Positions 1 through 64,000 of a DNA stretch of 64,000 bases are shown here, piece by piece. Positions within the stretch are counted from its first letter, which is position 1. Each line of letters starts with the position of its first letter. The position numbers were made by a program, and so were the translations under genes. Origin of the DNA: Caulobacter soli (GTDB taxonomy: Bacteria > Pseudomonadota > Alphaproteobacteria > Caulobacterales > Caulobacteraceae); assembly GCF_011045195.1 (NCBI RefSeq), contig NZ_CP049199.1, positions 2,666,001 to 2,730,000 on the forward strand, written 5' to 3'. The notes beneath the pieces were generated by a model. The model made no database searches. It saw nothing but the letters and a program-made list of their open reading frames with translations, and was not told the DNA's origin.

Positions 1-369
1 ATCGCCGAGATCGACACCCTGATCTCCGAGATCGCCCAGTCGTCCCAGGAACAGGCCACGGGCCTCAACCAGGTGAACACCGCCGTCAACCAGATGGACC
101 AGGTCACCCAGCGCAACGCCGCCATGGTCGAGGAAGCCACGGCCGCCGCCGCCAGCCTGCGCAACGAGGCCGGCGCCCTGGCCGACCTGGTCGGTCGCTT
201 CGACACCGGCGCTTCGGCCGCGTCGGCCCCCATCCGCAGGCCCGAGCCGGCTCGCACGGCGGTCCACCGTCCGGCGGCCAACCCGGTCGGCGAGGCCCAG
301 GCCCGCCTGGTCACCCAACTGCGTCCCGGCTCAAGCGCCGCGATCGCTCCGCAGTGGGAGGAATTCTAA
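1..369 (+). CDS. Methyl-accepting chemotaxis protein, C-terminal fragment
   Basis: The reading frame is open from the first base, so only the last 122 residues are present. The first half is heptad-like and Gln/Ala/Glu-rich (IAEIDTLISEIAQSSQEQA, then NQMDQVTQRNAAMVEEATAA), which is the adaptation-helix end of the cytoplasmic four-helix bundle of chemoreceptors, where CheR and CheB modify Glu/Gln residues. A flexible Ala/Pro/Arg-rich linker follows and the protein ends in QWEEF. That resembles the NWETF pentapeptide that tethers CheR and CheB in E. coli Tar and Tsr. The sensory domain lies outside the window, so the ligand cannot be judged. Confidence 0.92.
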   Translation: MAEIDTLISEIAQSSQEQATGLNQVNTAVNQMDQVTQRNAAMVEEATAAAASLRNEAGALADLVGRFDTGASAASAPIRRPEPARTAVHRPAANPVGEAQARLVTQLRPGSSAAIAPQWEEF

Positions 370-378
370 CAAGTTTCC

Positions 379-408
379 CGATCCGGGTTTCCGGAAGAGC
401 CCGGATCG
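379..408. terminator. Stem-loop after chemoreceptor gene
   Basis: A perfect 9-bp inverted repeat (CGATCCGGG / CCCGGATCG) with a 12-base loop begins 10 bases after the chemoreceptor stop. There is no T-tract on either side, so termination would be inefficient or Rho-assisted. Confidence 0.5.
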
Positions 409-476
409 TGAATGCGCCGGGTGGGTCGATGTCCCCCCCACCCCGACCCTCCCGGCGCGCTTTGTAGGCGTAACGG

Positions 477-501
477 CGAACCTCCCCTGGCGGGAGGTTC
501 G
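477..501. terminator. Bidirectional terminator-like hairpin
   Basis: A perfect 10-bp inverted repeat (CGAACCTCCC / GGGAGGTTCG) with a 5-base loop lies 9 bases beyond the stop of the minus-strand dioxygenase gene and between two convergent genes. It probably ends both transcripts. Confidence 0.65.
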
Positions 502-509
502 TTCGCGTT

Positions 510-1079
510 TCAGGCCAGGGTGCGGAACGTCACCGAATAACGCAGGGCCTCGACCGGCGGGATGCTATGCTCCCAGACCGAGCGCGCCTCGCCCGCCAGC
601 CAGTAGGCCGAGCGCGGCTCCAGGGTCAGCGATTGTCGTTCCCAGCCCGCGCCGTGCGGTCGCCGAAAACGTAGAACGCCGGGCGACAGCAGCGAGAACC
701 CGATCACCTGGCCGAACGCCGCCTTGTCGCGGTGCCAGCCGATCGGCGCGCCCGGCGGATATTCGTTGACCAGGGCGTGGACCAGGGCGTCGGGCTCCAG
801 CCCAGCCAGACCCGCCGCCTTGCGGCGTAGCGACTGCAGGAAGTCCGGGATCGGCGCTCCCTGATCCAGACCGCCCGTGCCCGCATCGTAGCGCGCGCCG
901 AAATAGGCCACGCGGCGTCGCGCCTGGTGGCCCTGCATCTCGAAAGCGCGCAGGTCGAGCCGGCCGAGGTTCGCGACGAGCGCGGCCTCCTCATCACGCG
1001 AGATCTGGTCGGCGCGATAGACAAACCCTGGCGGCCCGATCGCCAGATCATCGAACAGGTTGGCTTGCCATGTGGTCAT
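510..1079 (-). CDS. alkB: AlkB-family 2-oxoglutarate/Fe(II)-dependent dioxygenase
   Basis: This is a 189-residue protein beginning MTTWQANLF. The frame is open further upstream, but that part overlaps the divergent gene and has no family similarity. It carries the iron-binding H-x-D of AlkB proteins in GWHRDKAAFG, preceded by the typical NEYPPGAPIGWH segment. The distal His is in WEHSIPP and the 2-oxoglutarate-binding Arg in RYSVTFR near the C-terminus. Enzymes of this family remove alkyl groups from 1-methyladenine and 3-methylcytosine in nucleic acids by oxidation. It stands alone, divergent from the flavoprotein gene over 117 bases. The family is secure; its exact substrate class (DNA, RNA or protein) is not. 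Confidence 0.9.
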   Translation of the reverse strand: MTTWQANLFDDLAIGPPGFVYRADQISRDEEAALVANLGRLDLRAFEMQGHQARRRVAYFGARYDAGTGGLDQGAPIPDFLQSLRRKAAGLAGLEPDALVHALVNEYPPGAPIGWHRDKAAFGQVIGFSLLSPGVLRFRRPHGAGWERQSLTLEPRSAYWLAGEARSVWEHSIPPVEALRYSVTFRTLA

Positions 1080-1196
1080 GCCGAGGAAATGGGGCCGTCC
1101 GCCGCGTCGTTCCAGTGCAACCGCACGCCTCCTCGCGCGTCTAGGCTCGGGAGGCTTTCCCATGATCCGATCCCTACGTCCGCGCGCGGTCCCGGC

Positions 1197-2099
1197 ATGA
1201 GCGCGGCACAGCTCGATGCCGTGATCGTGGGCGGCGGTCCGGCCGGCCTGACGGCGGCCCTGTACATGGCGCGCTTCCGGCGCGAGGTGGTGGTCATCGA
1301 CGGCGGCGCCAGTCGCGCGGCTTGGATACCGACGACGCACAATCATCCCGGCTTCCCGGACGGCGTGTCCGGCGAGGCCTTGCTGGACCTGCAGCGGCGG
1401 CACGCCCTTCGCTACGGCGCCCGGATCCAGGCCGGCGCGGTCGAGGCTCTCGCGGTCGAGCCTGACGGCTTCACCCTGACCGTCGACGGCGAGCCGCTAC
1501 GCGCCAGGACCGTCCTGCTGGCCTGCGGGGTCGAGGACAACGCCCCGGACCTGCCGGACGTCGATGCGGCGGTGCGCCGAACCCTGCTGCGGATCTGCCC
1601 CATCTGCGACGGCTTCGAAGTCACCGGCCAGCGGGTCGGCGTGATCGGTCACGGACCGCTGGGGGCGCGCGAGGCCCTGTTCCTGGGGGCCTATACCGAC
1701 CGGCTGTCCCTGATCCACATCGCTGCGCCCAACGCCCTGCCCGCCGAGGAACGCGACCAGCTGGCCCGTGCGGGCGTAACCTTGATCGAGGCGCCGATCG
1801 AAAGCGTCGAGCTTCAGCCCGACCGGCCGCGCGCCCTATGCTTCTCGGGTCCGGGCCGCGTGGAGTTCGACGCGCTCTACAGCGCCCTGGGCGTCACGCC
1901 CCGCACCGAGCTGGCGCTGGCGGCCGGCGCCCGCCACGACGACCAAGGCCGGCTGGTGGTCGATGACCATCAGCAGACCTCGATCCCGGGCCTCTACGCC
2001 GCCGGCGACATGGTGCGCGGGCTCAACCAGATCACCACGGCCCAGGGCGAGGCGGCCATCGCCGCCACCGCCATGCACAACCGACTCAGAGGCGCCTAG
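1197..2099 (+). CDS. Thioredoxin-reductase-like FAD/NAD(P)H oxidoreductase
   Basis: The product has 300 residues. It opens with the FAD-binding GGGPAGLTAA motif (about residues 13-22), has a redox CxxC (Cys134-Pro-Ile-Cys137, then DG) where thioredoxin reductases carry CATC, and then VIGHGPLGA, an NAD(P)-binding segment with an altered glycine pattern. The end has the GLYAAGDM FAD motif. The CPIC disulfide differs from canonical TrxB, so it may reduce a different disulfide carrier or act as a ferredoxin- or bacillithiol-reductase-like enzyme. The first in-frame ATG that directly precedes the flavin motif was taken as start. Its TAG stop overlaps the stop of the convergent der gene within one CTAG. 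Confidence 0.85.
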   Translation: MSAAQLDAVIVGGGPAGLTAALYMARFRREVVVIDGGASRAAWIPTTHNHPGFPDGVSGEALLDLQRRHALRYGARIQAGAVEALAVEPDGFTLTVDGEPLRARTVLLACGVEDNAPDLPDVDAAVRRTLLRICPICDGFEVTGQRVGVIGHGPLGAREALFLGAYTDRLSLIHIAAPNALPAEERDQLARAGVTLIEAPIESVELQPDRPRALCFSGPGRVEFDALYSALGVTPRTELALAAGARHDDQGRLVVDDHQQTSIPGLYAAGDMVRGLNQITTAQGEAAIAATAMHNRLRGA

Positions 2100-3874
2100 C
2101 GCCCCTTCGGCGGCGCCTTGTTGCCGCGCACGGTGCGCGCTCCGGCCACCGGACGGCGCACCGCCGTCTTGGAGCCGGCGCTCTTGCCGCCGGCAGCCTT
2201 GAAGCCGACCTTGTAGCTGGGCGTGGTCGACTTCTTCTGGGCCTTGGGGCCCATCTTCTTCACCGACTTGACCGCCGACTTGCCGGGTTCAGCCGCCGGC
2301 GACGCCACGACCTCGGCGGGCTTGGGCGCCTTGGAGGCCTTCGCGGCTTTCGAGACCGGCTTTCCGGTGCTCGGAGCCGGCACGGGCAGTCCGGCGGCCT
2401 GAGCCGCGGCCGCGGCGGCGGCTTCGGCGACGCGCACCGACTTCTTGACGGTGTTGCGCGAGGCGCGAATGCGTTCGGCCTCGCGTTCGCGCCGCTCGAA
2501 TTCGCGCTTGCCCTTGCCCGAGTGGCCCTTGGCCTCGCCCTCGGCATACGGGTTGGCGCCCGACTTCAGGGTAATGCGCAGTGGCACGCCCGGCAGGTCG
2601 AAGCTTTCGCGCAGGCTGTTGATCAGGTAGCGCCGATACTGCTCGGGCATCTGGTCGGCGCGGCTGGAGAACAGCACGAAGGTCGGCGGACGAGCCTTGG
2701 TCTGGGCCATGTACTTGGGCTTGATGCGCTTGCCGCCGACGCTGGGCGGCGGGTGGCGCTGCATGGCCATCTGCAGCCAGTCGTTCAGGTCGCGGGTCTT
2801 GACCTTGGTCGACCAGTCCTTGTGGCTCTTGAGCACGGCCGGCATCAGGCGCTCGACGCCCTTGCCGGTCTCGCCGGACAGCGCGATCACGGGCGTGCCG
2901 CGCAGCTGCGGCAGCATGCGCTCGGCGTGCTCGACGAAGCCCTTCAGGGTCGCGCCAGGATCCTCGACCAGGTCCCACTTGGCCAGCACGAAGACGACGC
3001 AGCGCCCTTCCCGCTCGGCCAGGTCGGCGATCTGAAGGTCCTGGGTCTCGAACGGGTGGGTGGCGTCCATCACCAGCAGCACCACCTCGGCGAAGGTGAT
3101 CGAGCGGATGGTGTCGCCGGTCGAGAGCTTTTCCAGCTTCTCGTTGACCTTGGCCTTCTTGCGCAGGCCGGCGGTGTCGACCAGGCGCACCTTGCGGTCG
3201 CCCCAGATCCAATCCACCGAGATGGAGTCGCGCGTGATGCCGGCCTCGGGACCGGTCAGCAGGCGCTGCTCGCCGATCAGGCGGTTGATCAGGGTCGACT
3301 TGCCGGCGTTGGGGCGGCCGACAATGGCGATCTTGATCGGCTTGTCGTCGCCCAGCTCGTCGTGCTCGCCCTGCAGCTCTTCGGGCGCGATGGCGATCAG
3401 GGCCGCGTAGAGCTCGGCCATGCCCTCGCCATGCTCGCCGCTGATCTGGATCGGTTCGCCCAGGCCCAGCACGTTGGCCTCGGCCGCGCCATGGTCGCCG
3501 GCCTTGCCCTCGGACTTGTTGGCCGCCACCAGCACCGGCTTGTTCCGCTTGCGCAGGATCTCGGCGAAGATCTTGTCCAGCGGCGTCAGACCCTCGCGGG
3601 CGTCGAACACCAGCAGGGAGACATCGGCCTCCTCGATCGCCAGCTCGGTCTGGGCGCGCATCCGCGCTTCCAGGCTTTCGTCGGTGACGTCCTCGAAGCC
3701 GGCGGTGTCGATCAGCTCCAGGTCCAGGTCGCCGAGGCGGCCGTGGGCGAAGCGACGGTCGCGGGTGACGCCGGGCTGGTCGTCGACCAGGGCCAGCTTG
3801 CGGCCGGCCAGACGGTTGAACAGGGTCGACTTACCCACATTGGGGCGGCCGACGATGGCGAGTTTCAAAGGCAT
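2096..3874 (-). CDS. der: Ribosome-associated GTPase Der (EngA) with long basic tail
   Basis: Der is the tandem-GTPase factor needed for 50S ribosomal subunit maturation. The two G domains are visible: GRPNVGKST near residue 8 with DTAGFE and NKSE, and GRPNAGKST near residue 185 with DTAGL and AKWD. A KH-like RNA-binding domain follows (about residues 355-445). At 592 residues it is about 130 longer than most Der proteins. The extra part is a Lys/Ala/Pro-rich, low-complexity basic tail that starts after the GKGKREFERREREAERIR segment. It is the last gene of the yfgM-bamB-der order also seen in E. coli. Confidence 0.97.
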   Translation of the reverse strand: MPLKLAIVGRPNVGKSTLFNRLAGRKLALVDDQPGVTRDRRFAHGRLGDLDLELIDTAGFEDVTDESLEARMRAQTELAIEEADVSLLVFDAREGLTPLDKIFAEILRKRNKPVLVAANKSEGKAGDHGAAEANVLGLGEPIQISGEHGEGMAELYAALIAIAPEELQGEHDELGDDKPIKIAIVGRPNAGKSTLINRLIGEQRLLTGPEAGITRDSISVDWIWGDRKVRLVDTAGLRKKAKVNEKLEKLSTGDTIRSITFAEVVLLVMDATHPFETQDLQIADLAEREGRCVVFVLAKWDLVEDPGATLKGFVEHAERMLPQLRGTPVIALSGETGKGVERLMPAVLKSHKDWSTKVKTRDLNDWLQMAMQRHPPPSVGGKRIKPKYMAQTKARPPTFVLFSSRADQMPEQYRRYLINSLRESFDLPGVPLRITLKSGANPYAEGEAKGHSGKGKREFERREREAERIRASRNTVKKSVRVAEAAAAAAAQAAGLPVPAPSTGKPVSKAAKASKAPKPAEVVASPAAEPGKSAVKSVKKMGPKAQKKSTTPSYKVGFKAAGGKSAGSKTAVRRPVAGARTVRGNKAPPKGR

Positions 3875-3911
3875 GGGCTGTGATTAGTCGATTTCGGGGA
3901 CAAAAGCGACA

Positions 3912-3941
3912 AACCCGGACTGGTAAGGACCAGCCCGGGTT
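3912..3941. terminator. Hairpin between bamB and der
   Basis: AACCCGG-a-CTGGT pairs with ACCAG-c-CCGGGTT (one mismatch) around a 4-base AAGG loop in the 109-base gap between bamB and der. On the minus strand it is followed by moderately T-rich sequence. It may be an attenuator or a processing site that sets a different expression level for der. Confidence 0.45.
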
Positions 3942-3983
3942 CGCGATGCTCGGATTGTAGGGCCGGGAGCGACCCAAAGACGC

Positions 3984-5414
3984 CTAGCGGATGGCGATCA
4001 GATCGGCTTCGTCGGTCGCCACATAGACCGTGTCGCCCATGGCGATCGGCCCCAGCAGGACGGATTGGCCGACCTTCAGGGTCTTCAGCGTCTCGCCGGT
4101 CTTGGGGTTGAGGGCCACGGCCTGACCCTCGCTCGACACGGTGATCAGTCGGCCCGAAGCCAGGATCGGCGTCGACCACAGCAGCGGGTGCTTGGCGCGC
4201 TTCTTCTTCTGCTTCTTGCTCAGCTTGTCGGTGTTGTTGAGATCGCGGATCCAATAGACCTGACCGGCTTCGCGCGACACGCAGATCACCTGGCCGGCCT
4301 TGTCGACCACGAAGACCACGTCGCCGGCCGCCCAGGGGCTGGTGATGGCCGTGACCGGCAGGCTCCAGCGGGCCTGGCCCGTGCGCAGGTCGGTGGCGGC
4401 GAACACGCCCGAGTGGCTGACGGCGAAGACGTCGCCCTTGAAGATCACCGGACGACCGGCAATGTCGCGGATTTCCGACAGGGCGTTGGTGCGGCTGGCG
4501 CGGCTGAGGGCCTCGCTCCACAGATCGTTGCCGTTGGTGGCGCGCAGGGCGACCAGTTCGCCCGAGGCGAAGCCAGCCACCACGGTGTCGCCGCTGACCG
4601 CGGGGCTGGTGGCTCCCAGGATGCGGGCCGGCTCGATCAGGGCCTGGTAGGTCCAACCCGGCGCGCCGTCGGCGGCGTTGAAGGTCAGCAGTTCGTTGTC
4701 GGTCGAGATCACGAACACCCGGCCGTCCGAAACGGTCGGCGCGGCGTGGATCGGCGTGCTGGTCGACTGGCGCCAGGCCTCGGCGCCGGTGGCGGCGTCC
4801 AGCTGGGCCACGAAGCGGAAGCCCGACGAGACGTAGAGCTTGCCGTTGGCGTAGGCGACGCCGCCGCCGAAGCCGGTGCGGTCGGCCGCGCTGCCGCCGA
4901 TGCCCATGAAGCCGTGCTTCTTGCCCGGAGCCTTGGCCGGGCGCAGGTCCTTGCGCCAGATCGTCGAACCGCTCTTAGCGTCCATGGCGACGACGGTGGC
5001 TTCACCGTCCATCACGAAGATCTTGCCGTCGGCGGCGATCGGCGGGGCGGTGACGTGATACTTGCGGTTGGCCTTTTGGCCGAAGCCCTTGCGCCAGGCG
5101 ATGTCGAAGTTGGCGGCGGCCGCCACGTGTTCGACCGACTGCTCGGCGTTGCCGCCCGGCAGCGGCCAGTCGGCCTGGACCGTGGGCTCGGGCAGGTAGA
5201 AGTCGGCGCCCTTCAGCGCTTCGGCCGCCTCGACCTTCTGGTCGAAGGCGATGACCGAGATCCGCTGCCCCTGAGTGGCCAGGGTCTTGTTGGCTTCCTT
5301 CTTGTCGAAGGGATTGATCTTCGAGAGCGTCGAACACCCGGCCACCGACACCGCGGCGGTCATCATCGCGGTGAGGAGCAGATAGCGCTTAGTCGTCATG
5401 GGGCGGCGGCTCAT
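3984..5414 (-). CDS. bamB: Outer membrane protein assembly factor BamB
   Basis: A 476-residue lipoprotein of the beta-barrel assembly machinery, which supports BamA in inserting barrel proteins, including the TonB receptors encoded here. The signal peptide ends in a lipobox (VAGC, Cys about residue 27). The body is a series of PQQ-like beta-propeller blades with recurring G-x-x-ALDA/ALNP-type repeats (VVAMDAKSGSTIWRKDL, VALRATNGNDLWSEAL, AVALNPKTGETLKTLK). The ATG overlaps the upstream stop as ATGA, so it is translationally coupled to the yfgM-like gene. It is longer than E. coli BamB (392 residues), which is usual in alphaproteobacteria. Confidence 0.93.
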   Translation of the reverse strand: MSRRPMTTKRYLLLTAMMTAAVSVAGCSTLSKINPFDKKEANKTLATQGQRISVIAFDQKVEAAEALKGADFYLPEPTVQADWPLPGGNAEQSVEHVAAAANFDIAWRKGFGQKANRKYHVTAPPIAADGKIFVMDGEATVVAMDAKSGSTIWRKDLRPAKAPGKKHGFMGIGGSAADRTGFGGGVAYANGKLYVSSGFRFVAQLDAATGAEAWRQSTSTPIHAAPTVSDGRVFVISTDNELLTFNAADGAPGWTYQALIEPARILGATSPAVSGDTVVAGFASGELVALRATNGNDLWSEALSRASRTNALSEIRDIAGRPVIFKGDVFAVSHSGVFAATDLRTGQARWSLPVTAITSPWAAGDVVFVVDKAGQVICVSREAGQVYWIRDLNNTDKLSKKQKKKRAKHPLLWSTPILASGRLITVSSEGQAVALNPKTGETLKTLKVGQSVLLGPIAMGDTVYVATDEADLIAIR

Positions 5415-6163
5415 TGGGCGGTATTGGGGGCGGCGTCGGCTGGCGGGCCGGGCGGAAGCGCGGCGGTCGGCGGCAGGGCCAGGGCGGCCTTGACCACGGC
5501 CGGCAGATCCTTGGCGGAGCCGGAATCGATCATGGCCATGGCGCCGCGAGCCCGCTCGCGAATTTCGTCGGAGGAGTTGTCGAGCGAGCTGGACAGCACG
5601 AGGAAGTCGCCGCGCGCGCCGACCAGATCGCCGGCCCGCAGCTTGGCGAAGGCCAGTGCTTCCTTCGCCTGTACGCGATAGGGACTCTTCTCGCCCATCA
5701 ACGGGGTCAGCCTCGCCTCGACGTCCTTGTAAGGAGCCGTGTCGAGGAGCGCCAAGGCGGAATTGAGGCCGGCGAGGTCGGCCAGCACCGGATTGGACGA
5801 AAGCTTGGCCGCTTGATCGAAATAGGCCACCGCCTCGGCGGTTTTGTTCTGCTCCAGGCGGGCGCCGCCCATCTGGAAAAGGGCCAGGGCCTTGTAGGTC
5901 GGCGTACCGGTCTTGGAGATCGCCTCGAAGGCCGGGAAGGCCGCGACGGGTCCCGACTTCTGGCTGGTGGTCAGGGCCGTCTGATAGGCTTCGGTAGCCT
6001 TGTCGGTCTGGCTCTGCTGGTAGCTTGTCCAGCCCGCCCAGCCGCCCGCGCCCAGAATCGCCACCGCGGCCAGCGCGCCCACCCAGGGCAGCGACTTCAG
6101 CGCGAGGGACTTGTAGCGGTCGGAGCGCAGCTGCTCTTCGACCTCGTCAAACACATCGACCAC
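5411..6163 (-). CDS. YfgM-like membrane-anchored TPR protein
   Basis: A 250-residue protein with a short cytoplasmic N-terminus, one membrane segment (about residues 28-47, VGALAAVAILGAGGWAGW) and a periplasmic helical-repeat domain of the TPR/YfgM type (KALALFQMGGARLEQNKTAEAVAYFDQAA). E. coli YfgM is an ancillary partner of SecYEG and the periplasmic chaperones, and its gene sits directly before bamB and der as here. The start is GTG; a second GTG three codons in is possible. It ends in a Pro/Ala-rich stretch and overlaps bamB by 4 bases. Function is inferred from fold and gene order. Confidence 0.82.
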   Translation of the reverse strand: MVDVFDEVEEQLRSDRYKSLALKSLPWVGALAAVAILGAGGWAGWTSYQQSQTDKATEAYQTALTTSQKSGPVAAFPAFEAISKTGTPTYKALALFQMGGARLEQNKTAEAVAYFDQAAKLSSNPVLADLAGLNSALALLDTAPYKDVEARLTPLMGEKSPYRVQAKEALAFAKLRAGDLVGARGDFLVLSSSLDNSSDEIRERARGAMAMIDSGSAKDLPAVVKAALALPPTAALPPGPPADAAPNTAQ

Positions 6164-6275
6164 GAACGAGGCTCCGATAGGGGCGATACCGCGCCCAGAG
6201 GCGCCGACACCGGATCGCTCCAGGATCGACGCGCGAAATGAAAACCATGGTGAGCGAACCCACCGAGGCGGCGAA

Positions 6276-6302
6276 CCTATAGCGTGTCTGGGCCAGCCGC
6301 AA
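6276..6302 (-). promoter_or_regulatory. Housekeeping-type promoter for yfgM-bamB-der
   Basis: Read on the minus strand, TTGCGGC, 12 bases, then GCTATAGG fits the Caulobacter housekeeping consensus TTGACGS-N10-14-GCTANAWC. It lies in the 165-base gap between panB and the yfgM-like gene, about 110 bases before that start codon. Confidence 0.55.
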
Positions 6303-6328
6303 CGGGTCGGAACCGGGAGGAGAGTCCC

Positions 6329-7165
6329 CTACCCCTTCTTGGCGTAGTAGGTCTCGGCCTCGCCCGGGAAGGTGCGCGCCTTGACGTCCCGGGCGTAGTC
6401 GGCGGCGGCGCGCTCGATCTCGCTCTTCAGGTCGGCGTAGCGGCGCACGAACTTCGGGGTCCAGTCGAACAGGCCCAGCATGTCGTCGACCACCAGGACC
6501 TGGCCGTCGCAGCCGGCCGAGGCGCCGATGCCGATGGTCGGGACCGCGATCGCCTCGGTGACCTCGCGCGCCAGCCCTTCGGCCACGCCCTCGACCACGA
6601 CGGCGAAGGCGCCGGCCTCGGCCGTGGCGCGGGCTTCCTCCAGCACCTTCAGCCGGCCGGCCTCGTCCTTGCCCTTGGCCTTGAAGCCGCCGTCGACCAG
6701 CACCGCCTGGGGACGCAGGCCGATGTGGCCCATGACCGGAATGCCGCGCTGCACGAGATAGGCGATGGTGGCCGGCACGGTGGGACCGCTCTCGACCTTC
6801 ACCGCCTGGCAGCCGGTCTCCTTCATGATCCGCACGGCGTTGGCGTAGGCCTCTTCCGGCGCGCCCTCGTAGGAGCCGAACGGCATGTCGACCACGATCA
6901 TGGCCTTGCGCGAGCCGCGCATCACCGCCTGGCCGTGCAGGATCATCATTTCCATGGTCACGCCCACGGTGTTGGGAAGGCCGTGGACCACCATGCCCAG
7001 CGAGTCGCCGACCAGCAGCACGTCGCACGACTCGTCCAGCGCCGCGGCGATCGGCGCGGTGTAGGCGGTCAGGCAGACGATGGGTTCGCCGCCCTTGCGC
7101 GCGGCGATGTCGGGGGCCGCCAGACGACGGACCTTTTCTTCACGATGGGCGGACAGGATCAGCAC
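6329..7165 (-). CDS. panB: 3-methyl-2-oxobutanoate hydroxymethyltransferase (PanB)
   Basis: PanB transfers a hydroxymethyl group from 5,10-methylenetetrahydrofolate to 2-oxoisovalerate, giving ketopantoate, the first committed step of pantothenate and CoA synthesis. The 278-residue length is normal. Family motifs are all present: [33 protein letters not shown] with the Mg-binding Asp, [24 protein letters not shown], and [21 protein letters not shown]. The start is a GTG with little Shine-Dalgarno match. It lies on the same strand as the bamB cluster, but that cluster has its own promoter, so panB may be a separate unit. Confidence 0.96.
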
Positions 7166-7246
7166 TCCAGCGAAAAACGCGTGCCGTTTTCCGCCAGATC
7201 GTACGGCGCCGCAACATGATCGTTGAAAACCTTGCCGAAACCGCGG

Positions 7247-7624
7247 CTAGACCTCGTCGACGAGCCGGGTCACGGCGAAGCCCAGCGCAAGGACCACCAG
7301 GGCCACGCCCAGCCAGAGGGTCTCGCCGCCGCCCAGGGTGAACAACTGGTCGTAGCGGTCGACCACCTTGTCCAGGCTCGCATAGAGCTGGTGCGCGCTG
7401 TCCTGAGACATCTGCGAGAATTCGCTGGCGAACCGCGCCCCGACCAGTTGGACCGCGGCGGCCACTCCGGCCACGACGCCCGTCGCACCGATCAGCACCC
7501 GGCGCAGCGCCCAGCCGCGGTCCAGCTTGCCGGTCACCTGCTGGGTGAACAGCTCGGCGTCACGAAACACCGGCGCCTGGCCGTAAAGCCGCGAGAGTTG
7601 GGTTTCGAAATCCAGGTCAGCCAC
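7247..7624 (-). CDS. Small two-pass membrane protein coupled to ECF sigma factor
   Basis: A 125-residue protein with a soluble N-terminal half (ADLDFETQLSRLYGQAPVF), one membrane segment near residues 40-62 (VLIGATGVVAGVAAAVQLVG) and a second at the C-terminus (TLWLGVALVVLALGFAV). The GTG start lies 8 bases inside the sigma gene and is preceded by GAGGAGAG, so it is translationally coupled. I do not recognise a named family. Its position directly after an ECF sigma gene suggests an anti-sigma or sigma-modulating role, but no zinc-binding anti-sigma motif is visible. A longer version starting inside the sigma gene is unlikely. Confidence 0.7.
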   Translation of the reverse strand: MADLDFETQLSRLYGQAPVFRDAELFTQQVTGKLDRGWALRRVLIGATGVVAGVAAAVQLVGARFASEFSQMSQDSAHQLYASLDKVVDRYDQLFTLGGGETLWLGVALVVLALGFAVTRLVDEV

Positions 7625-8204
7625 GGCTCTCTCTCCTCGCGGAGTCGTTCGGTGCGCTTTCGGACGGCGGGGCCATCCGGGCTCTGAGTTTATCCAGACC
7701 ACGTTTGACATGGGATTTGACCGTCCCAAGAGGGATGTTCAAGGCCTCGGCCGCCTCGGCGTGCGACCAGTCGGCCCCATAGCAAAGCGAAACGCATACG
7801 CGCTCGGCCTTGGACAGGTGCTTGAGCGCCTCGTCCAGGTCCAGGCGATCGGCGCTGGCGGCGGAACCGTCCGGTCCGACCGGCGCCTCGTCCTCCGGGG
7901 CCTCGGTCAGCACGAAGCGCGCGTCGCGCTTGGCCTTCCGCAGATAGAGCCGCGCGGCGATCCTCTTGATCCAGCCCGCGAAGGCCCCTTCCCCGCGATA
8001 GTCGGCGATCTGCTCGTAGCCGACCAGGAACGCGTCCTGGGCGATGTCGTCGGCGGTGGCCGGATCGGCCCCCAGCCGGCGCAGCAGACCCCGCACGGTC
8101 GAGCCGTGGCGGCGCACCAACTCGCCGAAGGCCCGTCGATCGCCAGCCGCCGCCAGGGCGGCCAGTTCGACGTCGTGGCCGGTGGGTGGACGTTCGGCGC
8201 CCAT
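7617..8204 (-). CDS. ECF-family RNA polymerase sigma factor
   Basis: A 195-residue group IV sigma factor. Region 2 runs from about residue 23 (FGELVRRHGSTVRGLLRRLG, then ADDIAQDAFLVGYEQIADYRG). After a variable linker, region 4 spans about residues 128-177 (LSKAERVCVSLCYGADWSHAEAAEAL with the helix-turn-helix NIPLGTVKSHVKRGLDKLR). It directs RNA polymerase to stress- or signal-specific promoters. It sits 32 bases after the DUF6249-like gene and overlaps a small membrane-protein gene, forming a three-gene unit. No FecR or receptor is nearby, so this differs from the two FecI-like sigma factors later in the window. Confidence 0.93.
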   Translation of the reverse strand: MGAERPPTGHDVELAALAAAGDRRAFGELVRRHGSTVRGLLRRLGADPATADDIAQDAFLVGYEQIADYRGEGAFAGWIKRIAARLYLRKAKRDARFVLTEAPEDEAPVGPDGSAASADRLDLDEALKHLSKAERVCVSLCYGADWSHAEAAEALNIPLGTVKSHVKRGLDKLRARMAPPSESAPNDSARRESRG

Positions 8205-8236
8205 GAATTCGCGTCCCCTCTTCCCCGCGCTCGCGT

Positions 8237-8632
8237 TCAGACTTCCGGCGGACGCTTGTTGGGGTTGAAGAAGCTGAGAATGACGAAGGCCAGGCCGATC
8301 ATGCCCGGAATGGCCGCGCCGGCCAGGGTGCCGTACATCGCATAGTCGTTGATCCCGCCGAGCGCCCAGGCCGTCAGGGCGACGCCACCGGCGACGAAGA
8401 GCAGGACCACGCCGATCCGCATGTCGCGATGCGACGAAGACGCCACCTTCGGGCGCACGTCCTTGGACAGAGCCTCGATCAGTTCGGGCGGCAGCGGCTG
8501 CCCCTTGTCGATGGCGGCCCGAACGGTGGCCTGCATTTCACGGCGCTCGCGCGTCCGCAGCCACGCCGGCACGATCACGATCGCCGCGACCATCAGAAAC
8601 GGCGCCAGCGGAACCAAAATTCCCAAGTCCAT
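8237..8632 (-). CDS. DUF6249-like membrane protein
   Basis: A 131-residue protein with an N-terminal membrane segment (LAPFLMVAAIVIVPAWL), a cytoplasmic stretch containing RREMQATVRAAIDKGQPLPPEL (typical of this small uncharacterised family), and two further membrane segments before a charged end NPNKRPPEV. It is the first gene of the unit with the ECF sigma factor. The molecular function is unknown. The linkage suggests it is co-expressed with, or senses for, that sigma factor. Confidence 0.75.
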   Translation of the reverse strand: MDLGILVPLAPFLMVAAIVIVPAWLRTRERREMQATVRAAIDKGQPLPPELIEALSKDVRPKVASSSHRDMRIGVVLLFVAGGVALTAWALGGINDYAMYGTLAGAAIPGMIGLAFVILSFFNPNKRPPEV

Positions 8633-8797
8633 GACCTAGTCCCCTCGAATGTTCGGCGGTGGGCGTCTCGCCCTCGCCTTCTGTAGGTAAGAGACCTGGG
8701 CCAGGGTGATTGGAGGCGCCGGGTCAGATGAAACTTTCGTAAGGCGCGCGCCAAGCGTGACCCAACGCGGGAAAACCGCGCGATGCGGCCTCGACGG

Positions 8798-9457
8798 CTA
8801 CTCGGCGCCGAGCTGTGGATTGGAGGCGGCGACCCGCGAAATGATCTCGTCCATGGCCGAGAACATCATGGTCGGGCCGTGGTCGACCAGGGCGCTGCGA
8901 GTGGCGTAGCCCCAGTCGACGGCGCCGCAGGCCAGGCCCGCTTCGCGCGCCGCCTCGATGTCGCGGGTCTCGTCGCCGATGCATAGCACGCGGTCCTTGG
9001 CGATCCGCGCGGCCTTGACCACGGCCTTGAACTTGGCCGCCTTGCCAAAGATCGCCGCGCCGCAGCCATAATGGTCGACCAACCCCGCCAGGTCGGCGCC
9101 CAGGATCGAGCGGATCGTCGCCTCGGAATTCGAACTGACGATCGCCAGGCGCAGCCCCGCCGCCGACAGGCCGCGCAGCAGGTCGCCGGTGCCCGAGAAC
9201 AGCGGGATCGCATGGGCCTCGGCGGCCATCATCTTCTTGCCGTGGGCGGCGACCAGCGGAACCTTCCACAGCGGCAGGCCCAGATAGTCGATGATCTCGC
9301 GGCTGGTTCGGCCGCGCAGCATGGCGATCTCGTCCTCGGTCACCGCCTTGAACTTGAAGCGCTCGGCCAGCGGCCGCACGGCGCGAATGGCCCAGGCCGT
9401 GCTGTCAGCCAGCGTGCCGTCGAAGTCGAAGATGACCAGATCGATCTGGGCGTCCAT
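8798..9457 (-). CDS. HAD-superfamily hydrolase, phosphoglycolate-phosphatase-like
   Basis: A 219-residue phosphatase. Motif I is DFDGTLADS (nucleophile and general acid Asp at about residues 11 and 13), motif II is the Ser in IVSSNSE, the Lys is in KAAKFKAVVKAA, and motif III is IGDETRDIEAAREAG. A helical cap lies between motifs I and II, as in Gph-type subfamily I enzymes. Such enzymes hydrolyse small phosphomonoesters; the substrate cannot be read from sequence. Its ATG directly abuts the stop of the ArsC-like gene, so the two are co-transcribed. Confidence 0.88.
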   Translation of the reverse strand: MDAQIDLVIFDFDGTLADSTAWAIRAVRPLAERFKFKAVTEDEIAMLRGRTSREIIDYLGLPLWKVPLVAAHGKKMMAAEAHAIPLFSGTGDLLRGLSAAGLRLAIVSSNSEATIRSILGADLAGLVDHYGCGAAIFGKAAKFKAVVKAARIAKDRVLCIGDETRDIEAAREAGLACGAVDWGYATRSALVDHGPTMMFSAMDEIISRVAASNPQLGAE

Positions 9458-9814
9458 TCAGCCCCCCGAATCCACGGCGCGAGCGTACACGTCTGGCTTG
9501 AATCCCACCAGCAGTTGATCGCCCGTCGCGAGAACCGGCCGCTTGATCATCGACGGGTTGGCCAGCATCAGGTCGATGGCCTTGGCCTGGTCGATGCCGA
9601 CCTTGTCGGCGTCGGGCAGTTTGCGAAACGTCGTGCCGGCCTTGTTGAGCAGGACTTCCCAGCCCACGGCCTTGCTCCACGCCTCCAGACGCGGACGATC
9701 GATGCCCACGGTCTTGTAGTCGTGGAAGGCGTAGGCGACGCCGTGACCGTCCAGCCAGTCCCGCGCCTTCCTCATCGTGTCGCAGGCCTTGATGCCGTAG
9801 ATCGTCGTGGTCAC
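9458..9814 (-). CDS. ArsC/Spx-family protein (YffB-like)
   Basis: A 118-residue thioredoxin-fold protein starting MTTTIYGIKACDTMRKA. One N-terminal Cys (Cys11) sits where ArsC-type reductases have their catalytic Cys, and the Arg-Pro pair in SMIKRPVL matches the ArsC family. E. coli YffB has the same architecture and no proven arsenate reductase activity. There is no arsenic-resistance gene nearby, so a thiol-redox role is as likely as arsenate reduction. It is followed without a gap by the HAD hydrolase gene. Confidence 0.88.
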   Translation of the reverse strand: MTTTIYGIKACDTMRKARDWLDGHGVAYAFHDYKTVGIDRPRLEAWSKAVGWEVLLNKAGTTFRKLPDADKVGIDQAKAIDLMLANPSMIKRPVLATGDQLLVGFKPDVYARAVDSGG

Positions 9815-9832
9815 GCCTGATGCTCCGTGCGC

Positions 9833-9852
9833 GTCAGATTCTCGAGTCTGAC
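9833..9852. repeat. Inverted repeat in exporter-arsC gap
   Basis: GTCAGA and TCTGAC flank an 8-base centre containing CTCGAG in the 93-base gap between the exporter stop and the ArsC-like start. It could be a weak hairpin or a regulator site for the downstream pair. Confidence 0.3.
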
Positions 9853-9907
9853 CAGCCTAGAGTCCGCGCGCTATCGGGCAAAACGGAAAAAGGAAGCGGG
9901 TTCGTCC

Positions 9908-11101
9908 CTAGGCCGCGACCTTGGCCGGCGGAGCCTTCAGCCCCCGGCTGAAGAACACCGGCAGGCACAGCAGGTAGAGCGCCGCGCCGGCCAGCCAGAC
10001 CAATCCGGGGAACACGCCGCGCGAGGCGAAGTAGACCTGACTGATCAGCAGCGGGGCGATCACCGACGAGACGCCGCTCACGCTGGCCAGCACGCCCTGC
10101 AGACGCCCTTGGTGTGCTTCGCCCACTCGCGACGACAGCAAGGACTGCAAGGCCGGGCCGCCGATCCCGCCCAGGCAGAACAACGGGAACAGCAGAAAGG
10201 CCATCCAGCCTTGGGTGACCAGGGCGATCGCGACATAGGCCGCGGTGTCGGCGACGATGCCGATCGCCAGGGCCCGCTTCTCGCCCCAACGCTCGCTGAC
10301 TGGCCCCGCCACGAAGGCCTGGGCCAGGGCGTGGAACAGGCCGAAGCCCGCCAGGGAGACGCCGATCGTCAAGCCGTTCCAGGCGAACTTGTCCTCGCCA
10401 TACAGCACCCAGACCGTGCCGCCGACATCGCCCACGACGGCCAGGATGAGGAAGGCCGCGAGCAGCGGCAGCAGGGCCGGAAAGCTGAACGCCCAGCGCA
10501 GCGGGCCCAGGGGATTGAAGCTGGACAGCGCGATCTTGCCGCCCCTGCCCTCGTGGGATTCCGGCAGGATCAGCAACGCGACCAGGAAGTTCAGACCGTT
10601 CAAGGCCGCCGCCGCCAGGAACGGAGCCCGTACCCAGACGTCGCCCAGCAGGCCGCCTATTACTGGCCCGGCGATGAAGCCCAGGCCGAAGCAGGCGCTC
10701 ATATAGCCGAAGCGCCGAGTCAGGTGCTCGGCCGGCGTGATGTCGGCGATATAGGCCGAGGCCACCGCGCCGCTGGCGCCGGTCATGCCGGCGATGGCCC
10801 GACCGACGAACAGCCACCAGAACGACGGCGCCAGGGCCAGGAACAGATAGTCGATCGCCGCCCCCGCCAGCGAGACTAGCAGCACCGGCCGTCGACCGAA
10901 CCGGTCGCTAAACGCCCCCAGGATCGGCGCGCAGGCGAACTGCATCAGGGCGTACAACGCCAGGAACGCCCCGAACCGCCAGCCCAGATCGCTGGTATGG
11001 CCCACCTCGCGCAGCAGGCGCGGAATGATCGGCAGGACCAGGCCAACGCCGATCGCGTCGAGCGTCACGGTGGTCAGGATGACGCCCAGCGCCTTTTTCA
11101 T
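9908..11101 (-). CDS. TetA-type major facilitator drug exporter
   Basis: A 397-residue, 12-helix antiporter starting MKKALGVILTTVTLDAIGVGLVLPIIP, the hallmark N-terminus of TetA-like exporters. The loop 2-3 motif is GAFSDRFGRRPVLL (GxxxDRxGRR), and motif C-like GPVIGGLLGD is in helix 5. It would export a drug in exchange for protons. It is divergent from a TetR repressor gene with two tet-operator-like palindromes between them, the same layout as transposon tetA/tetR. The frame is open far upstream, but this ATG has the family N-terminus. Tetracycline itself is not proven as the substrate. Confidence 0.9.
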   Translation of the reverse strand: MKKALGVILTTVTLDAIGVGLVLPIIPRLLREVGHTSDLGWRFGAFLALYALMQFACAPILGAFSDRFGRRPVLLVSLAGAAIDYLFLALAPSFWWLFVGRAIAGMTGASGAVASAYIADITPAEHLTRRFGYMSACFGLGFIAGPVIGGLLGDVWVRAPFLAAAALNGLNFLVALLILPESHEGRGGKIALSSFNPLGPLRWAFSFPALLPLLAAFLILAVVGDVGGTVWVLYGEDKFAWNGLTIGVSLAGFGLFHALAQAFVAGPVSERWGEKRALAIGIVADTAAYVAIALVTQGWMAFLLFPLFCLGGIGGPALQSLLSSRVGEAHQGRLQGVLASVSGVSSVIAPLLISQVYFASRGVFPGLVWLAGAALYLLCLPVFFSRGLKAPPAKVAA

Positions 11102-11114
11102 CTTCGCCTCGCAA

Positions 11115-11133
11115 ACTTTATCATCGATAAAGT
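11115..11133. promoter_or_regulatory. tet-operator-like palindrome 1
   Basis: ACTTTATCATCGATAAAGT is a 19-bp palindrome with 8-base arms. It has the same length and central TATCA-x-x-GATA layout as Tn10 tetO, and lies 13 bases from the exporter start codon. It is the likely TetR binding site controlling the exporter. Confidence 0.8.
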
Positions 11134-11150
11134 CCTTATCAGCGATAAGG
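11134..11150. promoter_or_regulatory. tet-operator-like palindrome 2
   Basis: CCTTATCAGCGATAAGG has perfect 7-base arms and directly abuts operator 1. It is 26 bases from the tetR start codon and is the likely autoregulatory site. Confidence 0.75.
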
Positions 11151-11176
11151 TCAAGACCTGTGAGGCGGAGTGCGGC

Positions 11177-11797
11177 ATGAAGGTGGATCGGCAGCGGATC
11201 GTGGAGGTCGCCCTCGACCTGCTCAACGAAAAGGGCGTCGACGGCCTGACCACCCGGCTGATCGCCGACCGCCTGGGTGTGCAGCAACCCGCGCTCTACT
11301 GGCATTTCAAGAACAAGCGCGCCCTGCTGGACGCCATGAACGTCGAGATCCTGGCGCGCGGTCACACCCATCGCGGGCCGGCGGCCGGCGAGGATTGGCG
11401 GACCTACCTGCGCGAGAACGCCCGCAGCTTCCGGCGCGCCCTGTTGGCCTATCGCGACGGCGCGCGGGTGCATGCCGGCACCGAGGCCGATCCCGGCGAC
11501 CTGGACCAGGTCGAAGCCCAGCTAGCCTTCCTCGTGGCCGATACCGGCGTGTCAGCGACCCGGGCCATGGAGCTCCTGGTCGCGGTCAGCCACTACGTGG
11601 TCGGCTGCGTGCTGGAGGAACAGGCCGACGCTCCAGAGAGTCCGGGACGCGGCGCCGAGCTCGACGCGGCCGCCCAGGGCCATCCGCTGTTGGCGGAGGC
11701 CCTGGCGCATTATCGCGGCGCCGGTCACGCCCGGCTGTTCGAGGCGGGACTGGCGCTGCTGATCGACGGCGCGGCCGCGCAGATCGCGGCGCGCTGA
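11177..11797 (+). CDS. TetR-type transcriptional repressor
   Basis: A 206-residue regulator. The N-terminal helix-turn-helix runs over residues 5-50 (RIVEVALDLLNEKGVDGLTTR, then DRLGVQQPALYWHFKNKRALLD). PALYWHFKNKRALLDAM is the signature of the true TetR class, and the C-terminal part resembles the tetracycline-repressor ligand domain. It would repress itself and the divergent exporter through the two palindromes and release them on binding inducer. The ATG directly before the HTH was chosen; upstream frame extensions run into the exporter gene. Its stop lies 3 bases from the stop of the convergent glycosidase gene. Confidence 0.92.
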   Translation: MKVDRQRIVEVALDLLNEKGVDGLTTRLIADRLGVQQPALYWHFKNKRALLDAMNVEILARGHTHRGPAAGEDWRTYLRENARSFRRALLAYRDGARVHAGTEADPGDLDQVEAQLAFLVADTGVSATRAMELLVAVSHYVVGCVLEEQADAPESPGRGAELDAAAQGHPLLAEALAHYRGAGHARLFEAGLALLIDGAAAQIAAR

Positions 11798-11800
11798 CCG

Positions 11801-13744
11801 CTAGACCTTGGCGGGTTTGCTCCACAGCGCGCGGGCCCGGTGAGCGACCAGCTTGGGCTTCCGCTCGCGGGTGAAGAAGCCTTTGTGGTTCAGCGCCCCG
11901 ATCCGCATGATGCTCTGCGAAGTGCGGAAGTCGGCGAAGGCCCAGGGATGGGTGCCGAAGATGAACGGATACTCGCCCAGCACCCGGATATACATCTCCA
12001 CCATGTCGGCCTGGTATTCCTCGGTCCACATCTCGGGCGGCTGGGCGTGCATGCCGGCCACCGCGTCGGCGCCGAACTCCGTGAACATGATCGGCTTGTT
12101 CGGATGGCGGGCCCGCAGCTTGGCCACGTCGTTCTTCAGCGCCCCCTCGGCCAGGTCCAGCTGACCCGACAGCGAGTACCAGCCTTGGTAGGAGTTGGTG
12201 CAGATCACGTCGCCCAGGGCCTGCCAGTCCATCGAACCGCCCTGGACGCTGACGATGGTCACCGGCCGGGTGTTGTCCAGCTGGCGGGCCAGGTCGAACA
12301 GCGGCGTGAAGAATTTCAGGCCGGTCTCGTTGCCGCCGGCCGGCTCGGGATCGGTCGTATGGAAGGGCTTGATCAAAGGCTCGTTGGCCAGCGACCACAG
12401 GATCACGCAGGGGTGGTTCTTGTCGCGACGGACCAGGTCGATGATGTCCTGCCGAAGCTGCTTGGAGCGCGCTTCCTGGATCTCCGGCGGGTCGGCGAAC
12501 ACCAGGCTGACGGCCGGGGTCTCGTCGATCACCAGCAAGCCGTGCTCGTCGGCCAGCATCATCGCTTCTTCGCTGTAGGGATAGTGCGAGGTGCGGAAGC
12601 TGTTGCCGCCGATCCACTTCAGCAGCTCGAAGTCGCGGATGATCGAAGGAACGTCCAGGCCGCGGCCATGGATCGGAAAATCCTCGTGCTTGCCAAAGCC
12701 GCGCAGGAACACCGGCTTGCCGTTCAGCAGCAGCTTGTCGCCCTTGGCCTCGATCGTGCGCACGCCGATCTTGAAGGCGTACTCGTCGGGCGTCGCGCCG
12801 TTCTCCAGGCGGATCGTCAGGGTATAGAGGTGCGGATCCTCGGGGCTCCAAGGGCGGGCGCCCTTCAGCGTCACGACGGTCGAGCCCTTGCCGCCGCTCA
12901 GCGTCACCGAACCCTTCGCTTCGCCCTTGTCGTCGGCGATCGTCACGCTGGCCTTGCCCGACCAGGGCGCGCTGGCCTCCAGGTCGATCGACACCTTGCC
13001 GTCCAGGCTGGTCTTGACGGTCACGTCGCTGATGTGGACGTCGGGCGTGGTGAACAGCAGCACCGGGCGGTGGATGCCGGCATAGGGGAAGAAGTCGTAG
13101 GCCGTCTGCGGGAAGTGGACGGTGTGCATGTGCCAGCGGGCGGTGTCCGGCGTGGCGGGCACGCGATCCAGCTGGATCTTGTTCTCGACCAGCACGGTCA
13201 GCACGTTGTCGCCGTCCAGCGACACGGCGTCGGTGATGTCGAAGGCGAACGGCAGGTGGCCGCCGACACGGCCGCCCAGCAGCTTGCCGTTCAGCCAGAC
13301 CTTGGCGGTGTAGTTGACCGAGCCGAAACGCAGATGGATGCGCTGGCCGGCCCAGCCCTTGTCGACGCGGAAGTCGGTCTCGTACCAGGCCGAGCCGACG
13401 TAGTTGCGCACGTCGTCGAAGATGTCGTTCCAGCTGGCCGGCACCGGGATCAGGCGGAAATCCTTCAGCCCCTTCTGCCAGCCTTCGGTTTCGCCCACGT
13501 CCTTGGGATCGGGACGGAAACGCCAGGTCGCGGCCAGGCTCTTGGTCGAGCGCGTGGGGCTTTCGTGCGGATAGAGAATGCTGGGAACGCCCGTGGCCGG
13601 GCCCGGCTTGGCGGCTCGGGCTTGAGCCTCGCTCACGCTGACCGCCGCGCTCGCCATCGCCAGGCCGCCGGCGACGCCGAGGGCGCTTCTACGGGTGACC
13701 AGGCCGCGTCGCGTCTGGCCTTCGTTGCGCGTTTCATCCGACAT
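11801..13744 (-). CDS. Glycoside hydrolase family 2, beta-glucuronidase type
   Basis: A 647-residue exported hydrolase. The N-terminus carries a twin-arginine-like signal (TRRSALGVAGGLAMASA). The GH2 sugar-binding jelly roll, Ig-like domain and TIM barrel follow. The catalytic acid/base is Glu455 (LWSLANEP) and the nucleophile Glu556 (MFTEFGAD), both matching beta-glucuronidases. It would release glucuronic acid from glucuronosides in the periplasm. Upstream on the same strand is a TonB receptor, and a mannonate dehydratase lies across the intergenic region, which supports glucuronate rather than galactose chemistry. A longer open frame runs upstream into the receptor gene and is not coding. 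Confidence 0.9.
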   Translation of the reverse strand: MSDETRNEGQTRRGLVTRRSALGVAGGLAMASAAVSVSEAQARAAKPGPATGVPSILYPHESPTRSTKSLAATWRFRPDPKDVGETEGWQKGLKDFRLIPVPASWNDIFDDVRNYVGSAWYETDFRVDKGWAGQRIHLRFGSVNYTAKVWLNGKLLGGRVGGHLPFAFDITDAVSLDGDNVLTVLVENKIQLDRVPATPDTARWHMHTVHFPQTAYDFFPYAGIHRPVLLFTTPDVHISDVTVKTSLDGKVSIDLEASAPWSGKASVTIADDKGEAKGSVTLSGGKGSTVVTLKGARPWSPEDPHLYTLTIRLENGATPDEYAFKIGVRTIEAKGDKLLLNGKPVFLRGFGKHEDFPIHGRGLDVPSIIRDFELLKWIGGNSFRTSHYPYSEEAMMLADEHGLLVIDETPAVSLVFADPPEIQEARSKQLRQDIIDLVRRDKNHPCVILWSLANEPLIKPFHTTDPEPAGGNETGLKFFTPLFDLARQLDNTRPVTIVSVQGGSMDWQALGDVICTNSYQGWYSLSGQLDLAEGALKNDVAKLRARHPNKPIMFTEFGADAVAGMHAQPPEMWTEEYQADMVEMYIRVLGEYPFIFGTHPWAFADFRTSQSIMRIGALNHKGFFTRERKPKLVAHRARALWSKPAKV

Positions 13745-13812
13745 GGGTCGCCCTCTTGCTGGAACCTTGAGCGCGACCCTAGCGAGAAAAGCCGCCAGGC
13801 GCCGCGCCGAAT

Positions 13813-13843
13813 AAAAAAAGGGGCGGACCCGGAGGCCCGCCCC
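13813..13843 (-). terminator. Rho-independent terminator after TonB receptor gene
   Basis: On the minus strand a 7-bp GC stem (GGGGCGG / CCGCCCC) with a 10-base loop is followed by seven T residues. It lies 18 bases after the receptor stop and before the glucuronidase start, so it should limit read-through into the glycosidase gene. Confidence 0.85.
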
Positions 13844-13860
13844 AGCGCTCGGGGAGGAGC

Positions 13861-16119
13861 TTAGTAGGAGATCGACAGGCGCAGACCCGCGTAGCGATTG
13901 AAGTCGCGGGCCGGCTGGAATTCCGTGGCGATCTGATTGCCGTAGTTGCCGTACTGGCTGCCCATGCCGATGGCGTAGCCCTTGTCGAACACGTTGTTGA
14001 CGAAGGCGACCAGTTGATAGTGCTCGTCCGGCGCGCGGATGCCCGCCGACAGGTTCAGGATGCCGTAGCTCTTCTGGACCGTTTCGGGGTCCTGGTTGAG
14101 CGAGAAGTTGACCTTGCTCTGCCAGCTGTAGCTGCCCGACACGACGCCTTCGAACGGCAGGTTGCCCAGCGCGTGCGAATAGTCGAAGCCGCCGTTCAGC
14201 TTCCATTTCGGCGCGTTCGGCAAGGTGTTTCCGGCCAGGTTCTGGCGGCCCGGCGTGCCGGTGCAGCCCTGCGCCGCCGTCTGGCCCGGCCAGCAGGCCG
14301 CGCCGGGGAAGGTGTCGATCTTGGCGTCGATATAGGCGATCGAGCCGTTCAGGCGCAGGTCGCGGGTGGCGCGGGCCGTGGCTTCCAGCTCGACGCCCTG
14401 GGTGATCACCTTGCCGACGTTGGTCAGACGATAGTTCTGGACGCCGCCGATGAACTCGATGCCCTGAGCCTGGAAGTCGTCATAGGCGACGTGGAAGGCG
14501 GTGGCGTTCAGCATCAGGCGACGGCCGAACCACTCGCTCTTCACGCCGGCCTCGAAGGCGTCCGAGGTTTCCGGACGGATCGGACCCGCATCGGCGCGAG
14601 CCTGGTTGAAGCCCGTGGTCAGGTCGTAGGTCTGACCCTTGTGGCCGGTCGAATACGAGCCGAACACCATCACGTCGTCGCTGAGATTGTGACGCAGGCC
14701 CAGGCGGTAGGTGACCGCGTCGTCGGAGGCGCCGCCGGTGAAGACCCCCTTCTGGTTGGCGCGCAAGGCGACATAGTCGTTGAAGCCATAGCCGATCTCT
14801 TCGCGCTGATAGCGCAGACCGACGATGGCCGTGGTTTCCGGCAGGAAGGTCCATTCACCCTGACCGAAGACGGCCTTGGCGGTCGAGCTGGCCTGGGCGT
14901 ACCACTGAGCCTGCGAGAACGACGGACCGCGCTTGAAGCTGCGCGTCAGATCGGTGTCGCCGTAGAACAGGCCGACGGTGTAGCGGAACGGGCCGGAGCC
15001 GGGCGACAGCAGGCGGATTTCCTGCGTCACGTTCTCCGACTTAAAGTAGCCGCCCTGCTGGTTGAACAGCGGCTTGTACGAGGTGCGGTCGGCGTCGAGC
15101 AGATCGTCCAGGCGGAACTGATCGTGCGAGCTGATCGAGATCAGGCTGAAGTCCTTGGGCAGCTCGTAGGCGATCCGCAGCGACTGGCCGAACCCTTCGC
15201 TCTTGGCGTAGAGATCGCTGTCGTTGCTGATGTTCAGGTTGTCCGAGCCGGCGACGATGCCCGGCAGCACGACGGCCGGGGTCAGGCCAGCCGTGCCGCG
15301 CAGCAGCGCATTGGGCGACAGGCGGATCAGCGGCGAGGTCGCCGTGGACGTGCCCTTCATGTAGTTGGCGCCGACATCGACCGACAGGTTGTCGGTCGGC
15401 TTCCAGACCACCTTGCCGCGGATGGTGGTGTCGTCGCGGCCGTTGACCTTGTCGCCGGTCACCAGGTTCTTGACGTTGCCGTCATAGTCGCTGTGGCTGG
15501 CGGTGAAGCGGAAACCGACGGTGTCGCTGAGCGGACCCGAGAGGCTGGCGGCGACGCGATATTCGTTGTCATCGGTGACCAGCGCATTGGCCAGGACGCT
15601 CATGACCTTGGACGGAGCGCGGGTGGTGATGTTGATCAGGCCGGCCGAGGCGCTCTTGCCGTAGAGGGTGCTTTGCGGGCCGCGCAGCACTTCGATGCGC
15701 TCGACGTCGGTCAGGTCGGCGAAGGCCCGAGCCTGGAAGGCCACCGGGACGTCGTCGATCTGGACGGCGACGCTGGGCTCGACGCCGATGCCGAACGCGA
15801 AGGTGCCGATACCGCGCAGGGCGACGGAGGCGTTCACCGGATGCTCGGCCGCGCGGATCGTCAGCGACGGCGCGACGCGGGCCACGTCCGAGAAGTCACG
15901 AACGCCAGCGCTTTCCAGCTGCTTGGCGGTGACCACGGCCACGGCCAGCGGCACATCCTGGACGTTTTCCTGGCGCTTCTGAGCGGTGACGACGATTTCT
16001 TCGAGAGCGACCTGCTCGGGTGCGGCGGCGGTCTGGTCCGACGCGGTCTGAGCGAACGCGGACCCGGTCATCGCCATCAGGAGAGCCGGCACGGAAGCAT
16101 AGCAAAGTAGTCTTTTCAC
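13861..16119 (-). CDS. TonB-dependent outer membrane receptor, glucuronoside locus
   Basis: A 752-residue receptor. From the chosen GTG start, MKRLLCYASVPALLMAMTGSAFAQ forms a clean signal peptide, and the TonB box region is EEIVVTAQKR. The plug follows (VPLAVAVVTAKQLESAG to RIEVLRGPQSTLYGKSASAGLINITTRAPS), then a 22-strand barrel ending in an aromatic, LRLSISY. There is no STN signalling domain, so it is a transporter only. Neighbouring glucuronidase and mannonate dehydratase suggest it imports a glucuronic-acid-containing glycoside. A longer frame reaches about 30 codons upstream, but it would put the signal peptide internally. Confidence 0.93.
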   Translation of the reverse strand: MKRLLCYASVPALLMAMTGSAFAQTASDQTAAAPEQVALEEIVVTAQKRQENVQDVPLAVAVVTAKQLESAGVRDFSDVARVAPSLTIRAAEHPVNASVALRGIGTFAFGIGVEPSVAVQIDDVPVAFQARAFADLTDVERIEVLRGPQSTLYGKSASAGLINITTRAPSKVMSVLANALVTDDNEYRVAASLSGPLSDTVGFRFTASHSDYDGNVKNLVTGDKVNGRDDTTIRGKVVWKPTDNLSVDVGANYMKGTSTATSPLIRLSPNALLRGTAGLTPAVVLPGIVAGSDNLNISNDSDLYAKSEGFGQSLRIAYELPKDFSLISISSHDQFRLDDLLDADRTSYKPLFNQQGGYFKSENVTQEIRLLSPGSGPFRYTVGLFYGDTDLTRSFKRGPSFSQAQWYAQASSTAKAVFGQGEWTFLPETTAIVGLRYQREEIGYGFNDYVALRANQKGVFTGGASDDAVTYRLGLRHNLSDDVMVFGSYSTGHKGQTYDLTTGFNQARADAGPIRPETSDAFEAGVKSEWFGRRLMLNATAFHVAYDDFQAQGIEFIGGVQNYRLTNVGKVITQGVELEATARATRDLRLNGSIAYIDAKIDTFPGAACWPGQTAAQGCTGTPGRQNLAGNTLPNAPKWKLNGGFDYSHALGNLPFEGVVSGSYSWQSKVNFSLNQDPETVQKSYGILNLSAGIRAPDEHYQLVAFVNNVFDKGYAIGMGSQYGNYGNQIATEFQPARDFNRYAGLRLSISY

Positions 16120-16492
16120 GGAGTATCCCCCAGGTCTCGACTTGTTGATGAGCCCGATGGCTCTGCGTCGATCTGCCGGGAACCTAGCAATTGGCCTGTC
16201 CACTTTCAAGGCATTCCCCTGGCCTCTTGCTCAAAATCCACAACGCCAGTTTCCGAAGTCGCGTGAAATCAGCCCTATATGGTCGATATGGTTGGACATT
16301 TTATCCGCCAAACTGTTCGCGAAGTTTGACCTCACCCCACTGTTTCCACCCGAGTCGCTTGACTTGGCGTCGGAACCAAAGCAAGTGGTCAGGCCACTTT
16401 TAAACCCTTCTCGCGAGACCTAGCGAATCGTCGAGACGCACTCGATCGCCGGAAGACGGCGGCCGCGCAATCAGCAGTCACGGAAGCCCCGC
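16120..16492. promoter_or_regulatory. Divergent control region of receptor and manD
   Basis: This 373-base region has no gene. It is less GC-rich than its surroundings and holds the receptor promoter, the TGGCCTGTCCA element at 16192-16202 and a related TGGTCAGGCCA at 16386-16396. The latter is embedded in AAGTGG...CCACTT and lies about 95 bases before manD. A TTGACTT sequence at 16359-16365 may be the -35 element for manD. Both elements fit TGGYCNGKCCA, similar to sites of FadR-type GntR regulators such as UxuR/ExuR, but no such regulator gene lies in the window. Confidence 0.5.
16181..16209 (-). promoter_or_regulatory. Promoter of TonB receptor gene with operator in the spacer
   Basis: On the minus strand TTGAAAG, 14 bases, GCTAGGTT fits the Caulobacter housekeeping consensus. 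The spacer contains the partial palindrome TGGACAGGCCA (plus-strand positions 16192-16202), placed where a repressor would block polymerase. Confidence 0.6.
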
Positions 16493-17704
16493 ATGCCGAA
16501 AATCACCGACGCCAAGGTCATCGTCACCTGCCCGGGGCGCAACTTCGTCACTCTGAAGATCACCACCGAGGACGGCGTGCACGGCATCGGCGACGCCACG
16601 CTCAACGGGCGTGAACTGGCGGTCGTGGCCTATCTGCAGGAACACGTGATTCCGTGCCTGATCGGCCGCGACGCTCACCAGATCGAGGACATCTGGCAGT
16701 TCCTCTATCGCGGAGCCTATTGGCGCCGGGGCCCGGTGACGATGTCGGCCATCGCCGCCGTCGACGTGGCGCTGTGGGACATCAAGGCCAAGATCGCCGG
16801 CCTGCCGCTCTATCAGCTGCTGGGCGGCGCCAGCCGAACCGGGGTCATGGTCTACGGCCACGCCAACGGCGCGACGATCGAGGACACGATCAACGAGGCC
16901 CTGAAGTACCAGTCCATGGGCTACAAGGCGATCCGCCTGCAGACCGGCGTGCCGGGCCTGCCCAGCACCTACGGCGTCTCCAAGGACAAGCTGTTCTACG
17001 AGCCCGCCGACGCGGCGATCCCCACCGAAAACGTCTGGTCGACCAGCAAGTACCTGCCCACCGTGCCCAAGCTGTTCGAAGCGGCCCGCAAGGCGCTGGG
17101 CGAGGACGTGCACCTGCTGCATGACAGCCATCACCGCCTGACCCCGATCGAGGCCGGCCGCCTGGGCAAGGACCTGGAGCCTTATCGCCCGTTCTGGCTG
17201 GAAGACGTCACCCCCGCCGAGAACCAGGCCAGCTTCCGCCTGATCCGCCAGCACACCACCACGCCCCTGGCCGTGGGCGAGGTGTTCAGCTCGATCTGGG
17301 ACTGCAAGCAGCTGATCGACGAGCAGTTGATCGACTATATCCGCACCACGATCGTCCATGCCGGCGGCGTCTCGCATCTCAAGCGCATCGCGGGCTTGGC
17401 CGAGATCAACAATGTGCGCACCGGCTTCCACGGGGCCACCGACCTGTCGCCGGTGTGCATGGGCGCGGCCCTGCATTTCGACCTGTGGGTCCCGAACTTC
17501 GGCATCCAGGAATACATGCGGCACACCAGCGACACCGATCGGGTGTTCCCGCACGCCTACACCTTCAAGGACGGCGACCTGCATCCGGGCGAGACCCCGG
17601 GCCATGGCGTCGACATCGACGAGGACCTAGCCGCCCAGTTCCCCTATCGCCCCGCCAGCCTGCCGGTGAACCGTCTCGAGGACGGCACGCTGTTCAACTG
17701 GTGA
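16493..17704 (+). CDS. manD: D-mannonate dehydratase (ManD, enolase superfamily)
   Basis: A 403-residue enolase-superfamily enzyme that dehydrates D-mannonate to 2-keto-3-deoxy-D-gluconate, a step of D-glucuronate breakdown. Metal ligands are Asp211 (LLHDSHHRL), Glu237 (WLEDVTP) and Glu263 (AVGEVF). His213 next to the first ligand and the Arg/Tyr loop ([16 protein letters not shown]) match the catalytic residues of characterised Novosphingobium and Caulobacter ManD enzymes. Length and the C-terminal GTLFNW are typical. It is divergent from the TonB receptor, which places it in a glucuronoside-use locus, and it is followed by a terminator hairpin. Confidence 0.95.
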
Positions 17705-17741
17705 TGTGAGGTCGCGCGTCGCCTCTGGGCGGCGCGACGGA

Positions 17742-17778
17742 GAGGGCGTCCACCCCTGCCCCCGTCGTGGGCGCCCTC
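17742..17778. terminator. Terminator hairpin after manD
   Basis: GAGGGCGTCCAC pairs with GTGGGCGCCCTC (one G-T wobble) around a 13-base loop and is followed by TTCCCTT. It sits between the convergent manD and DUF983 genes. A second GC-rich repeat (GTCGCGC / GCGCGAC) lies just upstream. Confidence 0.65.
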
Positions 17779-17783
17779 TTCCC

Positions 17784-18179
17784 TTACGGCTTCTGAACGC
17801 TCGAGGCGCCGCCCTCGCTGGCGTTGTGGATGTATTGCTCGGCCACCAGCCAGGCCTTGACCGGACGCAGCGTGCCCAGACAGCCGACCAGCAGGGCCGG
17901 AAAGACCGTCGCGAACTGCACCCACAGCGGCGGGCTCCAGGCGATCACCGCCCACGCCCAGACCGCGATCACCAGGATGCCGACGCCGGTCATCACGAAG
18001 AAGGCCGGGCCATCGGCCGGGTCGGCGAAGCTGAAGTCCAACCCGCAGCGATCGCAGCGCTTGGCCAGCCGCAGGAAGCCGCCGAACAGCTTGCCTTCAC
18101 CGCAACGCGGACAGCGGCACTGCAACCCCGCCTGCAGGCTGGTCGGGCTGTCGAAATGGGTGATGAGGGGCCGTTCCAT
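17784..18179 (-). CDS. DUF983 zinc-ribbon membrane protein
   Basis: A 131-residue protein with two CxxC pairs forming a zinc-ribbon (CRCPRCGEGKLFGGFLRLAKRCDRCG), then two membrane segments (PAFFVMTGVGILVIAVWAWAV and VQFATVFPALLVGCLG). This matches the DUF983 family, whose role is unknown; in alphaproteobacteria members are often near respiratory or assembly genes. The start MERPLITHF was chosen because a more upstream in-frame ATG lies inside the divergent regulator's operator. It is divergent from the MocR gene, which suggests MocR control. Confidence 0.85.
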   Translation of the reverse strand: MERPLITHFDSPTSLQAGLQCRCPRCGEGKLFGGFLRLAKRCDRCGLDFSFADPADGPAFFVMTGVGILVIAVWAWAVIAWSPPLWVQFATVFPALLVGCLGTLRPVKAWLVAEQYIHNASEGGASSVQKP

Positions 18180-18197
18180 ACAATGCGCGCCTTGTTG

Positions 18198-18221
18198 CAT
18201 ACATTCTGTAGTGAATGTATG
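18198..18221. promoter_or_regulatory. Operator with perfect 9-bp arms between DUF983 and MocR genes
   Basis: CATACATTC, 6 bases, GAATGTATG. It overlaps the spacer of a plausible promoter for the regulator gene (TTGCAT at 18195-18200 and TATGTA at 18218-18223, 17 apart) and lies 19 bases from the DUF983 start. It is the likely binding site of the MocR protein. Confidence 0.65.
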
Positions 18222-18244
18222 TATCGCGTCATGGAAAAGCAACC

Positions 18245-19615
18245 ATGACCCGGGATAGACCCACGGCCGGCTGGCTGAGACATGTCCGCGCAGGCGGCGC
18301 GCAGCCGATCTATCTGGCGCTGGTCGAGGCCCTCGAGACGGCCGTGCGCGAGGGCGAGCTTCAACCCGGCGATCAATTGCCGCCCCAGCGCGCCGTGGCG
18401 GATCAACTGGGTATCGACTTCACCACCGTCACGCGGGCCTACGGCGCGGCGCGCGAACGCGGGCTGATCGAGGGCGCCGTGGGCCGCGGCACCTTCGTGC
18501 GTCGTCGCGCCATCGACGACGAGACCGGCCTGGTCGATCTGAGCATGAACCTGCCGCCTCCGCCGCAAGGCGTGTCGCTGACGGCGCTGCTGAAGGAAAC
18601 CACGGCGACGATCCTCGATCGCACCGACGTGGCGACCCTGATGGCCTATCACGCCGGACCGGGCACGCCGGGCCAACGCGCCGCCGGCGCCGCCTGGCTG
18701 GAGCCGACCTTGGGCCAGGTCGGCCTGGAGCGGATCGTGATCTGCCCCGGCGCTCAGCCGGCGCTGGTCGCCGTCCTGACCACGATCGCCAAGCCCGGCG
18801 CCGGCGTCGTGGTCGAGCCGCTGACCTATCCTGGTATCATCGCCCTGGCCGCCCGCCTGGGCCTGCGCCTGATCGCTTGCCCGGTCGACGAAGAAGGCTT
18901 CCTGCCCGAAGCCCTGGCCCGGCTTTGCGCCGAGGAACAGCCGGCGGCCGTCTATCTGGTCCCGACCACTCGCAACCCGGTCGCCACGACCATGGGCCTG
19001 GCGCGACGTCGCGACATCGCGGCGGTCGTCGCCGACAGCGGCGCCTGGCTTATCGAGGACGACCCCTACAGCCGGTTGTTCGACAGCCCCCTGCCCGCCC
19101 TGGCCTCGCTGATCCCGGAGCGCAGCTTCCACATCGCCACTCTCTCCAAGACCCTGTCGCCCGGACTACGCGCCGGCTTCCTGGCCGCGCCGTCGGGCGC
19201 GATGGCCGGACAGATCGCCGACGCCCTGCACGCCACCGCCCTGATGGGATCACCGCTGACCACGGCCGTCGCCGTTCGCTGGATCCGCGACGGAACCGCG
19301 GAACGGATCCTGGCCGGCGTGCGGCTGGAAGCCCGCGCGAGACGGGCCATCGCCGGCGAGATGCTGCCCACGGCGCGTGGTGACCCCGAAGGCCTGCACG
19401 TCTGGCTGGACCTGCCGACGGGGCGAAACGCCGGAGAACTTCGCGGCCTGGCCGCCGCGCGTGGGCTGGCGCTGGTCGCGGCCGACGCCTTCGCCACGAC
19501 GCCCGACCATCCTGGCGGCCTGCGCATCTCGCTGGGCGGACCGCCCAAGGCGTCACTGTTGCGCGAGGCCCTGGGCCAGGTCGCCGCCTTGCTGAAGCCC
19601 GCGGCGATCGTCTGA
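18245..19615 (+). CDS. MocR-type regulator (GntR HTH fused to PLP aminotransferase fold)
   Basis: A 456-residue fusion. An N-terminal winged helix of the GntR family (residues 15-85, IYLALVEALETAVREGELQPG, QLPPQRAVADQLG, TVTRAYGAARERGLIEG) is joined to a fold-type I aminotransferase-like domain. That domain has the PLP-phosphate and Lys regions (YLVPTTRNPVATTM, IEDDPYSRLF, ATLSKTLSPGLRAGFL, where SK is the predicted Schiff-base Lys). MocR proteins use PLP or amino compounds as effectors. It is divergent from the DUF983 gene over a strong palindrome, so it probably regulates itself and that gene. The ATG after the operator was chosen; one 30 bases upstream lies in the operator. Confidence 0.9.
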   Translation: MTRDRPTAGWLRHVRAGGAQPIYLALVEALETAVREGELQPGDQLPPQRAVADQLGIDFTTVTRAYGAARERGLIEGAVGRGTFVRRRAIDDETGLVDLSMNLPPPPQGVSLTALLKETTATILDRTDVATLMAYHAGPGTPGQRAAGAAWLEPTLGQVGLERIVICPGAQPALVAVLTTIAKPGAGVVVEPLTYPGIIALAARLGLRLIACPVDEEGFLPEALARLCAEEQPAAVYLVPTTRNPVATTMGLARRRDIAAVVADSGAWLIEDDPYSRLFDSPLPALASLIPERSFHIATLSKTLSPGLRAGFLAAPSGAMAGQIADALHATALMGSPLTTAVAVRWIRDGTAERILAGVRLEARARRAIAGEMLPTARGDPEGLHVWLDLPTGRNAGELRGLAAARGLALVAADAFATTPDHPGGLRISLGGPPKASLLREALGQVAALLKPAAIV

Positions 19616-19625
19616 ACAACAAAGA

Positions 19626-19649
19626 CCCCGGAGCTTGAAGGCTCCGGGG
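19626..19649. terminator. Terminator-like hairpin after MocR gene
   Basis: A perfect 9-bp stem (CCCCGGAGC / GCTCCGGGG) with a 6-base loop, 10 bases after the stop. T-rich sequence follows only on the minus strand (TCTTTGTTGTT), so it may serve both convergent genes. Confidence 0.6.
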
Positions 19650-19730
19650 CCAGTTCAAATCAAGGGGGGGATACAGCTAGACAATGCGCCACCCGGCGAT
19701 TGGTTCAGCTTGATCGGAAAATCGCGGCGC

Positions 19731-20300
19731 TCAGCACAGCGTCCAGCTTCCCAACGAAACGTGCTCGGTCCGCCCCAGCAGACTATGGATCAGGCTGAAG
19801 CCGCCGACGGTCCAGCGGATGGGCGGGATCGCCTGCTCCGCGACCAGGCGCTTGTCGTAGAGCATCGTCACGTGCGGGGTGAAGCTCTTGTCCACCCGCT
19901 TGCCGAGCCCCGCCCGCGCCATCGCCAGGCCCAGGTCGCGCTGGAAAGCCTTCAGCGCCTCCAGCCCTTCGCCGCCTTGCAGCACTAACGGATTATTGCC
20001 GCCGTTGTTGAAGCTGGCGGCGCGATCGAAGACCACCTCGAACGGCAAGGTCGTCATCGCCCCGGCCGCTTCGCTGGCCATTTCCACGATGTCGCGCCGC
20101 ACGCCGGCGTGGTCGCCCAGGTGATGCAGGGTAATGTGAAACCGCTCGAACGCCAGGGGCCGGCCGCTTAGCTGATGGGCGGCGCGAAGCGCGTCGGCGC
20201 GCTGGGCGATCTCGGCCGCCGTCGCCGGATCGGGAAAGATCGCCAGGAACAGCCGGTCGGTGACCGGCGGGGCGTCAAAGAGGGAGAACTGGTCGGACAC
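19731..20300 (-). CDS. RNA 2',3'-cyclic phosphodiesterase / 2'-5' RNA ligase family (ThpR-like)
   Basis: A 189-residue two-histidine phosphoesterase. The two catalytic HxT motifs are in FHITLHHLG and FTPHVTMLYD, with the family N-terminus LFLAIFPD. Such proteins open 2',3'-cyclic phosphates on RNA ends and can reversibly form 2'-5' linkages. The GTG start at the family N-terminus was preferred over an ATG 20 codons upstream, whose extra peptide looks like shadow coding; neither has a strong ribosome binding site. It is a single gene, convergent with the MocR gene. Confidence 0.87.
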   Translation of the reverse strand: MSDQFSLFDAPPVTDRLFLAIFPDPATAAEIAQRADALRAAHQLSGRPLAFERFHITLHHLGDHAGVRRDIVEMASEAAGAMTTLPFEVVFDRAASFNNGGNNPLVLQGGEGLEALKAFQRDLGLAMARAGLGKRVDKSFTPHVTMLYDKRLVAEQAIPPIRWTVGGFSLIHSLLGRTEHVSLGSWTLC

Positions 20301-20385
20301 GCACCGATGTTGCCCGGATTCCGAGGCCGGCGCCACGGCCCGGAGAGGACTAGCGCGCAACCGCGCCGAGTGCTCATCTTGCTGA

Positions 20386-20976
20386 ATGCAGGTCGCTCCT
20401 CCCAGCCACGATCTCCTGGTTCACGCCCGCACGATGATCAGCATCATCATGGGCCTGAGCCTGGCGCGCCTGCTGAACGGCGTCGCCGGCCTGATCCAGC
20501 ACCCGAAGAGGGAGCACCTGTGGTGGCCCCACCTGTGCTGGGTGCTCTACATGATGGTCTCGATCACCGCCTTCTGGTGGTGGCAGTTCCAGTTGAGCGA
20601 GCTGCGGGTCCTGACCTTCGAGACCTACATCTTCCTGATCGCCGAAGCGGCCATGCAGTTCCTGCTGTGCAGCGTGATCTTTCCCACCGAAATCAGCGAG
20701 TACGACGGATACGGCGACTACTTCATGTCGCGGCGGGCCTGGTTCTTCGGCCTGCTGATCGTCAGCCTCCTGATGGACATCCTGGACACCCTGCTAAAGG
20801 GCCTGCCGCATTTCCTGGGTCTCGGCCCCGAATATCCCATCCGGATCGCCGTGATGGTCGGTCTGTGCCTGGCGGCCTGCTTCATTCTCAGCCGTCGCTT
20901 CCACACGCTCTTCGCCGGAGGCGCGTTGATCTATTTCGCGATTTATGTCGCTCGCCACTACGGCCACATCCAATAG
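20386..20976 (+). CDS. Hypothetical multi-pass membrane protein
   Basis: A 196-residue protein with about five hydrophobic helices (MISIIMGLSLARLLNGVAGL, LCWVLYMMVSITAFWWWQF, YIFLIAEAAMQFLLCSVIF, WFFGLLIVSLLMDILD, IAVMVGLCLAACFILS) and a short cytoplasmic end. I do not recognise a named family, and there are no obvious catalytic motifs. It stands alone between the RNA phosphodiesterase gene and a peptidase gene, both with separate spacing. Confidence 0.75.
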   Translation: MQVAPPSHDLLVHARTMISIIMGLSLARLLNGVAGLIQHPKREHLWWPHLCWVLYMMVSITAFWWWQFQLSELRVLTFETYIFLIAEAAMQFLLCSVIFPTEISEYDGYGDYFMSRRAWFFGLLIVSLLMDILDTLLKGLPHFLGLGPEYPIRIAVMVGLCLAACFILSRRFHTLFAGGALIYFAIYVARHYGHIQ

Positions 20977-21051
20977 GCCGCCACGCCAATAGTTCCCGCT
21001 TGGATTGTACGATTTAGACGCTAACCTTCCGCGAGATCAGGAGGGGCGGCC

Positions 21052-21489
21052 ATGAAGCTCAGCGCGCATTTCTCGCTCGAGGAATTCATCATCTCCAGCA
21101 AGGCGCTGTCGATGGGCGTCAAGAACGACCCGACACCGTCACACCTGCAGAATCTGAAGCACCTGGCCGAACGCATGGAGGCGGTGCGAGCGCTGTTCAA
21201 CAAACCGATCGAGATCACCAGCGCCTACCGCAATCCCCAGGTCAACGCGGCCGTCGGCGGCGTGCCCACCTCGGCCCACGCCCTGGGCCATGCCGCGGAT
21301 TTCCATGTCGACGGCCTAAGCGACCTCGAGGCCGCCAAGCGCGTCCGCGACAGCGGGCTGAAGTTCGATCAGCTGATCTACGAGAAAAGCCGCTGCGTGC
21401 ACATCAGCTTCGACCCCAAGCTGCGCCAACAGGTGTTGCGCCAGCCCGGCGGGCCAGGCTCGGCGGTCTATAACGGGCTGGAGCCCTAG
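21052..21489 (+). CDS. Peptidase M15A family (D-Ala-D-Ala carboxypeptidase-like)
   Basis: A 145-residue zinc peptidase domain. The zinc ligands of the M15 fold are visible as the His and Asp in SAHALGHAADFHV and the His in CVHISFD, with the family sequence ITSAYRNPQVNAAVGG before them. There is no signal peptide. Small M15A proteins of this type are common as phage or phage-tail-like endolysins and as cell-wall enzymes of bacteria. No phage genes surround it, so a cell-wall role or an isolated prophage remnant are both possible. A good ribosome binding site (AGGAGGGG) precedes the ATG. Confidence 0.85.
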   Translation: MKLSAHFSLEEFIISSKALSMGVKNDPTPSHLQNLKHLAERMEAVRALFNKPIEITSAYRNPQVNAAVGGVPTSAHALGHAADFHVDGLSDLEAAKRVRDSGLKFDQLIYEKSRCVHISFDPKLRQQVLRQPGGPGSAVYNGLEP

Positions 21490-21754
21490 GCCCGCGCCCG
21501 AAGCCGCGATCCAGGCTCAACGACAGGATGGTCGCCGAGGCCATCTCCCAAAATGCTCTGGAACCAGACGCCTTCGCCTCGCATTTGGCGACCAGTATTC
21601 AGTACACCCTCAAACGTTGCGTCCGGACTATAAGTTCGAAGTTTCGTGCGCGCGGCGTCAGGTCAGTGCGTTCTTTTCCAAAGCCGCATGGCGCGAGCCG
21701 TGCAAAGATGACTCGCGCGACACACGTGGGCAGAACACAGGACTGAATACCCAA
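21490..21754. other. Gap upstream of sensor kinase, no gene seen
   Basis: A 265-base stretch. Open frames here are short and have neither family motifs nor the third-position GC bias of real genes. The segment at about 21590-21760 is comparatively AT-rich, as expected for a promoter of the kinase gene, but I could not assign promoter elements. Confidence 0.4.
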
Positions 21755-22807
21755 ATGCATACGGCTCAGGAAATGAGCGAATGGTCCGCCTTTAGTTTGC
21801 ACGAATCCATACTCGACAGCGTCGTGGCGAATGTGGCGATCCTCAACGACAAGGGCGAAATCATCGCGGTGAATGACGCCTGGATGCAGTTCGCTGAATT
21901 CAACGCGTTGCCGCTGGATGATTACGGACTAGGCGTCAACTATATCTCGCTTTGCGAAGGCCTGGACGCGCCCGATGCGGTGGAGGCCAGAAAAGGCTTG
22001 CGAGATCTGCTGGCGGGCGAACCCGGACCTCTGCGCTACGAATACCAGGTCAACATGGCCAACGGTCCGATCTGGGTGCGCATGACCGCGACGCGCATCT
22101 CGCGTGACGACAGGACCCTGGTCATCCTGACGCTCGAGGACATCACGGTTCAGCGCCACACCCAGGCCGCCCTGGGTCGCGCCACGGCCTCCCTGCTGCA
22201 CGCCGAGGACGACGAGCGCCGACGCATCGCCCGCGAGCTCCACGACGGCACGGCCCAATACCTGACCGGGGCCAAGCTGATGCTGAGCGCCATGAAGGTC
22301 GAGGGCCGCGCCGAAAAGGTGCGGGTCGAGGTCGAGGCCCTGCTGGTCAACGCCCTGGAGGAAATCCGCAGCCTGTCCTACGTGCTGCACCCTCCGGCGC
22401 TGGAGGAGATGGGCCTGGGCCCCGCCATCCGGCAGATGGTCGAGGGCTTCGCGCGCCGGACCGGCCTCAGCGTCCAGATCGACATCGCCGACGATTTTCC
22501 GAAGATGGCCCGGTCCACGGAGGTGGCGCTGTATCGCGTCGCCCAGGAGGCCCTGGCCAATGTCCACCGTCACGCCGGCAGTCCCCGCGCCACCATCAGC
22601 CTGCGCCAGGCCGGCGAGATGGTGCTGCTGGCGATCCGCGACTATGGCGTCGGCTTGCCGGAGAACGCCGCGCCCGTTCAGGGCGTGGGCCTGGCCGGCA
22701 TGCGCTTGCGGCTGGAGTTCGTCAGCGGCCACATCTCGCTGACCAGCGCCCAACCCGGTGTCCTGGTCGAAGCCTGGGCCCCGTTCCTGCCGAAGGGCGA
22801 GGCTTAG
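21755..22807 (+). CDS. PAS-domain sensor histidine kinase, NarL/LuxR type (HisKA_3)
   Basis: A 350-residue soluble kinase. A PAS domain spans about residues 15-135 (ESILDSVVANVAILNDKGEI, AVNDAWMQF). The HisKA_3 dimerisation helix carries the phospho-acceptor His163 in DDERRRIARELHDGTAQYL. The HATPase region contains VALYRVAQEALANVHRHA (N box) and VGLAGMRLRLE (G box). Kinases of this class signal to LuxR-type response regulators, but none lies next to it; the nearest FixJ-type regulator is about 3.3 kb downstream. A longer frame upstream lacks family similarity, and an ATG six codons in is possible. Confidence 0.88.
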   Translation: MHTAQEMSEWSAFSLHESILDSVVANVAILNDKGEIIAVNDAWMQFAEFNALPLDDYGLGVNYISLCEGLDAPDAVEARKGLRDLLAGEPGPLRYEYQVNMANGPIWVRMTATRISRDDRTLVILTLEDITVQRHTQAALGRATASLLHAEDDERRRIARELHDGTAQYLTGAKLMLSAMKVEGRAEKVRVEVEALLVNALEEIRSLSYVLHPPALEEMGLGPAIRQMVEGFARRTGLSVQIDIADDFPKMARSTEVALYRVAQEALANVHRHAGSPRATISLRQAGEMVLLAIRDYGVGLPENAAPVQGVGLAGMRLRLEFVSGHISLTSAQPGVLVEAWAPFLPKGEA

Positions 22808-22849
22808 CGGCTCGCGACATCACAGGTTGCGGTAGCTGGGTCCGTCCCC

Positions 22850-22876
22850 GACGATGACCACTCCTCGGTCATCGTC
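22850..22876. terminator. Perfect hairpin after sensor kinase gene
   Basis: GACGATGACC pairs with GGTCATCGTC around a 7-base loop, 42 bases after the kinase stop and between convergent genes. There is no T-tract. Confidence 0.5.
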
Positions 22877-22943
22877 TCCAGCTAGCGGGTTCGGATTCTG
22901 GCCCGGCGTATTCCTGGCCGATGACGATCGGGTCGAGGCTCAT
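22869..22943 (-). CDS. Possible 24-residue peptide coupled to hydrolase gene
   Basis: An ATG overlaps the hydrolase stop codon (ATGA) and opens a 24-codon frame beginning MSLDPIVIGQEYAGPE and ending in the hairpin at 22850-22876. It has no recognisable motif. It could be a real coupled micropeptide, a remnant of a longer gene, or chance. Confidence 0.2.
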   Translation of the reverse strand: MSLDPIVIGQEYAGPESEPASWRR

Positions 22944-23725
22944 CGCGCCGAGGCGGCGTCCTCGATCAGAGTGGCGACCTGGTCGGGGTGCGAAACCATC
23001 AAGGCGTGAGAGCCCCCCTCGACGGCGACGGTTTTGCGCGCCTTGGCCCGTTCGGCCATGAACCGCTCGGTCTCGGCGGGGATGTTGCGATCGGCCGAGC
23101 CGTAGATCACGTAGGACGGCAGCCGCTTCCAGGTCGGCGCCGTGGCCATGTCGGACAACGCGCGCCCGGTCACCGGACGCTGGGTCGCCGCCATCAGAGC
23201 CGCCACGCCGGCTGGCACGTCGGCCGCGAACTGGTCGTGGAACTTGGTGGGCTGGATATAGAAGTCCTCGTCGCCGTCCGGCAGCACCACCGGGGCCAGG
23301 GCCGTCGCCAGCGTGCCGCCCGGGAACTTGCCCGACAGCGACAGGGCCGACTCGCCCGTGTCGGGCAGGAAGCCGGCGACATAGACCAGAGCCTGGACAT
23401 TGCCGTTCCCTTCGGCCGCCTCGGTGATCACGCCGCCGCCATAGGAATGACCCACCAGGACGACGGGGCCGGGAATGGACTTGACCAAGGCCGACACCGA
23501 CGCGGCGTCCGAACTCAGGCTACGCAGGGGATTGGCCGCGGCGATGACCCGATAGCCGTCGCGATCGAGCCTCGACACCACGCCGTTCCAGCCCGAGGAA
23601 TCGGCGAACGCCCCATGCACCAGCACGATCGTCGGCTTGACGTCCGGCCCCGCCGCCTGGCTCGCCGCGACGCCGCCAAGCGCCAGGACGGCGACCAGAG
23701 ACAGGGTTTGGAGGGTCTTGCGCAT
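22940..23725 (-). CDS. Exported alpha/beta-hydrolase
   Basis: A 261-residue protein with a cleavable signal (MRKTLQTLSLVAVLALGGVAASQA). The oxyanion region is VLVHGAFADSSGW, the nucleophile elbow GHSYGG, and the catalytic His is in EGGSHALMVSHP. It resembles the EstC/salicylate-esterase-like subgroup often annotated as alpha/beta hydrolase with unknown substrate. Of two nearby ATGs, the second gives proper spacing (6 bases) from GGAG. It is divergent from the AraC-family gene across a 375-base region. Confidence 0.87.
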   Translation of the reverse strand: MRKTLQTLSLVAVLALGGVAASQAAGPDVKPTIVLVHGAFADSSGWNGVVSRLDRDGYRVIAAANPLRSLSSDAASVSALVKSIPGPVVLVGHSYGGGVITEAAEGNGNVQALVYVAGFLPDTGESALSLSGKFPGGTLATALAPVVLPDGDEDFYIQPTKFHDQFAADVPAGVAALMAATQRPVTGRALSDMATAPTWKRLPSYVIYGSADRNIPAETERFMAERAKARKTVAVEGGSHALMVSHPDQVATLIEDAASAR

Positions 23726-24100
23726 CGTCATCTCCGTGGATCGGCCAAGTCGGCTCAGGACCCAAAGGATGCGCGTCGGCATGGGCCCGGCCCATCTCGC
23801 GAAAGGACCCGCCCTCCCCCTGCCAAGGTCTAGGGTCGTCGCGCCGAGGGCATGACCGCGTCACCCAATTCTCCAGGGTGATAGTCCGCCGGATCATGAC
23901 TTCGCTCCCGCACGTCACGGACATAGCCTCACGCACGGCGTGACGCTGAAGGTCGTTCGCCCCTAACCCACGGTATAGGGGCGGACCATCCTTCAGTCGG
24001 ATCGATGCGGGGCGTCGCCGTCCATATCCTCATCCTCGAACCGTTCGTTTTCCCACCATTCCGGGGCGGCGAACGCGAAGGCAGAGACGGAACCCGCGCC
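23726..24100. promoter_or_regulatory. Divergent region between hydrolase and AraC-family gene
   Basis: This 375-base gap holds no convincing gene. It contains an inverted repeat (CGCCCCTA at 23958-23965, TAGGGGCG at 23976-23983) that overlaps CCTAACCCACGGTATAG at 23962-23978. That sequence resembles elements before the GST gene and the first SDR-like gene further on (29074-29090 and 29814-29830). Confidence 0.4.
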
Positions 24101-24670
24101 ATGGAGCCAGCAACCTTCTTTACGGACACGGCGGCTCGCGGCCAGCGCGCATCATCCGTTTCCGGGTCCTCGGCGACTGAACGGACCGTAGCCATGCTCC
24201 TGGCCGGCGCCCTGGAGCAACTCACGCCAGAACAGACGTCCGCGAAGGCCAAGCTGACCGCCGCCATCCAGATCGTGGGCGGCCGGCCCGACTCCTTTCC
24301 GCGTTCCGGCGGGCTGGCTCCATGGCAAGCCAACCGGCTGATGACGCATATCGACAAGAACCTCGACACCCAACTTCGCCTGGACGAGGCGGCGGCCCTG
24401 GTCCGGATCAGCGCCAGCCACTTCTCCCGCGCTTTCAAGAAGACGTTCAGCCAGCCCTTCTCGCGGTACGTAAGGGTGCTGCGGCTGGAGCGCGCGCGCG
24501 TTTTGCTGACCACCACCGATCGGCCGATCAGCGACGTGGCGCTAGCCTGCGGCCTGGCCGACCAACCTCACCTCACGCGCCTGTTCCATCGCCAATATGG
24601 CGCACCGCCGCATGCCTGGCGGCGCGCGCATGGCCGCGACGCCCGCCGCATGGAGAGCGAGCCAATCTGA
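24101..24670 (+). CDS. AraC-family transcriptional regulator
   Basis: A 189-residue regulator whose C-terminal half (about residues 80-180) is a standard double helix-turn-helix: MTHIDKNLDTQLRLDEAAALV, ASHFSRAFKKTFSQPFSRYV, then DVALACGLADQPHLTRLFHRQYG. The N-terminal part is short and has no cupin, so any ligand domain is reduced or absent. The ATG at MEPATFF was preferred; an upstream extension is Arg/Gly-rich and unlike the family. Its target may include itself and the redox island beginning at 29.2 kb. Confidence 0.87.
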   Translation: MEPATFFTDTAARGQRASSVSGSSATERTVAMLLAGALEQLTPEQTSAKAKLTAAIQIVGGRPDSFPRSGGLAPWQANRLMTHIDKNLDTQLRLDEAAALVRISASHFSRAFKKTFSQPFSRYVRVLRLERARVLLTTTDRPISDVALACGLADQPHLTRLFHRQYGAPPHAWRRAHGRDARRMESEPI

Positions 24671-24674
24671 TTGG
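24662..24674. repeat. CCAATC-T-GATTGG palindrome over the AraC-family stop
   Basis: Perfect 6-base arms around one base, overlapping the stop codon. The loop is too short for a hairpin, so if functional it would be a protein-binding site. Confidence 0.25.
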
Positions 24675-25014
24675 CTTGGAGAAGCTCCCGCGCCCAGGCC
24701 CGGAGTTCGAGCGCCCTCCGTCCTCCGCCCGACCTATCCCTTAGTCTAGTCCAGCCAAGGCCTTGCGACGTGAAGAGGTTCGCCGAGCGTATAATTTCGA
24801 GCCAGCCGGCGCTGCCCTATCCCTAAGGTCGAGCCGTGTTAATCGGACGTGGCGGGGATGGCGAACGCAAGAGTTTTTCCGGTTTCATCTTGCGACCAAC
24901 GAAACGGTAGACGAGCGCCCAACCTGTCCGGCTCACCCGACCTCAAGCGCGGCGACGGGCATTGCTTCCCGTCGGCGCGTCTCGTCTCAAATTGAGCTTC
25001 AGAACAGGTGCGAC
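24671..25014. other. Gap without a recognisable gene
   Basis: A 344-base stretch. An open frame continues upstream of the DUF427 start, but its translation is not family-like and has stop-avoiding GC bias only. An AT-richer segment (about 24785-24900, with TATAATTTCG and TTTTTCCGGTTTCATC) may hold the DUF427 promoter; I found no strong repeat. Confidence 0.35.
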
Positions 25015-25422
25015 ATGACGACTTCCGAACCCGCTCCGACCTTCACGCTCGTCCACGAGCCAACCCGCGTGCGCGCTCTGTTCGAGGGCCATGACATCGC
25101 CGACAGCGACGACGTCATCGCGCTGCGCGAGGCCGGCCATCCGCCCGTCTACTACTTTCCGCGCAAGCACGTGTTCATGGTCTTCCTGAGCCAGACCGAC
25201 AAGGTCACGCACGATCCCGACAAGGGCGACGCGCGCTACTTCACGATCTATCGGGACCAGCACATCGTCGACAACGTCGCCTGGTCCTACGAAGCGCCCA
25301 ACGCACCCTTCGCCGCGATCGCGGACCGTGTCGCCTTCTCCCCGGCCCATGTCGAGTTTCAGGTCCACGGCCGTTCCGCCGCCGACACCGAAGCCGAGGA
25401 CCGGGACGTCGATATCGGCTGA
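25015..25422 (+). CDS. DUF427 domain protein
   Basis: A 135-residue protein. The DUF427 fold is indicated by RVRALFEGHDIADSDDVIALRE, PPVYYFPRKHVFM and the later TIYRDQHIVDNVAWSYEAP. Proteins of this family are small, cytoplasmic and biochemically uncharacterised. The body is intact and of normal length. It lies 77 bases before the Rrf2 regulator gene but is separated from it by that gene's own palindromic control site, so co-transcription is not assumed. Confidence 0.88.
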   Translation: MTTSEPAPTFTLVHEPTRVRALFEGHDIADSDDVIALREAGHPPVYYFPRKHVFMVFLSQTDKVTHDPDKGDARYFTIYRDQHIVDNVAWSYEAPNAPFAAIADRVAFSPAHVEFQVHGRSAADTEAEDRDVDIG

Positions 25423-25467
25423 GTCATGGCCTCTGTCGGGATCGCGACTTGCTCGGATCGAGGTGCG

Positions 25468-25479
25468 GCGTTATAACGC
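25468..25479. promoter_or_regulatory. Perfect palindrome GCGTTATAACGC before the Rrf2 gene
   Basis: A 12-bp perfect palindrome with an AT-rich centre, 20 bases before the regulator's ATG. It is the most likely self-regulatory operator for the Rrf2 protein. Confidence 0.5.
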
Positions 25480-25499
25480 GGACTCAAGACGGAGGCGTT

Positions 25500-26111
25500 A
25501 TGACGACCATCAGCGAATCCTCGAGGCGCGGTCCTCGCGCGGCCTCGCCGACCGCCGGTCAGAGCCTCTACGGCGCCGCCGCCGAATACGGCCTTCACTG
25601 CCTGACCTGGCTGGTCGGACGGGAAACACCCGCCAGCAGTCGCGATCTCGCCGAGCTTCAGGGCGCGCCCGCGTCGATGGTCGCCAAGATCCTGTCCAAG
25701 CTGGAAAAAGCCGGCATCGTCGCGTCGACCGGCGGCATCGGGGGCGGTTACCTGCTGGCTCGTCCGCCCGAGGCCATCACGGTGCTGGACGTCGTTGACG
25801 CGATCGACGGGCGCAGGTCGGTCTTCAACTGCAAGGACGTGCGCGAGAACTGCGTGCTGTTCAGCGGCGGCGTCCCCGCCTGGGCCAATCGCAGCGTCTG
25901 CGGCATCCACGCGGTCATGCTGCGCGCCGAAAAGAGCATGCGCGCCGAAATGGCGCGGACCAGCCTGCTCGCCATCGTCCAAGGCGTTCCCGCCCCATCC
26001 GAATTCGTCCCCGAAGTCAGCGGCTGGCTGGATGCTCGGGTGGCGACGCGAGAGCAAACACGGATCACGGCCGTCAGGGCCGGAGCGCGCAGGAGGTCTA
26101 CCGATGGCTGA
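25500..26111 (+). CDS. Rrf2-family (probable Fe-S) transcriptional regulator
   Basis: A 203-residue regulator. The winged helix (residues 20-90, SLYGAAAEYGLHCLTWLVG, LAELQGAPASMVAKILSKLEKAGIV, TGGIGGGYLLARP) is typical of IscR/NsrR/RirA. Three Cys residues follow in the order FNCKDVRENC and, 17 residues on, Cys in SVC, the pattern of Fe-S cluster ligands in this family, so it may sense NO, oxidants or iron. The reading frame overlaps the next gene by 8 bases with an ideal AGGAGG inside its end, so the two are coupled. Confidence 0.87.
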   Translation: MTTISESSRRGPRAASPTAGQSLYGAAAEYGLHCLTWLVGRETPASSRDLAELQGAPASMVAKILSKLEKAGIVASTGGIGGGYLLARPPEAITVLDVVDAIDGRRSVFNCKDVRENCVLFSGGVPAWANRSVCGIHAVMLRAEKSMRAEMARTSLLAIVQGVPAPSEFVPEVSGWLDARVATREQTRITAVRAGARRRSTDG

Positions 26112-26859
26112 ACTCATCTCGCTGACGGTCGGTCGCGGCGCGATCCCACTGTCCTCCAGCGGCGCGGCGCGAGGTTCGAGCAGCGCCGAACGCGGCCACG
26201 ACGCCTCAGGCGCGGAATCCCACATCATCGAGTCCGCGCCATTGGTCATCGTTGTCGACGACGACGAGGCGGTTCGCCTCTCGATCTGCGAACTGATGGA
26301 GTCGGTCGGGATCGACGCGGCGGGCTTCGGCTCGACCCGCGAACTGATGGAAGCCGACGTCCTGGATCGCCCCGGATGCATGATCCTGGACGTGCGGATG
26401 CCGGGTCTGAGCGGGCTGGATTTCCAGAGCCACCTGGCCAACCACGGCATCGTCACCTCGATAATCTTCCTGACCGGCCACGGCGACATCCCCATGACCG
26501 TGCAGGCGATGAAGGCGGGCGCGGTCGAGTTCCTGACCAAGCCGGCGCGGGACCAGACCCTGCTGGACGCTGTCAACCGGGCCATCGCCGCCGATCTGGC
26601 CAAGCGCGGCGACGCCCGCGCCGCGCGTCAGAACGCCGCCCTGTTCCAGACCCTGACGCCGCGGGAGCGCCAAGTGATGCGAGCCGTGGTGCAGGGCGCG
26701 CTCAACAAGCAGATCGCCTACGAGCTGGGCATCACCGAAGTGACCGTGAAGCTCCATCGCAGCAGCGTGATGAAGAAGATGCAGACCCCCTTCGTCACCC
26801 ACCTCGTGCGTGCGTGGCAATCCCTGCCCGACAACCTGCGCGACGAGATCCCCAGCTAG
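26104..26859 (+). CDS. FixJ/LuxR-type response regulator
   Basis: A 251-residue regulator with a 40-residue Ser/Ala-rich N-terminal extension, a receiver domain (VIVVDDDEAVR, phospho-acceptor Asp96 in MILDVRMPG, TGHGD, Lys in EFLTKPA) and a C-terminal LuxR helix-turn-helix (LTPRERQVMRAVVQGALNKQIAYELG, TEVTVKLHRSSVMKKM). MPGLSGL and TGHGDIPMTVQAMKAGAVEFLTKP are characteristic of FixJ. The start lies at AGGAGG plus 7 bases inside the Rrf2 gene. The likely kinase partner is the FixL-like protein two genes downstream. Confidence 0.92.
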   Translation: MAELISLTVGRGAIPLSSSGAARGSSSAERGHDASGAESHIIESAPLVIVVDDDEAVRLSICELMESVGIDAAGFGSTRELMEADVLDRPGCMILDVRMPGLSGLDFQSHLANHGIVTSIIFLTGHGDIPMTVQAMKAGAVEFLTKPARDQTLLDAVNRAIAADLAKRGDARAARQNAALFQTLTPRERQVMRAVVQGALNKQIAYELGITEVTVKLHRSSVMKKMQTPFVTHLVRAWQSLPDNLRDEIPS

Positions 26860-26942
26860 ACTTTCGTATAGCTAGAACCGGACGGGGAACAGGACAATGG
26901 ATAGGGCCAACGACCAAGTCCCGCCGCGTAAAGGCTTCCAAC

Positions 26943-27338
26943 TTGTCCCCAGCGCCTCTGTTCGCGATCATCGACGACGACGAGGCGTTGCGTCAGGCGT
27001 TGGCGGAGCTTCTGGAGGTCTTCGGCTACGACTGCCAGACCTTCGACGGCGCGGAGAGCTTCATGGCCGCGCACGGACCGGGGCGTTTCACGGCCGTGGT
27101 CACGGACCTCAATCTGATGGGCGAAAGCGGACTGGCGCTCCAACGGCGCTTGCGCCTCTCCGAGCCGACCCTGCCGGTGATCGTCATCTCGGCCCAGTCC
27201 GATACCGCCACCCGGGCCCGCGTCCTGGACTCCGGCGCGGTGGCCTATCTCACCAAGCCCATCAACGATCAGGTCCTGCTGAGGCACCTGGTCGCCGCCT
27301 TGAGCCGCTCCGACGCCCCGCCACCACCCGCCGACTGA
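26943..27338 (+). CDS. Single-domain response regulator
   Basis: A 131-residue receiver protein with acidic pocket IIDDDEALR, phospho-acceptor Asp55 (VVTDLNLMG) and Lys in YLTKPIN. It lacks an output domain, so it would act by phosphotransfer or by competing for the kinase. No ATG or GTG is available in frame; the only sensible start is TTG after an AAAGG sequence. An ATG at 26897 belongs to another frame. It lies between the FixJ-like regulator and the kinase. Confidence 0.82.
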   Translation: MSPAPLFAIIDDDEALRQALAELLEVFGYDCQTFDGAESFMAAHGPGRFTAVVTDLNLMGESGLALQRRLRLSEPTLPVIVISAQSDTATRARVLDSGAVAYLTKPINDQVLLRHLVAALSRSDAPPPPAD

Positions 27339-27390
27339 ACAGCGCCATCAAGCCGCTCGTGGCATGGCGAACGAGCCGCGAGAGGCGAGT

Positions 27391-29067
27391 ATGGAACTGA
27401 CCCACTATTCACCTGCCGGCTCCTCCAGCCTTCCTCGCGTCGGCGAGGATCCCTGCTGGCGGTTCAGCATCGCCGTCGCGCGACCGCTGCTCGCGGAGGC
27501 CGCCCTGGGCGCAACCGCCGATCCCGTCTGGCACCAGGACCGGCTGGAACGCGCCCTCGACGCGGTACGCGTGCTCGACGTCAATGACGCGGCAATCCGG
27601 CTGTTTGGCCTGGCCGGCGATCGCGAACGCCTGACGGCCCGTCCCATCGCCAGCCTATGGCCCGAGCAAGGCCGGGCCGCGCTGGCCGATCTGCTGTCGG
27701 CGCTCGCCGCCGGCGGTCCGCAGGCGACAGAGACCCGGGAAATCGGCGTGCTGGGCCCGTTGACCGACGTCGTCCTGACCGGTTGGCGCGCCGGTGACGC
27801 CCGATGCTCGGACACCGTCTTCGTCCGCATCAGCGGGACGGAGAATCCGTCGAGCACCGTGCTGGAGCTGATGGCCAGCCAGGACCGCTATCACAACATG
27901 ATCTCGGCCTTGCCCCTGCCGCTGCTGCAGGTGGATGCGCGGCCTGCCGGGCGCATCTTCGATCGCCTGCGGGCCAACGGGATCACCGATATCGACGCCT
28001 ATCTGCGCGAACACCCGGAACTGGTCGAGATCGCCTGCGACATCGTCCTGGTGACCGACGCCAACAAGGAGGCCGTGGCGCTGCTGGGCGCGCGCGATCG
28101 GTCCCAACTGATCGGCCCCGTCGCCTATGTCTTCACCGGCACGCCCGGTTCGGGACGCCGCGTGACGATCGCGCACTTCCTGGGGCTGCGGAACTATGTC
28201 GAGGCGTTCAAGATCAAGAGCTTCGACGGCCGCCTGCTCGACGTGACGTTGATGATGACCTTCCCGGTGGCGGGCGAACGGCTGGACACCACCCTGATCA
28301 TGATGGTCGACAACACCGCGCGCCTGGGGGCCGAAGCCCGGCTGCGGCAGGTCGAGACCGACTTCCGCCACGCCGCGCGCCTGTCGACCCTTGGCGAGCT
28401 GACCGCGTCGATCGCCCACGAGGTCAAGCAGCCCCTGTCGGCCATCCTGACCAATTCCGAAACCAGCCAACGCTGGCTGGATCGCGACGAGCCCAACCTG
28501 CCCAAGGTACGGCAGCTGACCGAACGCATCAGCGCCAGCGCCCGGCGGGCCAGCGACATCATCGAGCGTATCCAGGACATGGCCGGCAAGCGCGAGCCCG
28601 TACGCACCCGGCTCGATTTCAACGAGGTCGTTCGCCAAGCCCTGGTCTTCATTCGTCACGAGAGCGATGACAAATCGGTCAAGGTCGCCTTGGCGTTCGG
28701 CGGGGGCTTGCCCCCCATCCTGGGCGACCGGGTTCAGCTACAGCAGGTGGTCGTCAACCTGCTGGTCAATAGCATCCAGGCGATGCGGTTGACCGATCGC
28801 GACCAACGCGACATCACGCTGGCCACCGATGTGGACGACGCCGGCCGAGCGAGACTTACCGTGCGCGACAGTGGCCCCGGAATCCCGCCGGACGATCTGG
28901 AGCGTGTCTTCGAAGGCTTCTTCAGCACCAAGGAAGACGGCATGGGCATCGGCCTGGCTATCTGCCAGTCGATCATCGCCGCCCACGGCGGAACAATCAC
29001 GGCGGCCAACCATCCCGAAGGCGGCGCGGTGTTCAGCGTTGTCATCCCGGCCGCGGCTCAGACCTGA
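27391..29067 (+). CDS. FixL-like PAS sensor histidine kinase
   Basis: A 558-residue soluble kinase. The N-terminal part contains two PAS-like segments (about residues 15-150, with VRVLDVNDAAIRLFGL, and about 165-325). The dimerisation helix is of the FixL/DctB type: LSTLGELTASIAHEVKQPLSAI with His343. The HATPase domain follows (VVVNLLVNSIQAM, VRDSGPGIPPDDLERVFEGFFSTKEDGMGIGLAICQSI). There is no membrane segment and no obvious haem His, so the signal is unknown. The start is uncertain between 27364 and 27391; the second has the better ribosome binding site. Confidence 0.9.
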   Translation: MELTHYSPAGSSSLPRVGEDPCWRFSIAVARPLLAEAALGATADPVWHQDRLERALDAVRVLDVNDAAIRLFGLAGDRERLTARPIASLWPEQGRAALADLLSALAAGGPQATETREIGVLGPLTDVVLTGWRAGDARCSDTVFVRISGTENPSSTVLELMASQDRYHNMISALPLPLLQVDARPAGRIFDRLRANGITDIDAYLREHPELVEIACDIVLVTDANKEAVALLGARDRSQLIGPVAYVFTGTPGSGRRVTIAHFLGLRNYVEAFKIKSFDGRLLDVTLMMTFPVAGERLDTTLIMMVDNTARLGAEARLRQVETDFRHAARLSTLGELTASIAHEVKQPLSAILTNSETSQRWLDRDEPNLPKVRQLTERISASARRASDIIERIQDMAGKREPVRTRLDFNEVVRQALVFIRHESDDKSVKVALAFGGGLPPILGDRVQLQQVVVNLLVNSIQAMRLTDRDQRDITLATDVDDAGRARLTVRDSGPGIPPDDLERVFEGFFSTKEDGMGIGLAICQSIIAAHGGTITAANHPEGGAVFSVVIPAAAQT

Positions 29068-29073
29068 AATCGA

Positions 29074-29090
29074 CCTGTACGTCGGTATGG
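29074..29090 (+). promoter_or_regulatory. Shared regulatory motif, copy before GST gene
   Basis: CCTGTACGTCGGTATGG lies 91 bases before the GST start. It matches 14 of 17 bases with CCTATACGGCGGTATAG, which lies 92 bases before the first SDR-like gene. Confidence 0.45.
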
Positions 29091-29181
29091 GTCGCCCTGT
29101 TCCTTCGCTCCAATCACGCCCACCCGAACCCCCGACGTAACCTCGTCTCTCAAACCAACGCTTCGCGGGAGACCTGTCCTC

Positions 29182-29772
29182 ATGAAACTCTACTACGCCA
29201 TCGGCGCCTGCAGCCTCGCCGACCGGATCGCCTTGGCCGAGGCCGGCATTCCCTGCGACTTCGAACGGGTCGATCTGCACGCCCGGATCACCGAGACCGG
29301 GGCGGATTACGCCGCCATCAATCCCAAGGGCTATGTGCCCACCGTGGTGCTCGACGGCGGCGACATGATCACCGAGAACATCGCCATCCTTTCCTGGATC
29401 GCCGAGCAGTCGCCGAAGCTGCGCCCCGAAGGCCCGCTGGGCTGGTTTCGACTGCTGGAAGCCCTGGCCTACATCTCCACCGAGGTGCACAAGAGCTTCC
29501 ATACCTTCTTCATTCCGGACGTCACCGAGGCGGAGAAGGAGAAGGCTCGCGCCCTAGCCACGCTGCGCCTGGACTATCTCGCCGCCAGCCTGAAGGACGA
29601 CTACCTGCTGGGCTCCAAGCTCACCGTGGCCGATCCCTACCTGTTCGTGATCATGACCTGGGCCAAGCCCAACGGCGTGATCCTGTCTCCGCCACTGACC
29701 GCCTATTTCGAGCGCATGAAGGCCCGCCCCGCCGTCGCGGCGGCCCTGGCCAGCGAGGGCCTTCAGGTCTAG
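29182..29772 (+). CDS. Glutathione S-transferase
   Basis: A 196-residue cytosolic GST. The N-terminal thioredoxin fold has the beta-class start MKLYYAIGACSLADRIALAEAG with Cys10, NPKGYVPTVVLDGG (cis-Pro) and MITENIAIL, followed by the helical C-terminal domain ending LASEGLQV. Proteobacterial beta-class GSTs conjugate or reduce electrophiles and bind glutathione through the active-site Cys. It opens a run of redox genes to 35.4 kb. Confidence 0.9.
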   Translation: MKLYYAIGACSLADRIALAEAGIPCDFERVDLHARITETGADYAAINPKGYVPTVVLDGGDMITENIAILSWIAEQSPKLRPEGPLGWFRLLEALAYISTEVHKSFHTFFIPDVTEAEKEKARALATLRLDYLAASLKDDYLLGSKLTVADPYLFVIMTWAKPNGVILSPPLTAYFERMKARPAVAAALASEGLQV

Positions 29773-29813
29773 CCGCGTTTCCGGCCGGGTCGCACCGCCG
29801 CGCCCGGCCGACA

Positions 29814-29830
29814 CCTATACGGCGGTATAG
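29814..29830 (+). promoter_or_regulatory. Shared regulatory motif, copy before SDR-like pair
   Basis: CCTATACGGCGGTATAG contains a perfect dyad (CTATAC, 4 bases, GTATAG). It lies 92 bases before the SDR-like gene start and has the T-rich/A-rich arm layout of a LysR- or AraC-type site. Confidence 0.5.
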
Positions 29831-29922
29831 CCTCCCCTCGCCCTTTCACCCAATCGACCCCATCCCGCCCCGAGTCCTAGCCTTTCCGTCATGGCCGACC
29901 GGCCTTGATGGAGGGATCCGAG

Positions 29923-30708
29923 ATGAAGATCGTGGTGGTTGGCGGCAGCGGGCGGATCGGAGAGAAGCTCGTCTACAATCTTCGTCAGGAAGACTACCGC
30001 GTCCTGGAGGCTTCGCCCTCGTTCGGTGTGAACACCATCACCCGCGAGGGCCTGGATCAGGCTCTGACCGGCGCCGAGGTGGTGGTCGACGTCACCCAGT
30101 CGCCGTCGCTCGACGGCGCGGCGGCGCGGGCGTTCTTCGAGACCTCGGGCCGCAATCTGCTGGCCGCGGCCAAGGCGGCGGGCGTCCGACGCCACGTCGC
30201 TCTGTCGATCGTCGGAACCGATCGCCTGCAGGCCAGCGGCTACTTCCAGGCCAAGAAGATCCAGGAGGACCTGATCAAGGACTCCGGCCTGCCCTACAGC
30301 ATCCTGCGCTCGACCCAATTCTTCGAATTCATCAGCGGCGTGGTGCAGGACGGATCGGCCCGCGACGTGGTCATCTCGCCCGCCCGCGTGCAGCCGATCG
30401 CCGGCGAGGACGTGGCCGAAACCCTGGCCGATCTTGCGCTGAGCGCCGCTCTGAACGGTACAGTCGAGGTCGCCGGCCCGGAACGCTTCCGGCTCGACGA
30501 ACTGGCCACCGAGGTTCTGACCGCCCTGGAGGATCCCCGCCGCGTCTTGCCCGACCCTGACGCGCCCTATTTCGGCGCGCGGCTGAACGACGAGTCCCTG
30601 CTGCCGGGCCCCACGCCGCGCATCGCCTCGACCCGCTTCCACGATTGGCTGAGCGCCAGCCTGCAAGGCTCGCCGATCGCTCCCAAGTCCACGCGCAGGC
30701 AGGGGTGA
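29923..30708 (+). CDS. NAD(P)-binding atypical SDR (NmrA-like), paralog 1
   Basis: A 261-residue Rossmann protein beginning MKIVVVGGSGRIGEKLV (glycine-rich loop GGSGRIG). Features shared with two neighbours are GVRRHVALSIVGTDRLQASGYFQAK, PYSILRSTQFFEF and IAGEDVAETLAD. It belongs to the extended/atypical SDR group that includes NmrA and NAD(P)H:quinone-sensing proteins; the substrate is unknown. A clear GGAGGG lies 7 bases before the chosen ATG; a second ATG 15 bases upstream is less well placed. It is 5 bases from paralog 2. Confidence 0.85.
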   Translation: MKIVVVGGSGRIGEKLVYNLRQEDYRVLEASPSFGVNTITREGLDQALTGAEVVVDVTQSPSLDGAAARAFFETSGRNLLAAAKAAGVRRHVALSIVGTDRLQASGYFQAKKIQEDLIKDSGLPYSILRSTQFFEFISGVVQDGSARDVVISPARVQPIAGEDVAETLADLALSAALNGTVEVAGPERFRLDELATEVLTALEDPRRVLPDPDAPYFGARLNDESLLPGPTPRIASTRFHDWLSASLQGSPIAPKSTRRQG

Positions 30709-30713
30709 ACGCC

Positions 30714-31472
30714 ATGAAGATCGTAGTCGCAGGCGGAACCGGCGTCGTCGGTTCCAAGCTCGTCGATATCCTCCGCCGCCGAGGCCACGAAGTCCGGATC
30801 GCGTCCCGAGCGGCTGGGGTGGATGTCCTGACCCGGCAAGGGCTGGACGACGTCATGGTCGGCGCCGAAGCGGTGGTCGACGTCCTCAACGCGCCGTCGT
30901 TCGACGACGAAACGGCCATGAGGTTCTTCGAAACCTCAAGCCGCAATATCCTTGAAGCGGCCGCCGCCGAGGGCGTGCGCCACTATCTGGCGCTGTCGAT
31001 CGTCGGCTGCGAACGCCTGCAAGCCAGCGGCTATTTCCGAGCCAAGCTGGCCCAGGAGAAGTTGGTCCAGGCCGGCGGCGTGCCCTATTCCATCCTGCGC
31101 TCGACGCAGTTCTTCGAGTTCCTGGACGCGGTCGTGGACGACAGCCTGGACGGCGACGCGGTGCGGCTGGCCCCGGCCCGGGTGCAGTTCATCGCCGCCG
31201 AGGACGTCGCCGCCGCCCTGGCCGATATCGTCGAGCGCGCCCCGGCCAACAACACGATCGAAGTGGCGGGTCCCGACCTGTTTCGCCTCGACGACCTGGT
31301 CCGCCGCTTCCTGGCTGCTCGGCGGGATCAGCGCCCTGTCGTCGCCGATCCGGCCGCGCTCTATTTCGGCGCGACACTCAACGACGAGACCCTGATCTCG
31401 GGCGCCGTCCCGCGCTTCGGCCACACCGAGTTCGATCTGTGGCTCCGGCGCGCGGGCAAGACCGCCGCCTGA
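30714..31472 (+). CDS. NAD(P)-binding atypical SDR (NmrA-like), paralog 2
   Basis: A 252-residue protein beginning MKIVVAGGTGVVGSKLVDIL. It is clearly homologous along its length to paralog 1 (GVRHYLALSIVGCERLQASGYFRAK, VPYSILRSTQFFEF, AAEDVAAALAD, VAGPDLFRLDDL). The gap to paralog 1 is 5 bases, so both are in one operon. The short length and the lack of a YxxxK pair point to an atypical SDR that may bind NAD(P)H as a sensor or reduce quinone-like compounds. A strong hairpin follows. Confidence 0.85.
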   Translation: MKIVVAGGTGVVGSKLVDILRRRGHEVRIASRAAGVDVLTRQGLDDVMVGAEAVVDVLNAPSFDDETAMRFFETSSRNILEAAAAEGVRHYLALSIVGCERLQASGYFRAKLAQEKLVQAGGVPYSILRSTQFFEFLDAVVDDSLDGDAVRLAPARVQFIAAEDVAAALADIVERAPANNTIEVAGPDLFRLDDLVRRFLAARRDQRPVVADPAALYFGATLNDETLISGAVPRFGHTEFDLWLRRAGKTAA

Positions 31473-31482
31473 GCTCCAACGT

Positions 31483-31516
31483 TTCGCGCGCCCCCGGAAT
31501 ACCGAGGGCGCGCGAA
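31483..31516. terminator. Strong bidirectional hairpin
   Basis: A perfect 11-bp repeat TTCGCGCGCCC / GGGCGCGCGAA with a 12-base inner part lies between the convergent stops of SDR paralog 2 and the Rieske-flavoprotein gene. Confidence 0.7.
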
Positions 31517-31533
31517 GCCATTGAAGTCCCGCC

Positions 31534-33057
31534 TCAACCTGCGACGAAGGCCTGGGCCGCCTTCAGCGAGGCCAGATCGCGATTGACCGTCGCGACCGCC
31601 ACCACGCGGCCGTCCTTCAGATAGGCCACCTCGGCGTCCCGATCGATGACAGAGCCGGTCACCTCGATGGCGTGCCAATCCTCGGCGTGACCGACATAGC
31701 GGATCGTCAGGTCGTAGTGGGCGCTCCAGAAATACGGCGGCTCGCCGGCGGTCTCCAGGCCGAGCATGGCGGCGGCGGCGGCCTGTCCCTGGCGCTCGGC
31801 GACGACCCAATGCTCGACGCGGATCGGCGGCCCGCCCACCGGGCTGGGATAGCGGGCGATATCTCCGGCCGCGAAGACATGCGGATCGCTGGTGCGCATG
31901 GCGGCGTCGACCATGACTCCGCGATCCATCGCCAGACCCGCGGCCTGAGCCAGTTCCAGCCGCGGCTTGACTCCGACGCCAAGCACGACGAGATCAGTCT
32001 CGACCACCGAGCCGTCATCCAGCGTAAGACGCTCGCCGTCGAAGCTGTCGACCTTGCGGCCCAGGTGGAAGCGAACGCCGTGCTGGTCATGCGCCGCCTT
32101 GATCAGGCCACCCAGCTCGGCGCCGAGCTTGCTTTCCAGCGGCGTGGCGTCGGGGCCGATGACATGGACCTCCAAGCCGCGCAGGCGCAACGACGCCGCG
32201 GCTTCCAGGCCGATGAAGCTGGAGCCGACCACGGCGACACGAGCGGCCGATTTCGACGCCGTGATCAGCCGGTCACCGTCGGCCAGGCTGCGCAGCAGGT
32301 GAACATTGTCGTGGTCGAAGCCCGGCGGCCGGTTCGGCTCCGCGCCCGTGGCCAGCAGCAGCGCCTCGTAGGCCAGGGTTTCGCCGCCCTGCAGCGTCAC
32401 GACGCGGGCGGTCGTGTCGATCGCCTGGACCCATGTGTTCGTGCGCAGGATGATGTCGTGCTCCCGATAGAAGTCCTCGCCCTTCAGCGGCATCCAGGAC
32501 GGGTCGGCGTCGCCTGAGAGGTAGTCCTTCGAGACGTTCGGTCGGTCGTAGGGCGCGTCCCGGTCGGCGCTGAGCATTGTCAGGGCGCCGGTGAAGCCGA
32601 GATCCCGCAAGCGCTGGGCGGCCGCGAAGCTCGCCGCCCCACCACCGACGATGACGATGGATTTGGGATCGTTCGACGCGTCGCGATCCGGCGCCAGACT
32701 TTCGCCTCCGGCGGGCAGTTTCTCGCGGACGAAGACGCGGTCGCCCTCCGCCTCGACCTTCCAACGGTTCAGCGGCGCCAAGGCCGGCGCCTTCAGGGCC
32801 AGGCCCGTGCGCAGGTCGAAGCAGGCGTGATGCAAAGGACAGTTGATGGTGTGGCCCGTCCGCAGGCCGTCATGCAGCGCGCCGCTGTAGTGGGTGCAAG
32901 CCCCATCCAGGGCGACGATCGCGCCGTCCACTCGGGCCAGGATCACGGGATCCTCGCCGACCAGCCCCGCGAACACACCGTCGATGGGGATCTCGTCGAC
33001 CGCCACGCCCTGGGTCAGGTCGGGGCGAGCCGACGCTTCGGGGTTCGAGCTGGTCAT
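31534..33057 (-). CDS. Rieske-domain-fused FAD/NAD(P)H reductase (AIFM3-like)
   Basis: A 507-residue fusion. The N-terminal Rieske [2Fe-2S] domain (about residues 15-112) has C-T-H, 16 residues, C-P-L-H. After a short linker comes a pyridine-nucleotide-disulfide-type reductase: VIVGGGAASFAA (FAD), LLLATGAEPNRP, VAVVGSSFIGLEAAASL (NAD), and VFAAGDIARY, ending with a reductase C-terminal domain. The architecture matches AIF-like/ferredoxin reductases (human AIFM3 type) and nitrite-reductase-like flavoproteins. It transfers electrons from NAD(P)H, perhaps to a ferredoxin or a quinone. It sits alone on the minus strand between SDR-like paralogs. Confidence 0.9.
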   Translation of the reverse strand: MTSSNPEASARPDLTQGVAVDEIPIDGVFAGLVGEDPVILARVDGAIVALDGACTHYSGALHDGLRTGHTINCPLHHACFDLRTGLALKAPALAPLNRWKVEAEGDRVFVREKLPAGGESLAPDRDASNDPKSIVIVGGGAASFAAAQRLRDLGFTGALTMLSADRDAPYDRPNVSKDYLSGDADPSWMPLKGEDFYREHDIILRTNTWVQAIDTTARVVTLQGGETLAYEALLLATGAEPNRPPGFDHDNVHLLRSLADGDRLITASKSAARVAVVGSSFIGLEAAASLRLRGLEVHVIGPDATPLESKLGAELGGLIKAAHDQHGVRFHLGRKVDSFDGERLTLDDGSVVETDLVVLGVGVKPRLELAQAAGLAMDRGVMVDAAMRTSDPHVFAAGDIARYPSPVGGPPIRVEHWVVAERQGQAAAAAMLGLETAGEPPYFWSAHYDLTIRYVGHAEDWHAIEVTGSVIDRDAEVAYLKDGRVVAVATVNRDLASLKAAQAFVAG

Positions 33058-33162
33058 GGCGTCATCCTGTAAGCGCGCGGGCGCCGGGTCGTGAAACAGA
33101 CCTCGTCCGCAAAGAGTTGCGCCCAGCCGCGATGGGGAGCAAGGCGGCTGGGCGTCGGTCGA

Positions 33163-33921
33163 TCAAACGGCGGTCGGGACGTTGTCGCTCAGCCAGTCCT
33201 CGAAGGTGGTCAAACCCAGGGTTGGATGATCCCCGGGGGTCAGCGACCGCGCCTCCAGCTCGACGCCGAAATAGGACGCCTTGGGGTCCGATACGACCTT
33301 CCGCGTGTCGCCCTTGGCCTCTAGGTAGCGTGCGACGAACTTGTCCAGGCCGAAAGCGGCGGGCCCGGCGACCTCGACAATGCCGTTGACCGGCTGACCC
33401 AAGACGACGTTGGTCAGCGCGGCGGCCACGTCGCTGGCGGCGATCGGCTGGACCAGGGCGGGCGACACGTGAACCTCGTCGCCGACGAGGCCGGCCTGGA
33501 CGATCCCCGCCACGAACGGGAAGAACTGGGTCGAACGCAGGATCGTGTAGGGAAGCGTCGAGGCCCTGATCAGCGCCTCCTGAACCAGCTTGGCGCGGAA
33601 ATAGCCGCTGTCCTGCAGGCGCTCGGTCCCGACCACCGACAGGGCGATGTGATGCTTGACGCCCGCGGCCTGGCCGGCCGCCATCAGGTTGCGGCCCGAG
33701 GTCAGGAAGAAGTCGAGCGCCGGGGCGGCGTCGAACACCGGAGAGTTAGCGACGTCCACGACGATGTCGGCCCCGACTAGGGCCTCGGCCAGACCTTCAC
33801 CGGTCAGCGTATTGACGCCGGTGTTCGGCGCGGCCGCGACGGCCTCGTGACCCAGGCGGGCGAGATTGGCGACCACGCTTGAACCGATCAGGCCGGTTCC
33901 ACCGATAACGACGATCTTCAC
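33163..33921 (-). CDS. NAD(P)-binding atypical SDR (NmrA-like), paralog 3
   Basis: A 252-residue protein beginning MKIVVIGGTGLIGSSVVANLARLGHEAV, homologous throughout to paralogs 1 and 2 (GVKHHIALSVVGTERLQDSGYFRAK, PYTILRSTQFFPF, AASDVAAALTN, VAGPAAFGLDKF). The GTG start follows GAGGAGAAG. It is on the opposite strand, 105 bases before the Rieske-flavoprotein gene. The third copy within 4 kb indicates local duplication with one inversion, or repeated recruitment to the same regulon. Confidence 0.86.
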   Translation of the reverse strand: MKIVVIGGTGLIGSSVVANLARLGHEAVAAAPNTGVNTLTGEGLAEALVGADIVVDVANSPVFDAAPALDFFLTSGRNLMAAGQAAGVKHHIALSVVGTERLQDSGYFRAKLVQEALIRASTLPYTILRSTQFFPFVAGIVQAGLVGDEVHVSPALVQPIAASDVAAALTNVVLGQPVNGIVEVAGPAAFGLDKFVARYLEAKGDTRKVVSDPKASYFGVELEARSLTPGDHPTLGLTTFEDWLSDNVPTAV

Positions 33922-34309
33922 TGCTCTTCTCCTCGGCTTTAATGCTCCAAGGATGTTATGATTATCTACAGTCAGTCATATCGATACTATGGACGATGAA
34001 AACGCATCACCGAAAACCGAGAACACAGGAAAGATGTCGATCGACCTAGACTAGCGATGAAGTCTTGGACAAGAACCAAGACGGCCTTCCGCCGTCGAAC
34101 AGCCCAGCCTCGACCGCAGGCGTAAACCCAGGCCGCGTTCCCATGCCTGGCCTCGACCTCGGGATAGGTTGACGGCGGCCTCGCCGCCCGAGGATCGCGC
34201 GCGCCGCCTACACCAAAGGCGTAGAGCGCCGCCCTCCGCGCACGATGGCCCACATCCCGCCTCGCCGAGCACTGTGGCGTCATCTTCACCGTCCAGAGAG
34301 GAAACGACG
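33922..34309. promoter_or_regulatory. Divergent region between SDR paralog 3 and AhpD-like gene
   Basis: A 388-base stretch with no convincing gene. An AT-rich block (about 33945-34000) with the palindrome TATCGATA at 33979-33986 probably contains the SDR promoter. CCTCGACCTCGGGATAG at 34151-34167 matches 12 of 17 bases of the motif before the GST and SDR genes; the similarity is weak. Confidence 0.4.
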
Positions 34310-34777
34310 ATGACCCTGACCCCGCGCTTTGCGCCCTTCAAGCTCGTGCCCGACGTGACCAAGGCCATGCTCGCCGTAGAAACCGCCTTGGGCGAGAGCG
34401 GCATCGAGCACAGCCTCGGTGAACTGGTCCGCCTGCGCGCCTCGCAGATCAACGGCTGCGCCGTCTGTATCTACATGCACGTGCAGGACGCCCGCTCGCA
34501 CGGCGAGACCGACCTGCGCATCCAGATGCTGGACGCCTGGCGCGAGTCCCCGCTCTACACCGACCGCGAACGCGCTGCCCTGGCGTGGACCGAGTCCCTG
34601 ACCCGCATCGCCAAGACCCACGCGCCGGACGCTGACTATGACCTGGTCAAAAACCAGTTCAGCGAAGCCGAAATCGCCGCGTTGACGATCATCGTCGGCC
34701 AGATCAACGCCTGGAACCGTCTGCAGATCGCCGCCCGCGCCGCCCACCCGGTCCAGGCCGCTTCCGCGGCCGCCTAG
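34310..34777 (+). CDS. Carboxymuconolactone-decarboxylase/AhpD-fold protein
   Basis: A 155-residue AhpD-like protein. The ELVRLRASQINGCAVCIYMHVQDARSHG segment contains the redox CxxC (CAVC) and nearby His of the alkylhydroperoxidase family, followed by the conserved helical end. It may reduce peroxides or relay electrons from a lipoyl or thiol partner. An ideal spacing from GAGAGGAAACGACG supports the ATG. Its surroundings (GST, Rieske-flavoprotein, SDR-like proteins) fit oxidative or electrophile stress. A weak hairpin (34794-34801 with 34818-34825) lies after it. Confidence 0.88.
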   Translation: MTLTPRFAPFKLVPDVTKAMLAVETALGESGIEHSLGELVRLRASQINGCAVCIYMHVQDARSHGETDLRIQMLDAWRESPLYTDRERAALAWTESLTRIAKTHAPDADYDLVKNQFSEAEIAALTIIVGQINAWNRLQIAARAAHPVQAASAAA

Positions 34778-34967
34778 TCGAACGGTCCAAGATCGCGTCG
34801 ACACCCTCCCCCCAAGCTCGACGCGAGAAGGCGGTTCTCCTCCCCCGCAGGACAAGCGCCGCCTTCAACCGCGCCCCGGCTCCACAGCGCGCCGGGGCGC
34901 GGCCCCCTTTCGGGCTCGCCACACCAAGCAGCGCCTCCAGGCCACGGCCCGGCGCGAGGAGATCGCC

Positions 34968-35387
34968 ATGATGAAATCCGCCTGCATCACCCTGGCCGCC
35001 GTACTCGGCGTCGCCGCCGTGGCCAACGGCCTGCTCATGTTGATCGCGCCCGAAAGCTGGTACTTCGCCGTGCCCGGCGTGACCACGACCGGCCCGTTCA
35101 ACCAGCATTTCATCCGCGATATCGGGCTGATCTTCATCCTGATCGGCGCGGCCTTCCTGGTCGGGGCCCGCAGACCCGAGGTTCGCCTGTTCTTCTGGGC
35201 GGCACCGACGATCTGGCTTTCGGGCCACGCCCTGTTTCACTTCTGGGAGGTGGCCGTCGGCATCTGCACGGTCTCGGTCCTGCCGCGCGACTTTCCGGCC
35301 GTCACCCTGCCGGCGATCCTTGGCTGGGTGATCACGATCTGGACGGCGCGCGCCAGTCGAACAATCGCCGTCGTTCCCAGCCGCTGA
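34968..35387 (+). CDS. Hypothetical four-helix membrane protein
   Basis: A 139-residue membrane protein with four hydrophobic helices (ITLAAVLGVAAVANGLLMLI, FIRDIGLIFILIGAAFLVGA, LFFWAAPTIWLSGHALFHFW, LPAILGWVITIWTA). The Asp/His positions in helix 2-3 and the size recall small DoxX/DUF4345-type proteins, but I cannot assign a family. It follows the AhpD-like gene on the same strand after 190 bases. Confidence 0.7.
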   Translation: MMKSACITLAAVLGVAAVANGLLMLIAPESWYFAVPGVTTTGPFNQHFIRDIGLIFILIGAAFLVGARRPEVRLFFWAAPTIWLSGHALFHFWEVAVGICTVSVLPRDFPAVTLPAILGWVITIWTARASRTIAVVPSR

Positions 35388-35451
35388 GTCGACGACGCCA
35401 GCGCGGCGCTCGAAACCTGATCAACGCCGTGATGGCTACCCAAGGCGGCTC

Positions 35452-36471
35452 CTAGATCTCGACGCAGACCTTCCCGAAATGCTTGCCGGACATCAGATGC
35501 GCGACGGCGGCCGACAGTTGCTCCAGCGGAAAGCGGCTGTCGATCACAGGCTTGATCCCATGCGCCTCGATCGCGCGCACCATGTCGATCTGATCGCGTC
35601 GGCTGCCCACGGTGACGGCCTGCAGGCGCAGTCGTTTGGCCTGGACGATGGCGAACGGCATGGTGTCGATATCGAAGCCGCCGACCGCGCCGACGATGGC
35701 GATGTGACCGCCGGTGCGGGCGGCGATGAAGGACTGCCGGATTGTATGCGGCCCGCCGACCTCGACGACATGTTCGGCGCCTCGGCCGCCCGTCAACGCC
35801 AGCACCGCCTCGCCCCAGGCCTCGGTTTCCCGGTAGTTGATCAGATGGTCGGCGCCCAGAGCCCTCAAGCGGTCCAGCTTGTCCGCGCTGGACGAGGTGG
35901 CGATCACCGTGGCGCCGGCGGCCTTGGCGAATTGCAGCGCGAACAGCGACACCCCGCCCGTGCCCTGAACCAGCACGTGATCGCCCGGCTTGACCTGTCC
36001 GTCGGTGATCACCGCGCGCCATGCCGTGACGCCGGCGCATGGCAGGGTCGCGGCTTCGACGTGACTGAGCCCCTTGGGCGCGTGGGTGAAATGGGTCGCC
36101 GGCCGCGTGACGACCTCGCAGGCCAGACCGTCCGCTGGCCCGCCCGGAGTGTTGTCCAGGTCGACGCGGTCCATGTGGCCGTCCAACCATTTGGGATGAA
36201 AGACACTGACGACGGCGTCGCCTAGCTGGAAGCCGCCAACGTCCGCCCCAACGTCCGTGACGACGCCAGCGCCGTCCGAGAGCGGAATGAGGCCGTCGCG
36301 CACGGGGAAGAAACCATTGGCGACCAGGCCGTCCCGGAAATTGAGCGAGGCGGCGTGAACCTTCACGCGGATCTCGCCCGGTCCAGGCGGATGGGCCTCG
36401 GCGCTGGCCAGTTGCAGCTTCTCAACCTCGGCCGACTGTCGCACCCGCATGGCTCGCATGGATCGGATCAT
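35452..36471 (-). CDS. Zinc-type/quinone-reductase-type alcohol dehydrogenase (MDR family)
   Basis: A 339-residue medium-chain dehydrogenase. The N-terminal GroES-like domain (PPGPGEIRVKVHAASLNFRDGLVANG) is followed by the Rossmann motif VQGTGGVSLFALQFAKAAGA. The Cys-rich structural zinc loop is missing, so it is closer to the quinone oxidoreductase branch; NAD(P)H-dependent oxidation or enoyl reduction are both possible. It is last in the minus arm of the catabolic cluster. Its ATG follows the ligase stop by 3 bases; a second in-frame ATG 12 bases in is possible. Confidence 0.87.
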   Translation of the reverse strand: MIRSMRAMRVRQSAEVEKLQLASAEAHPPGPGEIRVKVHAASLNFRDGLVANGFFPVRDGLIPLSDGAGVVTDVGADVGGFQLGDAVVSVFHPKWLDGHMDRVDLDNTPGGPADGLACEVVTRPATHFTHAPKGLSHVEAATLPCAGVTAWRAVITDGQVKPGDHVLVQGTGGVSLFALQFAKAAGATVIATSSSADKLDRLRALGADHLINYRETEAWGEAVLALTGGRGAEHVVEVGGPHTIRQSFIAARTGGHIAIVGAVGGFDIDTMPFAIVQAKRLRLQAVTVGSRRDQIDMVRAIEAHGIKPVIDSRFPLEQLSAAVAHLMSGKHFGKVCVEI

Positions 36472-36474
36472 CCG

Positions 36475-38181
36475 TCAGGACGTCAGGCGTTCGAGCGCCG
36501 CGGCGGCCAGCTTGCGCAGATCGGCGATCTTGACCTTGGCGCTGCCCGTCAGTTGCAGGTCGTCCTCGGCAAAGAACAGCACGCGGCGCGGCGTCTTGTA
36601 GCTGGCCAACTTGGCGCGAGCGAAGTCACGCACGGCCGCTTCGTCCAGTTGGGCGCCGTGGTGGCGTACGATGCAGGTGACGACGATCTCGCCGAGGGCG
36701 TCGTGCGGCACGCCCACGGTCTGGGACAGCTTCACGCCCGGGCAATCGCCGATGACGCTGTCGATCTCGACGGGCGAGACATTGGCGCCGCCGGTCTTGA
36801 TGATGTCGTTGAGCCGCCCCTCCCAGAACAGACGGCCCGCCGCGTCGACATAGCCTCCGTCGCCAGTGCGAAAATAACCGCCCTGGTCCAGGGTCTCGTC
36901 GAGCGGCGTTCCCAGATAGCCCAGCATCAGGGTCGGTCCCTTGATCGCGATCTCGCCGCGTTGGCCCAGCGCCGTGGCCTCGCCCGTCAGGGGATCGACG
37001 ATCTTCAGGCTGTTGCCGGGAAAGGGGCGGCCATGACTATCGCCGGCGGTCGATCGCGCGGTGTTGGCGGGATAGCCCGTGCTGAGGGTGAAGGTTTCGG
37101 TGCTGCCGTAGCAGTGACGTGGTTCGACCCAGGTCGTCTCGACACTGGGATGGCGCGCGATGGGCGAGTCGATGTCGATGTAATCCAGCGCCGACAGGTC
37201 AGCCGCGCTCCAGTTGGCCGCCTCCTCCAACTGTGCCCACTGATGGGGCCAGGCGAACAGAAAACTGACCCTCTCGGTGACCATCAGATCCACAGCCTCC
37301 TCGGGTTGGAAGGTCTTTTGCAGCACCAGCGCCCCGCCGGCGGCGAGCACGGCCCCGACCACCATGGCGAAATTGCCAGACCAGAAGAAGCCGTTGGCGG
37401 TCCAGGCGCGGACCCCGTCGCCCAAGCCTTGCTGGCGGCGCATGCGCCACAGTTGGATGCTCACCCCGCGATGGGCGCTGAGAATGCCCTTGGGCTTGCT
37501 GGTCGAGCCCGAGGAGAAGAACAGCACGCCCGGGTCGGCCGGCTGGACGGTGGCGGCCCGCACTTCGACTTGAGCGACCGAGATCTTCGCGCCGCGCGCC
37601 AGGAACACATCCCAGGGCTCGATCGCGCCGTCCTGCTCGCCATCGACGACGGCGATCCACCGCAGGAATGGGAACTTCAGCGAGGCCAGTCGGCCAGGCG
37701 CCGCTTCGCCGATCGCCGGCTCCAACTCGCCCAGGATCGCCGCGAAGTCCTTTTTCAGCACCCGCCGTTCCAGCAGCAGCACCGAACAGGCCGAAGCCCC
37801 GACCAGATAATCCAGCTCGTCCGGCGTGGAGAAGGTGCTGAGCGGCGCGGCCACGCCGCCGGCCAGGGCCGCGCCGAACACCGCCGACAGGAACTCCGCC
37901 CGGTTGGTCATCAGCACGCCGACCCGCTCGCCCTTGCCCAGACCGCAGGCGACCAGAGCGCGGGCCACTTCGAGAGATCGCGCCCACAGATCCTGATACG
38001 ACCACCGTTCGAGCGCGCCATCCGCGCGACGCTGCACCAGCGCCTCGCGATCGCCATGGGCTTGCGTCACCTCCCGCAGGAAGCCCGGCAAGGTCAGCGC
38101 GCCGAGCCCTGGCTCCTCCGACAACGGCGGACCATGCACGATCGACACCGAGCGGTCCGGGACGAACTGGTGATCGCTCAT
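36475..38181 (-). CDS. Acyl-CoA synthetase (AMP-forming)
   Basis: A 568-residue ANL-superfamily ligase that would activate a carboxylic acid to its CoA ester through an acyl-AMP. The P-loop motif is FFSSGSTSKPKG, the A5 motif YGSTE, the A7 motif YFRTGD, and the C-terminal catalytic Lys is in GSAKVKIADLR. It starts the chemistry of the cluster. Overall it is close to fatty/aromatic acyl-CoA ligases; substrate cannot be read. It is in an operon between the MaoC-like dehydratase and the alcohol dehydrogenase. Confidence 0.9.
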   Translation of the reverse strand: MSDHQFVPDRSVSIVHGPPLSEEPGLGALTLPGFLREVTQAHGDREALVQRRADGALERWSYQDLWARSLEVARALVACGLGKGERVGVLMTNRAEFLSAVFGAALAGGVAAPLSTFSTPDELDYLVGASACSVLLLERRVLKKDFAAILGELEPAIGEAAPGRLASLKFPFLRWIAVVDGEQDGAIEPWDVFLARGAKISVAQVEVRAATVQPADPGVLFFSSGSTSKPKGILSAHRGVSIQLWRMRRQQGLGDGVRAWTANGFFWSGNFAMVVGAVLAAGGALVLQKTFQPEEAVDLMVTERVSFLFAWPHQWAQLEEAANWSAADLSALDYIDIDSPIARHPSVETTWVEPRHCYGSTETFTLSTGYPANTARSTAGDSHGRPFPGNSLKIVDPLTGEATALGQRGEIAIKGPTLMLGYLGTPLDETLDQGGYFRTGDGGYVDAAGRLFWEGRLNDIIKTGGANVSPVEIDSVIGDCPGVKLSQTVGVPHDALGEIVVTCIVRHHGAQLDEAAVRDFARAKLASYKTPRRVLFFAEDDLQLTGSAKVKIADLRKLAAAALERLTS

Positions 38182-38212
38182 CGAAGAGTCCTGGCTTGAA
38201 CCGACGCTTGCC

Positions 38213-39397
38213 TTAGTAGGGCAGCTCGACCTCGTTGAGCGAGGTGACGATCGTCTTGCCGTCCTGGTCGGTCATCCGAACCTTGATCTGGACCAACGGC
38301 ACGCCCCATTCCGAGCGTTCGATCTTGGCCACCACCTCGCCCTCGATATAGGTGACGTCGCCCTCGAAGGCGGGGCTGCGGAACTCCGACTTGGCATGGC
38401 GCACCAGGCCGTCATGGCCGGCCCACATGGCCAGGTAGTCGGTGTTCCAGGCCGCCATGGTCGCCCCGTAGCCATAGGCGCGGACCATGCCGATCTCGCT
38501 GGCTCGGCCGTCGTCGATGTGGCCGCGCGAAGGGCCGACGTAGAGACCATCACGCAGGCGCGGATCGATCATCGCGCCCTCCTCATCGAAGCTGAAGCCT
38601 TCGATCCACCCCATGTCCTGGCAGACCCACGGGTCTTCGACGCCCTCCGGCGCGGTCCAGTAGAAGCTGCCCCAGATGTTGAAGATGAAGGCGCGATATT
38701 CGGTGGTGAAGCTGGCGATTGAGTGTGGGCCGATCACGCGGCGCGGCAGCTTGTCGCCGACCTTGACCGCCTCGAAGTGCGGAGACTTGCCTTCGCGGTT
38801 GGACATGAACCACTCGCGGCGCAGCTTTTCGACCTCGAGCAGTTCGGCGTTCGTCCATTTCTTGGCCGCGCCGACCGTCGAGGCGTAGACGCCGCGCTTC
38901 TCGGCTTCTTTGGCCAGGTAACGGATCACCGTCGGGCAGGACCGGGCGATCAGGTCGCCGCGCTGGTTGCGGTGGATGGTGTCGCCGCGCTGGAACACTG
39001 TCGGGCCGGCGAACTTGGTCTCGGCGACCTTGTAGTCGGTGAAGATCCGCTCGTGGAACATCTGGTCGCCGGGGCGGATGTGCGTGCCGTACCACCACCA
39101 CTCCTCGCCGCCGAAGATCATGTGCTGACCTTCGATGCGCCCAACACAGGCCTGGTTGTTGCCGTGACCATAGTCCAGCGCCACCGCCATCGACTGCGGG
39201 GCGATGATGTCGCCGAACTTGGTCTGGCTGGCGAAGCGCTGATCCCAGTGCAGCGGGTTGACGTAGTCCAGCGCCATCACCCAGCGGCGGATGTCGGTCT
39301 TGTTGCAGGGTTCCCACAACTGACCGCCGCCAACCTTCTGACCCAGGCGCCGCTCCAGTTCGCTGAGGTCGAGTTGAACCGTTTCCGAATCCGCCAT
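38213..39397 (-). CDS. MaoC-like/FAS1-like hydratase (two hot-dog domains)
   Basis: A 394-residue protein with an N-terminal FAS1-type dehydratase domain (about residues 20-170, with DYVNPLHWDQRFA where the catalytic Asp/His lie) and a C-terminal MaoC-like hot-dog (about residues 215-394). Such enzymes hydrate trans-2-enoyl-CoA to 3-hydroxyacyl-CoA in side-chain or ring catabolism. It is the promoter-proximal gene of the minus arm with a strong GGAGGAACTC before its ATG. An 18-base motif shared with the other arm lies 84 bases upstream. Confidence 0.85.
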   Translation of the reverse strand: MADSETVQLDLSELERRLGQKVGGGQLWEPCNKTDIRRWVMALDYVNPLHWDQRFASQTKFGDIIAPQSMAVALDYGHGNNQACVGRIEGQHMIFGGEEWWWYGTHIRPGDQMFHERIFTDYKVAETKFAGPTVFQRGDTIHRNQRGDLIARSCPTVIRYLAKEAEKRGVYASTVGAAKKWTNAELLEVEKLRREWFMSNREGKSPHFEAVKVGDKLPRRVIGPHSIASFTTEYRAFIFNIWGSFYWTAPEGVEDPWVCQDMGWIEGFSFDEEGAMIDPRLRDGLYVGPSRGHIDDGRASEIGMVRAYGYGATMAAWNTDYLAMWAGHDGLVRHAKSEFRSPAFEGDVTYIEGEVVAKIERSEWGVPLVQIKVRMTDQDGKTIVTSLNEVELPY

Positions 39398-39480
39398 GAG
39401 TTCCTCCGTCCACGCTCGGTCGTCACGATCTTGCGCCGTGCGCCCTTGAAGCTGGTGTGCGGCACGGCGACACCGCTCGA

Positions 39481-39498
39481 CTTGACGAATTTCGACAG
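39481..39498 (-). promoter_or_regulatory. Shared 18-base element before the minus catabolic arm
   Basis: On the minus strand CTGTCGAAATTCGTCAAG, identical at 17 of 18 positions to the element before the plus arm. It is 83 bases from the hydratase start and points toward it. It probably binds the AraC-family protein encoded between the two copies. Confidence 0.65.
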
Positions 39499-39505
39499 AC
39501 GCCGG

Positions 39506-40564
39506 CTATCGCGCCTCGGCGATCAGCGTCGGCGTGGAGGCTCGCACCCGAGTGGGCGATGCGGAAAACCATCGATGGCAGGTGCGCGTCATCACCGACT
39601 GTTCCGCGAAACCCAGGCGTTCGGAAATCCTGCCGAAGTCCAGGTCCGTACGCTGCAGGTAGTAGATCATCAGATCGCGGCGAACCTCGTCCTTGATCTT
39701 CTGAAAGGACGTTCCCTCCGCCTTCAGGCGTCGCAACAGGGTCTGGGGATGGAGGCCGAGCTCGGCGGCGACGCGATCGGCCCGGCAAAGCGCCGTGCCC
39801 AGGAAGCGCATGATCACGCCGCGCACCTGGCCGTGTAGCGGCGGGCGACGATGGCTGAACGTGGCGTCGACGAACGAGGTGGCGGCTTCATAGACGCTGG
39901 CGTCGCGGGTCACGATCGGCGCGGCCAGGTCCCGCTCCGAATAGACCACGCCGTCCACCTGCTGGCCGAACAGAACTTCGCAACCGAAATAGCGTCGATA
40001 GATCTTCGGTGAAGAGATGGGCTGATGGCGGAAATAGATCTTCCGCGCTCGGGCGGCGCCGTCGGTGATCTCGATGGCCGAGAGGTGGCCAACCAGAAGA
40101 ATCTGCTCCATCCCCTGGCTCCTGAGCGGCGCGTGGTCCAGTAGGATGTCGTGGCCCGCGAACACGGCGCCGTGGTCGGGCCAGCGCTGCAACCAGACTC
40201 GCGCCGCCAGGCTGTGGGCGGCGGTGTGACGGCTGACATAGTCCAGCGCTTCGCCGAACGTGCGCGAATTCCTCATCACCGTGCCGAGCGGACCGAACAT
40301 CCGGCCGCTCTGCAGGGTGGCCAGGCGCATGCCGAAATCCGGACAGCCCACGGCGTCGGCCATGATCTCGAGAAGCTTGAGCACCTGACGGTAGGTCACC
40401 TCCGCAGCGGGCTGGATGCCGACTCTGGCCATCAACTCGGCCGGATCGCCGCCCAGGGTCGTGACCAGATCCGGGAAGAACCGCAGCAGATTGGCGTGAA
40501 CGACGTCGAAGGCCTGGCCGTCTTCGTCTCGCGCCGCGCCGTCCTTACTATCTCCGCTCGTCAT
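39506..40564 (-). CDS. AraC-family regulator with N-terminal arabinose-binding-like domain
   Basis: A 352-residue regulator of the OruR/ArgR-like AraC branch. The N-terminal ligand domain (about residues 30-215) includes YRQVLKLLEIMADAVGCPDFGMRLA and FGPLGTVMRNSRTFGEALDYV. The C-terminal HTH_18 region (about 255-345) has CRADRVAAELGLHPQTLLRRLKAEGTSF and FGRISERLGFAEQSVMTRTCHRW. It is centred between the two catabolic arms and flanked on both sides by the same 18-base element, so it is the likely activator of both and of itself. Confidence 0.9.
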   Translation of the reverse strand: MTSGDSKDGAARDEDGQAFDVVHANLLRFFPDLVTTLGGDPAELMARVGIQPAAEVTYRQVLKLLEIMADAVGCPDFGMRLATLQSGRMFGPLGTVMRNSRTFGEALDYVSRHTAAHSLAARVWLQRWPDHGAVFAGHDILLDHAPLRSQGMEQILLVGHLSAIEITDGAARARKIYFRHQPISSPKIYRRYFGCEVLFGQQVDGVVYSERDLAAPIVTRDASVYEAATSFVDATFSHRRPPLHGQVRGVIMRFLGTALCRADRVAAELGLHPQTLLRRLKAEGTSFQKIKDEVRRDLMIYYLQRTDLDFGRISERLGFAEQSVMTRTCHRWFSASPTRVRASTPTLIAEAR

Positions 40565-40582
40565 TGCCCCAACCGAACCGAT

Positions 40583-40600
40583 CTGTCGAAATTGGTCAAG
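40583..40600 (+). promoter_or_regulatory. Shared 18-base element before the plus catabolic arm
   Basis: CTGTCGAAATTGGTCAAG lies 79 bases before the start of the SnoaL-like gene and just beyond the divergent regulator start. Spacing and orientation mirror the copy at 39481-39498. Confidence 0.65.
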
Positions 40601-40679
40601 CGATCCTCGCGCGCCCAGGCGTAATCAAGAGCCCAACGACCGCGCATCCGTGGATGCCGGCGGACCAAGGGAGCGAGAC

Positions 40680-41216
40680 ATGGCGAGCGCCGAGGAACTC
40701 AACGGCTTTCTGGATCGCGAGAAGATCCGCGACTGCCTGGCGCGCCTGGCCCGGGGCGAGGACCGTCGCGATCCGGCGCTGATCACCGCCGCCTACTGGC
40801 CTGACGCCACCAATGACTACGGAGTGTGGTCCGGCGACTTCCCCGCCTATCTGGCCTGGGTTGTTCCCGGCGCCGACGCCATCAAGGTGACCCAACACGT
40901 GCTGGGTCAGAGCCTGATCGATCTGGACGGCGACACCGCCCGGGTCGAGACGCACGTCAATTCCTACCATCGCGTCGACATGGGCGCGGGCGATCGTGAC
41001 ACCCTGATCGGCGGCCGTTACCTGGACCGGCTGGAGAAGCGCGACGGCGAATGGCGCATCGCCGAACGCACGCTGATCTACGACTGGTATCAGGACTTCG
41101 GCGCCTCGATCGACTGGTCGCAGGGCGTGATGGGCATGCCGTTCAGCGCCGAGCACTTCTCGGGCCGGACGCGCGGCGACTTCAGCGAGACCTTCTTCGG
41201 CAAAAAGGGCGCGTGA
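40680..41216 (+). CDS. SnoaL/NTF2-like domain protein
   Basis: A 178-residue single-domain protein of the SnoaL_4 type. DREKIRDCLARLARGEDRRDPALITAAYWPDATNDYG is the usual opening of these cone-shaped barrel proteins, and RVETHVNSYHRVDMG and GGRYLDRLEKRDGEWRIAERTLIYDWYQD form the typical sheet. Family members include isomerases, dehydratases (for example scytalone or steroid-type) and binding proteins. It heads the plus arm with GGGAG before the ATG, and its TGA overlaps the next start by GTGA. Confidence 0.85.
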   Translation: MASAEELNGFLDREKIRDCLARLARGEDRRDPALITAAYWPDATNDYGVWSGDFPAYLAWVVPGADAIKVTQHVLGQSLIDLDGDTARVETHVNSYHRVDMGAGDRDTLIGGRYLDRLEKRDGEWRIAERTLIYDWYQDFGASIDWSQGVMGMPFSAEHFSGRTRGDFSETFFGKKGA

Positions 41217-42076
41217 TCGTGCCGGGCGCCCTGACCGGCAAGGTCGCCGTGGTGACCGGCGCCAGTCGCGGCATCGGCCGGGGCGTGGCCCTGGCCCTGG
41301 CCGACCAGGGTGCGACGGTCTACGTCACCGGCCGCACGGTCACGCCTGGCGTCGCGCCCCTGCCCGGCACGGTGGGCGAGACGGCCGCGGAGGTCGACCG
41401 TCGTGGCGGCAAGGGCTTGGCCGTCCAGGTCGATCACGCCGACGACGCCCAGGTTGCCGCTCTTTTCAAGCAGGTCCAACGCGAGCAGGGCCGGCTGGAC
41501 CTGCTGGTCAACAACGCCATCGCCCTGCCCGCTTCGATGACCGACCGCGTGGGGTTCTGGGAAAAGCCGCTCGCCAATTGGGAGATGATCGACGTCGGCC
41601 TGCGCTCCAACTTCACGGCCGCCTGGCACGCCGCCCAGATCATGGTTCCGCAAGGAACGGGCCTGATCGTCGCTCTCTCAGGCTATGTCGGGGTGACCTA
41701 CACCTATGATGTGATCTTCGGGACCTGCAAGGCGGCGACCGACCGCATGGCCCGCGACATGGCCATCGAGCTGAAGGCCCACAACGTGGCCTCGCTATCG
41801 CTGTGGCAGGGCTTTACCTACACCGAGCGCGCGCAGGAGAACCTCAAGACGGTTCCCGGCATGGCCTCGCAGCTCAACAGCGCCGTCGGCAGCTCGGTCG
41901 AGTTTCCCGGTCGGGTGATCGCCGCGCTCGCCGCCGATCCCGACATCATCAAGCGCACCGGCGGCACCTTCATCAACGCCGAGTTGGCGCAAGACTACGA
42001 CGTCACCGACATCGACGGACGCACGATCCCGTCGCTGCGGGCCGAGCGCGGCGCGCCGATCTGGACACCGGTTTAG
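41213..42076 (+). CDS. DHRS1-like short-chain dehydrogenase lacking the catalytic Tyr
   Basis: A 287-residue SDR. The cofactor motif is TGASRGIGRGV and the NNAIALP motif is present. The active-site region reads SGYVGVTYTYDVIFGTCKAA: the Lys (173) is kept but the residue four before it is Phe169 instead of Tyr. The gene start is GTG overlapping the previous TGA; a second GTG two codons later is possible. The overall sequence resembles mammalian DHRS1, which keeps the Tyr. Without it, ordinary hydride/proton transfer may be lost, or a neighbouring Tyr (165) substitutes. Confidence 0.85.
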   Translation: MIVPGALTGKVAVVTGASRGIGRGVALALADQGATVYVTGRTVTPGVAPLPGTVGETAAEVDRRGGKGLAVQVDHADDAQVAALFKQVQREQGRLDLLVNNAIALPASMTDRVGFWEKPLANWEMIDVGLRSNFTAAWHAAQIMVPQGTGLIVALSGYVGVTYTYDVIFGTCKAATDRMARDMAIELKAHNVASLSLWQGFTYTERAQENLKTVPGMASQLNSAVGSSVEFPGRVIAALAADPDIIKRTGGTFINAELAQDYDVTDIDGRTIPSLRAERGAPIWTPV

Positions 42077-42091
42077 AACGAGGAACGCACC

Positions 42092-43000
42092 ATGCCCGGA
42101 CACAAGTTTCACAACCGCGTGGCGGTGATCACCGGAGCCGGCCGAGGCCTGGGTCGCGAATACGCCCTGCTGCTGGCCTCCAAGGGCGCGAGGATCGTGG
42201 TCAACGATCCCGGGTCCGCGATCAAGGGCGACGGCGTCGACGCGGGTCCCGCCGAAGCGGTCGTCCAGGAGATCCGGGCGGCCGGCGGCGAAGCCGTCGC
42301 CTGCCTGGAGTCGGTGGCCACGCCCGAGGGCGGCGCGGCGATCATCCAGGCCGCGCTGGACGCGTTCGGCCGGATAGACATCCTGATCCACAACGCCGGC
42401 AACGTCCGCTACGGCTCGCTGGAAGAGATCCCGCACGAAGACTTCAAGGCGGTCGTCGACGTCCACCTGATGGGCGCGTTCAACGTCGTGCGCGCGGCTT
42501 TCCCGATCATGGCCGAAGCCGGCTATGGCCGCGTGGTATTGACCTCGTCGATCGGAGGCCTCTACGGCACCAACAACGTCGTCAACTACGGCGTCTCCAA
42601 AGCCGGGATCATTGGCCTGAACAACGTGGTCGCCATCGAGGGCGCGCCCAAGGGCATTCTCTCGAACATCATCCTGCCCGGCGCCGTCACCCGGATGGCC
42701 GAGGGCCTGGACACCTCGATGTACCCGCCGATGGGCGCGGACCTGGTGGCGCCCGTCGTCGGCTGGCTGGCTCACGAGTCCTGCACCGTCACCGGCGAGA
42801 TGTTCGTCTCCATGGCCGGCCGGGTCGCCCGCGCGTTGATCGCCGAGACCGAAGGCGTCTATCGTCCGTCCTGGTCAATCGACGACGTCGCCAACGAGAT
42901 CGACGCCATCCGCGACACCGACCGACTTTGGCTCCTGCCCAGCGTGTCCGGCTACATGGACCACCTCCAGCGCAGCTTCGAGATGGCCAGCAAGGGCTGA
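42092..43000 (+). CDS. SDR of the multifunctional-enzyme-2 (HSD17B4-like) type
   Basis: A 302-residue classical SDR. The start is NRVAVITGAGRGLGREYALLLASKGARIVVND, typical for the (3R)-hydroxyacyl-CoA dehydrogenase domain of peroxisomal MFE-2 and bacterial relatives. The active site is intact (TSSIGGLYGTNNVVNYGVSKAG). A C-terminal extension (about 240-302) follows the core. It would oxidise a 3-hydroxyacyl-CoA to the ketoacyl-CoA, consistent with the CoA ligase and MaoC-like hydratase of the opposite arm. It follows the DHRS1-like gene by 15 bases with GAGGAACG as ribosome binding site. Confidence 0.9.
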   Translation: MPGHKFHNRVAVITGAGRGLGREYALLLASKGARIVVNDPGSAIKGDGVDAGPAEAVVQEIRAAGGEAVACLESVATPEGGAAIIQAALDAFGRIDILIHNAGNVRYGSLEEIPHEDFKAVVDVHLMGAFNVVRAAFPIMAEAGYGRVVLTSSIGGLYGTNNVVNYGVSKAGIIGLNNVVAIEGAPKGILSNIILPGAVTRMAEGLDTSMYPPMGADLVAPVVGWLAHESCTVTGEMFVSMAGRVARALIAETEGVYRPSWSIDDVANEIDAIRDTDRLWLLPSVSGYMDHLQRSFEMASKG

Positions 43001-43096
43001 CGAGACGGTTTTTCCCGCCTTGAAGGTGATGGTTCGTCCGCGCCTTACGTCTTGATCAGCGCGTCGAAACCTGGCGCCGACAAGAAGGGTGGAACT

Positions 43097-44566
43097 TTGA
43101 AAACTTCGTGGTTCGCAATGGCGCTTGCATCGACAAGCGTTCTCGCCGTCGCCGCTCAGGCCGCGCCGATCAAGGAGGCCGATCGGGCCGAACTGATCCG
43201 CCGCGTCGACGCCCGTCAGCCGCAGCTATCGGACGCGGCCATGAAGATCTGGGACTATGCCGAGCTCGGCTACATGGAAACCAAGAGCTCGGCCCTGTTG
43301 AAGGATCAGCTGACCGCGGCCGGCTTCACGGTCACCGCCGGCGTCGCTGGCGAACCGACGGCGTTCATGGCCAGCTTCAAGACGGGACCGGGTCCTGTCG
43401 TGGCGGTGCTGGCCGAGTACGACGCCCTGCCCGGCCTGGCCCAGGCGGCGAGCCCGGAAAAGACTCCCCTCCCCGGTCGCGACGCCGGTCACGGCTGCGG
43501 CCACAACCTGTTCGGCGCGGCCTCGGTCAACGGCGCCATCGCCCTGAAGGAATGGATGGTCGCCCACGGCGTGAAGGGTGAGCTGCGCGTCTACGGCACG
43601 CCGGCCGAGGAAGGCGGTTCGGGCAAGGTCTACATGGTGCGCGAAGGCCTGTTCAAGGACGTCGACATCGCCATCCACTGGCACCCCGGCGACGCCAACA
43701 GCGCCGCCCAGGCGCCGTCCCAGGCCAACCTGTCGGGCAAGTTCCGCTTCCACGGGATCTCCAGCCACGCGGCGGCCTCGCCGTCCAAAGGGCGCTCGGC
43801 CCTGGACGGCGTCGAGATCATGGACGTGGCCACCAACTTCCTGCGCGAGCACGTGCCGGACGGCACGCGGATCCACTACGTGATCACCAACGGCGGCAAG
43901 GCGCCCAATGTCGTGCCGGACTTCGCAGAGGTCTATTACTACGTCCGCCACGTCGATCCGAAGATCGTCCGCGAGGTCTGGGACCGGGTCGAGAACGCCG
44001 CCAAGGGCGCGGCCCTAGCCACCGGCACGACGGTCGACTGGGAGATCACGGGCGGCGTCTACAGCATGCTGCCCAACGACACACTAGGCCACGCGATGGA
44101 CGCCAACCTGCGCCGCGTGGGCGGCGAGCAATGGACCGCCGAGGAAACCGCCTTCGCCACCAAGCTGGCCGCCACCCTGCCCGGCGGCGGCGGCGACCTG
44201 GCCTCGGTCAAGACCGTCGGCGCCTATGATCGCGGCTCGTGGATCAGCGGCGGTTCGACCGACGTGTCGGACGTCAGCTGGAACGTGCCGACCGTCGGTC
44301 TGGTCACCGCCACCTTCGTGCCTGGCTCGCCCGGCCACAGCTGGCAGAACGCCGCCGCCGCCGGCACGACGATCGGCGTCAAGGGCGCGGTCGTCGCCGC
44401 CAAGTCGATCGCCCTGACCGGCGCCGACGTCTTCAGCGACCCCAAGCTGATCGCCTCGGCCAAGGCCGAGCTCAAGCAGCGCCAGGGCGCGAACTTCGTC
44501 TACAAGCCCCTGTTGGGCGATCGCTCTCCGCCGCTGGACTATCGCAAGAACACCGGCGCCGAATAG
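43097..44566 (+). CDS. Exported M20-family amidohydrolase (AbgB-like)
   Basis: A 489-residue secreted metallopeptidase-like amidohydrolase. From the TTG start (with AAGGGTGG upstream) MKTSWFAMALASTSVLAVAAQAAP is a normal signal peptide; an ATG 45 bases upstream would put a charged extension before it. Metal-binding motifs are AVLAEYDALPG, HGCGHN and PAEEGG, with later ISSHAAASP and PGHSW. AbgB-type enzymes split N-acyl amino acids or p-aminobenzoyl-glutamate. It is convergent with the gamma-glutamyltransferase gene, which suggests shared use of peptide-like substrates. Confidence 0.9.
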   Translation: MKTSWFAMALASTSVLAVAAQAAPIKEADRAELIRRVDARQPQLSDAAMKIWDYAELGYMETKSSALLKDQLTAAGFTVTAGVAGEPTAFMASFKTGPGPVVAVLAEYDALPGLAQAASPEKTPLPGRDAGHGCGHNLFGAASVNGAIALKEWMVAHGVKGELRVYGTPAEEGGSGKVYMVREGLFKDVDIAIHWHPGDANSAAQAPSQANLSGKFRFHGISSHAAASPSKGRSALDGVEIMDVATNFLREHVPDGTRIHYVITNGGKAPNVVPDFAEVYYYVRHVDPKIVREVWDRVENAAKGAALATGTTVDWEITGGVYSMLPNDTLGHAMDANLRRVGGEQWTAEETAFATKLAATLPGGGGDLASVKTVGAYDRGSWISGGSTDVSDVSWNVPTVGLVTATFVPGSPGHSWQNAAAAGTTIGVKGAVVAAKSIALTGADVFSDPKLIASAKAELKQRQGANFVYKPLLGDRSPPLDYRKNTGAE

Positions 44567-44569
44567 CAA

Positions 44570-44601
44570 AAGGGCCGCTCCTCGGATGAGGAGCGGCCCT
44601 T
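44570..44601. terminator. Strong bidirectional terminator
   Basis: A perfect 14-bp stem AAGGGCCGCTCCTC / GAGGAGCGGCCCTT with a 4-base loop, with TTCTTCTT on the plus side and TTTTG on the minus side. It separates the convergent amidohydrolase and gamma-glutamyltransferase genes. Confidence 0.88.
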
Positions 44602-44625
44602 CTTCTTGGCGTGAAGTCGAAGCGC

Positions 44626-46362
44626 CTAGCGAACGCCGACCACGGCGGCGTCGGGACGGCGGGTGTCGGCCGCGCCATAGAACAGGCCGCCGTCGATCAG
44701 GATCGACTGGGTGCTGCCCATGGTCATCGACGGCGCCACCTTGTGGCCCTTGGCCTCCAACAGCGGCACGATGTCGGGCGAGAAGCCGGCCTCCAGCTCC
44801 AGCGGACCGTCCACGCCCGACTGGTTCATCCGCGGACGCTCGGCGGCCTCGGCGACGTTCAGATTGTGGTCGATCACGTTGCTGAGCATCTGGGCCATGG
44901 TGGCGATGATGTAGCCGCCGCCCGGCGTGCCGGTAATCAGCCAGGGCTTGTCGTCCTTGAAGACGATCAGCGGGGTGATGGTCGACCCCACGCGCTTGCC
45001 AGGCTCGGCCTTGTTGGACCCGTTCTCCTCGGCGCGCTTGCCCCACGAGAAGTTGCCCATCGAGTTGTTGAGCAGGAAGCCCGTGCCCGGCGCCACGACG
45101 TGCGCCCCGAACGAGGCGCTGAGCGTGAAGGTGTTGCTGACGGCGTTGCCTTCGGCGTCGGCCACCGAGAAGTGGGTCGTGTTGGGGCTTTCGTAGCGAT
45201 AGGGATCGCCGCCCTTCAGGTCCTTGCTCGACAGCGAGGCGGTCATCGAGATCAGCTTGGCGCGCTCGGCCGCGTAGGTCTTGCTGGTCAGGCCGGCCAC
45301 GGGCGTCTTCCACTGCGGCGGGCCGCCGACGTACTGGCGATCGGTCCAGCCAATCTTCATGGCCTCCGACAGCACATGCAGGCTGGCCACGCTGTTGGAG
45401 CCCAGATCCTTCATCGGGAAGGTCTCCAGAATGTTCATCACCTCCGCGAGCGTAACGCCCGAGGCGGTCGGCGGCATGTAGGCGATCTTGTGCCCACGAT
45501 ATTCGCCCCAGATCGGCGGCGAGACATTGGCCTTGTAGGTCGCCAGATCTTCCATCGAGATCACGCCGCCGCCGGCCTTGATCCCGGCGACCATCCGCTT
45601 GCCGACCTCGCCCTTGTAGAAGGCGTCGACGCCCTGGTCGCGGATCTGGGCCAGGCTCCAGGCCAGGTCGGGTTGGGGCAGGCGCTCACCCGGCTGATAG
45701 GACGAGCCGTCCTTCTTGAAGAAGGCCTTGGCCGCGCCCGGATCGGTCAGCATGGCCTTGCGCTCGCCGTTCAGCGCCGCGGCTTCGTCATCGCTCAGGA
45801 CCACGCCGGTCTTGGCCATCTGCACGGCGGGCTCGACAACGACCTTCCACGGCAGCTTGCCGTAGCGATGGTGGGCTTCCCACAGGCCGGCCACGGTGCC
45901 CGGCACCGATACGCCCTTGAAGCTCTGGCTGAGCTTGCCGCCAGCCTTGCCATCGGGCCCGACCAGCAGGTCCGGCGTCGTGGCCAGGGGCGCCTGGCCG
46001 TAATATTCGATCGCGATCGTCTCGTTGGTCTTGGCGATGTGCACCAGCATGTAGCCGCCACCGCCCAGGTTGCCGGCGCGCGGCAGGCTGACGGCTTCGG
46101 CGAAGGCGGTGGCGACCGCGGCGTCGACGGCGTTGCCGCCCTTGCGCAGGATCTCGGCGCCGACATTGGCGGCGATGCGGTTTTGGGCGACCACCATGCC
46201 ACCGCGCCCGATCTCGGGATGATGGATCTGGCCGTAGCCGACGATGTCGCCGCCCGTACCCTCTTGGGCCAGGGCCGAAAGCGGCGCGGCGCCAAGCGCC
46301 AGGACGGCGACGAGCGCCAGCAGAGGACGTCGCGCCGCATCGCGGAAGCTGGAACGGGTCAT
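44626..46362 (-). CDS. ggt: Gamma-glutamyltransferase
   Basis: A 578-residue exported Ntn-hydrolase. The signal peptide is RRPLLALVAVLALGAAPLSALAQ. The large-subunit start includes RIAANVGAEILRKGGNAVDAAVA. The autoprocessing and nucleophile Thr is in ESPNTTHFSVADAEGN, and GTPGGGYIIATM is near the C-terminus. The enzyme cleaves gamma-glutamyl bonds of glutathione and related compounds in the periplasm. It is 70 bases after the TonB receptor gene and a hairpin, at the end of a sigma-FecR-receptor set, which suggests that receptor imports a gamma-glutamyl or peptidic substrate. Confidence 0.95.
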   Translation of the reverse strand: MTRSSFRDAARRPLLALVAVLALGAAPLSALAQEGTGGDIVGYGQIHHPEIGRGGMVVAQNRIAANVGAEILRKGGNAVDAAVATAFAEAVSLPRAGNLGGGGYMLVHIAKTNETIAIEYYGQAPLATTPDLLVGPDGKAGGKLSQSFKGVSVPGTVAGLWEAHHRYGKLPWKVVVEPAVQMAKTGVVLSDDEAAALNGERKAMLTDPGAAKAFFKKDGSSYQPGERLPQPDLAWSLAQIRDQGVDAFYKGEVGKRMVAGIKAGGGVISMEDLATYKANVSPPIWGEYRGHKIAYMPPTASGVTLAEVMNILETFPMKDLGSNSVASLHVLSEAMKIGWTDRQYVGGPPQWKTPVAGLTSKTYAAERAKLISMTASLSSKDLKGGDPYRYESPNTTHFSVADAEGNAVSNTFTLSASFGAHVVAPGTGFLLNNSMGNFSWGKRAEENGSNKAEPGKRVGSTITPLIVFKDDKPWLITGTPGGGYIIATMAQMLSNVIDHNLNVAEAAERPRMNQSGVDGPLELEAGFSPDIVPLLEAKGHKVAPSMTMGSTQSILIDGGLFYGAADTRRPDAAVVGVR

Positions 46363-46386
46363 GAGAGATACTCTGAGAAACAAGGC

Positions 46387-46418
46387 GGCCCCGGCGTCGG
46401 GGGGATGACGCCGGGGCC
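46387..46418. terminator. Hairpin between receptor and ggt
   Basis: A perfect 12-bp stem GGCCCCGGCGTC / GACGCCGGGGCC with an 8-base loop, 14 bases after the receptor stop. No T-tract, so partial termination or mRNA end protection is likely. Confidence 0.6.
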
Positions 46419-46432
46419 TTCGGGGGCGTGGA

Positions 46433-49400
46433 CTAGAAGCTCTTGCGGATGCTCGCGTACCAGTAACGGGCATAGGGCTGGTACACGCTGGCCATATAGC
46501 CGTTCGACGAGACGGGGGGCTTCTCGTCGGTGATGTTCCGCACGCCCAGCTTGATGCTGGTGTTGGACGCCCAACCGTCCGTGAAATCGTACTGGGCGTA
46601 CAGATTTCCAGTCAGTTGCGAGTCCACGGTCCAGGCCGCGCCCGCCGAATCCAGCAGCGCGGTGTCCTGCACGTCGCTGGTGTACTGGGTGAAGGCGCCG
46701 ACCGTGACCTGGTTCAGACGCCAGGTCAGGGCGGCGGTCCACTTCAGTTCGGGCTTGCCGTTCTGCTTGAGCAGATCGCCGCCGCCGGTGATGGTCGTGC
46801 CGGCGTTGATCTTCCCGCTGGAGCGGGCCGCCAGCAGCGCGGCGATGGCCGGCGACGGCGACTGGTAGAACTTCAGCAGCTGGGCCGCGCCGATGTTCAG
46901 GTCGAAGTCGCCGATCCGGGTGCCGTGCAGGCGCCACATCAGATTGTAGTCGATGCCGCGAGCTTCCTGCGGCAGCAGGTTCTGATACTGATCCTTGACG
47001 TACAGCACCGTGCCGACCGGCGTGAGGCCCGTGCCGTTGAAGGCGGCGATGTCGTCGGCGGTCGGGGCCGCGCGCACGACGTTCGGGTTCGAGCCGCCCG
47101 ACATGCGATCCAGGTAGTCGAGGATCAGGGCGTTGCCTTCACCGAAGATGCCGACGATGCCCTTCTGCTTCACGCGCCAGTAGTCGGCGGTGAAGGTGAA
47201 CTGGCCAAACTGGCTGGGCACGAACTTCGGTTCGAACACCACGCCGAAGCCCGTGGACGTCGACGTCTCGGGCTTCAGGTCCGGGTTGCCCGAGCGCTGG
47301 GCGGCCGTGCTCTGCGTGCGGGTGCAGTTGCTGAAGCTGGTGATCTTGCCGGTCTGAAGATCAGCCTGGCAGCGGATGTAGTCGGTGCGGGTGTTCGAGC
47401 GGGTCACCACCGAGGCGTTGATCTGCTCGAGGTTCGGGGCCTTGAAGCCTTCCGACCACGAACCGCGCAGGCGCAGGCCGTCGACCAGGTCCCAGGCCAC
47501 GGCGACCTTCGGCTTGGCCACGTCGCCGACGTCGCTGTAGTCCTCGTAGCGGCCGGCCAGCTGCATCTCGACATTGCGCACCAGCGGAATGCCCATCTCG
47601 GGCGAGATCACCGGCACGGCCAGTTCGGCATAGGCCGAACCCACGGTGCGGTGGCCCTTGGTGTCGGGCGAGGTGCTGGTGCCGATCAGGTCGCTGTCAT
47701 AGGTGATGCCCGTGACCGAGTTGGTGAACTTGATCGTGCCGTCGACGCGGGCGTCGCGGTCGTCCTTCTGGGTTTCGCGACGCACTTCCACGCCCGCCGC
47801 CATGCCGACGTCGCCGGCCGGCAGGTGGAACAGGTCGGCCTTCGAGACCTTGAAGTCCCACGACGCCAGGGTGCTGGTGCTGTCGCGGGTGCTCTTGACC
47901 ATGATGGCGTTGCGGGCGGCGGCGCTGCTTGCCGTGCTGTCGCCAACGCTCGGATTGGCGACGTTGCCGCCGTTGAACGGGTTGTAGGCGTCGGGCGTCG
48001 ACAGGGCGAGTTGCTTCTGCAGCAGGGTCGCGCTGATGCCGTCCGAGGTGTCCTTCACCTCGGCCTTCGAATAGAGCAGCGCCGAGTCCCAGCGCCAGCC
48101 GAACTTCTCGCCCTTCAGGCCGCCCAGAAAGCGGCTCTGGGTGTTCTTGACGTCGACCTTGGCCGGGCCGAGATCGGCGAAGCTGTAGCTGGCCATCGTC
48201 ACGTTCAGGCCGCCGGCCGGAGCGTTGATGCCCGCCAGACGGTTCGGATTGGCGGCGCCGTTCAGCGTGGTCGGGCCGAAGGGGTTCCAGTAGTTGGCGC
48301 TCGGAACCGTCATGACCTGGGCCGTGGTCATGTAGGTCGGGCTCTGGAAGGCGTGGGTGGTGGCCGTGTAGTAGCCGACCTCGCCATAGGCCTTGATGTC
48401 TTCGGTGACGTCGTAGTTGCCCGTCAGGTAGATGTTCAGGCGCTTCAGCTCGGGCATGATCGAGGTGCCGGCGCCGGCCTGAGGGTCGTAGCGCAGGTTA
48501 CGGTCTTCGCCCGAGGTGGCCAAGGTGCCGTCGTCGAAGCAGATGCCGCTGCCGGCGCTGGCCAGGCAGCCCGGGTTGGAGGTCGGCTGAATGTGGAAGG
48601 CGCCGGCCGTGCTGGTGATCGCCGTGCCGTTCTGCGTCACGCGGGCGGCGGCGGTGAAGTTGCCCCACGGCGTGGTCGTCGCGCGACCGTCCAGCGACGC
48701 CGCGCCGTCGAAGTGCGTGCCCGTGAACAGCGGACGCTTGTCGGCCGAGGCGGTGAAGTCCTGGTCGCCCGACCGCAAGGCCGTGCGCTGGTTGTAGTTC
48801 AGGAACAGGGTGACGTTGCCGCGCTCGAAGGTGTGGCCGGCCAAGACGTTCAGGCCGTAGTCCTTCATGTGCGTGCCTTCGGCGAAGCCATACTGGGCTT
48901 CGGCCTCGACGCCGTTGTAGTTGTCCTTCAGCACGGTGTTGACCACACCGGCCACGGCGTCCGAGCCGTAGATGGCGCCGGCGCCGTCGCGCAGCACTTC
49001 CAGCCGCGACAGGCCGGTGGTCGGAATGGCGTTGGTGTTGAAGGTGATCACCGGCACCAGGTTGGCGCCGTCGGCCTGGCTGGTCGGGTGCGCCACCACG
49101 CGGCGGCCGTTCAGAAGCACCAGCGTGTTGCCCGAACCCAGGTTGCGCAGGTTCACCGAACCGATGTCGCCGCGCGCCGAGTTGCTGCTGTTGGGGATGT
49201 AGCTGCTGTTGTAGTTGACGTCGCCCATCTGCGGGATCGAGCGGAACAGGTCGTCGCCCGACGTGGCGGCGATCGCGTCGATCTGCTTGGCGTCGATCGA
49301 GGTCACGGGCAGCGCCGCGGTGACCTTCGAGCCCTCGATCCGCGTCCCGACGACGACGATCTCTTCAACGGCGGCGGTGTCGTCTTGCGGCGCGGCTTGG

Positions 49401-49486
49401 CGAGCCAGCGCTTGGCCGGCCCACGTCGAAGCGGTGAGCGCCGTCGTCACGAGCATGGCGGCGCGGATGGAAGTCCTGGTGTTCAT
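46433..49486 (-). CDS. TonB-dependent outer membrane receptor of the left signalling module
   Basis: A 1017-residue receptor. Signal peptide MNTRTSIRAAMLVTTALTASTWAGQALA, TonB-box-like EEIVVVGTRI, plug with LVLLNGRRVVAHPTSQADG, RLEVLRDGAGAIYGSDAVAGVVNTVLK, and a barrel that ends in Phe (ASIRKSF). This plug pattern is that of the large Caulobacter/sphingomonad receptor group often adjacent to peptide-related hydrolases. There is no STN signalling domain even though a FecI-FecR pair lies directly upstream on the same strand. The STN-bearing receptor across the intergenic region may be the sensor for both. Confidence 0.95.
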   Translation of the reverse strand: MNTRTSIRAAMLVTTALTASTWAGQALARQAAPQDDTAAVEEIVVVGTRIEGSKVTAALPVTSIDAKQIDAIAATSGDDLFRSIPQMGDVNYNSSYIPNSSNSARGDIGSVNLRNLGSGNTLVLLNGRRVVAHPTSQADGANLVPVITFNTNAIPTTGLSRLEVLRDGAGAIYGSDAVAGVVNTVLKDNYNGVEAEAQYGFAEGTHMKDYGLNVLAGHTFERGNVTLFLNYNQRTALRSGDQDFTASADKRPLFTGTHFDGAASLDGRATTTPWGNFTAAARVTQNGTAITSTAGAFHIQPTSNPGCLASAGSGICFDDGTLATSGEDRNLRYDPQAGAGTSIMPELKRLNIYLTGNYDVTEDIKAYGEVGYYTATTHAFQSPTYMTTAQVMTVPSANYWNPFGPTTLNGAANPNRLAGINAPAGGLNVTMASYSFADLGPAKVDVKNTQSRFLGGLKGEKFGWRWDSALLYSKAEVKDTSDGISATLLQKQLALSTPDAYNPFNGGNVANPSVGDSTASSAAARNAIMVKSTRDSTSTLASWDFKVSKADLFHLPAGDVGMAAGVEVRRETQKDDRDARVDGTIKFTNSVTGITYDSDLIGTSTSPDTKGHRTVGSAYAELAVPVISPEMGIPLVRNVEMQLAGRYEDYSDVGDVAKPKVAVAWDLVDGLRLRGSWSEGFKAPNLEQINASVVTRSNTRTDYIRCQADLQTGKITSFSNCTRTQSTAAQRSGNPDLKPETSTSTGFGVVFEPKFVPSQFGQFTFTADYWRVKQKGIVGIFGEGNALILDYLDRMSGGSNPNVVRAAPTADDIAAFNGTGLTPVGTVLYVKDQYQNLLPQEARGIDYNLMWRLHGTRIGDFDLNIGAAQLLKFYQSPSPAIAALLAARSSGKINAGTTITGGGDLLKQNGKPELKWTAALTWRLNQVTVGAFTQYTSDVQDTALLDSAGAAWTVDSQLTGNLYAQYDFTDGWASNTSIKLGVRNITDEKPPVSSNGYMASVYQPYARYWYASIRKSF

Positions 49487-49646
49487 TGCGGTGATATCCC
49501 CTCGACCGACGACCGTCTCGCCCGGTGCATGATCCGGGTCCCCTGACGGCCGCCAAGTCAGACGTAAGCCGCGAAAGGTCCCTCACCCCCGGCCAGACGT
49601 TTTTCTTTGGAAGGGCGAACTTTTCCGAAACCGGGGCGGCGAACGC

Positions 49647-50657
49647 CTAAGGTTTGGACAGGACGATCTGGTCGGACGCGCGCCGCGTGACCCGCGCGAC
49701 GCCGCTGGCTTCCAGGCCCTCGGCGAGGGCTTCGGGATCACCGGCCCGGAAAACGCCGCTGATCGGCGTATGGATCAGGCGCGCATCGGCCAGGACGAGC
49801 TTGCGGTTCGAATAGCGGTTCAGCTCGGCCGCGACCAAGCCCAGCTCGCTTTCATCGAACACCAGATCGCCGTTCAGCCAGCGGGCGGCCTGGGTGGTGT
49901 CGATCGCGCGTCGCGACCAGCCGCCGTCGCCGGACGCGACCAGACGCTCCCCTGGGGTCAGGATCGCCTGACGGGCATCCTGACGAGCCGTCAGGTCGCG
50001 GACAGCCACCTTGCCCTGCAGCAAGGTCACCGTGACGGCCGCGGGTTCGAGATCGACGTCGAACACGGTGCCCAGCGCCGTGACACTGCGCCCCTGAGCC
50101 GTGACCACGAACGGGTGCGCCGCGTCGTGGGCGACCTGGAATTGGGCGCGGCCCCGAGACAGGGTGACGCGACGCACCTTGCCATCGAAGACGGCGCTCA
50201 TCGCCGAGTCTGCGTCGAGCATGACGATCGTGCCATCCGACAAGGCGATGCGGCTGACCTTGCCGACCGGCGTCATGTAGCTGATCGCGGCCAGTTGGAC
50301 TTCACCGGCTGGAGGCGAGATTGGCGGAGCCATCGTCTTCCACGTCAGGCCCAGCGCCACGGCCGCCGCCAGCGAGGCGGCGATCGCAACCGGCGCCCAC
50401 AGGCGCGAGGCCGGCGGCCTGCGCGCGCTGCGCCGGGCTTGGGCCAGCGCGGGGTGATCGGCCAGTTCGCCAACCAGCGCCCATGCGTTCTGAGTTCGAG
50501 CCCAGGCGTCCTGATGCTCCGGAGCCGCGTCGATCCAGGCGTCGAATTCCCGTCGCTCGCTGTCGCTGGCGCGCCCCGACCCCAGACGCGCGTGCCAGCC
50601 GGCGGCGGCGTCAAGCGCCCGCTCGTCAACTGTTCGCATCGTTCCGCTAGAGGTCAT
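49647..50657 (-). CDS. FecR-type transmembrane sigma regulator
   Basis: A 336-residue regulator. The cytoplasmic N-terminal region (DUF4880-like, with AAGWHARLGSGRASDSERREFDAWIDAAPEHQDAW) binds the sigma factor. One membrane segment (about residues 86-105, LWAPVAIAASLAAAVALGL) leads to the periplasmic FecR domain (SDGTIVMLDADSAM, VRRVTLSRGRAQFQVAHDAAHPFVVTA, VTALGTVFDVD) and a C-terminal STN-contacting region. It relays receptor occupancy to the sigma factor. It overlaps the sigma gene by 11 bases. Confidence 0.93.
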   Translation of the reverse strand: MTSSGTMRTVDERALDAAAGWHARLGSGRASDSERREFDAWIDAAPEHQDAWARTQNAWALVGELADHPALAQARRSARRPPASRLWAPVAIAASLAAAVALGLTWKTMAPPISPPAGEVQLAAISYMTPVGKVSRIALSDGTIVMLDADSAMSAVFDGKVRRVTLSRGRAQFQVAHDAAHPFVVTAQGRSVTALGTVFDVDLEPAAVTVTLLQGKVAVRDLTARQDARQAILTPGERLVASGDGGWSRRAIDTTQAARWLNGDLVFDESELGLVAAELNRYSNRKLVLADARLIHTPISGVFRAGDPEALAEGLEASGVARVTRRASDQIVLSKP

Positions 50658-51162
50658 CGTCGCTCCGCAGGCGCTCGGTCAGACGCCGAACCACCTTCAT
50701 GATGTGTTTCTCGACCGCGCTGACGGAGATTCCCATCACGCGGCCCGCCGCCGAATAGCTCATCTGCTCGAACCGGACGAGGATGAACGCCTGCCTTGAC
50801 CTTTCGGGCATGGATTCCAGGACGCTCAGGGCCAGGGCCAGCTGTTGCTTGCCTTCCAAGACGCGATCGGGAGACAAAACCTCAACGGGATGATGAAATT
50901 CCGTCAGCTCGGTGTGCTTGGAGCGGTGACGGGAACGATCGGCGCGCAAGGTGTCGGTCAGGACGCTAGAGGCCACCTGGAAGAGGTAGCCCTCGATATT
51001 GTCGATCGGATCCTTGGTCTGGCGCCGCTCGATGCGCAGCAGGACTTCCTGGACAAGATCGTCGATATCGCCGCCGATCCGCCGCATGAAATAGCCACGC
51101 AGCATCGGCGCGTACCGCCAGACCTCGGTCTGCTCGGGATACGACTCGCCTACCGCGCCCAT
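50647..51162 (-). CDS. FecI-like ECF sigma factor
   Basis: A 171-residue sigma factor starting MGAVGESYPEQ. Region 2 is PMLRGYFMRRIGGDIDDLVQEVLLRIERR and region 4 is LESMPERSRQAFILVRFEQMSYSAAGRVMGISVSAVEKHIMKVVRRL, the FecI-type end. It would drive the receptor genes when FecR signals. A longer frame upstream adds 26 residues without family similarity. It is first in the order sigma, FecR, receptor, ggt on the minus strand and is divergent from an STN-bearing receptor. Confidence 0.92.
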   Translation of the reverse strand: MGAVGESYPEQTEVWRYAPMLRGYFMRRIGGDIDDLVQEVLLRIERRQTKDPIDNIEGYLFQVASSVLTDTLRADRSRHRSKHTELTEFHHPVEVLSPDRVLEGKQQLALALSVLESMPERSRQAFILVRFEQMSYSAAGRVMGISVSAVEKHIMKVVRRLTERLRSDDDL

Positions 51163-51366
51163 GGCCTTTTTCGCGAACACCCGCTGCGGTTCACCCCTGG
51201 CCGCCCCCGCGTCAAGTCGCGAGTCCGGCTTTCCACCCAACCCTCAGATTTTCGCCGCTTGATCCGTGTGAAGCATCATTGGCGCCTAATCTGAGTACAC
51301 TGATATACCGCTTCGGCAGATTTCTATCGTCGCGACAACTGGAGCGATACTCTCGATCACCCTCCC

Positions 51367-53883
51367 TTGAAGCGCGCATTTCTTGCCTCTTTCAGCGTCC
51401 TCGCGGCGTCTTCGGTCCTGTTGGTCCAGCCTGCCGGCGCGGTGTCGGTCGGGTCGCGCCGCACGTATGCGATTCCGCCTTCGAGCCTCGCCGACGCCAT
51501 CAAGTCGCTGGCCTTGCAAAGCGGCAAGCAGGCGTTGTTCTCGGCGCCCGCCCTGGAGGGCCGTCGCACCGCCGGGCTGAACGGCGTCCTGACCGTGGAA
51601 GAGGCGCTGGACCGCCTGCTGCGCGATTCCGGGTTCGACTACCGCATCGTCGCCGATCGGATGATCCTGATCACCGCGCATGCCCCGGTGACCGCGTCCG
51701 GGGCTTCAGCGGCCGAACGGCCCAGCGCGACCGCGAGAGAATCCAGCTCCGTCGACACCGTGATCGTCACGGCGGTGTCCGATGAAGCGCCGCCCAGCGT
51801 CGAGCGCCTGAGCGCCCGTATCCTGGCGGGAAGCGGCGTCTTCGATCCCGGTGAGGTCGCGCGCCTGTCACCGGCGCTCAACGCCCTGCCCTCCGGCGCT
51901 GGGCAGCTCAAGCTGGCCCTGCGCGGCGTATACGGCGCGGGCGAAGCGACCACGCCGGTCTATTTCGGCGGCGCGCCGGTCTCGGGCCCGTCGGGCACCA
52001 ATTCCGATCCGGGTCTGGTGACGCCCGACCTGGCGCTGGTCGACATCGACCACGTCGACGTCCTGCGCGGTCCCCAAGGATTCGACCATGGCGCCGGCGC
52101 TATTGGCGGCGAACTACGCATCGAACCCAACGCCGCCGTGCTGGGGCGTTATGCGGGAGCCGCGACGCTCCAGGGCCGCCTCGTCCAGGGCGGCGCGGCC
52201 GGCGGCATGGTGTCGGTGGTCGAGAACCTGCCGGTGGGCGACGACCTGGCCGTTCGCCTCGTCGCCTATCGTCGCGACAACGGCGGCTATATCGACAACG
52301 TCCGCCTGGGCCGCGACAACACCAACAGCGAGACGACACAAGGCGTGCGCGTGGCGGTCAAGGCCAGGCTTTCGGACCGCCTCGAAGCCTCGGGCATGGC
52401 GGTCTACCAGCAGCGCCGGATTGGCGACACGTCAGTGTGGAACGGCGCCCTGGGCGCCAACCTGTCCGACCGCTACGGCCTCAACAGCAGCGACCACGAT
52501 CTAGGCCTGTCCAGCCTGACCCTGACGTTCCGCCTGCCCCACACCGTGCTCACCAGTACTACGGCCTATTACGGCTGGACGCTGGGCCGACGCCTCGACT
52601 CCACACAGGTCGTCCTGGGACTGGCCGACGATCCAGCCGGATGCCAACGCTATTTCACGACCGCCGCCGACTGCGACGCCACACAGCTGGACGCCTACGC
52701 CGCCTATGCTCGCGGCCGCGCGCCCAGCACCCTGGTCCAGGCCACGGAAATCAAGTCGCTGGTCCAGGAACTGCGCGGCGACGGCGACCTGGGTTCGGGA
52801 CGCTGGGCGGCGGGCCTCTTTCTCGAGCGTCGGCGCGAGCACACGCGTAGCGCCGCGCAAGTCGTTGATGACCAGGGACAGGTCGACCAAGCCGCCGGCT
52901 ATACGGGTCTGCGGACTCTCGGTTCGCGCTTCAACCAGGCCGCCCTCTTCGCCCAGTTCGTCCAGCCCATCGGCGATCGCCTGACCCTGACGGCGGGCGG
53001 TCGCTACGCCGCCACCCGACGGGCGGCTTGGACCGACGTGCTGATCGCCAACATCATCAGCGGTTCGACCACCTCGATGCCGGAACGCACGGCCGACGGC
53101 GGCGAATTCAACCTACGGGCCCGCGCCGAATGGCGGCTGGGTCGCGACGCAAGCCTCTACGTCCAGGCCTCGCAGGGCGCGCGGCCGGGCGGGGTCAATA
53201 CGACGCCCGATCCGGCCCAGGCCGTGCAGACCTTCGCCCCGGATCACCTGTGGAACTACGAGATCGGCGGCCGCCGGGCCTTGTTCCACAACGCGATGAT
53301 TTTCGAAGCCGCGGCCTTCAACATCGACTTCCACGACATGCAGTTCGCCAACGCCACGCCCAAGGGCGCGTTCAGCTATGTGATGAACATCGGCTCGACG
53401 CGGATCCGAGGCCTGGAGACCGCCCTCAAGACCGATCTGGGCCGCGGTCTCAGCCTCGAGTTCAACAGCGCCTTCACCGACGCGCGGCTGACCAGCGTCT
53501 CCGATCTGGCCCTGACGCAGTTCGAGGCTCTGCCCGGCGACCGGGTTCCGAACATCCCGCGCTATCGCCACACCGCCACCCTCGCCTATCGCCGGGCCCT
53601 GACCAGCGATATTTCGGCGTTGCTCAGCTGGCAGAACGAGCGGCGCTCGGCCATTACCTCGAGCTTCCGCCCCGACGATCCGGACTACCTGTACACACCG
53701 GCCGGCTCGCTCGACACCTTCACCTTGGCCCTTGATCGCGGCCACTCGAACCTGACCGTCGCGCTGCGCAACGTCTTCGACAAGGAGACGCCCGATCGCG
53801 CGATCTCGAGCCCCTTTGGCCGCGACCAGATCTATGGCGCGACGCCGCGTACGCTCACCGTGACGGTGCGGCGATCCTGGTGA
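51367..53883 (+). CDS. TonB-dependent receptor with STN signalling domain, left module
   Basis: An 838-residue transducer receptor. The signal peptide (MKRAFLASFSVLAASSVLLVQPAGA) is followed by a secretin/TonB short N-terminal domain (about residues 33-105, with YAIPPSSLADAIKSLALQSGKQALFSAPALEGRRTAGLNG). The plug contains VDHVDVLRGPQGFDHGAGAIGGELRIEPNAA, and the barrel ends VTVRRSW. The STN domain contacts FecR, so this is the likely sensor for the divergent FecI-FecR pair. The start is TTG with no clear Shine-Dalgarno, so translation may be weak or regulated. Confidence 0.9.
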   Translation: MKRAFLASFSVLAASSVLLVQPAGAVSVGSRRTYAIPPSSLADAIKSLALQSGKQALFSAPALEGRRTAGLNGVLTVEEALDRLLRDSGFDYRIVADRMILITAHAPVTASGASAAERPSATARESSSVDTVIVTAVSDEAPPSVERLSARILAGSGVFDPGEVARLSPALNALPSGAGQLKLALRGVYGAGEATTPVYFGGAPVSGPSGTNSDPGLVTPDLALVDIDHVDVLRGPQGFDHGAGAIGGELRIEPNAAVLGRYAGAATLQGRLVQGGAAGGMVSVVENLPVGDDLAVRLVAYRRDNGGYIDNVRLGRDNTNSETTQGVRVAVKARLSDRLEASGMAVYQQRRIGDTSVWNGALGANLSDRYGLNSSDHDLGLSSLTLTFRLPHTVLTSTTAYYGWTLGRRLDSTQVVLGLADDPAGCQRYFTTAADCDATQLDAYAAYARGRAPSTLVQATEIKSLVQELRGDGDLGSGRWAAGLFLERRREHTRSAAQVVDDQGQVDQAAGYTGLRTLGSRFNQAALFAQFVQPIGDRLTLTAGGRYAATRRAAWTDVLIANIISGSTTSMPERTADGGEFNLRARAEWRLGRDASLYVQASQGARPGGVNTTPDPAQAVQTFAPDHLWNYEIGGRRALFHNAMIFEAAAFNIDFHDMQFANATPKGAFSYVMNIGSTRIRGLETALKTDLGRGLSLEFNSAFTDARLTSVSDLALTQFEALPGDRVPNIPRYRHTATLAYRRALTSDISALLSWQNERRSAITSSFRPDDPDYLYTPAGSLDTFTLALDRGHSNLTVALRNVFDKETPDRAISSPFGRDQIYGATPRTLTVTVRRSW

Positions 53884-53941
53884 GCTGAAACACCGCAGAG
53901 ATCCACGCGGATCGTCACATTTCGGCGACCTCGTGGGCGAG

Positions 53942-53959
53942 TTGTCACAACTCTTTCGT
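53942..53959 (+). promoter_or_regulatory. Pho-box-like sequence before PLC-phosphatase gene
   Basis: TTGTCACAACTCTTTCGT matches 13 of 18 positions of the enterobacterial Pho box (CTGTCATAWAWCTGTCAY) by eye, with 11-base repeat spacing, and ends 29 bases before the start codon. Confidence 0.45.
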
Positions 53960-53988
53960 AGCCATGCCGGCTTCCACGGAGGAATCCC

Positions 53989-55749
53989 ATGCTCGGCCTG
54001 TCGCTTTCCGCCCTGCTCGCCCTCGCGCCCGTCGGCGCCGCCCAACCCCTGAAACTGAACGACATCACGGCGGTCGGCACCCACAACAGCTACAAGCTGG
54101 CCGTGCCCGCCGACGAGATGGCGACCATGATCGCGGCGCGCGGACAGCCGGTTCTGGGTCTCGATTACGGCCACCGTCCATTGAACGAGGAACTGGACCT
54201 CGGCGCGCGGCAACTGGAGATCGACGTGGTGCGCGATCCGCAGGGCGGCCGGTTCGCCAGGCCGCTGACGGCGCTGGGCGGCGGGATCGTCCCCTCGCCC
54301 GCCTTCGCCAAGGCCATGGCCCAGCCGGGCTACAAGGTCATGCACATGCCCGACGTCGATTTCCGCTCATCGTGCCTGACCTTCGTCGAATGCCTGACCG
54401 TGGTGCGGACCTGGTCCAAGGCCCATCCCGACCACGCGCCGATCCTGATCCTGATCAACGCCAAAGAGGGTCCAGCCAGCCTGCCCGGCGGCGCGGCGGC
54501 TCTGCCCTTTGACGAGAAGGCGTTCGACGCCCTGGACGCCGAGGTCCGCACCGTCTTCTCCGACGCCGAACTGATCACGCCCGACCAGGTGCGCGGCGGC
54601 AAGCCGACCCTGCGCGAGGCGGTGCTGGCCGGCGGCTGGCCGACGCTGGCCCAGGCGCGCGGCAAGGTGTTCATCGCCCTGGACGAAGACCCGGGAAAGG
54701 TGGCGCTCTATCGCGGCGGCCGCAAATCGCTGGAAGGCCGGGTCATGTTCGTCAACACCGACGAGACCGCGCCGGACGCCGCCTACCTGACGCTCAACGA
54801 TCCGATCGGCCAGCACGATCGCATCGCCGCCGCCGTCAGAGCCGGCTTCATCGTCCGCACCCGAGCCGACGCCGACACTTGGGCCGCGCGCCGCAACGAG
54901 GTCTCGCAACGCACGGCCGCCCTGACCAGCGGCGCCCAGTATGTCTCGACCGACTACATGCAGGCCGATCCCCGCTTCGCCGGCGGCTACGCGGTGCGGT
55001 TGACCGGCGGCGCCGTGGCCGTCTGCAATCCGGTGCGGGCGGCAGAGCGCTGCCCGGACGGTCCGCTGGAGACCCTGCCCGGCGCGCCGGCCGTAGGCTA
55101 TCTCGCCCCCGCCGCGCGGCCGGACCTGACCAAGATTCTGGCCGCCCCGCCTCCTCCCGGCTCGCCCCGCGCCATCGCCGACGCCGCCATCTTCGACCAG
55201 AGCCGGTCACTGAAGGACAGCCCGCGCTGGAAACTGGCCACCGCCGACGTGGACGGCTCGGTGTTCGGCCACTTCGCCGACGCCCTGGGCGTGCGCCTGA
55301 CCCCGGCTTCGGCCCCTGTCCTGGCCGCTCTGCTGGATCGAGCTGGCGAGGATCGTTCCGTGGTCGGCGTGGCCAAAAGCCACTGGAAGACGCGCCGGCC
55401 CTATCTCGACAAGAAGGACGCGCCGATCTGCGAGGCCAAGTCCGACCACCTTGCCGGCAACCCGGACTATCCCTCCGGCCACTCCGCCCACGGCATGCAC
55501 GTGGCGATGATCCTGGCCGAGGTCGCGCCCAGCCGCGCCGACGCGCTTTACGCCCGAGGTCGGGAATATGCCGAAAGCCGCTGGATCTGCGGGTCACACA
55601 CCGTCAGCGCCACCGAGGCCGGGGTGCAGTCGGGCGCGGTGATCTACGCCGCCGAGCATGCTTCGCCGTTCTTCCGCCAGGACATCGAGGCCGCTCGAGC
55701 GGAAGTCGCGGCCGCCCTGGCCCAAGCTCCGGCGACGGCTCGGCCGTGA
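53989..55749 (+). CDS. Exported phosphoinositide-PLC / class A acid phosphatase fusion
   Basis: A 586-residue two-domain protein behind a hydrophobic signal (MLGLSLSALLALAPVGAA, no basic n-region). Residues about 22-350 match the Ca2+-dependent phosphoinositide phospholipase C family: His32 in GTHNSYK, LDYGHRPLNEELDLGARQLEID, and VMHMPDVDFRSSCLTFVECL. Residues about 370-586 carry the class A acid phosphatase/PAP2 signature: K463-x6-RP, PSGH (495-498), and S530-R-x5-H537. The Asp normally four after the His is Ala541. It would cleave phospholipid head groups and remove phosphate from the product in the periplasm or outside. GGAGGAA precedes the ATG. Confidence 0.88.
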   Translation: MLGLSLSALLALAPVGAAQPLKLNDITAVGTHNSYKLAVPADEMATMIAARGQPVLGLDYGHRPLNEELDLGARQLEIDVVRDPQGGRFARPLTALGGGIVPSPAFAKAMAQPGYKVMHMPDVDFRSSCLTFVECLTVVRTWSKAHPDHAPILILINAKEGPASLPGGAAALPFDEKAFDALDAEVRTVFSDAELITPDQVRGGKPTLREAVLAGGWPTLAQARGKVFIALDEDPGKVALYRGGRKSLEGRVMFVNTDETAPDAAYLTLNDPIGQHDRIAAAVRAGFIVRTRADADTWAARRNEVSQRTAALTSGAQYVSTDYMQADPRFAGGYAVRLTGGAVAVCNPVRAAERCPDGPLETLPGAPAVGYLAPAARPDLTKILAAPPPPGSPRAIADAAIFDQSRSLKDSPRWKLATADVDGSVFGHFADALGVRLTPASAPVLAALLDRAGEDRSVVGVAKSHWKTRRPYLDKKDAPICEAKSDHLAGNPDYPSGHSAHGMHVAMILAEVAPSRADALYARGREYAESRWICGSHTVSATEAGVQSGAVIYAAEHASPFFRQDIEAARAEVAAALAQAPATARP

Positions 55750-55750
55750 A

Positions 55751-55764
55751 GATTTCGTGAAATC
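55751..55764. repeat. GATTTC-GT-GAAATC palindrome
   Basis: Perfect 6-base arms directly after the PLC-phosphatase stop and 126 bases before the next receptor. It is possibly a regulator site for the receptor promoter. Confidence 0.3.
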
Positions 55765-55889
55765 CGCATCGCGTCGCTGAGGGGGTGTCGGGGGGCGTCG
55801 TTGATCGGTTCGGAGGGGCGCGTGCGCCGGGTTCAGGCCCGACGCACGGCGACCGTCGGAACCCTGACGATCCGCGGAGATCAACGAAG

Positions 55890-58682
55890 ATGCACCGAAT
55901 GAAAGCCCAGAGCGGGCGCACCGCCCTGCTGCTGTCCACCGTCGCCGCGGCCGCCCTGGCGGCCGGCGTCGCCCAGGCCCGTCAGGCGGCTCAGCCGGCC
56001 GACAACACCCAGGTCGACGAGATCGTCGTCACGGGCTCGTTCACCAACAGCCTCAAGGACGCCCTGCTGCTGAAGCGCAACGCCGACGGCGTCAGCGACG
56101 CGGTCTCGGCTTCGGACATCGGCAACTTCCCGGCCGTCAACGTCGCCGAGGCCCTGCAGCGCGTGCCCGGCGTGTCGATCTCGCGCGAAGCCGGCGAAGG
56201 CCAGTTCGTCAGCGTCCGGGGCCTGGGCCCCAACTTCCAGGCGGTCACCCTGAACGGCTCGCCGATCGCCTATAACGAAAACATCCGCAACTCCGACCAG
56301 AGCGGTCGCCAGTTCCAGTTCCGGGTCATCCCGGCCGACCTGATCTCGGCCATCGTCGTGGCCAAGACCCCGACCCCGGACATGATCGACGGCGGCATCG
56401 GCTCGAACATCGACATCCGCCTGGCCAGCGCCCTGAACACCGATCCGTTCGTCTCGGCCCGCGCCTTCACGCACTATGAAAACCGCACCGAGGAGCACAC
56501 GCCGAACGGCTCGCTGTCGGGCGCCTGGCGCAACAAGGACGGCACGTTCGGCGTCGTCGCCGGTGTGTCGTACCAGACCCGCGACGTGCAGTTCGATCGC
56601 TTCCAGAGCTTCGGCTACACCAAGCGCGTGATCGACGGCCAAAGCGTCAACGTGGCCAACGACATCACCCTGACCCTGGAGCACGAAGAGCGCCGTCGCC
56701 TCAGCGCCATGGCCGGCCTGCAGTGGAAGCCGGTCGACAACCTGTCGATCACGCTCGACACGCTCTATTCGAACTTCAAGAACAAGATCGACGAGAACCG
56801 GGTCGGCTTCGAGTGGGGCGGCCGCGCCGACTTCGCCAGCCGCCTGGTCCCCGGCAGCGCCGTGGTCAAGAACGGCGTCCTCTACGGCGGCACGATCAAC
56901 GGCGGTCGGGTCAGCCGCAACGCCGAGTTCTCCGAGCAGAACCACGACAACATCTTCGTCAAGCTGGCGGCCGACTACGCGGTGGGTGGCTGGACCTTCA
57001 AGCCGTCGATCAGCCACTCCGAAGCCAAGAGCGGTCTGGACACCCCGCTGCAGCGCCTGGAAAGCCGCACGGCCGACAACGCCGCTGGCCTGACCTACAG
57101 CTTCGCCTATGGCGACGACCCGGTCGGCGACAAGACGGTGGCCAAGGTCAACACCAACCTGAACCTGCTGAGCCCGACCTCGACCGCCTTCTCCAGCTAC
57201 CGCATCCGGCCGACCAATTCTAAGGACAAGGACACGACGGGCCTGTTCGACCTGTCACGCAAGCTGGACTTCGGAAGCGACGCCTTCCGCCTGGGCGAAC
57301 TGCGCGTCGGCGGCCAGTACACCGACCGCAGCCGCGACTATCAACGTCGCGACCGGGTGATGACCGCCCGTCCCGGCGTGACCGTCGACGGCAGTTTCCT
57401 GGATTACCGTCTGAACTCGAACATCTTCGACAAGACGATCGACAACGGCATCGGTCCTTGGATGAGCTTCAACCGCAGCAAGTTCATGGGCGCCTTCGTC
57501 GTGCCCAACGGCGAATACAACGGAGCCGAGCCGCAGTCCGACGACCTGGTCGCCACCGGCGCCGACATGCAGCAGTCCTACTATGTCGGCGAAGAAGTGC
57601 GGGCCCTTTACGGCCGCGCCGATTTCGAAAGCCTGCTGGGCGGCAAGTCGGTCTCGGGTAATTTTGGCGTGCGCTGGGTGTCGACCGACACCACCGTCAA
57701 GGGCACCCTGCTGACCGCCACGACGGGCGCCGGCGGCGCGGTCACCACCGTGATCACGCCCAAGACCTTCGAAGGCTCGTACGACAAGTTCCTGCCCAGC
57801 CTGAACGTCAAGGTCGACCTGACCGACCAGTTGCTGTTGCGCCTGGCCGCCTCGCGCAGCCTGACGCGTCCGTCGCTGGCCGACCTGCGCACCGCCACCG
57901 TGCCCAACAGCTCGCTGATTTCTGACGTCTACGAGCGTGGCCAACTGGCCCTGAACCAAGCCTCGGCCAGCGCCAAGGTCGGGGTCGGCGGCAATCCGGA
58001 GCTGCTGCCCTACACCTCGACCAATTTCGACGCCTCGCTGGAGTGGTATTTCAGCAAGTTCGGCGGCGTGTCGGTGGCGGCGTTCCACAAGGACATCAGC
58101 GACTTCATCGGCGCGATCGCCCGTCCCGAGACGGTGGTGTTCTCCACCCGCGCCGGCCAGACCCTGACCTCGGACCTGCTGATCACCCGTCCGCAGAACA
58201 TCGGCGACGCCAAGATCTCGGGCGTCGAGTTCGGCGCCTCCTACAAGCTGGACTTCGGCCTGGGCATCGCCGCCTCGGCCACCTTCACCGACAGCGAGGG
58301 CGAAATCCAGACCGCCGCCGGTACGACCAAGGCCAAGCTGCAGGGTGTGTCCGACACCAGCTACTCGATCAGCCCGTTCTTCGAAAAGGGTCCGTTCGAG
58401 ATCCACTTCAGCTACACCTACCGCTCGGAATTCGCGGCCAACGGCAACATCAGCCCTGGCTCCAACGCCGTGACCGACCCGAACGCCGCCATCCTGGCCG
58501 ACGGCTTCGGCACCTGGGACGTCGGCGCCTCGTGGAGGCTGAACAAGCAATTCCAAGTCTTCCTGGAAGGCACCAACATCACCGACCAGCGGCAAGGCGT
58601 GTATCAGGGCAACAAGGACCAGTTGTTCCAGATCCACGAATACGGTCCCAGCTACAACTTCGGCCTGCGAGCGACCTTCTGA
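55890..58682 (+). CDS. TonB-dependent receptor, Xanth-Caul type, without STN
   Basis: A 930-residue receptor of the Xanthomonas/Caulobacter group. Signal peptide from the second Met (MKAQSGRTALLLSTVAAAALAAGVAQA), TonB box DEIVVTGSF, then the family plug ALLLKRNADGVSDAVSASDIGNFP, AEALQRVPGVSISREAGEGQFVSVRGLGP, NENIRNSDQSGRQFQF and DMIDGGIGSNIDIR. The barrel ends FGLRATF. It is 140 bases after the PLC-phosphatase gene. Its plug is nearly the same as that of the STN-bearing receptor 2 kb downstream, so the two are recent paralogs and probably bind related ligands. Confidence 0.95.
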   Translation: MHRMKAQSGRTALLLSTVAAAALAAGVAQARQAAQPADNTQVDEIVVTGSFTNSLKDALLLKRNADGVSDAVSASDIGNFPAVNVAEALQRVPGVSISREAGEGQFVSVRGLGPNFQAVTLNGSPIAYNENIRNSDQSGRQFQFRVIPADLISAIVVAKTPTPDMIDGGIGSNIDIRLASALNTDPFVSARAFTHYENRTEEHTPNGSLSGAWRNKDGTFGVVAGVSYQTRDVQFDRFQSFGYTKRVIDGQSVNVANDITLTLEHEERRRLSAMAGLQWKPVDNLSITLDTLYSNFKNKIDENRVGFEWGGRADFASRLVPGSAVVKNGVLYGGTINGGRVSRNAEFSEQNHDNIFVKLAADYAVGGWTFKPSISHSEAKSGLDTPLQRLESRTADNAAGLTYSFAYGDDPVGDKTVAKVNTNLNLLSPTSTAFSSYRIRPTNSKDKDTTGLFDLSRKLDFGSDAFRLGELRVGGQYTDRSRDYQRRDRVMTARPGVTVDGSFLDYRLNSNIFDKTIDNGIGPWMSFNRSKFMGAFVVPNGEYNGAEPQSDDLVATGADMQQSYYVGEEVRALYGRADFESLLGGKSVSGNFGVRWVSTDTTVKGTLLTATTGAGGAVTTVITPKTFEGSYDKFLPSLNVKVDLTDQLLLRLAASRSLTRPSLADLRTATVPNSSLISDVYERGQLALNQASASAKVGVGGNPELLPYTSTNFDASLEWYFSKFGGVSVAAFHKDISDFIGAIARPETVVFSTRAGQTLTSDLLITRPQNIGDAKISGVEFGASYKLDFGLGIAASATFTDSEGEIQTAAGTTKAKLQGVSDTSYSISPFFEKGPFEIHFSYTYRSEFAANGNISPGSNAVTDPNAAILADGFGTWDVGASWRLNKQFQVFLEGTNITDQRQGVYQGNKDQLFQIHEYGPSYNFGLRATF

Positions 58683-58710
58683 TCCATTCGATCGACATCC
58701 TCGTGGCTTG

Positions 58711-58736
58711 CGCCCCCTCCTTCACGGGAGGGGGCG
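58711..58736. terminator. Terminator-like hairpin after Xanth-Caul receptor
   Basis: A perfect 10-bp stem CGCCCCCTCC / GGAGGGGGCG with a 6-base loop, 28 bases after the stop and 23 before the sigma gene. No T-tract. Confidence 0.6.
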
Positions 58737-58758
58737 TTCGCGCGCGCCTGGGCGGGCC

Positions 58759-59274
58759 ATGCTGATGACCCCGCACTCGACCGACGTCACCAAGCTGCGC
58801 GCCGAGCTGGTCGGTTACCTGCAGCGCAAGGGCCAGCCCCTGGATGACGCCGAGGATCTGGTCCAGGAAGCCTTCGCCCGTTTCCACCGGGCGGGGCATC
58901 GGGCCAACGACATTGACGCCCGCCCCCTGCTCTTCGCCATCTCCAAGAACCTGTTGAAGGACCAGTGGAAGGCGACCAATCGCGAACGCGCGCGCGGGGC
59001 CTGGCTGGACGCCGACGCCATGACGGCCGCCTGGGAGACCACGCCCAGCGACGCCCCCTCGGCCGATCGCCATTCGATCGCCCGTCAGGACCTCGCGGGC
59101 GTGGCCGAGGCGATCCGGGCCCTGCCGCCTCGCTGCCGCGACGCCTTCCTGCTGCACCGCTTCGAGGATCTGAGCTATCGACAGATCGCCGAACGCCTGG
59201 GCGTTTCGGTCAGCATGGTCGAAAAGCACCTCGCCGAGGCGCTCAAGCGGCTGAAAGCCGCGCGGGAGACCTGA
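58759..59274 (+). CDS. FecI-like ECF sigma factor of the right module
   Basis: A 171-residue sigma factor. Region 2: AELVGYLQRKGQPLDDAEDLVQEAFARFHR; region 4: IRALPPRCRDAFLLHRFEDLSYRQIAERLGVSVSMVEKHLAEALKRL, the FecI form. It starts the order sigma, FecR, STN receptor, phospholipase on the plus strand. The first ATG and a second two codons in are both possible, neither with a strong ribosome binding site. It ends 4 bases before FecR. Confidence 0.92.
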   Translation: MLMTPHSTDVTKLRAELVGYLQRKGQPLDDAEDLVQEAFARFHRAGHRANDIDARPLLFAISKNLLKDQWKATNRERARGAWLDADAMTAAWETTPSDAPSADRHSIARQDLAGVAEAIRALPPRCRDAFLLHRFEDLSYRQIAERLGVSVSMVEKHLAEALKRLKAARET

Positions 59275-59278
59275 GGTC

Positions 59279-60331
59279 ATGCGCCCGCCGATCGTTGAGA
59301 AGACTAGACCCCGTCCGGAAAGCCGCCCCTCCGACATGCTCGACTGTCTCGCCCGCCTCTTGGAACGTCAGCCGCGAACGGCGGAGGACTGGGTCGTGCG
59401 CCTGGGTCGCCCCAAGGTCTCGCCTCGCGACCTGAACGCGTTCGAGGCTTGGCTGAATGTCGATCCGCGCCATCTCGAGGACTACAGCGCCCTAAAGGCG
59501 ACGGTTCGCGAGAGCCAGGCTTTGCGCGCCGAGTTCGTCGGCGACCTGAACTTGATCCCCCGCACCGCGAAAGCTCGCCGCCGTCCGCGCGCCATCTGGC
59601 TGGCCCCTGTCGTTGGCGGCCTGGCCGCCGCCGCTCTGGTCATGGTCGTGTGGCCAGCCGGAGATCCGATGGCCGGCGCGACGACCTACCAGACCGCCGT
59701 CGGCGAGATCCGCGAGATCGTGCTGACCGACGGCTCGCGCGTGACCCTCGACACCGCCACAACTCTGCGGGCGCGCTTGGATGGCCCCGTGCGTCGGATC
59801 GCGCTGGACAAGGGAACCGCCTATTTCGCCGTCGCCCACGACAAGACTCATCCGTTCCAAGTGGCCCTGGCCGACCGCCAGGTGATCGTCACCGGCACGC
59901 ACTTCACCACCGGCGTCCGGGACGGCCAAGCCCAGGTGACGGTGCTGGAGGGCAGCGTGGCGGTCAGCCGTGTTCATCCCGATCAAACCGACGCGCTACG
60001 CGACGCCACGCGCCTGAAACCGGGCGATCAGGTTTCGTACCGCGCCGGCGCGCCGCTGATGCGTGAGGCGCGTGTCGATCCGGCCCAAGCCGCCGCCTGG
60101 CGCGAGCATCGATTGATCTTCCAGGACGTCGCCTTGACCGAGGTCGTGGCCGAGTTGTCACGCTACACCGCGACCCGAATCCGGATCGCCGATCCGGCTC
60201 TGGGACGTCGCCGGGTCACCGCCATCTTCCCCCTGGACGGCGCCGACTCCGTGATCGCTCGGGCCGACCGCCTGCTGCCGATCAGCGTGACCCGCACCGG
60301 TCCTGGCGAGGTGACGGTCCAGGCGCGCTGA
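59279..60331 (+). CDS. FecR-type transmembrane sigma regulator of the right module
   Basis: A 350-residue regulator: cytoplasmic sigma-binding N-terminus (LARLLERQPRTAEDWVVRLGRP, FEAWLNVDPRHLEDYSAL), a membrane segment (about residues 107-127, IWLAPVVGGLAAAALVMVVW), the FecR domain (TDGSRVTLDTATTLRARLDG, GTAYFAVAHDKTHPFQV, VIVTGTHFTTGV), and the C-terminal receptor-contact region ending VTVQAR. It carries the signal from the downstream STN receptor to the sigma factor. The start lies 4 bases after the sigma stop, so translation is coupled. Confidence 0.93.
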   Translation: MRPPIVEKTRPRPESRPSDMLDCLARLLERQPRTAEDWVVRLGRPKVSPRDLNAFEAWLNVDPRHLEDYSALKATVRESQALRAEFVGDLNLIPRTAKARRRPRAIWLAPVVGGLAAAALVMVVWPAGDPMAGATTYQTAVGEIREIVLTDGSRVTLDTATTLRARLDGPVRRIALDKGTAYFAVAHDKTHPFQVALADRQVIVTGTHFTTGVRDGQAQVTVLEGSVAVSRVHPDQTDALRDATRLKPGDQVSYRAGAPLMREARVDPAQAAAWREHRLIFQDVALTEVVAELSRYTATRIRIADPALGRRRVTAIFPLDGADSVIARADRLLPISVTRTGPGEVTVQAR

Positions 60332-60363
60332 CGACCTTTTCAAGCAAGCCCGGCATCGCAAGT

Positions 60364-60381
60364 CTGTCATCAACCCGCGAT
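60364..60381 (+). promoter_or_regulatory. Pho-box-like sequence before STN receptor
   Basis: CTGTCATCAACCCGCGAT: the first half-site CTGTCAT is perfect, and 13 of 18 positions match the enterobacterial Pho box by eye. It lies 41 bases before the receptor start. Confidence 0.45.
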
Positions 60382-60422
60382 ACCAAACCTCCGGGTGCGC
60401 AGGGGGCTCCGTTCGTCGTCAG

Positions 60423-63404
60423 ATGCCGTTTCGTCGCGCGCTCGCCGTCATCGCAGCCGCCGGCGTTCCGCTGGCCGTCGTGGCGTCGCCGGTCCAGGCC
60501 GCGGCCGCCTTCCATATTCCCGCCCAGGACGCCCGCACCGCCCTGATGGCCCTGTGCCTGAAGGGCGGCTGCGCCTTCGCCTTCGTGGTCGAGCCGGGGC
60601 GCGCCTATCGCACCAACGCGGTCGACGGCGTCATGTCGTGGCGAACCGCCGTCAATCGAATGCTGGCCGGCACCGGCCTGCGTCACGAGTTCATCGATCA
60701 GCGCTCCGTGCGGATCTGGGCCGAGGCCTCTCCCCCCCTGCCTCCATCGCGCGCGCCTTCCGTCGATCCGGGTCCCGCCGAGGTCGACGCCGTAACCGTG
60801 ACGGCCAGCTTTTCCGAAGGCATAGAGGCTTCGCTGGTCGCCAAGCGTCGCGCCGACGCGATCATCGATTCCGTCTCGGCCGGCCGGATGGGCGAGCTGC
60901 CGGCCGCCAACCTGGCCGAGGCCCTGCAGCGCGTCCCGGGCGTAGCCATCGAGCGCGAGGTCGGCGAGGGCCAGTTCGTCAGCGTTCGCGGCCTGGGTCC
61001 TCTATTCCAATCGGTGACCCTGAACGGCGCGCCGGTGGCGTTCAACGAGAACATCCGCAACTCCACTCAGAGCGGCCGGCAGTTCCGTTTCCGAGCCCTG
61101 TCGGCTGATCTGCTGGCCGGGGCGGTGCTGGCCAAGTCGCCGACCGCCGACCTGATCGACGGCGGCATCGGCTCCAATATCGACATCCGCACCGTGAGAG
61201 GCCTGGATGGTCCAAGCTACCTGTCGGCGCGGATCGACGGACACATCGAGGAACGTTCCGGTGTGGTTTCCCCCGACGTGGCGTTGTCGGGTCGCTGGCG
61301 ACGAGGCGACGGCGCGCTCGGCGTGGTCGGCGGCGTCTCCACCGAGACGCGCGAAGTGCGCTACGACCGCTTCCAGATCCAGCGCTGGCGCGACATCCAG
61401 ATCGGCGGGCGCGCCGTGCTCACGCCGAACGACCTGCGCACGACGGTCGAACGCGAGGATCGCCGCAGGGCCACGGCGTTCGCCGGCCTGGAGTGGCGGC
61501 CGTCGAACCAGACGACGATCGAGCTGAACGCCCTGGCCTCGCGGTTCGACAACGCCATCCGCGAGGACCGGATCATCTATGAAATTGGTGATCGGGCCGC
61601 CACGCCTGCTCTGGAGCCGGCCAGCCTGGTGGTCACAGACGGGGTGATGACCGCCGCGCGACTGACGGCCGGCCAAGTCAGCAACAACACCGAAATCTCC
61701 GACCAGGCCCATGACAGTCTGTCGCTGAACCTTTCGGCCCAGACCCGCTTGGGCGCATGGAGCGTCACGCCTCGCCTCAGTTGGTCACGCGCCCGTTCGG
61801 GCCTCGACACACCGCTGCAACGCATCGCGGCGGAGTCGCCGGAGGGCGTCGGCTATCGTTTCGACCTCGGCCCGGATCTGGTGGACGCACGCCAGATGCC
61901 GGTTCTCGACACCACCTTCGACCTGACCGACCCGCGCGCCCTGACCTATGCGCGCTATGGCGTGCGGGCGACCAATGTCGAGGACCACGACCGCACCGCC
62001 TTGCTGGCCGGCCAGCGACCGGTCGACATTCATCTTGGCCCCCTCCGCTTTGAACGCCTGGACCTCGGCGCCCAGCTCAGCGACCGGGGTCGTGACTACC
62101 AGCGGCGCGACCGCGAGGCGGTGTTGAGGCCCGGTGAGGTCATCTCGCCCGGCTTCTTCGATATCCACACGCCCAATGACGTGTTCGGCGGCTTGATCAC
62201 CACGCGCACCGGCCCGTGGACGGCCATCGACTTCTCCGCCTTTCGGGCCGCCTTCGTCCTGCCGGGCGAGGCCGACACGGTGATCGTCCAGGCGCAAGAC
62301 CTGAACCCGACCGGCGCCGACCTGCAGAACTCCTACAAGGTCGGCGAGCAGATCGCGGCCCTCTACGGCCGGACGGACTTCGCCACGACCATCCTCGGGC
62401 GCCCCGCCTCGGGCAATCTGGGCCTGCGCGTCAGCCGCACGCGGACGCGGGTGGAGGGCTCGTTGCTCGGCGTTTCCCCGACCGGCGAACTGGAGGTGCA
62501 CCCGGTCGAGCACGGCGGCGCCTATCTGGTCGCCCTGCCCAGCGCCAACCTCGCCATTGAACTGAATCCGACCTGGCGGCTTCGCCTGGCCGCTTCGCGC
62601 AGCATCACCCGGCCGTCACTGGCCGACCTGCGCTCGGCGACCATTCCGGCCAGCAGCCTGGTCTCCACACTTTACAATCGCGGCCAGGCCGAGATCGATC
62701 ATCCCTCGCCCGACACTCTGTTCAGCGGCGTGGGCGGTAACCCGGACCTGAAACCCTACATCTCTACCAATCTCGACGCCTCGCTGGAGCGGGACTTCGC
62801 GGGCTTCGGCGGCTTCAGCCTGGCGGCCTTTCACAAGACCATCGACGACTACATCACCCAGACCGCCAGCCCCGAGCGCCTGGCCTTCGCCACCCGCGCC
62901 GGACCGCCGGTGACGGCTACCGTGATGATGGCCAGGCCCCGTAACACAGGCCGCGCCCAGGTATCGGGCGTGGAGATTGCCTTCAGCCGCCGCTTCCCCG
63001 GCGGGCTTGGCGTCTGGACCAGCGCCACCCTGATCGACGCCGAGACGCGCAATCGCGTCACCGGCGAGCACAATCGGCTGAACGGAGTTTCCCGCCTCTC
63101 CTACTCGATCAGCCCCTTCGTCGAGCGCGGTCCGCTACACGCCCATCTCTCGTGGACCTGGCGCTCTTCGTTCGGTTCGGAGGCCGACATGCAGGGCGGT
63201 GGCGTGTCGAGCTTCGTCGTCGCCGATGCGGGCTATCTGGACGTCGCGGGCTCGTACGATCTGGGCCGCTCGATGGTGCTGTTCGTCGAGGCCAGCAACC
63301 TGACCGACACCACCGAAGCGGCCTTCGAGGGACGACCGGGGCGGCCCCTGCAGATTGGCCGCGCGGGTCGCGCCTTCGGCGTGGGCTTCAGGATGCGACT
63401 GTAG
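60423..63404 (+). CDS. TonB-dependent receptor, Xanth-Caul type, with STN domain
   Basis: A 993-residue transducer receptor. After a signal peptide ending near AAAA, an STN domain spans about residues 25-102 (FHIPAQDARTALMALCLKGGCAF to RSVRIWAEA). The plug is AEALQRVPGVAIEREVGEGQFVSVRGLGP, NENIRNSTQSGRQFRF and DLIDGGIGSNIDIR; the barrel ends FGVGFRMRL. It closely resembles the receptor at 55.9 kb but adds the STN domain, so this copy should both sense and transport. The ligand is unknown; linked phospholipases suggest a phosphoester. Confidence 0.95.
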   Translation: MPFRRALAVIAAAGVPLAVVASPVQAAAAFHIPAQDARTALMALCLKGGCAFAFVVEPGRAYRTNAVDGVMSWRTAVNRMLAGTGLRHEFIDQRSVRIWAEASPPLPPSRAPSVDPGPAEVDAVTVTASFSEGIEASLVAKRRADAIIDSVSAGRMGELPAANLAEALQRVPGVAIEREVGEGQFVSVRGLGPLFQSVTLNGAPVAFNENIRNSTQSGRQFRFRALSADLLAGAVLAKSPTADLIDGGIGSNIDIRTVRGLDGPSYLSARIDGHIEERSGVVSPDVALSGRWRRGDGALGVVGGVSTETREVRYDRFQIQRWRDIQIGGRAVLTPNDLRTTVEREDRRRATAFAGLEWRPSNQTTIELNALASRFDNAIREDRIIYEIGDRAATPALEPASLVVTDGVMTAARLTAGQVSNNTEISDQAHDSLSLNLSAQTRLGAWSVTPRLSWSRARSGLDTPLQRIAAESPEGVGYRFDLGPDLVDARQMPVLDTTFDLTDPRALTYARYGVRATNVEDHDRTALLAGQRPVDIHLGPLRFERLDLGAQLSDRGRDYQRRDREAVLRPGEVISPGFFDIHTPNDVFGGLITTRTGPWTAIDFSAFRAAFVLPGEADTVIVQAQDLNPTGADLQNSYKVGEQIAALYGRTDFATTILGRPASGNLGLRVSRTRTRVEGSLLGVSPTGELEVHPVEHGGAYLVALPSANLAIELNPTWRLRLAASRSITRPSLADLRSATIPASSLVSTLYNRGQAEIDHPSPDTLFSGVGGNPDLKPYISTNLDASLERDFAGFGGFSLAAFHKTIDDYITQTASPERLAFATRAGPPVTATVMMARPRNTGRAQVSGVEIAFSRRFPGGLGVWTSATLIDAETRNRVTGEHNRLNGVSRLSYSISPFVERGPLHAHLSWTWRSSFGSEADMQGGGVSSFVVADAGYLDVAGSYDLGRSMVLFVEASNLTDTTEAAFEGRPGRPLQIGRAGRAFGVGFRMRL

Positions 63405-63429
63405 CCTCGCCGTCCCTCAACCGCCCGAT

Positions 63430-63447
63430 CTGTCACCTCACGGACAT
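63430..63447 (+). promoter_or_regulatory. Pho-box-like sequence before phospholipase C gene
   Basis: CTGTCACCTCACGGACAT matches 13 of 18 Pho-box positions by eye (first half-site 6 of 7). It lies 46 bases before the start codon. Confidence 0.4.
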
Positions 63448-63483
63448 CTGGCGTGGCTAGACAGTGAACCAGCATCACCTTTC

Positions 63484-63493
63484 GGAACGTTCC
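63484..63493. repeat. Perfect palindrome GGAACGTTCC directly before a start codon
   Basis: This 10-base palindrome abuts the phospholipase ATG where a ribosome binding site would be. It may be a binding site, or may limit translation. Confidence 0.3.
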
Positions 63494-64000
63494 ATGCCCC
63501 CAGTCGATCGTCGCGCCTTCCTGCTCTCCGCGACCGCCGCGCTGGCCTTGCCGCCGACCCTCGCCAAGGCCGCGGCCATCCCCGCGGACGTGCGCACCGG
63601 CACGCTGAAGGACGTGGAGCACGTGGTGATCCTGATGCAGGAGAACCGCGCCTTCGATCACTATTTCGGCGTGATGAATGGCGTCCGGGGCTTTGGCGAT
63701 CGCTTCCCGATCCCGCTGCCCGATAGTCCTGGCTTGCGCCACAAGACGGTTTGGACCCAGGTCAACGACACGGCGAAGGGCGGGCCGCCGCTCATCTCGC
63801 CCTTCCCGTTGGACACGATAAAGACCTTCGCCCACATGCGGGTCGAGAGCACGCCCCATAGCTGGTCCGACGCCCACGCCGCCTGGAACGAAGGCCGCAT
63901 GAACCGCTGGCCCGCCGCCAAGACCGAGCGCGCCATGGGCTATTACCGCCGCGAAGACATCCCGTTCCAGTACGCGATGGCCGACGCCTTCACGCTCTGC
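63494..64000 (+). CDS. Phosphocholine-type phospholipase C, N-terminal part
   Basis: The first 169 residues of an exported enzyme, running off the window end in frame. A twin-arginine signal (DRRAFLLSATAALALP) leads to the phosphoesterase family start GTLKDVEHVVILMQENRAFDHYFGVMNGVRGFGDRF, in which the ENRAFDHYFG motif (metal-binding Glu-Asn region) is characteristic of phosphocholine-specific phospholipase C and acid phosphatase AcpA relatives. PHSWSDAHAAWNEGRMNRW also fits. It would split phosphatidylcholine or sphingomyelin into diacylglycerol and phosphocholine. Confidence 0.92.
   Translation, partial: MPPVDRRAFLLSATAALALPPTLAKAAAIPADVRTGTLKDVEHVVILMQENRAFDHYFGVMNGVRGFGDRFPIPLPDSPGLRHKTVWTQVNDTAKGGPPLISPFPLDTIKTFAHMRVESTPHSWSDAHAAWNEGRMNRWPAAKTERAMGYYRREDIPFQYAMADAFTLC

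Follow-up and report, generated by a model that had tools for sequence, protein, structure and literature searches.

A putative phosphate-controlled phospholipase, TonB receptor and ECF sigma factor module in Caulobacter soli

The gene cluster described here probably lets the cell harvest phosphorus from phospholipids, judging from its gene content and upstream sites. With moderate confidence we read the locus as an outer-membrane foraging module controlled by phosphate starvation. That confidence is tempered by other neighbour families that turn up in 2-3 related loci and by three loci without a significant box upstream of the second receptor. The locus occupies positions 53942..64000 of the window, a 64,000 nt stretch of Caulobacter soli (GCF_011045195.1, contig NZ_CP049199.1). 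An earlier note on this DNA had proposed that its enzymes, receptors and sigma factor form one coupled system, and such sigma-coupled expression of enzyme and receptor is supported in silico by gene linkage and a shared promoter element.

Gene content and conservation of the locus

All six genes were identified by Pfam/NCBIfam domain matches and lay on the + strand, so that the gene list of the earlier note was borne out in full. The features of the locus were as follows.

53942..53959, +, Pho-box-like direct repeat TTGTCAC-AACT-CTTTCGT ahead of the fusion gene (pstC-trained PWM)
53989..55749, +, secreted fusion of a Ca2+-dependent PI-PLC (PF16670) and a class A acid-phosphatase-like PAP2 domain (Pfam/NCBIfam)
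55746..55763, +, direct repeat GTGAAGA-TTTC-GTGAAAT with 11-bp period, predicted activator site (kept ahead of the slot receptor in relatives)
55778..55803, +, TGAGG-N14-GTCGTTG, putative promoter recognised by the module's ECF sigma factor (recurrence in relatives)
55890..58682, +, TonB-dependent receptor TBDR1, no STN domain (TIGR01782, 623 bits)
58765..59274, +, FecI-like ECF sigma factor (Sigma70_r2 and Sigma70_r4_2)
59279..60331, +, FecR-like anti-sigma regulator (PF04773 and DUF4880)
60353..60381, +, Pho-box-like site ATCGC-AAGT-CTGTCAT between FecR and TBDR2 (alignment; PWM rank 2 of 47)
60423..63404, +, signalling receptor TBDR2 with weak STN domain, plug and beta-barrel (TIGR01782, 515 bits)
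63430..63447, +, Pho-box-like site CTGTCAC-CTCA-CGGACAT followed by GCTAGAC, upstream of PLC1 (PWM rank 4 of 47)
63494..64000, continuing outside the window (L010:1495-3609), +, Tat-exported phosphocholine-specific phospholipase C, PLC1 (TIGR03396)

Conservation of gene order, which had been suggested as a check, was found in relatives. Of 22 related loci, 19 had the receptor–sigma–FecR–STN-receptor core in collinear order and the remaining 3 were incomplete; the arrangement is taken as more than chance because this order is kept. The denominators of 22 include the truncated L049 and L063 and also L044, which lacked FecI through a probable assembly collapse. Four distant matches from Opitutaceae/Verrucomicrobia (L066-L069, 25-28% identity) were left out of the set. 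The sigma factor was 56-79% identical across the 19 loci having all four module genes, and FecR probably spans the membrane once, near residues 106-124, with a hydropathy maximum of 2.34 at residue 106.

TBDR1 and TBDR2 were 45% identical. The proposed pair of paralogous receptors was thus present in this genome, but it is lineage-specific: 19 other loci carried a different, well-conserved receptor family, TBDR_A, in the slot of TBDR1. Since those loci hold TBDR_A there, TBDR1 is, judged by the receptor families and tree, a lineage-specific replacement; a search of its own genome for TBDR_A gave no match at E ≤ 1e-150. The STN domain expected of the second receptor was matched at E ≤ 0.01 in 21/22 sequences (window TBDR2 and 21 orthologues), and PF07660 is precomputed for many homologues; the window copy scored 20.6 bits, below the Pfam cut-off of 28.4. 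Caulobacter sp. K31 carries both receptors according to UniProt entries. Against solved structures TBDR2 returned 0 matches, and the slot receptor of another locus matched only colicin I receptors (34.8 bits over ~100 residues). In L064 the slot receptor was split across two ORFs.

The PI-PLC-C1 domain (PF16670) of the fusion matched the whole model with 401 bits, above the cut-off, and the PDB relatives of the protein were 3h4w and 1iw8/1d2t. Among 32 aligned sequences, the motif THNSY was kept in 30/30 that covered it, and 31/31 covering the HMPD/HIPD motif kept its His; we take these conserved histidines to be catalytic. The signature of class A non-specific acid phosphatases is KX6RP...PSGH...SRX5HX3D. 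The phosphatase-like domain kept KX6RP, PSGH and SRX5H, so that the window fusion carried all of the signature but its final Asp (H+4), which was Ala in 31/31 fusions covering the position (32 aligned). The APhasePhoC model gave 107.5 bits for the window fusion, below its cut-off of 430.

The full PLC1 protein matched TIGR03396 with 884 bits (cut-off 580.25), carried both PF04185 and PLipase_C_C domains, and had 9gy2 as its closest PDB chain (740 bits). Its start was placed at about 63494, the longest ORF beginning at 63464. Tat and Sec signals of the exported proteins were read by eye, the Tat signal of PLC1 being DRRAFLL, which was read from sequence without a predictor. Beside PLC1, outside the window, lay a phosphonate-catabolism cluster, and two PC-PLCs of this genome were interleaved with phosphonate-oxidation genes.

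The linkage of two phospholipases to the receptor–sigma module held for one of them. The PI-PLC fusion adjoined the module in 11/22 loci (upstream in 8, downstream in 3), but the PC-PLC did so in this genome only among the 22 loci, within the fetched flanks. Nine loci had no PI-PLC within the fetched flanks (L046, L047, L053, L055-L058, L061 and L064, the last with a flank of just 1.3 kb upstream), and the fusion was located away from the module in 5 of 13 genomes holding both fusion and TBDR2. Across 199 Caulobacteraceae genomes, with kinship uncorrected, a full-length fusion was present in 13/15 with TBDR2 (>50% identity) versus 14/184 without. At 20 fusion or PI-PLC loci unlinked to TBDR2, a TonB receptor gene was directly adjacent in 14 and beyond a FecR gene in 1. 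The earlier note had named, as evidence against its proposal, a conserved association of the receptors with unrelated enzymes. No such association was seen: besides the PI-PLC fusion, ORF clustering (some families without identity) found no non-module gene family common to more than 3/22 loci.

Pho-box-like sites and the predicted sigma promoter

The Pho PWM was built from 13 distinct sites of 30 loci, all from Caulobacter pstC promoters, i.e. one orthologous promoter; the sites were located with a seed matrix that had been widened after the pst box of the own genome was seen. Upstream regions were ranked for 47 of the 50 window genes called by our own ORF picker, 3 regions being too short. 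Four genes of the locus took the top four scores, which supports the proposed phosphate control in silico. The site at 53942..53959 scored 14.54 (rank 1), a value reached by 1/300 segment shuffles, while the score of the site at 63430..63447 was reached by 12/300. In the FecR–TBDR2 gap, CTGTCA[CT] was present in 22/22 sequences (window and 21 loci), with an ATCGCA-type half-site ahead of it in 19/22 and GCTAAGG 8 nt after it in 10/22. By the pstC PWM the TBDR2 box was not significant in L046, L047 and L064 (p = 0.31, 0.08 and 0.06). By sequence, the Pho boxes of the locus are degenerate. Seven other FecI/FecR modules of the genome had Pho scores of -1.9 to 8.6, compared with 11.3 in the window; this control is weak, as the strand of the chosen ORF was uncertain in L001 and L008. 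A generic Pho-box matrix was rejected as evidence: its best site scored 14.7, and a single mononucleotide shuffle of the window reached 17.3.

The element TGAGG-N14-GTCGTTG is probably the promoter of the module's ECF sigma factor, judging from its recurrence. It preceded the slot receptor of the window and of 19/20 related loci holding the region, and in 17/17 genomes a match occurred at the corresponding place (in G024 and G038 placed by distance to TBDR2 only); the 20-locus and 17-genome counts are not independent, several genomes being of the same species as fetched loci. In some Brevundimonas the element also lay upstream of PI-PLC or FecR, and the spacer was always 14, whether before slot receptor, PI-PLC or FecR. 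PI-PLC was preceded by it in the fetched loci L052, L054 and L059 and in genome G221; the PI-PLC gene of the window genome had no such element.

The 17 genomes held 48 exact matches, 22 inside the module and 26 elsewhere, several of the latter being one sequence repeated across genomes. Of the in-module matches, 17 lay ahead of the slot receptor, 2 ahead of PI-PLC (G201, G221) and 3 between slot receptor and TBDR2. A reversed-pattern control gave 1 match in the same genomes. The element is not exclusive to the module, and the argument rests on its position and spacing. A search of the own genome with GCTRAGG-N11-16-GTCGTTG returned 3 matches, one of them the site of this locus.

The 11-bp-period repeat overlapped the fusion gene's stop codon and preceded the predicted sigma element. 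Both the window and 20/20 related loci holding the region have GTGAA-N6-[AG]TGAA ahead of the first receptor, and the repeat at 55746..55763 was the sole exact genome match to GTGAANNTTNNRTGAA, with 7 one-mismatch matches elsewhere. As a Pho box the repeat was rejected: over 21 sequences it fitted the pstC PWM poorly (p = 0.005-0.47 on the sense strand, 0.016-0.28 on the other), and we therefore leave its binding factor unnamed.

Proposed mechanism and alternatives

In the mechanism that we favour, low phosphate would let PhoB activate the PI-PLC/phosphatase gene and TBDR2 through their Pho boxes, and in this genome PC-PLC as well. The exported enzymes would then cut phospholipid or glycerophosphodiester into head-group phosphoesters and phosphate. 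TBDR2 may bind the phosphorylated head group or a related product and signal through its STN domain to FecR and on to the ECF sigma factor. The sigma factor, probably together with a regulator on the 11-bp-phased repeat, would fire from TGAGG-N14-GTCGTTG and raise the operon of slot receptor, sigma and FecR, and in several Brevundimonas-type loci also the PI-PLC gene. The slot receptor would bring this product into the periplasm, where it would be dephosphorylated and taken up.

A more specific version, an AND gate, is put forward tentatively and as a whole strikes us as possible rather than likely. Here the sigma factor would directly drive phospholipase and importer, gated with phosphate starvation. 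Little PLC would be made at first, its own product would be sensed via TBDR2, and full synthesis of enzyme and importer would follow. The receptor behind a fixed promoter might be swapped, as in this lineage, for harvest of another phosphoester, and the two PC-PLCs among phosphonate-oxidation genes may widen the scheme to phosphonolipids.

Receptors of the TIGR01782 type are often tied to carbohydrates as importers, an alpha-amylase-domain family lay near the module in 2 loci (L058, L061), and a GH130 phosphorylase lay beside the slot receptor in L159. These points speak for substrates that serve carbon or nitrogen supply (inositol, choline, glycerol, fatty acids), with the head group sensed as a carbon signal and phosphate release incidental. 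We consider this unlikely given the Pho-box ranking, the phosphatase-like domain fused to the PLC, the phosphonate cluster next door and the limit of 3/22 loci for any other non-module family. Ordinary iron-siderophore or heme surface signalling with phospholipases as chance neighbours is still less likely in our view. The FecI/FecR/STN-receptor architecture is classically iron-linked and the genome held 19 FecR matches, but PI-PLC is a repeated neighbour of the module, on one side or the other, and has the same promoter element in L052, L054, L059 and G221, and siderophore or heme genes were not found among the 20 Pfam-scanned neighbours, a minority of all neighbours.

The lowest probability is given to enzymes that act mainly on the cell's own lipids in phosphate starvation and so remodel the membrane, while the receptors have some other role. 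It would fit C. crescentus, which according to the cited passages breaks down its own phospholipids at low phosphate and has phospholipase C in its PhoB regulon (PMC11208175). Against it stand the predicted export of the enzymes and the promoter element common to PI-PLC and TonB receptor genes in four Brevundimonas-type loci.

Relation to known systems

The sigma–FecR–STN receptor order and domain content resemble FecI-FecR-FecA: ECF sigma factor, FecR-type regulator and TonB receptor occurred together (Pfam/NCBIfam; 19/22 loci), and the N-terminal STN domain, weak in the window TBDR2, was found in 21/22 sequences at E ≤ 0.01. Unlike the ferric citrate system, the Caulobacter locus has an additional receptor gene ahead of the sigma gene, Pho-box-like sites, and associated phospholipases. 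Caulobacterales have many TonB receptors, few with a known ligand. Receptor family, enzyme and predicted sigma promoter together suggest a class of substrates that can be tested. If phosphorus foraging is indeed controlled by sensing of the product, cell-surface signalling would here have an unusual role unrelated to iron.

The closest known systems are PUMA3/VreAIR and the Bacteroidetes PUS loci. In the text cited, Pseudomonas aeruginosa VreA-VreI-VreR forms a cascade of receptor, ECF sigma and anti-sigma factor that is controlled by phosphate and PhoB; the promoters that depend on its sigma factor have a direct-repeat pho box as well as distinct -35 and -10 elements, and VreA lacks a beta-barrel and seemingly does not transport (PMC4971064). 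The likeness to PUMA3 lies in gene arrangement and, if the prediction for our locus holds, in phosphate control. The Caulobacter locus differs in that it and its promoter element include the PI-PLC/phosphatase and in having two full TonB receptors, plug and barrel in both (Pfam), so it is not filed as PUMA3. The cited parts on Flavobacterium johnsoniae describe PUSI/PusCD as TonB-type transporter genes clustered with phosphodiesterases and induced by phosphate depletion, one phosphodiesterase being labelled a Ca2+-dependent phosphoinositide PLC / pf16670 in a table (PMC8115612). The Caulobacter locus likewise pairs TonB receptors with a pf16670-type PLC. PUS has SusC/SusD pairs, whereas no SusD-like family was seen among the Caulobacter locus genes scanned, and the cited parts mention neither a FecI-FecR switch nor an acid-phosphatase fusion for PUS (PMC8115612).

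Within the same genus, the C. crescentus PhoB regulon includes, in the sections cited, TonB receptors, phospholipase C and phosphatases (PMC11208175, section 11) and a phosphodiesterase (PMC11208175; PMC2996285). This speaks for our reading, in which receptors and PLC of our locus would likewise be phosphate-controlled; a PLC-coupled receptor–sigma–FecR module is not described in those sections (PMC11208175; PMC2996285). Phosphate-regulated TonB receptors are thought there to import organic phosphorus, without assigned substrates (PMC11208175). Text searches of a limited literature collection found no description of this phospholipase–receptor–sigma–FecR combination.

Some neighbours of related genes were also recorded. 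In L162 the slot receptor family adjoined PI-PLC without FecI/FecR, a point in favour of the foraging reading; the H+-pyrophosphatase that adjoined the slot receptor in L157, L158 and L161 counts against it, as does the GH130 enzyme of L159. L060, L062 and L065 had neighbour families in common; when five of these neighbours were compared with PDB sequences, three had no match, and the other two resembled a potassium channel (33.8 bits) and PspA/Vipp1 (28.3 bits), respectively.

Gene content and conservation of the receptor-sigma module

The window (G000:C1:2666001-2730000) lies in a genome of 5.68 Mb whose closest named relatives in searches were Caulobacter. Its end holds six co-directional genes, encoding a PI-PLC/PAP2 fusion, a TonB receptor (TBDR1), an ECF sigma factor, FecR, a second TonB receptor (TBDR2, 45% identity to TBDR1) with a weak STN domain, and a Tat-exported phospholipase C (PLC1). 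Domain matches confirmed this gene set on one strand, as the earlier note had claimed. PLC1 is a TIGR03396 protein (884 bits) that extends past the window, and two of the genome's three PF04185 phosphoesterases lie in the neighbourhood of the locus.

Window 53989-55749: secreted PI-PLC/PAP2 fusion

The stretch directly upstream (window 49647-53883) encodes another FecR/FecI pair together with a divergent STN receptor; the latter does not belong to the TIGR01782 type.

Homology links the PI-PLC part of the fusion to PI-PLC1 (entry 3h4w) and its phosphatase part to the class A acid phosphatases. Among 32 aligned fusions, THNSY was kept in 30 of the 30 covering it and the His of the second PI-PLC motif in 31 of 31. 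In the PAP2 domain, the last Asp of the class A phosphatase signature was replaced by Ala in all 31 covering fusions, so phosphatase activity should not be assumed. A conserved Glu lies two residues after this Ala.

A contig scan with TBDR2 as query returned 26 loci; four distant ones were dropped and 22 were kept (L044-L065, 49-73% identity), all Caulobacterales records, with L049 labelled only Alphaproteobacteria. The receptor, sigma, FecR and TBDR2 genes lay on the same strand and in the same order in 19 of the 22, L044, L049 and L063 being incomplete. The fusion adjoined the module in 11/22 loci, either upstream of the receptor slot (L044, L045, L048, L050, L051, L052, L054, and L059) or immediately 3' of TBDR2 (L060, L062, and L065). 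Phosphocholine-specific phospholipase C (PC-PLC) was not found in the flanks of the 22 loci (up to 10 kb, less where contigs end), and clustering of called ORFs gave no other non-module gene family common to more than three of them. An alpha-amylase-domain protein was among 20 Pfam-scanned neighbours, and its family occurred in L058 and L061.

Predicted sigma promoter and phosphate boxes

The slot receptor is preceded by a GTGAA-N6-[AG]TGAA repeat in the window and in all 20 loci holding the region; GTGAANNTTNNRTGAA, as an exact pattern, has a single match in the genome. The repeat was followed by TGAGG-N14-GTCGTTG in the window and 19 of the 20 loci, L064 differing. With an identical spacer, the element also preceded the fusion in L052, L054 and L059 (with one mismatch in L051), and it was found at the sigma/FecR junction in L048, L050, L060, L062 and L065. 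The PI-PLC gene of the window genome lacks it. Over 976 kb (window end counted twice) there were 28 distinct module sites, not all independent as the loci include close relatives, and one other, differently spaced match, against a mean of 0.45 matches in mononucleotide shuffles (spacers 12-16). Across 17 genomes, the element stood at the slot-receptor start in every one (two placed by TBDR2 distance only) and also upstream of PI-PLC in G201 and G221; 26 of the 48 exact matches lay elsewhere, and the reversed control gave one. We infer that the module's own sigma factor uses TGAGG-N14-GTCGTTG as its promoter.

The pstC promoters of 30 Caulobacter loci gave the consensus CTGTCGT-AAAA-CTGTCGT, followed about 10 nt later by CATAAG. 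A matrix built from them was used to rank 47 upstream regions of the window. The top four were PI-PLC (14.54), TBDR2 (11.28), the slot receptor (9.30) and PLC1 (8.98), with the fifth at 7.33; the chance of the locus taking all four is 2.8e-5 if five of the 47 regions belong to it and 8.4e-5 if six do. Of 300 segment shuffles, the observed score was reached by 1 for PI-PLC, 4 for TBDR2, 12 for PLC1, 163 for the FecI upstream region and 16 for the slot receptor, where the segment shuffled differs from the ranked one and scored 7.16. Between FecR and TBDR2, CTGTCA[CT] was present in 22/22 sequences (window and 21 loci), preceded by an ATCGCA-type half-site in 19 and followed 8 nt later by GCTAAGG in 10. 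Compared with random 110-nt stretches, the TBDR2 box had p = 0.0003-0.021 in 19 of the 22 sequences and was not significant in L046, L047 and L064.

Receptor exchange and neighbours of the PI-PLC gene

In 19 loci the slot between promoter and sigma gene is filled by TBDR_A, a receptor family with a mean pairwise identity of 80% and a mean identity of 24-29% to the window's receptors; the window genome had no TBDR_A match at E<=1e-150. There, as in Caulobacter sp. AP07 (L044), a TBDR2 paralogue occupies the slot and is preceded by the same predicted promoter element. TBDR_A occurred without TBDR2 in 6/199 genomes. In L162 its neighbour is a PI-PLC 54% identical to that of the window, with FecI/FecR absent, and in L160 a CehA/McbA-like hydrolase; relatives of this hydrolase, scoring below the model cut-off of 80, are adjacent to TBDR1 relatives in L163 and L164. 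TBDR_A adjoins a GH130 phosphorylase in L159, and in L157, L158 and L161, from genomes without TBDR2, a gene of the H+-translocating pyrophosphatase family (protein scanned in L157 only) is directly upstream. CehA/McbA-like metallohydrolases, encoded close to relatives of TBDR1 or TBDR_A in L160, L162, L163 and L164, are a possible alternative partner enzyme.

The PI-PLC query matched 46 of 199 Caulobacteraceae genomes, 27 of them with full-length fusions, and TBDR2 (>50% identity) was found in 15. The fusion was present in 13/15 genomes with TBDR2 (all except G180 and G214) versus 14/184 without, counts that ignore kinship; eight of the 13 carry it in linkage with TBDR2 and five do not. In a sample of 20 unlinked loci (all 19 unlinked full-length fusions and one of 19 PI-PLC-only loci), a TonB receptor gene was directly beside the enzyme gene in 14, and in L152 a FecR gene stood between the two. 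The receptors belonged to family c1 in 12 loci and to c8 in 6, three of these loci having both, showing that the enzyme accompanies TonB receptors of several families. Receptors of c1 came from 12 of 15 loci in genomes without TBDR2 and from 0 of 5 in genomes with TBDR2 elsewhere.

The earlier note had proposed a phosphate-regulated scavenging system joining both phospholipases to the receptors and sigma factor. This interpretation is partly supported, in a sharpened form. The Tat phospholipase C is a local addition, not found in the flanks of the 22 related loci. What remains, which we consider rather likely, is a locus in which a PI-PLC, a signalling receptor and a receptor open to exchange come under one predicted sigma promoter and probably under control by phosphate.

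Such a module unites features of three known systems. PUMA3 of P. aeruginosa ties an ECF sigma and anti-sigma factor to PhoB, and a direct-repeat pho box precedes the sigma's -35 (PMC4971064). In F. johnsoniae, low phosphate induces the PUS loci, where genes for TonB transporters are clustered with those of phosphodiesterases; one of the latter is labelled as a Ca2+-dependent phosphoinositide PLC (PMC8115612). TonB receptors and a phospholipase C are under PhoB control in C. crescentus (PMC11208175). Judged by search listings, literature searches found no publication on this combination of features.

Phosphonate genes beyond the window

The following genes lie past the window end.

L010:1495-10742 (G000:C1, window end onwards): PC-PLC/phosphonate-gene cluster
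Downstream of PLC1: DUF5690 protein
Downstream: PhnR-like GntR regulator (241.5 bits, cut-off 296.75)
Downstream: PLC2, a second PC-PLC (770.5 bits)
Beyond the window: PhnZ/TmpB-like HD oxygenase (TIGR03276, 210.3 bits, slightly below the cut-off of 214.6)
Beyond the window: phosphonoacetaldehyde hydrolase PhnX (327 bits, cut-off 220)
Beyond the window: TIGR03364 oxidoreductase (404 bits, cut-off 285)
L010:14912-17758: third TIGR01782 receptor, beside sulfotransferase and hydroxylase-like genes

The nearest solved relative of the HD oxygenase was TmpB (6npa). The PhnX, HD oxygenase and TIGR03364 genes, together with the two PC-PLCs, indicate that a phosphonate-catabolism cluster adjoins the locus. 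The interleaving of PC-PLCs with phosphonate genes suggests that this is possibly a cluster for scavenging phosphonolipid or aminoethylphosphonate. Pho-like boxes upstream of PLC2 (12.84) and DUF5690 (12.59) were high-scoring, each reached by 1/300 segment shuffles. The third receptor showed a mean of 45% identity to the c1 receptors flanking the PI-PLC fusion in other genomes.
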